A stretch of 20,347 nucleotides of DNA from a virus: positions 1 through 20,347 of the IMG/VR virus record IMGVR_UViG_3300010149_000242; one strand, given 5' to 3'. Positions 1 through 20,347 of the stretch are shown here, piece by piece. A program made the position numbers and the translations under genes. Position 1 is the stretch's first letter. Every line of letters starts with the position of its first letter. The notes below the pieces were generated by a model. It had not been told where the DNA came from. It did no database searches and saw only the letters and a program-made list of their open reading frames with translations.

Positions 1-364
1 CTTCTATGTCATCAAAGAGAGCATTAGCTTGTTGAGAGAAGGTATCAAGTCCCTTGAGTTTATCAGACTCAGCTTGCGAAAGTTTTATAGCTTCGGTCTG
101 TCCTGCTAAACCAGACTCACCACTAGCCGTTATCATAGCACCTTCACGTTTTAAAGCAGCAATAGCTAAGTCTTGCTTTTTCTGTGAATATTGTTCGCTA
201 ATCTGAACAGCACGTTTTTGTAAGCCTTGTATTTGTAAGTCTCTAGCTTGTGCTGCATTAATTCTGTTTTGCTGGTAGTAAGCTTCTTGTTGTTTAGCTT
301 TATTAGAAGCGTCTATAAAACCGCCTATTCCTTGAGCGATTGATAGTGCTGTCAATGGTTCCAT
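1..364 (-). CDS. Internal virion protein B-like (gp14 position), 5' end only
   Basis: Open reading frame starting at ATG 364 and running off the left edge, giving 121 residues. It starts MEPLTALSIAQGIGGFIDA, with a short hydrophobic/glycine N-terminus. The rest is long, polar, alanine/glutamine/lysine-rich and probably helical, with runs such as AKQQEAYYQQNR and SQKKQDLAIAALKREG. Composition and position directly after the gp13-like gene match T7 gp14, an ejected protein that helps form the trans-envelope channel during DNA entry. The preceding gene stops at 368-366, leaving one base before this ATG, so the two are translationally coupled. The assignment rests on synteny and composition rather than a catalytic motif. 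The C-terminus is outside the window. Confidence 0.72.
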   Translation of the reverse strand, partial: MEPLTALSIAQGIGGFIDASNKAKQQEAYYQQNRINAAQARDLQIQGLQKRAVQISEQYSQKKQDLAIAALKREGAMITASGESGLAGQTEAIKLSQAESDKLKGLDTFSQQANALFDDIE

Positions 365-365
365 A

Positions 366-821
366 TTATATCCTCACAAATTCTAAGAAGGTCTTGTTAC
401 CAACACCCCACGTGTCATGTCTCTTAATGAATACGCATCCTATATACTTTAACCAGTTCACTGCTTCTGTGTACTCAGCGTCACAAGCATTGGTTAATAC
501 TGGATACTTCTTGTTTAGCCTGTTAATCCATAGAAGAGACTCACGTGCAAATTGCCGCCAACCTTTCTTTAGTGGAGGGGCTGTAAGTAGCCAAGGCATA
601 CCTGTCATATCATCTATACCAACTATACCATACATACCAGCTAGTTCACCTGTCTTTGTTACTACAATAGTCCAACATTCTTCTGAGTGATCAAAACCTT
701 CTTGTAATGCTACCTTAACACTGCCATGTGAGGCTAGTACTTCCTGTGTATCTTCTGGTCTTAAGTTTGTTGCCAGATGATCTACATCAGCCTGTACACT
801 TGCTCTCACATGTAGTGTCAT
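366..821 (-). CDS. gp13-like internal virion protein with a GNAT-like fold
   Basis: A 151-residue protein. I place the start at ATG 821 (MTLHVRAS) because AAGGAG lies six bases upstream and the codon overlaps the TAA of tail tube B as TAATG. The longer frame reaching 860 has no comparable ribosome site. The layout resembles the acetyltransferase-like fold annotated in podoviral gp13 proteins: a central strand ELAGMYGIVGID, then WLLTAPPLKKGWRQFARES, then a helix and the segment EAVNWLKYIGCVF. That last segment parallels SHIRFLKTIGAVF in T7 gp13. T7 gp13 is 138 residues and is needed for virion assembly. Whether this protein binds acetyl-CoA cannot be told from sequence; a structural role is more likely. 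Confidence 0.75.
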   Translation of the reverse strand: MTLHVRASVQADVDHLATNLRPEDTQEVLASHGSVKVALQEGFDHSEECWTIVVTKTGELAGMYGIVGIDDMTGMPWLLTAPPLKKGWRQFARESLLWINRLNKKYPVLTNACDAEYTEAVNWLKYIGCVFIKRHDTWGVGNKTFLEFVRI

Positions 822-3160
822 TATAGTCTCCTTGAGCGTAGGACGTAGAACCCTTCCCACTCTGCTGATTGGAAGATGCAGGGTAGAGGGTTATCACTTT
901 CTAATACAATACTTACTGAATTAGATTTACCTATCACACCAAAACGGTATGTACCAGACTCAATAGCAGCACGATTAAGTATGTTAGCACCACTACCTAC
1001 TACACGGCCTGTAAAGGTACGCACATATGGTGTACGTTTAAGAGGCGTTACGGTTACAGTAAAAAAGCCTGTATTGTTATAAACAACAGCATAGTTTCTT
1101 AATTGTAATTGTCCAGTAGTAATAGGTTTGTTATCTTGCTTTAGTACAGGCTCAGAGAATTGGTATTTAAAGGTAAACGGAATACCAGCAAAGACTTTCT
1201 CAGAGTTAGCTAACTTTGCAGCTACCTCACTAAGTAAAATAGTTTCTCCTGTTTGATCTACATATATTACATTAGAGTCTACATAAGGTATAGTAGTAAG
1301 TCCACCTGTTTCTAACATTACGCGTCTATCTAAATGAATAGAGAAGTTACCTGTAGTATGAACTGTAGCATCATCAACAGACAAATTAATCTTTTCTAAA
1401 AACAAGTTGTTACTACGTTTAATTAACAAAAAGACATCTGCTCTGTTAAAAGATACACCTATTACATCACCATCAAATACCCAACGTGACCATGAAGACT
1501 GTAGTTTTTCTCTACCACTCCAATAGTAACGGTAAACATAAATAGCTTTAGGATCATCTGCAGCTTGTGCAATAAGCATGTCCTCATTAGAGGATGTTTG
1601 TATATTTGTTGTAACACCCTTAAGATACTCAGGTACATGCGCTGTAATTTCTGTAGCATCATTGACATCAGTATCAGTGTCTACAAAATATTCCCACATA
1701 CCTGAAAAGGCACCACGATTAGAAGAGAAGTATACATACTTACCAGCCTGTGATGGCTTGGCTATAAGACTAGCTTCAAACTCAGTGGTACTAGCTACGT
1801 TAATAGTTTCAGGAGTAAGGATAGGATTAGCAGTAACCTTGAACTGTGTTAAATCAGAGAAGAGTAATAGTGACTCGTTAAAAGGTACTGCATGTTTAAG
1901 GATACTAACTTTGTTAGAGGACACTGCTACGTCAATAGGGTCGCTGTCTATAATTGTTAGTACTGACTTACGGAAGAAATCAAAATCTACAAACTCACCT
2001 GCTCTAGCAAAGATAACATTTTCATCAGCTAGTAAACCTAGTCTATTACGATGAAAGAAAATATCAGCAATAGGATAACCTACAAAAGAAGGAAAGGGAT
2101 TTGTATCATCGTTACCTACTTGACGGTCAGCATAACTAACTTCATCAAACTGAAAGTCACCACTAATTAATTTTGATAACTTATGTGGAAGGGTAGTAGC
2201 ATCTAACTCAATAAGGGTATTAAGTTCTGTTGTTTCTTTCCACACACCATCAGTAAATTTAACATAGTAATCATCTTGTGCTTTCTGGTTATCACCTGAG
2301 ACCTTAATAACAAAATCATTTGGTCCCTCAATAGGAAGCTTTTTAAAGTCTGATGTTTCATTCTTGAATACAAGTAAGTGTTCGTTACCATGTGAGTCAC
2401 CTACTTCTACTTGGAAGTCTGTAGTATCAGTTGACTGAATGTGTAATACTGAGCCATAGCGAGTAATTGTAATACCTGAAATAGCATTACCATTAATAAT
2501 GGCATCATAATAAGCAGTGTTTACAGTAGCAGCTGAAAAAGTATCTAAGTTTTCAGCAATCAAGTCAGTAGATGCACCACGCTCTGCGTCTTGTGTAGCT
2601 TGAGCGGTACCTTGAGTAGAAGATTCTGTGGCAAATTCTACTGTTTCTGTGGTTGAACCTTTAGTAATCCTTAAACGATATGTAGAAGCATAGTCAGCCT
2701 GACGTACATATACTAATGCCTCAGGGTTACGTGTAGGACTTGTGGCAGTGCCTTTAGCTACTGTTATATTCTTGTTTACAATAAAGGTTGTATCTGCAAT
2801 AGATACAGCAGCTAACTCTAAGCTAGGGTTGGTCAATCCATTCAAATAAGTAGCAGCATTATTGGTAACAGTCTTAGACACACCATCTTTGTCAAACACC
2901 CTGATATCACCAGCCGTATCTACCACCATAGAGTAGAACTCATTCTCATCCCTACGGATAGTATGTATAAAAGCTTTATCTAAATCAGAAATAGTACCCA
3001 GATCAGCAACATGCTCAGAACTAGGACGCTTAGACAATCCTGTTACCACGCTAGACAGAGCGTTCTCTTGTAGTTCTGCTTGTGTAGCTAGACGTAGTGA
3101 TGGTGGCTGTTGTGATACACCGTTAATAAGGTTAGGGATAGATTGACTGATGAGTGCCAT
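821..3160 (-). CDS. Tail tubular protein B (T7 gp12 homologue, tail nozzle)
   Basis: 779 residues, close to the 794 of T7 gp12. The N-terminus MALISQSIPNLINGVSQQPP is the signature of this family, followed by a segment on parameter-poor conserved seams (LRLATQAELQENALSS, GLSKRPSSEHVADL). In T7 six copies form the nozzle at the tip of the short tail, below the gp11 adaptor and fibre-binding site. The middle of the protein is beta-rich and Thr/Asp-rich, as expected for the propeller-like platform. The start codon overlaps the tail tube A stop as TAATG, with GGAG upstream, so A and B are translationally coupled. Nothing looks truncated. Confidence 0.95.
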   Translation of the reverse strand: MALISQSIPNLINGVSQQPPSLRLATQAELQENALSSVVTGLSKRPSSEHVADLGTISDLDKAFIHTIRRDENEFYSMVVDTAGDIRVFDKDGVSKTVTNNAATYLNGLTNPSLELAAVSIADTTFIVNKNITVAKGTATSPTRNPEALVYVRQADYASTYRLRITKGSTTETVEFATESSTQGTAQATQDAERGASTDLIAENLDTFSAATVNTAYYDAIINGNAISGITITRYGSVLHIQSTDTTDFQVEVGDSHGNEHLLVFKNETSDFKKLPIEGPNDFVIKVSGDNQKAQDDYYVKFTDGVWKETTELNTLIELDATTLPHKLSKLISGDFQFDEVSYADRQVGNDDTNPFPSFVGYPIADIFFHRNRLGLLADENVIFARAGEFVDFDFFRKSVLTIIDSDPIDVAVSSNKVSILKHAVPFNESLLLFSDLTQFKVTANPILTPETINVASTTEFEASLIAKPSQAGKYVYFSSNRGAFSGMWEYFVDTDTDVNDATEITAHVPEYLKGVTTNIQTSSNEDMLIAQAADDPKAIYVYRYYWSGREKLQSSWSRWVFDGDVIGVSFNRADVFLLIKRSNNLFLEKINLSVDDATVHTTGNFSIHLDRRVMLETGGLTTIPYVDSNVIYVDQTGETILLSEVAAKLANSEKVFAGIPFTFKYQFSEPVLKQDNKPITTGQLQLRNYAVVYNNTGFFTVTVTPLKRTPYVRTFTGRVVGSGANILNRAAIESGTYRFGVIGKSNSVSIVLESDNPLPCIFQSAEWEGFYVLRSRRL

Positions 3161-3744
3161 TAGATTGTTCTCCGTCCCTGCCTATCAATAATGCTAAAGG
3201 TATCATAGTTGTCAAAGATGTTATGGTCATCAGTAGCTTTATCAAAATCTTTTAACTGTACTAAGGCCTGTTCTTCATCTTTTTCTTGGAAATTGTGTAG
3301 TGTGTTAGAGCCTACTACACGATCTTGAAATATACGAGTAGCACGTAGTACAATATAACGCTTTGCTACTTCTGGTAGATCATCAAAGATTAACTGTATT
3401 ACCACATCAAGGGCAACATTTGTACTAATAATAAAAGTGTGATTAACTCTGTCGTACATTTTTAAGCCACGCTGCACAAGATTAGGCGCGTTAGCTTTTA
3501 GTGTGGCATCTGCTCTAAGAATATCAGCAGGTAAAATTATCTCACCTGCCACTGTCTTAGCAAAACTTTTGTTTAATTCTGTGTTAAAGTGCCAGCCCAT
3601 AGACTGTACTTCTCTGTCAATAGTATTTAAAATACTTTCTGCAATCTCAGCTTCAACTAGTCCTGATGATAAACTATTTACTGGTGCCTCACCAATGGCA
3701 GATAGCATTGTGTTGACTGCATCTAATTTACTTGTTCCAGCCAT
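3160..3744 (-). CDS. Tail tubular protein A (T7 gp11 homologue, tail adaptor)
   Basis: 194 residues against 196 in T7 gp11. The N-terminal pattern LDAVNTMLSAIGEAPVNSL, then a helix AEIAESILNTIDREVQSMGWHFNT, is diagnostic of podoviral tail tube A proteins. In T7 twelve copies form the ring that joins the portal to the nozzle and carries the tail fibres. The start is ATG 3744 with AAGGAG six bases upstream. The gene sits nine bases after a small basic protein and overlaps tail tube B by one base. No defects seen. Confidence 0.95.
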   Translation of the reverse strand: MAGTSKLDAVNTMLSAIGEAPVNSLSSGLVEAEIAESILNTIDREVQSMGWHFNTELNKSFAKTVAGEIILPADILRADATLKANAPNLVQRGLKMYDRVNHTFIISTNVALDVVIQLIFDDLPEVAKRYIVLRATRIFQDRVVGSNTLHNFQEKDEEQALVQLKDFDKATDDHNIFDNYDTFSIIDRQGRRTI

Positions 3745-3753
3745 GATAGCTCC

Positions 3754-4005
3754 TTACCATTTAACTTTGTTAGCCCAATAAGCAGCAGAGGTTTCACCTT
3801 TCTTAATATTCTTGGCATGTCTAGCCTTAAAAGATTTCTGTCTTGCTGTTGGTTTTCTATCACCTGTTACACCTTGTTGACCAAAGCGTATAACTTTAGG
3901 TTTATCTTTAGTACCTATTAACACCGCATGAGACTTAGAGGCATTTGGCGTTCTTTTAGGTATCCGCAAACCCTTAAAGGTTTCTCCTGCGTGTGTAATA
4001 GCCAT
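3754..4005 (-). CDS. Small basic protein of unknown function, 83 residues
   Basis: Starts at ATG 4005, sharing one base with the stop of the gene before it (TAATG). It is strongly basic, with a C-terminal block RQKSFKARHAKNIKKG followed by SAAYWANKVKW. I have the impression that this tail block is shared by small head-region proteins of other marine podoviruses, but I cannot name a family. Its place between capsid and tail tube A, together with the charge, suggests a structural or head-completion protein, or one that touches packaged DNA; this is inference. No membrane segment or zinc motif is visible. Confidence 0.7.
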   Translation of the reverse strand: MAITHAGETFKGLRIPKRTPNASKSHAVLIGTKDKPKVIRFGQQGVTGDRKPTARQKSFKARHAKNIKKGETSAAYWANKVKW

Positions 4006-4160
4006 TACTTTTTCTTTCCATACTTAGCCATGATAGCAGCTACCTGCTTCTGTGGCATACCACCAAAGGACATCTTCTTGCCTGTCTTCTTAGCCGCAGC
4101 TTTAGCTTGAGAAATACCTTCCTTAGTGTACTTATATTTTTTACCTGCAACTTCTGGCAT
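4005..4160 (-). CDS. Very small lysine-rich protein, 51 residues
   Basis: A short open reading frame from ATG 4160 to TAA 4005. About a third of the residues are lysine or arginine (AGKKYKYTKEG, AAAKKTGKKM, and a KYGKKK end). It is supported by its one-base TAATG overlap with the next gene and by filling the space between the capsid terminator and that gene. Upstream is only a weak GGAGAATGAT ribosome site. A second, similarly basic gene follows, so the pair may act together in the virion. No recognised family. It is the first gene after the intrinsic terminator, so its expression depends on readthrough. Confidence 0.6.
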   Translation of the reverse strand: MPEVAGKKYKYTKEGISQAKAAAKKTGKKMSFGGMPQKQVAAIMAKYGKKK

Positions 4161-4175
4161 ATCATTCTCCAAAGT

Positions 4176-4204
4176 AAAAAGGGAGTAGCCGTTAAGCTAC
4201 CCCC
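4176..4204 (-). terminator. Intrinsic terminator after the capsid gene
   Basis: Read on the minus strand, GGGGGTAGC and GCTACTCCC form a nine-pair stem (one G-T wobble) around the loop TTAACG, followed at once by TTTTT. This is a classic factor-independent terminator, eight bases after the capsid stop codon. It occupies the position of T7 T-phi, which ends most late transcripts after gene 10 and lets a fraction read through into the tail genes. Confidence 0.93.
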
Positions 4205-4211
4205 AATATTC

Positions 4212-5327
4212 TTAGGCTTCAACAAGACCAATACATGATGCAGGACGCAGGACGTTATGCCCCATTGCGTACTTAGCAACCATGAGTGTGCCTTGACGGT
4301 TGATCTGGTACTCAGACTCCATGCCCAAGTCAAGCAACTTGACAGTAGCAACAGCTTCTGGTGTGAAGACAAAACCACGGAACTTAGCAGCTTCTGCAAC
4401 CATGTCGCGTCCGTCTACAGCAGCAGTCGGAAGGTCATAGTGAGTAGTGCGTCCAGAACCAGCAGTGTTTGCTAGTGGAGCGTTATCATTTGTCTTACCT
4501 TCGTTAGCGTTACCTGTAGTGAAGTTCTGATACAGATTAGTTACGTCAGCATGGTTTGACATGATTACAGGAATACCTGCAATTGACGGAACCATACCTG
4601 AAGCAATTGAACCGTTACCACCAAAGTCTTGGTTCATGTATGTCAGCTTAGAGCCATCAGTTACATCCATCAGTGCATAGTACTGTGCTGGTGGAAGGAC
4701 AACTACAGCGTTGTCTGATGGTACGTTAGCAATGTCCATTGTTTTCTTGGCATCAAAGACTGCCTTAGCAAGCTTTGCTGGATCAAGAGAGTCAGCAGTA
4801 GCTGTACCAATGGTGACATTTGAAGTAAAGTCTTCTTCAGTGAAAGCTTTGTAGTCTTGAATAAGACCAGCAGCGGCTGTCGCGTTAGTTGACAGTGCAG
4901 CTTTAACAAGCATACGAGCTACATTCCGATCTGCTTCGTTAGCTAGTGCAATACCAGCTTCCTTTGAGTAGATTGAACGTACATCGTAGTGGTTGATTGC
5001 CTCATCAATGTTAGCAATGAACTGGCTTGAGATAAGCAAGTCGTCAATTGTGACGATACGCTCACCTGCACGAATAGCCCCACCTGTGATTTCGTTTCCG
5101 GGCGTCAGGTATTCAGCAGTTGCACGGCCTGTCATTGGGAATGAAGCAGACTTACCTTTTGAAATTGTACGAGTGCGTACTTTGTCCATAAGGACTTTCT
5201 TTTCCTCATAAGCTGTTAGGACTTCTCCTGCATACAGCTTGAGAAACAGGTCACGTACGTCACCTGATAGGTTATTCTGGCCTTGAAAGCTTACGCTATA
5301 GGCCGGATTTGAAGCGGCTTGTGCCAT
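4212..5327 (-). CDS. Major capsid protein (T7 gp10 homologue)
   Basis: 371 residues with the HK97-fold capsid pattern of T7-like phages. The N-terminal arm contains NNLSGDVRDLFLKLYAGEVL. Then come SKGKSASFPMTGRATAEYL, matching GKSASFPVLGR in T7, and the helix DEAINHYDVRSIYSKEAG, matching DAMNHYDVRSEYTSQLG. It builds the icosahedral shell on the scaffold. T7 gp10A is 344 residues, so this is slightly longer, mostly in the middle. The start ATG 5327 is preceded by AAGAGG. The gene is isolated: 213 bases of hairpin-rich leader before it and a strong terminator after it, consistent with a need for the highest expression. I saw no gp10B-type frameshift extension. Confidence 0.96.
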   Translation of the reverse strand: MAQAASNPAYSVSFQGQNNLSGDVRDLFLKLYAGEVLTAYEEKKVLMDKVRTRTISKGKSASFPMTGRATAEYLTPGNEITGGAIRAGERIVTIDDLLISSQFIANIDEAINHYDVRSIYSKEAGIALANEADRNVARMLVKAALSTNATAAAGLIQDYKAFTEEDFTSNVTIGTATADSLDPAKLAKAVFDAKKTMDIANVPSDNAVVVLPPAQYYALMDVTDGSKLTYMNQDFGGNGSIASGMVPSIAGIPVIMSNHADVTNLYQNFTTGNANEGKTNDNAPLANTAGSGRTTHYDLPTAAVDGRDMVAEAAKFRGFVFTPEAVATVKLLDLGMESEYQINRQGTLMVAKYAMGHNVLRPASCIGLVEA

Positions 5328-5464
5328 TTTAAATTACCTCTTAGTAATGTTAATGTGAGTTGAAGTACACTCTGCATTACACTACATCCTTTCTCCAAGA
5401 TTGTCCCTCGCAAGGGGTCAGGGGTAATCGTTTGTTATGTTAGCTTCGTGTTAGGGATATAGTC

Positions 5465-5496
5465 CCTTCTAGGTACACCATAATGTAACTAGAAGG
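5465..5496 (-). other. Long stem-loop in the capsid leader
   Basis: On the minus strand CCTTCTAG pairs with CTAGAAGG, and after one mismatch TACA pairs with TGTA around a six-base loop: twelve pairs in all. There is no U-run after it, so it is not a standard terminator. An RNA-processing site or an mRNA 5'-stabilising hairpin for the capsid message is the best guess. Confidence 0.6.
5470..5477 (-). promoter_or_regulatory. Possible third phage promoter, before the capsid gene
   Basis: The minus strand reads TGTACCTAGAAG here, sharing the eight bases TGTACCTA with the two 16-base intergenic elements at 17357-17372 and 8686-8701. The upstream half (TTACATTATGG) is A/T-rich but does not match their TCTAAAC. 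It lies 143 bases before the capsid start, where T7 has phi10. The same bases form one arm of the stem-loop above, so the match could come from the hairpin. Weak call. Confidence 0.35.
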
Positions 5497-5498
5497 AA

Positions 5499-5523
5499 GG
5501 GGGAACTCTTATACAATTCCCCC
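5499..5523 (-). other. Second hairpin, between scaffold and capsid genes
   Basis: GGGGGAA and TTCCCCC form a seven-pair stem with an 11-base loop, 18 bases after the scaffold stop. On the minus strand it is followed by TTCC rather than a U-run, so it is at best a weak terminator or a processing/stability element. The rest of 5328-5464 shows no convincing gene; the 28-codon frame inside it is treated as rejected. Confidence 0.5.
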
Positions 5524-5540
5524 AACCCCATGCAACAATG

Positions 5541-6302
5541 TTAAAACAGACTAGACTTGGCTAACTTATCAGCAACCTGCTGTCTGTAGGCAGGGTCTTT
5601 AGCGTATCTGGGGTCACGCATAGCAGCAGTTAATTCTGCATTGCTTTCAAACTTCCCACCAGAGGACACAGAGCCTGTTTGTCCAGTAAGTAGACTAGGT
5701 TCTGCCTCAGAACGATAACGAGCATTAAGACCTTGGATCGCTAACTTGATTTGATTAGTGTCACGCGATCCCATTGTTGAGTTAAAAGCATCAATTTCAT
5801 CAGGGGGTAGATTATCTGCTGCCCACTGTACTAGTTCTTGATACTGTTCTGCACCACCTACTAGGTTGTACATACTAGATTGGACTTGTTCAGACAAAGC
5901 GTTCTGTCCGTCAATCCACGAGTCAACTACTGCCTTTGAAAAACCAGCCTCAGCCAGTGCTTGATAGGCATCTTCAGTTAATGCACCTAGCTCTTCATAT
6001 TCCTGCTGGAACGCATCAAAGTCTAGGCCGTTTGCATCTAGTGCTTCAGCAATATCAGAAGGAGTAGCATCTGCTACCTGCTCTTCTGTTACTTCTGACT
6101 CTTGTTCTTGCTGAGGTTTACCTAACTTACTCTCTAATGCAGAGTACGCTTTAGCCATATCCTCAACTGAATTAAATTTCTCAGGTAGCCACTCAGGACG
6201 CTCAGGGTCTTGTTGACTACCTTCTACTTTAGCCAGCATAGCATCTACATGCTCTTGTGACTCAGCAGGTTCTTCTTGATAAGTGTTAATACTGTCTGCC
6301 AT
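5541..6302 (-). CDS. Scaffolding / capsid assembly protein (T7 gp9 homologue)
   Basis: 253 residues, highly acidic and helical, without cysteine. The N-terminal part is Glu/Gln-rich (QQEQESEVTEEQVADATPSD) and a motif RPEWLPEKFNSVEDMAKAY near residues 36-54 is typical of podoviral scaffolds. The C-terminal ~50 residues turn basic (AMRDPRYAKDPAYRQQVADKLA), as in other scaffolds where this end contacts the capsid protein. It directs assembly of the procapsid shell around the portal and leaves before packaging. T7 gp9 is about 307 residues, so this is a shorter version. It begins seven bases after the portal stop. Confidence 0.92.
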   Translation of the reverse strand: MADSINTYQEEPAESQEHVDAMLAKVEGSQQDPERPEWLPEKFNSVEDMAKAYSALESKLGKPQQEQESEVTEEQVADATPSDIAEALDANGLDFDAFQQEYEELGALTEDAYQALAEAGFSKAVVDSWIDGQNALSEQVQSSMYNLVGGAEQYQELVQWAADNLPPDEIDAFNSTMGSRDTNQIKLAIQGLNARYRSEAEPSLLTGQTGSVSSGGKFESNAELTAAMRDPRYAKDPAYRQQVADKLAKSSLF

Positions 6303-6309
6303 TATTTAC

Positions 6310-7842
6310 CTAACCTTCTACAGCCCCTTTAGCTAACTGTGGAGCAGCACTTTGTGCTAGCTGCATAGCTGCTTGAGCTTCCATCTGTTCTTGTTGCATT
6401 TGTTGTTGCATCATTTGTTCTTGTTGTTTCTGCTCAGGTGACTTAATAAGTCCTGAGGTATCAATACCAAGTGACGCAGCTAGGCGATCAATATAATCAC
6501 CTAAGTTCATCTCACTCTGAATAACTTCTGGCCCCAGCGGTTGAAGATATTGTAAGAAAGTTGCTAGTTTATTTAAGTCTTGTCCACGGCCTAGTGCCTC
6601 AATGCCTGTTACTACTGTAGGCTTGACACTATCCTTAGGCATACGTGGCATCTTACCTTGCTTAGTTAATGACTCAAGCAGTAGGTTAATTAGTGGTAGC
6701 TGAAACTCCTGTGATAGAATAGAGTACACACCGCCAAGGGCTGTCTCTAGTTCCTGTGCCATGAAGCGTACTTCTTCTGCCGTTACACGCTCTGCTGATC
6801 TTTGTACAGAGGAGTTTAGTAGAAAGGCAGCACCAAGTCTATCGTTAATCATACGCATAGTCTCTAGTGAAACACGGAAGTCACCACCTTTAGCTACCTG
6901 TAGGGTAGACACATCATTACTGTCACCCTGTAAGAACGCACCATTAGGTGCAGCAGCTAGGTCTTTACTCTTTGTAGTACCATTAGGACGTACAAGGAAC
7001 AATACCTTAGCTGACGCTGCGCTGCCTTGTACAATAGCTTTTGTTAAAGCCTCAAGACTGCGTAGATCACCAATGTATTCTTCAATAAACCCTCGCCCAT
7101 AGTCCTCACCGTCAATACGGATAAACCGTAATGGGATGAAGGGGCTTTGGTCTAGCTTAAATTTACCCTTAGTCTTTTCAATAGTAATACCAGCTACTTC
7201 CTGCATGACTTCGTATCTATTGTCTACACGCTTAAGGCATGTGTATAGATCGTAGCTTTTAACAGGAGTATCTGATGGTGGGATCATGTCCTTTATTTCA
7301 TCAGGTAATGTAGATGGAGCCATAGACTCCTTGGTAATAATCTCTAGCACATTACCCATAGTGTCACGCTTAGTGCAGTAACGGTCAGGCCGAAATACTT
7401 TCATTCCACCTTCTTTAGGCATGTAAACAAGAGCATTACCAGTGACGATAAGTAACTTTAGTGCCTCAAATACTGGCACACGAATAGCCTTACCCTCAAT
7501 CTCTTGCATAGCAGCACGTTCAATACGTGCAAGTCCTTCTTCTACTTGACCACGATTTGCACCTGCTAGTTGTTGCAAGTCAAAGTCATCAATAGTTAGA
7601 CGAAAGAATGGACTGTTTGGTGGGAGCAAGGCAAGCAATAGCTTTGATGCTAGGTTGTTTACACCTCTTGCTCCAATACCTTGATAAGGTGTGGCATAAA
7701 TAGAAGAACTACTATGACCTTCCTCTGGCAAAAGAGTAGGAATAGTAAGCCTTGCTGCTTCTCGCCCTCGTTCTAGGAACGTATCTCGTTCACTTTCTAG
7801 TTGGCTGTAGCGTTTAGCTACTGTACCTACATCTTGTTCCAT
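6310..7842 (-). CDS. Portal protein (T7 gp8 head-tail connector)
   Basis: 510 residues; T7 gp8 has 536. Recognisable family segments are the N-terminal YSQLESERDTFLERGREAARLTIPTLLP, then NNLASKLLLALLPPNSPFFRL, and RSAERVTAEEVRFMAQELE near residues 345-363. Twelve copies form the ring through which DNA enters and leaves the head, and which joins the tail tube A ring. The last ~45 residues are a Gln/Met/Ala-rich coil (QQEQMMQQQMQQEQMEAQAA), likely helical and exposed. ATG 7842 follows AAGGAATAACAC. It heads the head-assembly group portal-scaffold-capsid. Confidence 0.96.
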   Translation of the reverse strand: MEQDVGTVAKRYSQLESERDTFLERGREAARLTIPTLLPEEGHSSSSIYATPYQGIGARGVNNLASKLLLALLPPNSPFFRLTIDDFDLQQLAGANRGQVEEGLARIERAAMQEIEGKAIRVPVFEALKLLIVTGNALVYMPKEGGMKVFRPDRYCTKRDTMGNVLEIITKESMAPSTLPDEIKDMIPPSDTPVKSYDLYTCLKRVDNRYEVMQEVAGITIEKTKGKFKLDQSPFIPLRFIRIDGEDYGRGFIEEYIGDLRSLEALTKAIVQGSAASAKVLFLVRPNGTTKSKDLAAAPNGAFLQGDSNDVSTLQVAKGGDFRVSLETMRMINDRLGAAFLLNSSVQRSAERVTAEEVRFMAQELETALGGVYSILSQEFQLPLINLLLESLTKQGKMPRMPKDSVKPTVVTGIEALGRGQDLNKLATFLQYLQPLGPEVIQSEMNLGDYIDRLAASLGIDTSGLIKSPEQKQQEQMMQQQMQQEQMEAQAAMQLAQSAAPQLAKGAVEG

Positions 7843-7852
7843 GTGTTATTCC

Positions 7853-8026
7853 TTATACAATAATCTTGCTTTTATATCTTTTCATACGCTCACTTTGTTC
7901 AATAATAGGAGCAGATGAAGTAGTATCAGGCATCATGTCAGTAGGTTCAGCGATCTTTTCTTCTTCATCAGTATCTTTACTCATGAGTTTCTTAACTTCA
8001 CTTGTGTTTACTGTGAAAGCACCCAT
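7853..8026 (-). CDS. Small protein of unknown function, 57 residues
   Basis: Runs from ATG 8026, with AGGAG seven bases upstream, to TAA 7853, ten bases before the portal start. The N-terminal two-thirds is acidic (SKDTDEEEKIAEPTD) and the C-terminus basic (ERMKRYKSKIIV). No cysteine pairs or membrane segment. It is the last of four small genes between the reductase and the portal, the position of small virion or tail-assembly proteins in T7 (gp6.7-gp7.7). No recognised family; the good ribosome site and tight packing are the reasons for calling it. Confidence 0.65.
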   Translation of the reverse strand: MGAFTVNTSEVKKLMSKDTDEEEKIAEPTDMMPDTTSSAPIIEQSERMKRYKSKIIV

Positions 8027-8035
8027 ACTGCTCTC

Positions 8036-8251
8036 CTATCCGACAGGAATGTTCAAACCTGAACCACCATCACCACCTATGTTAGCAGAACCAGTCTTAA
8101 CGACTAAAGCTTTTTTACCCTTACGCCTACGTCCCATTTTACCACCTTCTGTTTCTACCATAGCTTCAGCTTCCTGATCCATTGGTTTAGCAGCAGCGGT
8201 AGATGAAGCAGGTGCTGATACTGGCTTGGAGCTTCTAATAATTCCACCCAT
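8036..8251 (-). CDS. gp6.7/gp7.3-like small virion protein, copy 2
   Basis: 71 residues. It has an N-terminal MGGIIRSSKPVSAPA, an Ala/Pro-rich spacer, a basic block GRRRKGKKALVV, and a C-terminal glycine-rich end DGGSGLNIP. T7 gp7.3, a minor virion protein ejected into the cell, has the same order: a basic block (GRKKARAGGKKSLSV) followed by a terminal SGGGINI. The neighbouring 75-residue gene shares every one of these elements, so the two look like products of a tandem duplication. The start is two bases after the stop of that copy. Function in this phage is inferred from the family. Confidence 0.72.
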   Translation of the reverse strand: MGGIIRSSKPVSAPASSTAAAKPMDQEAEAMVETEGGKMGRRRKGKKALVVKTGSANIGGDGGSGLNIPVG

Positions 8252-8252
8252 T

Positions 8253-8480
8253 CTAATCTCCTGTTGTTGGAATTTGTAAGCCAGAGCCAGAACTACCTGT
8301 CTGTATAGAAGTGTCTTTTAAGTCAACACGTAGCTTACGCTTGCCTCTTTTCTTTTGTATTTGATCTGCGTCTAAACCCTGACCAGCAAGCTCAATATCT
8401 GGTGTCTTAGCGACAGCAGTTACTGGTCTAGCTGGTGCAGGTAGTGGTCTAGGTACTGATGATCCGAATAATCCACCCAT
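8253..8480 (-). CDS. gp6.7/gp7.3-like small virion protein, copy 1
   Basis: 75 residues with the same architecture as its downstream neighbour: MGGLFGSSVPRPLPAPA at the N-terminus, an Ala/Pro-rich linker, the basic block KKRGKRKLRV, then SSGSGLQIP near the end. The basic block also resembles GRKGLKV in T7 gp6.7. The position before the portal fits either T7 gene. Expected to be a minor virion component that is ejected or needed for tail assembly. GGGGA lies seven bases before ATG 8480. The gene starts three bases after the stop of the 60-residue gene. Confidence 0.72.
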   Translation of the reverse strand: MGGLFGSSVPRPLPAPARPVTAVAKTPDIELAGQGLDADQIQKKRGKRKLRVDLKDTSIQTGSSGSGLQIPTTGD

Positions 8481-8483
8481 GTG

Positions 8484-8666
8484 TCATTCCCCATAATCTT
8501 CGTTATAAATATCTGTAAGTTTCTTTACTACTGATTGTTGTCCCCTGAGAAACGCTAGCTCCTCAGAGGTGATTTGTTCATGTGGAAGTTTATCTGGATA
8601 AAGCTCCTGTAAAGCGTTCAGTAGAGCAGTAGTAATGTTTAATGAATATCCTAAGACATTAACCAT
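8484..8666 (-). CDS. Hypothetical protein, 60 residues
   Basis: First gene after the promoter-like element at 8686-8701, so its message would have a leader of only about 20 bases. The ribosome site is weak (AAAGTG nine bases before ATG 8666). The sequence is a helical, slightly acidic small protein: an N-terminal hydrophobic patch (VLGYSLNITTALLNALQELY), then SEELAFLRGQQSVVKKLTDIY. Its tight position ahead of the gp6.7/7.3-like pair supports it as real. I do not recognise the family. Confidence 0.68.
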   Translation of the reverse strand: MVNVLGYSLNITTALLNALQELYPDKLPHEQITSEELAFLRGQQSVVKKLTDIYNEDYGE

Positions 8667-8685
8667 ATTAAATTCACTTTCGCTA

Positions 8686-8701
8686 ATAGGTACAGTTTAG
8701 A
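8686..8701 (-). promoter_or_regulatory. Putative phage RNA polymerase promoter for the structural genes
   Basis: The minus strand reads TCTAAACTGTACCTAT, identical over 16 bases to the element at 17357-17372, and is followed by TAGCG. It begins directly after the reductase stop codon and ends 19 bases before the first structural-region gene. The layout (A/T-rich half, CTGT core, TAT before a probable G start) is that expected of a T7-type promoter. Together with the earlier copy it would give class II and class III-like transcription units. Confidence 0.72.
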
Positions 8702-10600
8702 CTATATGTCTACTAATTCACAGGCTCCTGCAGTACAAGCTAAAGTCTGGCTACCAGAAGTAGTGTCTTCTTTTTCATAAGCAGACAAAGCTGACCAATC
8801 AATCTTAGAAGGCATCTGTTTCTTGAGTTCTTCATAGGTTTCTTTATCCACATCTTGATAAGGAGCTTGTGCATACGTGTGGTCACTATGAGGTAGGAAC
8901 GAAATACCTGAGCAGATGTCAAAGTTATCGTAGACCCATGCACCTACTGCCATCCACTCTGCATCCTTGACTGTGATAGTCACTGATGGTTTGTGTTCAC
9001 ACCAGTTAAGTGCGTAGTTCTTCCATAACTCTAGCTGTTGTAGTGCAGTCATATCATTACGTGTTACAGCACCAGATGGTGATTTAGTAGGGAAGCTAAA
9101 TACTGTAGTAGAGTCAGGCTTCATCACGCATGGTTCAGCAGGAATACCACTATCCTTCATAAACTGTGTTAGTGGGTCTTTGTTGTCACCACGCACAGTA
9201 CGAATGTAGTAAGCACTATGTCGTGCATGAATACCAGAAGCTGTATCGGTAAGCTGAGATACAGTACCAGATGGCTTGACACAGGTAATAGCAGCAGAAG
9301 GATCGACACCTAGTTTATCAGCATAGATACGATTGACATCAATAGCCTGTAGCTTAAGCTCTTTGAGCCAGCGTGGGCTATCAACAGTCTTAGATAGTAC
9401 ATTGTTATCCATGATACCTGTTAGTGATACACCAAGTAGACGCTCTTCTTCTGTGTTCTTCTGCCAAATCTTACGTAGGTATGGCATCTTAGTAAAGGTA
9501 GACTGTGCTGTACCAAGGATGGTAGCTAGTCGTACCTTACGGCGTAGACTTTCTAGGTCATCATGTTCACGTACTACTACCTCTGTCAGATTACAGAACT
9601 GGTATGGGCGTAGGATAATTTCAGAGCAAGGGTTAGTACCCCACTCATGTCCTGTCTCCCTACGTCCATTCATCTTAACATGGTTGTCTGCTGCTGGACG
9701 AGAGAAGATACCACGCTCACCAGACTTAGACTCTACGAGAGATAACCACTCACGCATAAACCCTTCCATGTCAGGCTTGTCTGTGTAGGCTACAGAGTTA
9801 TTAGCCAACGCACGTTGACCCTCGTTCTCCCACCACTGACCTGACTTAGCATGTGCCATACGTCCGTCACTGAGGTTAGACAGGCTGATCATGGCTGATC
9901 GGCGTACACCACCTACTACCACAACCTCACCAATCTTACACATGATATCGTGACACTCAATACTAGTAAGCTTACGTCCTGCTGCACCCTTAAACTTCGC
10001 CACAACAAACTTGAACAAGTCATCAAGAGGCTCAGGTCCACTAGCTCTACCACCAAAAGTCTTAAGCCTAGCACCTGCTGGTCTAATCTTAGACATGTCC
10101 CACTTTGGAATGTCACCTGAGTACAGGTGTGACAGTAGCTTATGTAAAGCCCTAGCCCACCCTTCCTTGCTATCCTTAACTGCAATGACATCATCACTAT
10201 AGTCTAATGCCTCAGGTATATCAGGAAGCTTGGCAATAGACTGACGCTCTACACTGAAGCCGACACCAGTGCCACACAGTAGGATAAACATAGCCTCATC
10301 AAAGGCACGGATGTGATCCACAGGTAGGTAACTACAGTTGTAGATGCAAGTGTTATCACGGTCTGCTGCTACCCCTGCTGTCATCAAGGCTCTCATGCTA
10401 GGCATCACCTCAAGGTTGATGATTGCTTCCTCAATCTCTTCTAAGTCTTTTGCAGGTAGACCAGTAATAGCAATGTAGTTGATATATCGTTGCACTGTCT
10501 CAGGCCAAGTCTCTCGCCTGTTCTCTTCTTCTAGCCACCGTGCATATCTGCTAGTAGCAATGAATGTTTGGTAGTCAGTTGGTAGGTAATTGCTACTCAT
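8702..10600 (-). CDS. nrdJ: Class II (adenosylcobalamin-dependent) ribonucleotide reductase
   Basis: 632 residues. Reduces ribonucleotides to deoxyribonucleotides using a thiyl radical made with B12, so it needs neither oxygen nor a second subunit. The radical site is NPCSEI, with N323, C325 and E327. C336 (FCNL) and C89 (YNCSYLPV) form the redox pair. The helix-loop KPSGTVSQLTDTASGIHARH is the substrate site. C622 and C627 (ACTAGAC) are the C-terminal reducing pair, with the C-x4-C spacing of the Lactobacillus enzyme. It resembles the monomeric type of L. leichmannii and marine podoviruses but is about 100 residues shorter than the 739-residue Lactobacillus enzyme. It overlaps the MazG stop as ATGA and closes the nucleotide gene cluster. 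Confidence 0.95.
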   Translation of the reverse strand: MSSNYLPTDYQTFIATSRYARWLEEENRRETWPETVQRYINYIAITGLPAKDLEEIEEAIINLEVMPSMRALMTAGVAADRDNTCIYNCSYLPVDHIRAFDEAMFILLCGTGVGFSVERQSIAKLPDIPEALDYSDDVIAVKDSKEGWARALHKLLSHLYSGDIPKWDMSKIRPAGARLKTFGGRASGPEPLDDLFKFVVAKFKGAAGRKLTSIECHDIMCKIGEVVVVGGVRRSAMISLSNLSDGRMAHAKSGQWWENEGQRALANNSVAYTDKPDMEGFMREWLSLVESKSGERGIFSRPAADNHVKMNGRRETGHEWGTNPCSEIILRPYQFCNLTEVVVREHDDLESLRRKVRLATILGTAQSTFTKMPYLRKIWQKNTEEERLLGVSLTGIMDNNVLSKTVDSPRWLKELKLQAIDVNRIYADKLGVDPSAAITCVKPSGTVSQLTDTASGIHARHSAYYIRTVRGDNKDPLTQFMKDSGIPAEPCVMKPDSTTVFSFPTKSPSGAVTRNDMTALQQLELWKNYALNWCEHKPSVTITVKDAEWMAVGAWVYDNFDICSGISFLPHSDHTYAQAPYQDVDKETYEELKKQMPSKIDWSALSAYEKEDTTSGSQTLACTAGACELVDI

Positions 10601-10917
10601 CTATTGTCTCCATTCCCTTGTAGTACGCCACGTTCCTTGCGGCTCTCTAGTTTTTGTATATTCATAGCAGCTATAACTTGTAGGCTATAGTTAATATCCC
10701 TAGCTACTGCTGCTACATACCACAACACATCGCCTAGTTCTTTGGCAATCTCATGTGCTTCTTTCTTAATATCTTTACCATCTCGTACAATCTTCTTTAC
10801 CTTTTCTGCTACCTCACCTGCTTCACCAGCTAGGCCAAGAGTAGGATAGGTTAGCTTGTACTCTTCTGGATAGATGGCAGTCTTATTAGCGCGTTCTTGG
10901 TAGGTATTGAAATCCAT
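10597..10917 (-). CDS. mazG: MazG-type nucleotide pyrophosphohydrolase
   Basis: 106 residues from ATG 10917 (MDFNTYQERA), preceded by GGAAGAG. The upstream in-frame start at 10974 lies inside the neighbouring gene and adds no conserved sequence. The all-alpha MazG fold shows its two metal-binding motifs: EAGE (E32, E35) and ELGD (E60, D63). Such enzymes cleave nucleoside triphosphates to monophosphates and pyrophosphate; phage versions are proposed either to recycle host nucleotides or to influence ppGpp, with the substrate unproven. The stop overlaps the reductase start, coupling the two and pointing to a nucleotide supply role. Confidence 0.93.
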   Translation of the reverse strand: MDFNTYQERANKTAIYPEEYKLTYPTLGLAGEAGEVAEKVKKIVRDGKDIKKEAHEIAKELGDVLWYVAAVARDINYSLQVIAAMNIQKLESRKERGVLQGNGDNR

Positions 10918-10918
10918 A

Positions 10919-11122
10919 CTACTCTTCCCCAATCTCACCACCGTCATTCTTAGTACAGTATACTTCACTAACATAGTTGAACCCCATGCCCTGTAAGAAG
11001 GACTTAAAGTTATACATCATGTCTGGTAGGTATCCCTCTGTTTCAAAAGAATGTTTAATAGTTCCTGTAACATTCCCATCTTCATCTGTATGCTCACACT
11101 TGAAGGTAATATAATCGTTCAC
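10919..11122 (-). CDS. Hypothetical protein, 67 residues
   Basis: Starts at GTG 11122, overlapping the preceding stop as GTGA, with GGAG seven bases upstream; the stop lies one base before the MazG start. The protein is acidic, with a beta-like first half (YITFKCEHTDEDGNVTGTIKHSF) and a short amphipathic helix DMMYNFKSFLQGMGF. No motif that I recognise. It sits inside the nucleotide metabolism cluster and is coupled on both sides, so it may take part in the same process; that is inference. Confidence 0.68.
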   Translation of the reverse strand: MNDYITFKCEHTDEDGNVTGTIKHSFETEGYLPDMMYNFKSFLQGMGFNYVSEVYCTKNDGGEIGEE

Positions 11123-11403
11123 CAGTTTACTCCCTTTGTTTTCTTTAGTAGATCAATCATCTTGTTAAGATACCATACTGCTTTCTCTGCATCCTGAATG
11201 GGGTTGCCCTTCTTGAATAGGCGTGAGCCTGTGTACTTAATGACATTACCATGACAGTAGCTAATAGCTTCATACTCACCTAGTACGTCCACGATGTAGT
11301 CAATAGTTTCAATGCCACTAGCTGCGTAGTGGGCAGGGCTGTTTACCATGTCAAACTCTGCTTGTGCTTTCATGTAGGCTTCATGTCGTTGTGGGGCTGC
11401 CAT
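11119..11403 (-). CDS. DUF3310 family protein (SaV / gp1.7-like nucleotide kinase family)
   Basis: 94 residues. The family pattern is clear: VNSPAHY near residue 20, GIETIDYIVDVLG, CHGNVIKY near 50-57, then DAEKAVWYLNKMIDLL. DUF3310 is found in many phages and forms the C-terminal part of T7 gp1.7, reported to be a nucleotide kinase acting on dGMP and dTMP; whether this short domain alone has activity is unknown. AGGAGAGG upstream favours ATG 11403, although that overlaps the exonuclease end by 34 bases; an internal ATG at 11373 would overlap by only four. Context: a nucleotide supply cluster. Confidence 0.87.
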   Translation of the reverse strand: MAAPQRHEAYMKAQAEFDMVNSPAHYAASGIETIDYIVDVLGEYEAISYCHGNVIKYTGSRLFKKGNPIQDAEKAVWYLNKMIDLLKKTKGVNW

Positions 11404-12104
11404 AACTTTACCTCTCCTGTGTCTGTGTCATACTCACCATTACGTAGTATACGTGCTAGCCTTGCGTTCTCTAGTGCTACTTCTTCTGATAAGCCTTTCT
11501 TATTGTACGCAGCAACCACTGTATCCCACGTGCAACCAGAAGACAGAAGTTTATTAGCAGTCTTGGGACCAACAGTTGGACAGCCGCTATAGTTATCTGT
11601 ACTATCCCCAACCAAAGTTTGGTAAAGGAAATTGTAGTTAGCTTCTGCTTCAGTGATTGTAACCACCTCTTCATTAAGCCAGTGCTGCGCTGGTATAGTA
11701 AGTAAGTCCTTATCTTCAGACCAGATAATTGTATCTGGATTAGAAGTACCAAGTATCCCCATGACATCATCTGCTTCTAGTCCTTTATACATTATGGTGT
11801 TGTACTTGCTCATCATATAATGTCTTGCATAGCTAAGAAGCATTGGCTTGCGTACATCTTTACGATTAGCTTTGTAATAGGGAGCTACCTTTTTACGGAA
11901 GTTATCTTGATCAGATAGAGTGACGATACAGTCTTGAACAGGGGCAGCATCTACTAAGCCAGAGATATATTCTTCTAGCTTGTAGTCTACATCATGTTCC
12001 CAAGCATGTAGTGTCCACAACCCATCTCCCCAATGCGTAGGCTTCTCTGCTACCACTGCTGCTTTGTAAGCTATTATGTCTCCATCAATAAGCAGTAGGG
12101 TCAT
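11370..12104 (-). CDS. 5'-3' exonuclease (T7 gp6 homologue, FEN/PIN-like)
   Basis: 244 residues from ATG 12104 (MTLLLIDGD), chosen because AAAGGGG lies nine bases upstream and the acidic motif LIDGD must be near the N-terminus. Acidic metal ligands are visible in FEN order: D7 and D9, E110/D112/D113 in LEADDVMG, D131 and D133 in SEDKD, and D167 and D170 in GDSTDN. The helix-hairpin-helix segment TVGPKTANKLL follows. YYKANRK near 77-82 is shared with T7 gp6. The enzyme removes RNA primers and degrades host DNA to supply nucleotides. T7 gp6 is about 300 residues; this one lacks much of the ~55 N-terminal and intervening residues. Confidence 0.93.
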   Translation of the reverse strand: MTLLLIDGDIIAYKAAVVAEKPTHWGDGLWTLHAWEHDVDYKLEEYISGLVDAAPVQDCIVTLSDQDNFRKKVAPYYKANRKDVRKPMLLSYARHYMMSKYNTIMYKGLEADDVMGILGTSNPDTIIWSEDKDLLTIPAQHWLNEEVVTITEAEANYNFLYQTLVGDSTDNYSGCPTVGPKTANKLLSSGCTWDTVVAAYNKKGLSEEVALENARLARILRNGEYDTDTGEVKLWQPHNDMKPT

Positions 12105-12285
12105 CGTGTATATCCCCTTTCTTTTTTTCCTCATCTTTAACATTGTTGAGTGTTACTATCTTGATACCTGTAGTCACTTGTATGTAGTCAAGGTATGACT
12201 CAACAATCCACTTGATACATAGGCAGATAGACACTCCAAAGAATGAGGCAGTGAGTATCAACCTAAAGATAAAATCAAAGTCCAT
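12085..12285 (-). CDS. Small single-pass membrane protein, 66 residues
   Basis: From ATG 12285, inside the end of the preceding gene, to the stop 20 bases into the exonuclease. I prefer this start to the upstream in-frame one at 12360 because the extra residues only mirror the neighbour's other frame. Residues 6-27 (IFRLILTASFFGVSICLCIKW) form a probable membrane helix; the rest is polar and charged (KDEEKKKGDIHDDP). No signal cleavage site is obvious. It could be a small membrane effector or part of lysis, but there is no positive evidence for either. Confidence 0.62.
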   Translation of the reverse strand: MDFDFIFRLILTASFFGVSICLCIKWIVESYLDYIQVTTGIKIVTLNNVKDEEKKKGDIHDDPTAY

Positions 12286-12835
12286 GCTGGATACACTCCT
12301 TAGCCTGACCAACAGACATCTTGAACCATTCACCTCTACGTTCAGATATCTTCTCAGCAATTTTGTGTGCAGCAGCCTCAGCCTTACGCCTGTCTTTACT
12401 GTAGACAGAGTAAGCTAGTACATAGTTACGCAGTGGGCTACTAGTCTGATAGTTATCTAGTCTGTTCTCAGCGTTTATAGCCATGCCTATCTTAACCCAC
12501 TCAGGCCAAGCAGAGTTAGTAATGATATAGACTTCACCTGCCTTTTCTTCATTGTAAGATCGTAAGACGGTAGCTCCAATAGTTTCTGCCAGTCTCTTTA
12601 GTCTATTCTTTTTACGCTTAATACTGTCACAAGATGTACAAGTATATTGTTTTGTACGAGCATTACCATGTGACCAGTTGTCTCCTTCTTGTAAAGATAC
12701 TGTGCAGTGGATGCAGTTTCTAGTGGGTGTCTGCCCAGCTTCGTCCGTACTTGTATTCACTGTCGAGTCTACATCTGAACTTGAAGTGTTCTTCAACGTC
12801 CCGCATACACTTAAGAATAATTCGCCCTGCTTCAT
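12275..12835 (-). CDS. T5orf172/GIY-YIG-like protein with a zinc-binding head
   Basis: 186 residues. A four-cysteine treble-clef-like module (C41-x2-C44, C66-x2-C69) is followed by a basic helix, then a T5orf172/MUG113 domain of the GIY-YIG superfamily: VYIITN (102-107), WVKIGMA (113-119), R125 in ENRLDNYQTSSP, E153 and H157 in AEAAAH, and GEWF at 168-171. The residues fit an intact nuclease-type centre; a free-standing (homing-like) endonuclease or DNA-binding protein is likely. The first 39 codons lie inside the DNA polymerase 3' end in another frame, with AAGGAAGG upstream of ATG 12835. The recognisable domain begins right after the polymerase stop, so a start within the overlap, for example GTG 12760, is possible. 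Confidence 0.8.
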   Translation of the reverse strand: MKQGELFLSVCGTLKNTSSSDVDSTVNTSTDEAGQTPTRNCIHCTVSLQEGDNWSHGNARTKQYTCTSCDSIKRKKNRLKRLAETIGATVLRSYNEEKAGEVYIITNSAWPEWVKIGMAINAENRLDNYQTSSPLRNYVLAYSVYSKDRRKAEAAAHKIAEKISERRGEWFKMSVGQAKECIQHGL

Positions 12836-14429
12836 CTTCCTGACCTTCCTTTACTATTACTTGTACTTCATCGTGAACAAACGCTACGATGTGTGCTTCT
12901 AGTCCTGCCTTCTTGATAGCATCAGCAATGAATACATACCAAGTCTTGCAGATGATTGCTCCACAACTTTGTAATAAAGTATTGAGTGCAGCGTGGCTAT
13001 GTCGGATAGGAATGATACGTCCATCCAATCCCTTGACCCAACCTCGTTCATCTGCTGCACTGGCAACAGCATCCTTTAGATACTTAAGTGCTGGTAGTTT
13101 CTTCAAGAACTTCTTCTTGATTGCCTTACCTTCTTTCGCACCCTTGCCAATGATCTTGCCTGTCTTCTCATCACCACTGCCATAAAGAAATCCATAGATG
13201 AATGTCTTGGCCTGATTACGTGACTCAAGACCAGCAGCCTGTTGGTTAGCAGTATGAATGTCACCATTCAAAACAACGTCAGCATATGATCCATTGTCAT
13301 AAGCAGCCATGTAATGAGCAAGACAACGTAGCTCCAAGCCAGAAGCATCAGCCCCAAGTAGGCTGTAGCCCTTCGGAGATATGAAGAGTGATCTACATTC
13401 CTTGCCATACTCTGCACCCAAGCTAGGTATCTGCCCTGTGTTGGGATTAGAATGAGTACAGCGAGAGGTAACAGCACCCATGTGATTAACTCTACCATGT
13501 ATCTTACCCTTCTCTTCAAGCTTGAGCCACGCTTGCTTACCTGTAGCTAGCTGACCTATTCGTTTGTTGAGGAGTAGGTACTCATTTAGTAGCTTGGCCT
13601 CTGGCATATCAATACCAGCCAGCACTGTCTCATCTACCTTAGGCTCACCTGTCTCAGTAAATAGCTCAGGCTTCCAGCCTCGCTTCATTAGTCGATCAGC
13701 AATCTGCTGTCGTGATGCAGGGTTGAAGGGGATAGTCTTTGTCTTAGTCTTAAGCTCTATAATAGTAGGCTCAAAGGTATCAACCAACTCCTGCTCAATC
13801 TTACCCCTACGTCCTGCAAGAGTGGCATACAATTTCTGTGCAGCCTCGACATCAAAGTTAAAACCTCGCTCCTCTTGCTGGATGAGCAGGGTGTGTAGTC
13901 TGTGTTCAAGGTCAAGGGCTGGTTTACTGAAGTCCTTTGACTTGATCCTTTCGTACAATACCTTGGTGACACTCGTGTCTTGTATGCAGTAGGTGAGCAT
14001 GTCAGAGGTATATGTTGTAAAGCTTTCGCTACCATTATTGAAGTCACCTTTTAGTTCTCCTAGTCTGTGACCCCATGCCTTTAGGCTATGACTACCAATC
14101 AACTTAGCAGGGAAGTTTCCCTTCCTGTGTAGCTTGAAGTCTAGTTCCTTTAGGTGAGGCCAGATTGTTCGTGAACATACCAACGTGTCTACGATCTTAC
14201 CAGTGTAGGTATAATCATAAAGCTTCTTTATCACACGCAAGTCATAGTCAATTACGTTATGTCCAACTAATGTTGTTACATTATCATCCATAAACTGTAA
14301 GGCTTCTTGCATCTGTGTTGGGTCAAAGGTGTGTACCTCATCAGTCTCTACGTTTCTGAAGACATGACACCATACTTGATTTACTTCTTTAAGTAAGTTG
14401 TCTGCTTCTAAGTCCCATATGTATTCCAT
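12720..14429 (-). CDS. Family A DNA polymerase with 3'-5' exonuclease, lacking the thioredoxin-binding loop
   Basis: 569 residues from ATG 14429 (GGAG seven bases upstream; the longer frame starts with a GTG without support). T7 gp5 has 704. The exonuclease acids are D6 and E8 (WDLEAD), D63 (GHNVIDYD) and D151 (YCIQD). Polymerase motif A has D361 (GADASGLELR), motif B has K408, Y412 and Y416 (AKTFIYGFLYG), and motif C has H519, D520 and E521 (VHDE). The residue equal to E. coli Phe762 is Tyr412, as in T7. Between FEP (219-221) and PFNPASR (234-240) the thumb has about 12 residues where T7 carries its ~76-residue thioredoxin-binding loop. Probably works without thioredoxin. Confidence 0.95.
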   Translation of the reverse strand: MEYIWDLEADNLLKEVNQVWCHVFRNVETDEVHTFDPTQMQEALQFMDDNVTTLVGHNVIDYDLRVIKKLYDYTYTGKIVDTLVCSRTIWPHLKELDFKLHRKGNFPAKLIGSHSLKAWGHRLGELKGDFNNGSESFTTYTSDMLTYCIQDTSVTKVLYERIKSKDFSKPALDLEHRLHTLLIQQEERGFNFDVEAAQKLYATLAGRRGKIEQELVDTFEPTIIELKTKTKTIPFNPASRQQIADRLMKRGWKPELFTETGEPKVDETVLAGIDMPEAKLLNEYLLLNKRIGQLATGKQAWLKLEEKGKIHGRVNHMGAVTSRCTHSNPNTGQIPSLGAEYGKECRSLFISPKGYSLLGADASGLELRCLAHYMAAYDNGSYADVVLNGDIHTANQQAAGLESRNQAKTFIYGFLYGSGDEKTGKIIGKGAKEGKAIKKKFLKKLPALKYLKDAVASAADERGWVKGLDGRIIPIRHSHAALNTLLQSCGAIICKTWYVFIADAIKKAGLEAHIVAFVHDEVQVIVKEGQEDEAGRIILKCMRDVEEHFKFRCRLDSEYKYGRSWADTH

Positions 14430-14447
14430 ACTGTGTCTCCGCACTAG

Positions 14448-16055
14448 TTAAAATTCTAAGTCTTCATCGTCCTCTTCAAAGAATACCTCTACCATTCTAC
14501 CTGTATCCTTAATGTACTCTAGGCTATTACACAACCCTGTCTCACCTGACCATCTGTTCTTCAACACTCTGATGTGTGAGATGTGTGGGTTGTCCTTGTC
14601 CTGTTGGTTACGCTCAAGTCCTACAACGATGTCACTTAGCTGACCGATAGCAGCACTACCACGTAACTGTGCCATGCTAGTCTGTGCGCCATCCTCATGT
14701 CCTTTGTCACCAGATGGACGCTTGAGGTGAGAGATAAGGATGAGGCCACAGTTAAGTTCCTCAACCAGAGTACGCAAGCGAGTCATAGTATTGTCTATCA
14801 ATCGCCTCTCATCTCCACCCTCTAGTCCACTAACAACGATACTAATGTGATCAAGTACAATGTAATCGCAGCCACAACCACGGACAAGGTAGCGTATCTT
14901 GGATAGCAGATTATCACTATCAGTGCTACCCCAGTGATCGTACAGATATACTCTACCAGACCCAACTGTTGCATCAAAGGCATCTTTCAATTCCTCTTCG
15001 TTGATGTTAAGTCCTTGTAGGTGGAGAGGTCTGTTGAGTTCGATAGACATGAGGCCAAGGGCAGTACGCTTGATGTTCTCTTCAAGTGCAATGTAACCTA
15101 TGGTCTGTCCATTGTTGATGAGACTGTGTGCTAGCTCACGTGCTAGTTGTGACTTACCTATGCCACTACCAGCAGTGATGGTTACGATCTCACCCTTACG
15201 ACAACCACCTGTCTTCTCTTGTAGGCCAGCGTAGGGGTAAGCTACTGCCTCTCTGTCATCTACTGATGTTACTACATCCCACAGTTCAGTACCAGATACG
15301 ATACCATCAGGTCTGTACGTCTTAGCAGACCAGACAGCATTGATTAGTTCCTCACTGCGTCCTGCTTGTACCATCTCACTAGCATCCTTGAGTGGAAGCG
15401 TAGCAATCTTGGCCTTGTTGGGTGGTAGGATGTTAGCACACTCACGTGCTGCAGCCTGACCTACCTCATCCTGATCAAACATAAGGATGATGCTGTCGTA
15501 ACCACACAACCATTCAATGGCCTTAGCAATAGCTTTCTTTGCACCTGCTACACCATTAGGTATACTGACCACACTATACTTGTTGTCAAAAGTTTGACTA
15601 AGTGATAGTGCGTCTACCTCACCCTCAACAATGGTAATCATCTTACCCTTGTCACGGCACAGGTGCTGACCATACAAGCCAGCCTCTTTGAGATTACCTA
15701 GTACACTGAAGTCTTTGTTAGCAAAGCGTAGCTTCTGTGCTACCACCTCACCATCTTTGTTGTAGTAGCTGGCTACCTGTACTGTCTTGCCATGATACTC
15801 AGCTACTCCATAACCCCAGCGTCTTGCAGTCTTCTCAGTAATCTTCCTCTTGATCAGAGCGACAGGCTCTGGTGTAAGGAAGGTATTGTTGTAGTTCTTA
15901 ATAGACACTACGTTCTGCATAACCTCTCCTTCTGGTGGGGTGTAAGTGTTACAAGAGAAACAGTAGTGATGACCATCAGTATAAAAAGCATTGGCATCAC
16001 TACTGCCACATTTCAAACAGGCTTCATGCCCAATGAGTTCGCTATCCTCTTCCAC
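14448..16055 (-). CDS. DNA primase/helicase (T7 gp4 homologue)
   Basis: 535 residues; T7 gp4 has 566. It starts at GTG 16055 with AGGA nine bases upstream; no ATG precedes the zinc finger. Domains in order: a primase zinc ribbon (C13, C16, C32, C35), a TOPRIM core with E144 (IVEGEVDAL) and D194/D196 (FDQDEVG), and a hexameric helicase with Walker A at 296-302 (GSGIGKS), preceded by VTIT, and Walker B in YIVLDHISIVVSG. The C-terminal tail is acidic and ends EEDDEDLEF, like the T7 tail ending DTDF that binds the DNA polymerase. It unwinds the fork and makes RNA primers. It overlaps the preceding gene by 14 bases. Confidence 0.95.
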   Translation of the reverse strand: MEEDSELIGHEACLKCGSSDANAFYTDGHHYCFSCNTYTPPEGEVMQNVVSIKNYNNTFLTPEPVALIKRKITEKTARRWGYGVAEYHGKTVQVASYYNKDGEVVAQKLRFANKDFSVLGNLKEAGLYGQHLCRDKGKMITIVEGEVDALSLSQTFDNKYSVVSIPNGVAGAKKAIAKAIEWLCGYDSIILMFDQDEVGQAAARECANILPPNKAKIATLPLKDASEMVQAGRSEELINAVWSAKTYRPDGIVSGTELWDVVTSVDDREAVAYPYAGLQEKTGGCRKGEIVTITAGSGIGKSQLARELAHSLINNGQTIGYIALEENIKRTALGLMSIELNRPLHLQGLNINEEELKDAFDATVGSGRVYLYDHWGSTDSDNLLSKIRYLVRGCGCDYIVLDHISIVVSGLEGGDERRLIDNTMTRLRTLVEELNCGLILISHLKRPSGDKGHEDGAQTSMAQLRGSAAIGQLSDIVVGLERNQQDKDNPHISHIRVLKNRWSGETGLCNSLEYIKDTGRMVEVFFEEDDEDLEF

Positions 16056-16293
16056 CTAACCCATTCCTCAGGGTACGTGCAGTGTTCTCTAGTCCCTTGG
16101 CTATCTCTAGGATTAGATCATCGTCATACTTGATGTCATCTGAGAGCATTGCATGTGCCATGTCATGATAACTTTTAGACTCTGCTAGTTCATGTTGATC
16201 TAAATAGACTGATACACTCAAACCATATTCACCAAACTCAGCGTTCATATCTACTTCAGATACCCATTCTTCTTTTATATCTATGATACTCAT
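16042..16293 (-). CDS. Hypothetical acidic protein, 83 residues, in the lysozyme position
   Basis: ATG 16293 overlaps the endonuclease stop as ATGA and has AGGAG five bases upstream; a GTG at 16299 is less well placed. The protein is acidic in its first two-thirds (IKEEWVSEVDMNAEF, LSDDIKYDDD) with a predicted helix EIAKGLENTARTLRNG at the end. No recognised family. In T7 the lysozyme/amidase gene 3.5, which also inhibits the RNA polymerase, lies between endonuclease I and primase/helicase; this protein is too small and lacks zinc ligands, so it is not a lysozyme. Confidence 0.7.
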   Translation of the reverse strand: MSIIDIKEEWVSEVDMNAEFGEYGLSVSVYLDQHELAESKSYHDMAHAMLSDDIKYDDDLILEIAKGLENTARTLRNGLGGRG

Positions 16294-16649
16294 AGCCACT
16301 CCTTAGGTATAGTTCCTTCTGCCCAAACAAAACCTTGTCGGTCTGCCCACTCACCACATGTCATCTTAGTACCATCCTTCCTTTTCTTTGCACCTTGGAT
16401 CGTAGCACTGGCGTTCTGAAAGACAAAGCGTACATCCAAGTCAGGATACTGTGCCTTCACTGCCTTCATCTTGCGTTGGCTATCCTGTCTAAGATAACCC
16501 TTGAGTTCTACAATCATATTACCAACTGCTAAGTCAGGGATGTAGTGACGCTCCACATGGTAGGCCAACTTCTCTGGCTCGTATACATATGGAACGCCAC
16601 GCTCATCTAGGTCTGAGATAACCCTTGCCTCAAAAGTCCCTTTCGTCAT
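16290..16649 (-). CDS. Endonuclease I, Holliday junction resolvase (T7 gp3 homologue)
   Basis: 119 residues from ATG 16649, with AGGA eight bases upstream, inside the last 20 bases of the SSB gene. The in-frame start at 16688 lies deeper in SSB without support. Catalytic residues of the restriction-like fold are present: E7 (TFEARV), E24 (YEPEK), D39 (YIPDL), and E48 and K50 (VELKG), matching E20, E35, D55, E65 and K67 of T7 gp3. The C-terminal half continues with QYPDLDVRFVFQNAS and ends GTIPKEWL. It works as a dimer that resolves branched DNA and degrades host DNA. T7 gp3 is 149 residues; the start here is trimmed and the lysine-rich end is absent. Confidence 0.95.
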   Translation of the reverse strand: MTKGTFEARVISDLDERGVPYVYEPEKLAYHVERHYIPDLAVGNMIVELKGYLRQDSQRKMKAVKAQYPDLDVRFVFQNASATIQGAKKRKDGTKMTCGEWADRQGFVWAEGTIPKEWL

Positions 16650-17319
16650 TGACACTATCCTGTGGTGTAACTGAGGTATCATCTTCAAAGCGAGCTTCTT
16701 GGTTGTTGTCCTTGGCTACTGCTGCAGCAACAAACCCACCCTCTACTGGCGTTAGTTCACTGGTATCCATAGACTCTGCTAGGTGGAGAATCTGAAGCTG
16801 CCTAAAACGTAGTGAAACACCCACTGTCTTGTTACTAAGCATTACATATGGGTAAGGCTCAACCACAATCTTAACTGTGGATTTAGCAGTCACCTTAATT
16901 GGCTCAGTAATAGGTGTTGGTGTTTTGCCATCAAGACTACGACTAATTCCCATAGCGGCATCCCACACTACTGGCTTCTGAGTAAATGAACCACCATCCC
17001 TCTTCTCAACGACAGCATTAAGCTTCGCTTTGATTAGTGTTTCACCAGTCTCATTGCCATCCATGTCTCTTGACTTGGAACCTGTTGGTACTATGGACAG
17101 GGACTCAGAGAGTTGCTTGCGCTTATTCTCAGGAGCTTCCTTGATAGCTTGGTCTAGCTTCTTCTGTGCTAGTTCATCAAGATATTCACATAGTTTTTCA
17201 GCACGTTCTGGTTGTAAGTTGATAGCTACATCATACACACCATGTGGTTTGACGAACTTTTTGTTAGGTTCAAAGGCGTTACACCATGCAACAGTTCCTT
17301 CGATTGTGATCGTATCCAT
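16630..17319 (-). CDS. Single-stranded DNA-binding protein (T7 gp2.5-like)
   Basis: 229 residues, close to the 232 of T7 gp2.5. AGGAG lies seven bases before ATG 17319. The body has the mixed beta pattern of an OB fold (DTITIEGTVAWCNAF, KFVKPHGVYDVAINL, then SLRFRQLQILHL). The tail is acidic and ends QDSVNDERDF, with a terminal aspartate-phenylalanine as in T7; there the last Phe is essential for binding the polymerase and helicase. It coats single-stranded DNA and organises the replisome. This is the first gene after the polymerase, downstream of a putative phage promoter. Confidence 0.9.
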   Translation of the reverse strand: MDTITIEGTVAWCNAFEPNKKFVKPHGVYDVAINLQPERAEKLCEYLDELAQKKLDQAIKEAPENKRKQLSESLSIVPTGSKSRDMDGNETGETLIKAKLNAVVEKRDGGSFTQKPVVWDAAMGISRSLDGKTPTPITEPIKVTAKSTVKIVVEPYPYVMLSNKTVGVSLRFRQLQILHLAESMDTSELTPVEGGFVAAAVAKDNNQEARFEDDTSVTPQDSVNDERDF

Positions 17320-17356
17320 ACAATATCTCCTATGATTATGGATCGTTAGTCTGGCT

Positions 17357-17372
17357 ATAGGTACAGTTTAGA
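17357..17372 (-). promoter_or_regulatory. Putative phage RNA polymerase promoter for the replication genes
   Basis: The minus strand reads TCTAAACTGTACCTAT, then AGCC. The 16-mer is identical to the one at 8686-8701. It begins one base after the RNA polymerase stop codon and lies 37 bases before the SSB start, in a 54-base gap. TATAG at the end parallels the melting region and initiating G of T7 promoters, which would place the start at G17355. The downstream TATTGT leader carries AGGAG for SSB. Confidence 0.72.
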
Positions 17373-17373
17373 A

Positions 17374-19023
17374 CTATGCAAAAAAGTACTGTGATTTCAG
17401 TATGTTCTGCAGGTCTAAATTACCTGTAGCTGGTGGTTGTGGAACATCATTTGTTCCAAGTACGACAGTAGCATGTTCTCGTAGCTCTGTCAATACATCA
17501 TGTTCAGTATACAACCGAACAAATTCTTCTCGTAATACTTCAGACAAGCGAGGCATGTCAGAACTGTGAGTACCATAGCTGTCGTGTACCATGGCAAAGT
17601 CCTTGATGCCCTGCTTCTTACACGTGTTGATAGTCTTAGTCATAGCTGCAGCATCCAGTGAGTGGATGAAGTTAGGGCTCGCACCTGAAGCAGTACGCCT
17701 CTTACTCACCTCGTTGTCTCTGTCCTTGTTAAAGATAAGCGCAACTGTAGTACCATTGATGTGTGTCCAGATACGTTTCTTATCTACCTCGTTGTAGTTC
17801 TGCATGACCAGCCAGTTAGTAGGTGTAACCCACTCCATGTGCCTGTTGTGTTCAGCATAGACAGCACCCACTTCCTTGATGTAGTCCATCACTTGTCGTG
17901 CTGACTCGATGACACCATTGATAGCTGACCACACGTGCTTGGATAAGTAAGCAGAAGCTTTGAACAAGTCATCACCAAAGATGTCAGGCTCACCCTTCTC
18001 AATCCTGTCTCGTATCGCTTCGTGAATGTAGGTACGACAGGCGTGGATAGTACCACTGTAAGGTACAATCATCACTGGTCTTTTAGTCAATGCCCTGTTG
18101 ATACCAAACTCTATAAATTTTTTTGCTAAAATTTCTCCCTGTTCTGCATCCTTTAGGACTGTCCTCATTGCTTCATCTGCTACCTCAGTATAGATATCCT
18201 GAGGCAGAGTGGCAGGTATCAGATTAGTAGCCCTACCACCACGCTCATCACGCAGGATAGCTGACAGGTGTTGTAGTCCATTACAGCTACCATCAACAGA
18301 CGTAGGTAGATGAGATATGAAACCCCAGCCCTGCCTGACTAGGCCAGTAAACTCAAGACACCAGCCTAAGAATTGGTAAGGCTTGTCAGCATCCAGCCAC
18401 CACACGTTATCGTATGGGTTGTCAGCCACTCGCTTGATCTCATCAGCATTATCCCATGCCCATGACTCACGCTGGTCTAGTGTTACCTTGTCGTTACCAT
18501 ACAAGTTAGCACCATGAATACAAAGCCAACGTGCGTCATCCCAATTGTTGATAGGCTTACCATCTCTAAATATCAGCAAGGCTTTGCTCCAGTCTGCTGA
18601 CTGAGGTGACATGAAGGTACTACTAGCATACTTGCGTGACCTGAAGTCATTCTGCCACACATAGTAGAACTCATCGTACTTACTGTACTGCTCGCCAATC
18701 TGTAGTGTACGCTCCACTTGGATACGTTTACTCACTGTCCTATTGTTGAACGTGTATATCTCGTTGCGTTTCTTTGACCAGTTCTTAAACTGTTGTCTCT
18801 CCTCTTCATCCATAGCTGCTGGTTCCTTGTTAAAGGGGTAGCTAGGCAGTGGTCTGTCCTCTCTGGCTGGTAGCCCACCCCACTCCTGTCCACTGTCCCA
18901 CAGTGAGCGTATAATCGCCAGCAATGGCCTATTGATTTTCCATGCAGTGTGCTGCAGTGTGTTAAGGCAGTCAAATTCCTGAGATAAGTCTCGCTTTTTC
19001 AGCTTGGTCATGTGTTCCTTCAT
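17374..19023 (-). CDS. T7-like RNA polymerase, C-terminal fragment (thumb, palm, fingers)
   Basis: 549 residues carrying the whole catalytic part. D244 (VDGSCNG) and D481 (VHDSYG) match the two metal-binding aspartates of T7 (D537, D812). R310, K314 and Y322 (NRALTKRPVMIVPYS) match R627, K631 and Y639. The specificity-loop region (RIWTHINGTTVALIF, about 417-431) differs from T7, so the promoter should too. It ends SQYFFA, like T7 FAFA. The DX2GR motif reads DFRSR (126-130), serine for glycine. The fragment begins AGGA-6 bases-ATG right after the stop of the N-terminal fragment and lies in the same frame, three codons on. HTAWKIN near 25-31 resumes the T7 alignment. Confidence 0.93.
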   Translation of the reverse strand: MKEHMTKLKKRDLSQEFDCLNTLQHTAWKINRPLLAIIRSLWDSGQEWGGLPAREDRPLPSYPFNKEPAAMDEEERQQFKNWSKKRNEIYTFNNRTVSKRIQVERTLQIGEQYSKYDEFYYVWQNDFRSRKYASSTFMSPQSADWSKALLIFRDGKPINNWDDARWLCIHGANLYGNDKVTLDQRESWAWDNADEIKRVADNPYDNVWWLDADKPYQFLGWCLEFTGLVRQGWGFISHLPTSVDGSCNGLQHLSAILRDERGGRATNLIPATLPQDIYTEVADEAMRTVLKDAEQGEILAKKFIEFGINRALTKRPVMIVPYSGTIHACRTYIHEAIRDRIEKGEPDIFGDDLFKASAYLSKHVWSAINGVIESARQVMDYIKEVGAVYAEHNRHMEWVTPTNWLVMQNYNEVDKKRIWTHINGTTVALIFNKDRDNEVSKRRTASGASPNFIHSLDAAAMTKTINTCKKQGIKDFAMVHDSYGTHSSDMPRLSEVLREEFVRLYTEHDVLTELREHATVVLGTNDVPQPPATGNLDLQNILKSQYFFA

Positions 19024-19026
19024 AAC

Positions 19027-19800
19027 TTATCCTCTTCTGATTATAGGCACATCATCTAAAAAGCCTGCGTGATACCCACCACCATACACTGCAGTCCAGT
19101 CCTTGGGTGGTATGATACAGGGTGTCCAGCGTGGCCTTGCTGTCTCCATGTGTTCATTAAAAGCCTTGACCCATTCCTCTGTGATGGGTGTTGCGCGTAG
19201 AAACGTAGTGGTCTTGTTCCTTGCTGTTGATAGTTTCTCTAATCGTACTACACCTGTGTTCTGTATGACTACATCTACTAGGCGTAGTCCTACATGGATA
19301 CGTTCTTCACTACTCCATGCTAAGTCTTTGTACCCATCCTTGTTCATCTTGTTAGTCAGACCAAAGCGTCTGGCAGTCATGCCTTTCTCATTGGCTTTCT
19401 TGATTGTGTTCTTTGCTATGCTGCCCTCTGCAGCTATCCACTTATCAAGTCTGTCCTGCATCTCTACGTTAGAACCTATAGCCTTTGCCACTTTCATTAG
19501 TGTGTTAGACTTGCTGATCCCATCAACCATAGACACAAGCGTTAGGTATGCTACCTTGTCAGGTGCCATGTCTTGCAGTCTCTTGTAAGCTATGTCTCTG
19601 TTACTTGTTGGTGTGTTCTGTAGTTTCTTTACACCATCTGCAGTAGCAGATACGACAGTAGCTATGATAGTCCTGCCATGTAGGGTGGCAGACTCCCTGC
19701 CCTTAGCCATGGCACCATCTCTTTCCTTACGAAATCTGTTGATACCTGCAGTCAACATTTCCTGTTCAAGTTGCAGTTGATTTTCTAAACTGTACCCCAA
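19027..19800 (-). CDS. T7-like RNA polymerase, N-terminal fragment (promoter-binding domain)
   Basis: 257 residues. The T7 pattern is kept throughout: ENQLQLEQEMLTAGINRFRK (T7 REQLALEHESYEMGEARFRK), DKVAYLTLVSMVDG, SSEERIHVGLRLVDVVIQNTG (T7 KEDSIHVGVRCIEMLIESTG), and PCIIPPKDWTAVYGGGYHAG (T7 PCVVPPKPWTGITGGGYWAN). It ends DVPIIRRG followed by TAA, around residue 300 of T7 gp1, near the boundary between the N-terminal domain and the thumb. The start is TTG 19800 with AGGGGGG nine bases upstream; homology supports it over ATG at codon 15. About 25-30 T7 N-terminal residues are missing. It is not degraded: no frameshift or other stop is seen. Confidence 0.93.
   Translation of the reverse strand: MGYSLENQLQLEQEMLTAGINRFRKERDGAMAKGRESATLHGRTIIATVVSATADGVKKLQNTPTSNRDIAYKRLQDMAPDKVAYLTLVSMVDGISKSNTLMKVAKAIGSNVEMQDRLDKWIAAEGSIAKNTIKKANEKGMTARRFGLTNKMNKDGYKDLAWSSEERIHVGLRLVDVVIQNTGVVRLEKLSTARNKTTTFLRATPITEEWVKAFNEHMETARPRWTPCIIPPKDWTAVYGGGYHAGFLDDVPIIRRG
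19783..19796 (+). repeat. Promoter recognition half, pointing outward at the RNA polymerase start
   Basis: The plus strand reads TTCTAAACTGTACC, identical over 14 bases to the promoter at 17357-17373 on the minus strand, and over 13 to the one at 8686-8701. The match stops exactly where TATAG/TATTAG would begin (here CCAAG). It lies in codons 2-7 of the polymerase gene, antisense to it. With the copy after the polymerase stop it forms an outward-pointing inverted pair flanking the gene. Confidence 0.5.
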
Positions 19801-19829
19801 GAGAAGACCCCCCTGTTACATATATAGTA

Positions 19830-19979
19830 TTATACTAGTAGTGAAAGCACTGGTACTCCTACTATCATAGTCAACATAACTAGGAACTGTAGTCCTATGA
19901 AGTTCTCGTTGTCTGTGTAGTATCCAAGTATACCTGTGATTAGTATAGCGATAAGCATTAGCCATACAAAAGCTTCCAC
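19830..19979 (-). CDS. Small membrane protein, 49 residues, two hydrophobic segments
   Basis: Starts at GTG 19979, overlapping the stop of the zinc-ribbon gene, with GAGGAG just upstream. Residues 4-20 (FVWLMLIAILITGILGY) and 28-49 (IGLQFLVMLTMIVGVPVLSLLV) are almost wholly hydrophobic, separated by the polar turn YTDNENF: a two-helix membrane hairpin. An in-frame ATG at codon 8 would give 42 residues. Another frame also stays open over this stretch, but its product is polar and unremarkable. Position just ahead of the polymerase suggests an early host-takeover or membrane-modifying role; no family is recognised. Confidence 0.62.
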   Translation of the reverse strand: MEAFVWLMLIAILITGILGYYTDNENFIGLQFLVMLTMIVGVPVLSLLV

Positions 19980-20161
19980 TACTCCTCACCATAGTGAGCC
20001 ATCATCCACCCCTGTTGTGATGTGGTTACTTCTCCTTCTGGTTCCTCTGTCCACTCAGCTAGACAGTTAATACAAAAGCACTCCTTCCTCTGATCTACTG
20101 CGTACAGGGCTTCAGCCCCTGTGTTATTACAGTATGGACACTTAACATATCCCATGCTCAT
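19979..20161 (-). CDS. Small zinc-ribbon protein, 60 residues
   Basis: ATG 20161 overlaps the preceding stop as ATGA, with AGGAG eight bases upstream. C8-x2-C11 (KCPYCN) and C28-x4-C33 (ECFCINC, with C30 also available) make a compact zinc-ribbon. The rest is acidic (EWTEEPEGE). Such small early proteins usually bind nucleic acid or a host protein; the target cannot be told from sequence. It belongs to the early block before the RNA polymerase. Confidence 0.72.
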   Translation of the reverse strand: MSMGYVKCPYCNNTGAEALYAVDQRKECFCINCLAEWTEEPEGEVTTSQQGWMMAHYGEE

Positions 20162-20346
20162 GACTTTCTCTCCTCTTTTACACGCAGTAACTTCCCCTCT
20201 GTATACCCCATCTTAAACTTGATGTGATACTCAGCTAAGGTATCCTCATCATACTGGTTGTCGTACTTCACGGCGTGATAGCCGTTGTGATATCCCATGA
20301 TATAGGCATCATCGTACTTGTTGCGTCTTAGCTGGTGCTTGTAGTT
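20158..20346 (-). CDS. Early-region protein of unknown function, 3' end only
   Basis: 62 codons and a stop, open through the right edge of the window, so the start is not seen. The sequence has two similar aromatic-glycine units, YIMGYHNGYHAVKYDN and FKMGYTEGKL, a GY-x-x-G pattern that recurs in small phage proteins without known function. The end is basic (LLRVKEERKS). The stop overlaps the next ATG as ATGA, supporting it as a real gene. Confidence 0.62.
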   Translation of the reverse strand, partial: NYKHQLRRNKYDDAYIMGYHNGYHAVKYDNQYDEDTLAEYHIKFKMGYTEGKLLRVKEERKS

Positions 20347-20347
20347 A

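Follow-up and report, generated by a model that had tools for sequence, protein, structure and literature searches.

A T7-type RNA polymerase predicted to consist of two subunits encoded by adjacent genes in a viral clade

The window analysed here is a stretch of 20,347 nt that comprises positions 1 to 20,347 of the IMG/VR record IMGVR_UViG_3300010149_000242. Its T7-type RNA polymerase is encoded on the minus strand by two ORFs, which specify an N-terminal piece of 257 and a C-terminal piece of 549 residues (Table 1). Both ORFs share one frame and are separated by TAA and GTT, followed by the ATG of the C gene, and an AGGA (19033-19030) is located six bases 5' of this ATG, just as an earlier note on this DNA had described. 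The view of the same note that a change of the genetic code is unlikely holds as well, since further genes of the window are terminated by TAA. The N piece matches Pfam RPOL_N (E 3.4e-13, 50.1 bits vs. a cut-off of 30.1) and the C piece RNA_pol (E 7.3e-108, 361.7 bits vs. a cut-off of 22); with both matches above the cut-off, this is the domain order of the T7-type (single-subunit) RNA polymerase family. The pieces furthermore cover successive stretches of one PHROG (Table 1). The sequence match to T7 extends from residue 35 to 291 for N and from 314 to 883 for C, the last N residue is aligned to T7 residue 300 and C starts at about T7 302. This places the cut, in agreement with the earlier note, at about T7 300, immediately N-terminal of the thumb. 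The T7 residues D537, R627, K631, Y639 and D812 correspond to D244, R310, K314, Y322 and D481 of the C subunit, and these five equivalents are invariant in 14 C subunits; D537 and D812 have a catalytic role in T7. The N gene of the window begins with TTG, a start that is supported by four relatives (L015, L029, L035 and L219) with ATG at the aligned place.

Table 1. Coordinates of the two polymerase genes and of their features within the window
Feature	Position	Strand	Basis
N-subunit gene, 257 aa, TTG start, TAA stop	19027..19800	-	RPOL_N; phrog_414 5-256; start codon in relatives
C-subunit gene, 549 aa, from ATG to TAG; encodes thumb, palm and fingers with the catalytic residues	17374..19023	-	RNA_pol; phrog_414 271-816; T7 314-883
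N-gene stop codon TAA; shares the C-gene frame in the window's lineage	19027..19029	-	sequence and relatives
GTT between N stop and C start	19024-19026	-	sequence
ATG start of the C subunit	19021..19023	-	sequence and relatives
AGGA, Shine-Dalgarno-like, for the C gene, within the last N codons	19030..19033	-	sequence, pairing score
Codons of N residues 223-257, proposed docking tail; confident model only with the C part	19030..19134	-	models
Codons of N residues 185-203, predicted beta hairpin, located approximately where T7 has its intercalating hairpin	19192..19248	-	model, alignment
C-subunit D244 codon (equivalent of T7 D537)	18292..18294	-	alignment
C-subunit D481 codon (equivalent of T7 D812)	17581..17583	-	alignment

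Downstream of the polymerase the window harbors genes for an endonuclease, a primase-helicase and a DNA polymerase. This is the usual gene order of Autographiviridae, and the polymerase is therefore regarded as the gene-1 polymerase of the phage. The window has its own T7-type polymerase ahead of a T7-like replication block, as is characteristic of Autographiviridae, and its DNA polymerase matches Roseobacter phage CRP-113 at 49%. The one-chain organization that defines the T7-type family is missing: as read from the genes, two ORFs are present at every one of the 101 distinct junctions in the clade to which the window belongs. No tRNA genes were found in the window. An ORF with T5orf172/MUG113 domains (12275-12835), which shares its sequence with the 3' end of the DNA polymerase gene but is read in a different frame, possibly encodes a GIY-YIG homing endonuclease. 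Two adjacent small ORFs (8036-8251 and 8253-8480), flanked by the genes for ribonucleotide reductase and portal protein, are paralogue-like and share a start of M-G-G and an end of G-S-G-L-x-I-P.

Relatives were collected by scanning IMG/VR with the C protein of the window and with C and N alignments (best 80 matches per scan), by a scan of GTDB genomes that yielded 43 distant relatives, and by additional IMG/VR scans with polymerases of SAR11 phages, supplemented by chosen phage records. The N and C profiles served to classify 408 sequences, namely 407 loci with many overlapping copies and the window. Both parts were present in 383 of them and the junction was covered in 381; 272 sequences are distinct there, comprising 193 split and 79 single polymerases, figures that represent no estimate of prevalence because the queries were mostly split sequences and the best 80 matches were taken per scan. 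The 25 uncounted sequences, one part of which was not usable by the profiles, include L081, which is the window in opposite orientation, and N4. The candidate split in L187, a Binatota MAG, was rejected and removed from the counts, as its break is internal to the C part and its sequence does not cover the junction. Among the distinct junctions, all 42 host-genome loci and 16 of the 21 phage-record loci are single-chain. Among those of the first 80 loci that contain both parts, the polymerase is split at C identities of at least 48% and no split occurs at 43% or less.

Sequences were assigned to the window's clade (W) when the window, L047 or L219 was their best match, and the split members share at least 60% C identity with the respective reference; no single-chain sequence reaches 55% C identity to the W references. 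An enrichment scan for single-chain relatives of L051 returned near-copies and one end fragment and nothing else. In the phage collection, no isolate of W was found among the matches listed, by a method that may omit records very near the window. The best C identities there, among the matches listed, were 39.2% to the window and 40.7% to a deep W member (none of at least 60%), and the best N identity to the window was 31.5%. W comprises uncultured viruses of bacteria, whose probable marine origin is suggested by the nearest phage relatives.

The polymerase is present in two pieces in every W junction, i.e. in 101 of the 193 distinct split ones, and the start codon nearest to the N stop, which was the one counted per junction, is always an ATG, at a distance of -4 to +3 bases. 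Its offset from the N stop is -4 (54 junctions), -1 (17), +1 (15), +3 (14) or +2 (1). The frame of C relative to N is 0 in 14, 1 in 15 and 2 in 72 of the 101 junctions, and the N genes end with TGA (60), TAA (31) or TAG (10). The alignment of this junction in related phages, which the earlier note had proposed, hence documents a conserved position of the ATG, whereas the identity of the stop and the frame vary. The commonest layout is an ATGA overlap (54/101). L043 and L047, which are deeper members, have it as well, and the in-frame TAA of the window therefore looks like a later variant within W. Because the frame relation varies and all three stop codons occur, we regard this TAA as incidental. 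The earlier note had treated it as the key feature of the locus; the two genes are real, but their common frame appears to be a local accident, since most relatives use another frame, often with ATGA. The identical TAA GTT ATG junction was found in three contigs (L001, L002 and L042) that carry three different IMG/VR data-set numbers. An additional frame break in the C gene of G002/L050, which is absent from the near relatives examined, represents an assembly fault or decay, and the C gene of L059 is broken within a stretch of unread bases; both breaks are perhaps assembly faults.

Shine-Dalgarno pairing ahead of the C gene is modest in the window, being equalled or beaten by 9.6% of 1318 internal ATGs. 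For 32 split representatives, the median pairing at the C starts is reached by 3.3% of the 1318 internal ATGs, in a comparison that is biased toward this result by taking the best start candidate per locus and that uses fractions only, the background mean being distorted by duplex-free windows. The geometry of the junction makes termination and reinitiation a likely mode of expression.

Both pieces are under purifying selection. The median dN/dS of N and C amounts to 0.148 and 0.133, respectively, in W (12 members) and to 0.096 and 0.132 in the SAR11-phage clade P described below (7 members). In all ten long W records (31-42 kb, possibly partial genomes), RPOL_N and RNA_pol are each represented by a single gene, and none of them has a second T7-type polymerase gene; one of the ten is G002 with its C gene broken again.

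The fold was modelled with 53 alignment rows as a read-through single chain of the window, not as two chains (mean pLDDT 92.7, pTM 0.88). The cut maps to a loop (255-260) that precedes helix 261-268 of this model. The best structural matches are T7 elongation complexes (VIA Z 49.2, rmsd 2.9 over 682 residues), and the N part of the window is aligned from T7 residue 29 onward. Modelling of the N subunit alone recovered the helices and the hairpin up to residue 221, but residues 223-257 dropped to a pLDDT of 41-48, compared with 86-96 in the read-through model. The N-alone model was based on 13 alignment rows instead of 53 and confidence was also lost in the first 20 residues (63-68 vs. 87-94), and therefore alignment depth may explain part of the drop. 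The models suggest that the conserved N tail (P-P-K-D-W ... G-G-G-Y) docks on the core, as if it needed the C subunit.

A second group of split polymerases (P) comprises 92 distinct split junctions and one single ORF. It includes cultured SAR11 phages, with Eyrgjafa, Gjalp, HTVC025P and HTVC041P among its members, as well as the uncultured S30-C28 and KM23C739. The C start is located between -32 and +9 bases from the N stop in 89 of the 92 junctions, and the remaining three offsets are 131, 131 and 479. In HTVC025P (L267 3838-4334) two small hypothetical genes lie between the polymerase halves, which are 497 bases apart. The split in SAR11 phages was already known, because Chen et al. 2019 state that the polymerase genes of group III (HTVC019Pvirus), all but that of HTVC011P, are fragmented into two and that this interruption is not recent (PMC6811365). 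The term "RNA polymerase" is absent from the main text of the Eyrgjafa paper (PMC8163748). HTVC011P (L269, KC465900) has one polymerase ORF of 880 residues in GenBank, the only single ORF seen in P. Its IMG/VR relatives with 85-99% identity are split in all 14 distinct covered junctions, and the junction length of five relatives compared differs from that of HTVC011P by one base. This one-base difference and the split in near relatives indicate that the single ORF is likely the result of a sequence error or of a very recent fusion.

The cuts of P and W are located within a few residues of each other. The L-x-x-R/K motif belongs to N in W (L-P-I-x-R-R) and to C in P, whose C subunit has a start like M-H-Y-N-L/F-I/V-K and whose N tail is longer than that of W. 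Phylogenetic trees were calculated for 94 representatives and for a set of 55 rows with 200 bootstraps, obtained after removal of 27 rows with long branches or in their neighbourhood and of a further 12 that belong to the split clades. The split sequences of the larger tree fall into two groups, W (14 rows) and P (18 rows plus the single-ORF HTVC011P), and W adjoins the single-chain L051/L058 with an SH-aLRT of 100. The same sister relationship has a support of 100/99 in the smaller tree, and the split rows are joined in 0% of its 200 bootstrap trees. This topology, together with the different allocation of the L-x-x-R/K motif and the longer N tail of P, argues for two separate origins of the split, which is probably the better reading. 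A single ancient split in the common ancestor of W and P, followed by re-fusion in the intervening single-chain lineages, appears rather unlikely. It would account for cuts only a few residues apart, HTVC011P may be an example of a re-fusion, and the 55-row tree places W and P in one weakly supported group (83/84) with the single-chain Vibrio phage 526E57-1, L051, L058 and L184. The AU test does not reject one split clade on all 94 representatives (p 0.178), but it does so on the 55 rows (p 0.0006), a result that is weaker than its face value because the rows were picked once the first one had been seen.

Textbooks present T7 polymerase as the standard example of a one-chain RNA polymerase. 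The enzyme of the window resembles T7 gp1 in its fold, its catalytic residues and its genomic position ahead of the genes for endonuclease, primase-helicase and DNA polymerase, but it has two predicted chains. One engineered seam of T7 RNA polymerase is presumably located near residue 301. The bisection of the engineered enzyme, which is tolerated at 36 sites in five seams (among the named positions are 67, 179 and 601) with co-expressed fragments that work (PMC4299498), is artificial, whereas the split of W is natural. N4 RNA polymerase II of the Schitoviridae is likewise encoded by two adjacent genes and represents a biochemically characterised heterodimer (gp15 and gp16) of the T7-type family with truncated N-terminal and thumb domains and helper proteins (gp2) for promoter use (PMC4496689). 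Because of these two examples, a two-chain T7-type polymerase is of a known kind. The N4 cut is, however, located between thumb and palm about 160 residues beyond that of the window: gp15 ends at T7 453 or read-through residue 418 and the N subunit of the window at T7 300 or residue 257. The solved gp16 (6dt7_B) spans only model residues 420-808, and the N-terminal domain that is reported as truncated in N4 aligns from T7 29 in the window. Judged by these alignments, W and P exhibit a cut that is unlike the one of N4. The polymerases of W and P are both encoded by two genes with nearly the same structural cut, but P forms a separate clade of the tree, its C subunit starts before the L-I/V-K motif, its N tail is longer and its start offsets are wider. 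No description of the W split polymerase was found in the open-access literature among the matches listed. In the cyanophage P-SSP7 (L406 10928-12693) the DNA polymerase is annotated as two ORFs, either a split variant or a programmed event, which adds a further example of a divided core enzyme from a marine T7-like phage.

The window very probably encodes an obligate two-subunit T7-type polymerase whose genes would be translationally coupled and whose N tail would be docked on the core; coupling, assembly and activity are deduced. N and C would be made in turn from one mRNA by termination and restart, and C could alternatively be initiated at the Shine-Dalgarno sequence beside the N stop. In the structure of T7, the promoter-side elements belong to the N part and the specificity loop and the active site to the C part. 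The N subunit would accordingly constitute the promoter side, with the N-terminal helices, the region of the AT-rich loop and the intercalating hairpin, and the C subunit would provide thumb, palm, fingers, specificity loop and active site. Although no peptide bond joins them, the two would associate and adopt the fold of the one-chain T7 polymerase, with the last ~35 N residues docked on the core as a non-covalent tether. By analogy with T7, promoter-specific work should need N and C both.

The earlier note had favored a polymerase that naturally consists of two polypeptides, with the cut near the boundary of promoter-binding domain and thumb, and this reading is supported by the split in all 101 W junctions, purifying selection, the lack of a second polymerase gene in the ten long records and the model. 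Its alternatives fared worse. Programmed stop-codon readthrough or frameshifting that yields some full-length polymerase of 808 residues would be compatible with halves in one frame and a single stop between them, as they occur in the window and in 14 of the 101 W junctions, but C lies in another frame in the other 87, all three stops are used, a start codon is located beside every N stop of W, and two small genes separate the halves of HTVC025P in P. With such variation of frames and stops a readthrough or frameshift signal would be lost, whereas a coupled gene pair would persist, and we thus consider this mechanism extremely unlikely. That a recent nonsense mutation or a sequencing error has interrupted, in one genome, a polymerase that is intact in life is virtually impossible: the halves of the window are in frame and parted by one stop codon, and at the HTVC011P junction a one-base change suffices to turn one ORF into two, but the split is clade-wide and therefore old, selection acts on both pieces, the same junction recurs under several data-set numbers, and an intact gene is found in 0 of the 101 distinct W junctions.

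The N piece might also be a decaying or separately used leftover and C alone a promoter-independent or factor-guided polymerase. The catalytic residues are indeed located in the C piece, and N4 RNA polymerase II works with a truncated N-terminal domain and helper proteins (PMC4496689). We nevertheless regard such a role of N as very unlikely, given that N is constrained like C (dN/dS see above) and adjoins C at every split junction counted, a census of loci with both parts in which the halves of L267 are the ones 497 bases apart.

The occurrence of a two-piece polymerase in W and P at nearly the same cut suggests that the covalent link inside the T7-type polymerase is dispensable in nature. 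One might speculate that nature twice divided the one-chain enzyme, at almost identical seams, into a promoter-recognition subunit and a catalytic core because it is of advantage if the N subunit can detach or be exchanged, in the manner of a sigma factor of a single-subunit polymerase; we consider this unlikely, but if true, N could release, swap or refold more freely at the passage from initiation to elongation. Genome annotations of such phages should list two polymerase genes, and the question arises if naturally separate subunits might make better split polymerases for synthetic biology. W and P provide natural material for studying what the link between promoter domain and core is for, and whether N leaves after promoter escape.
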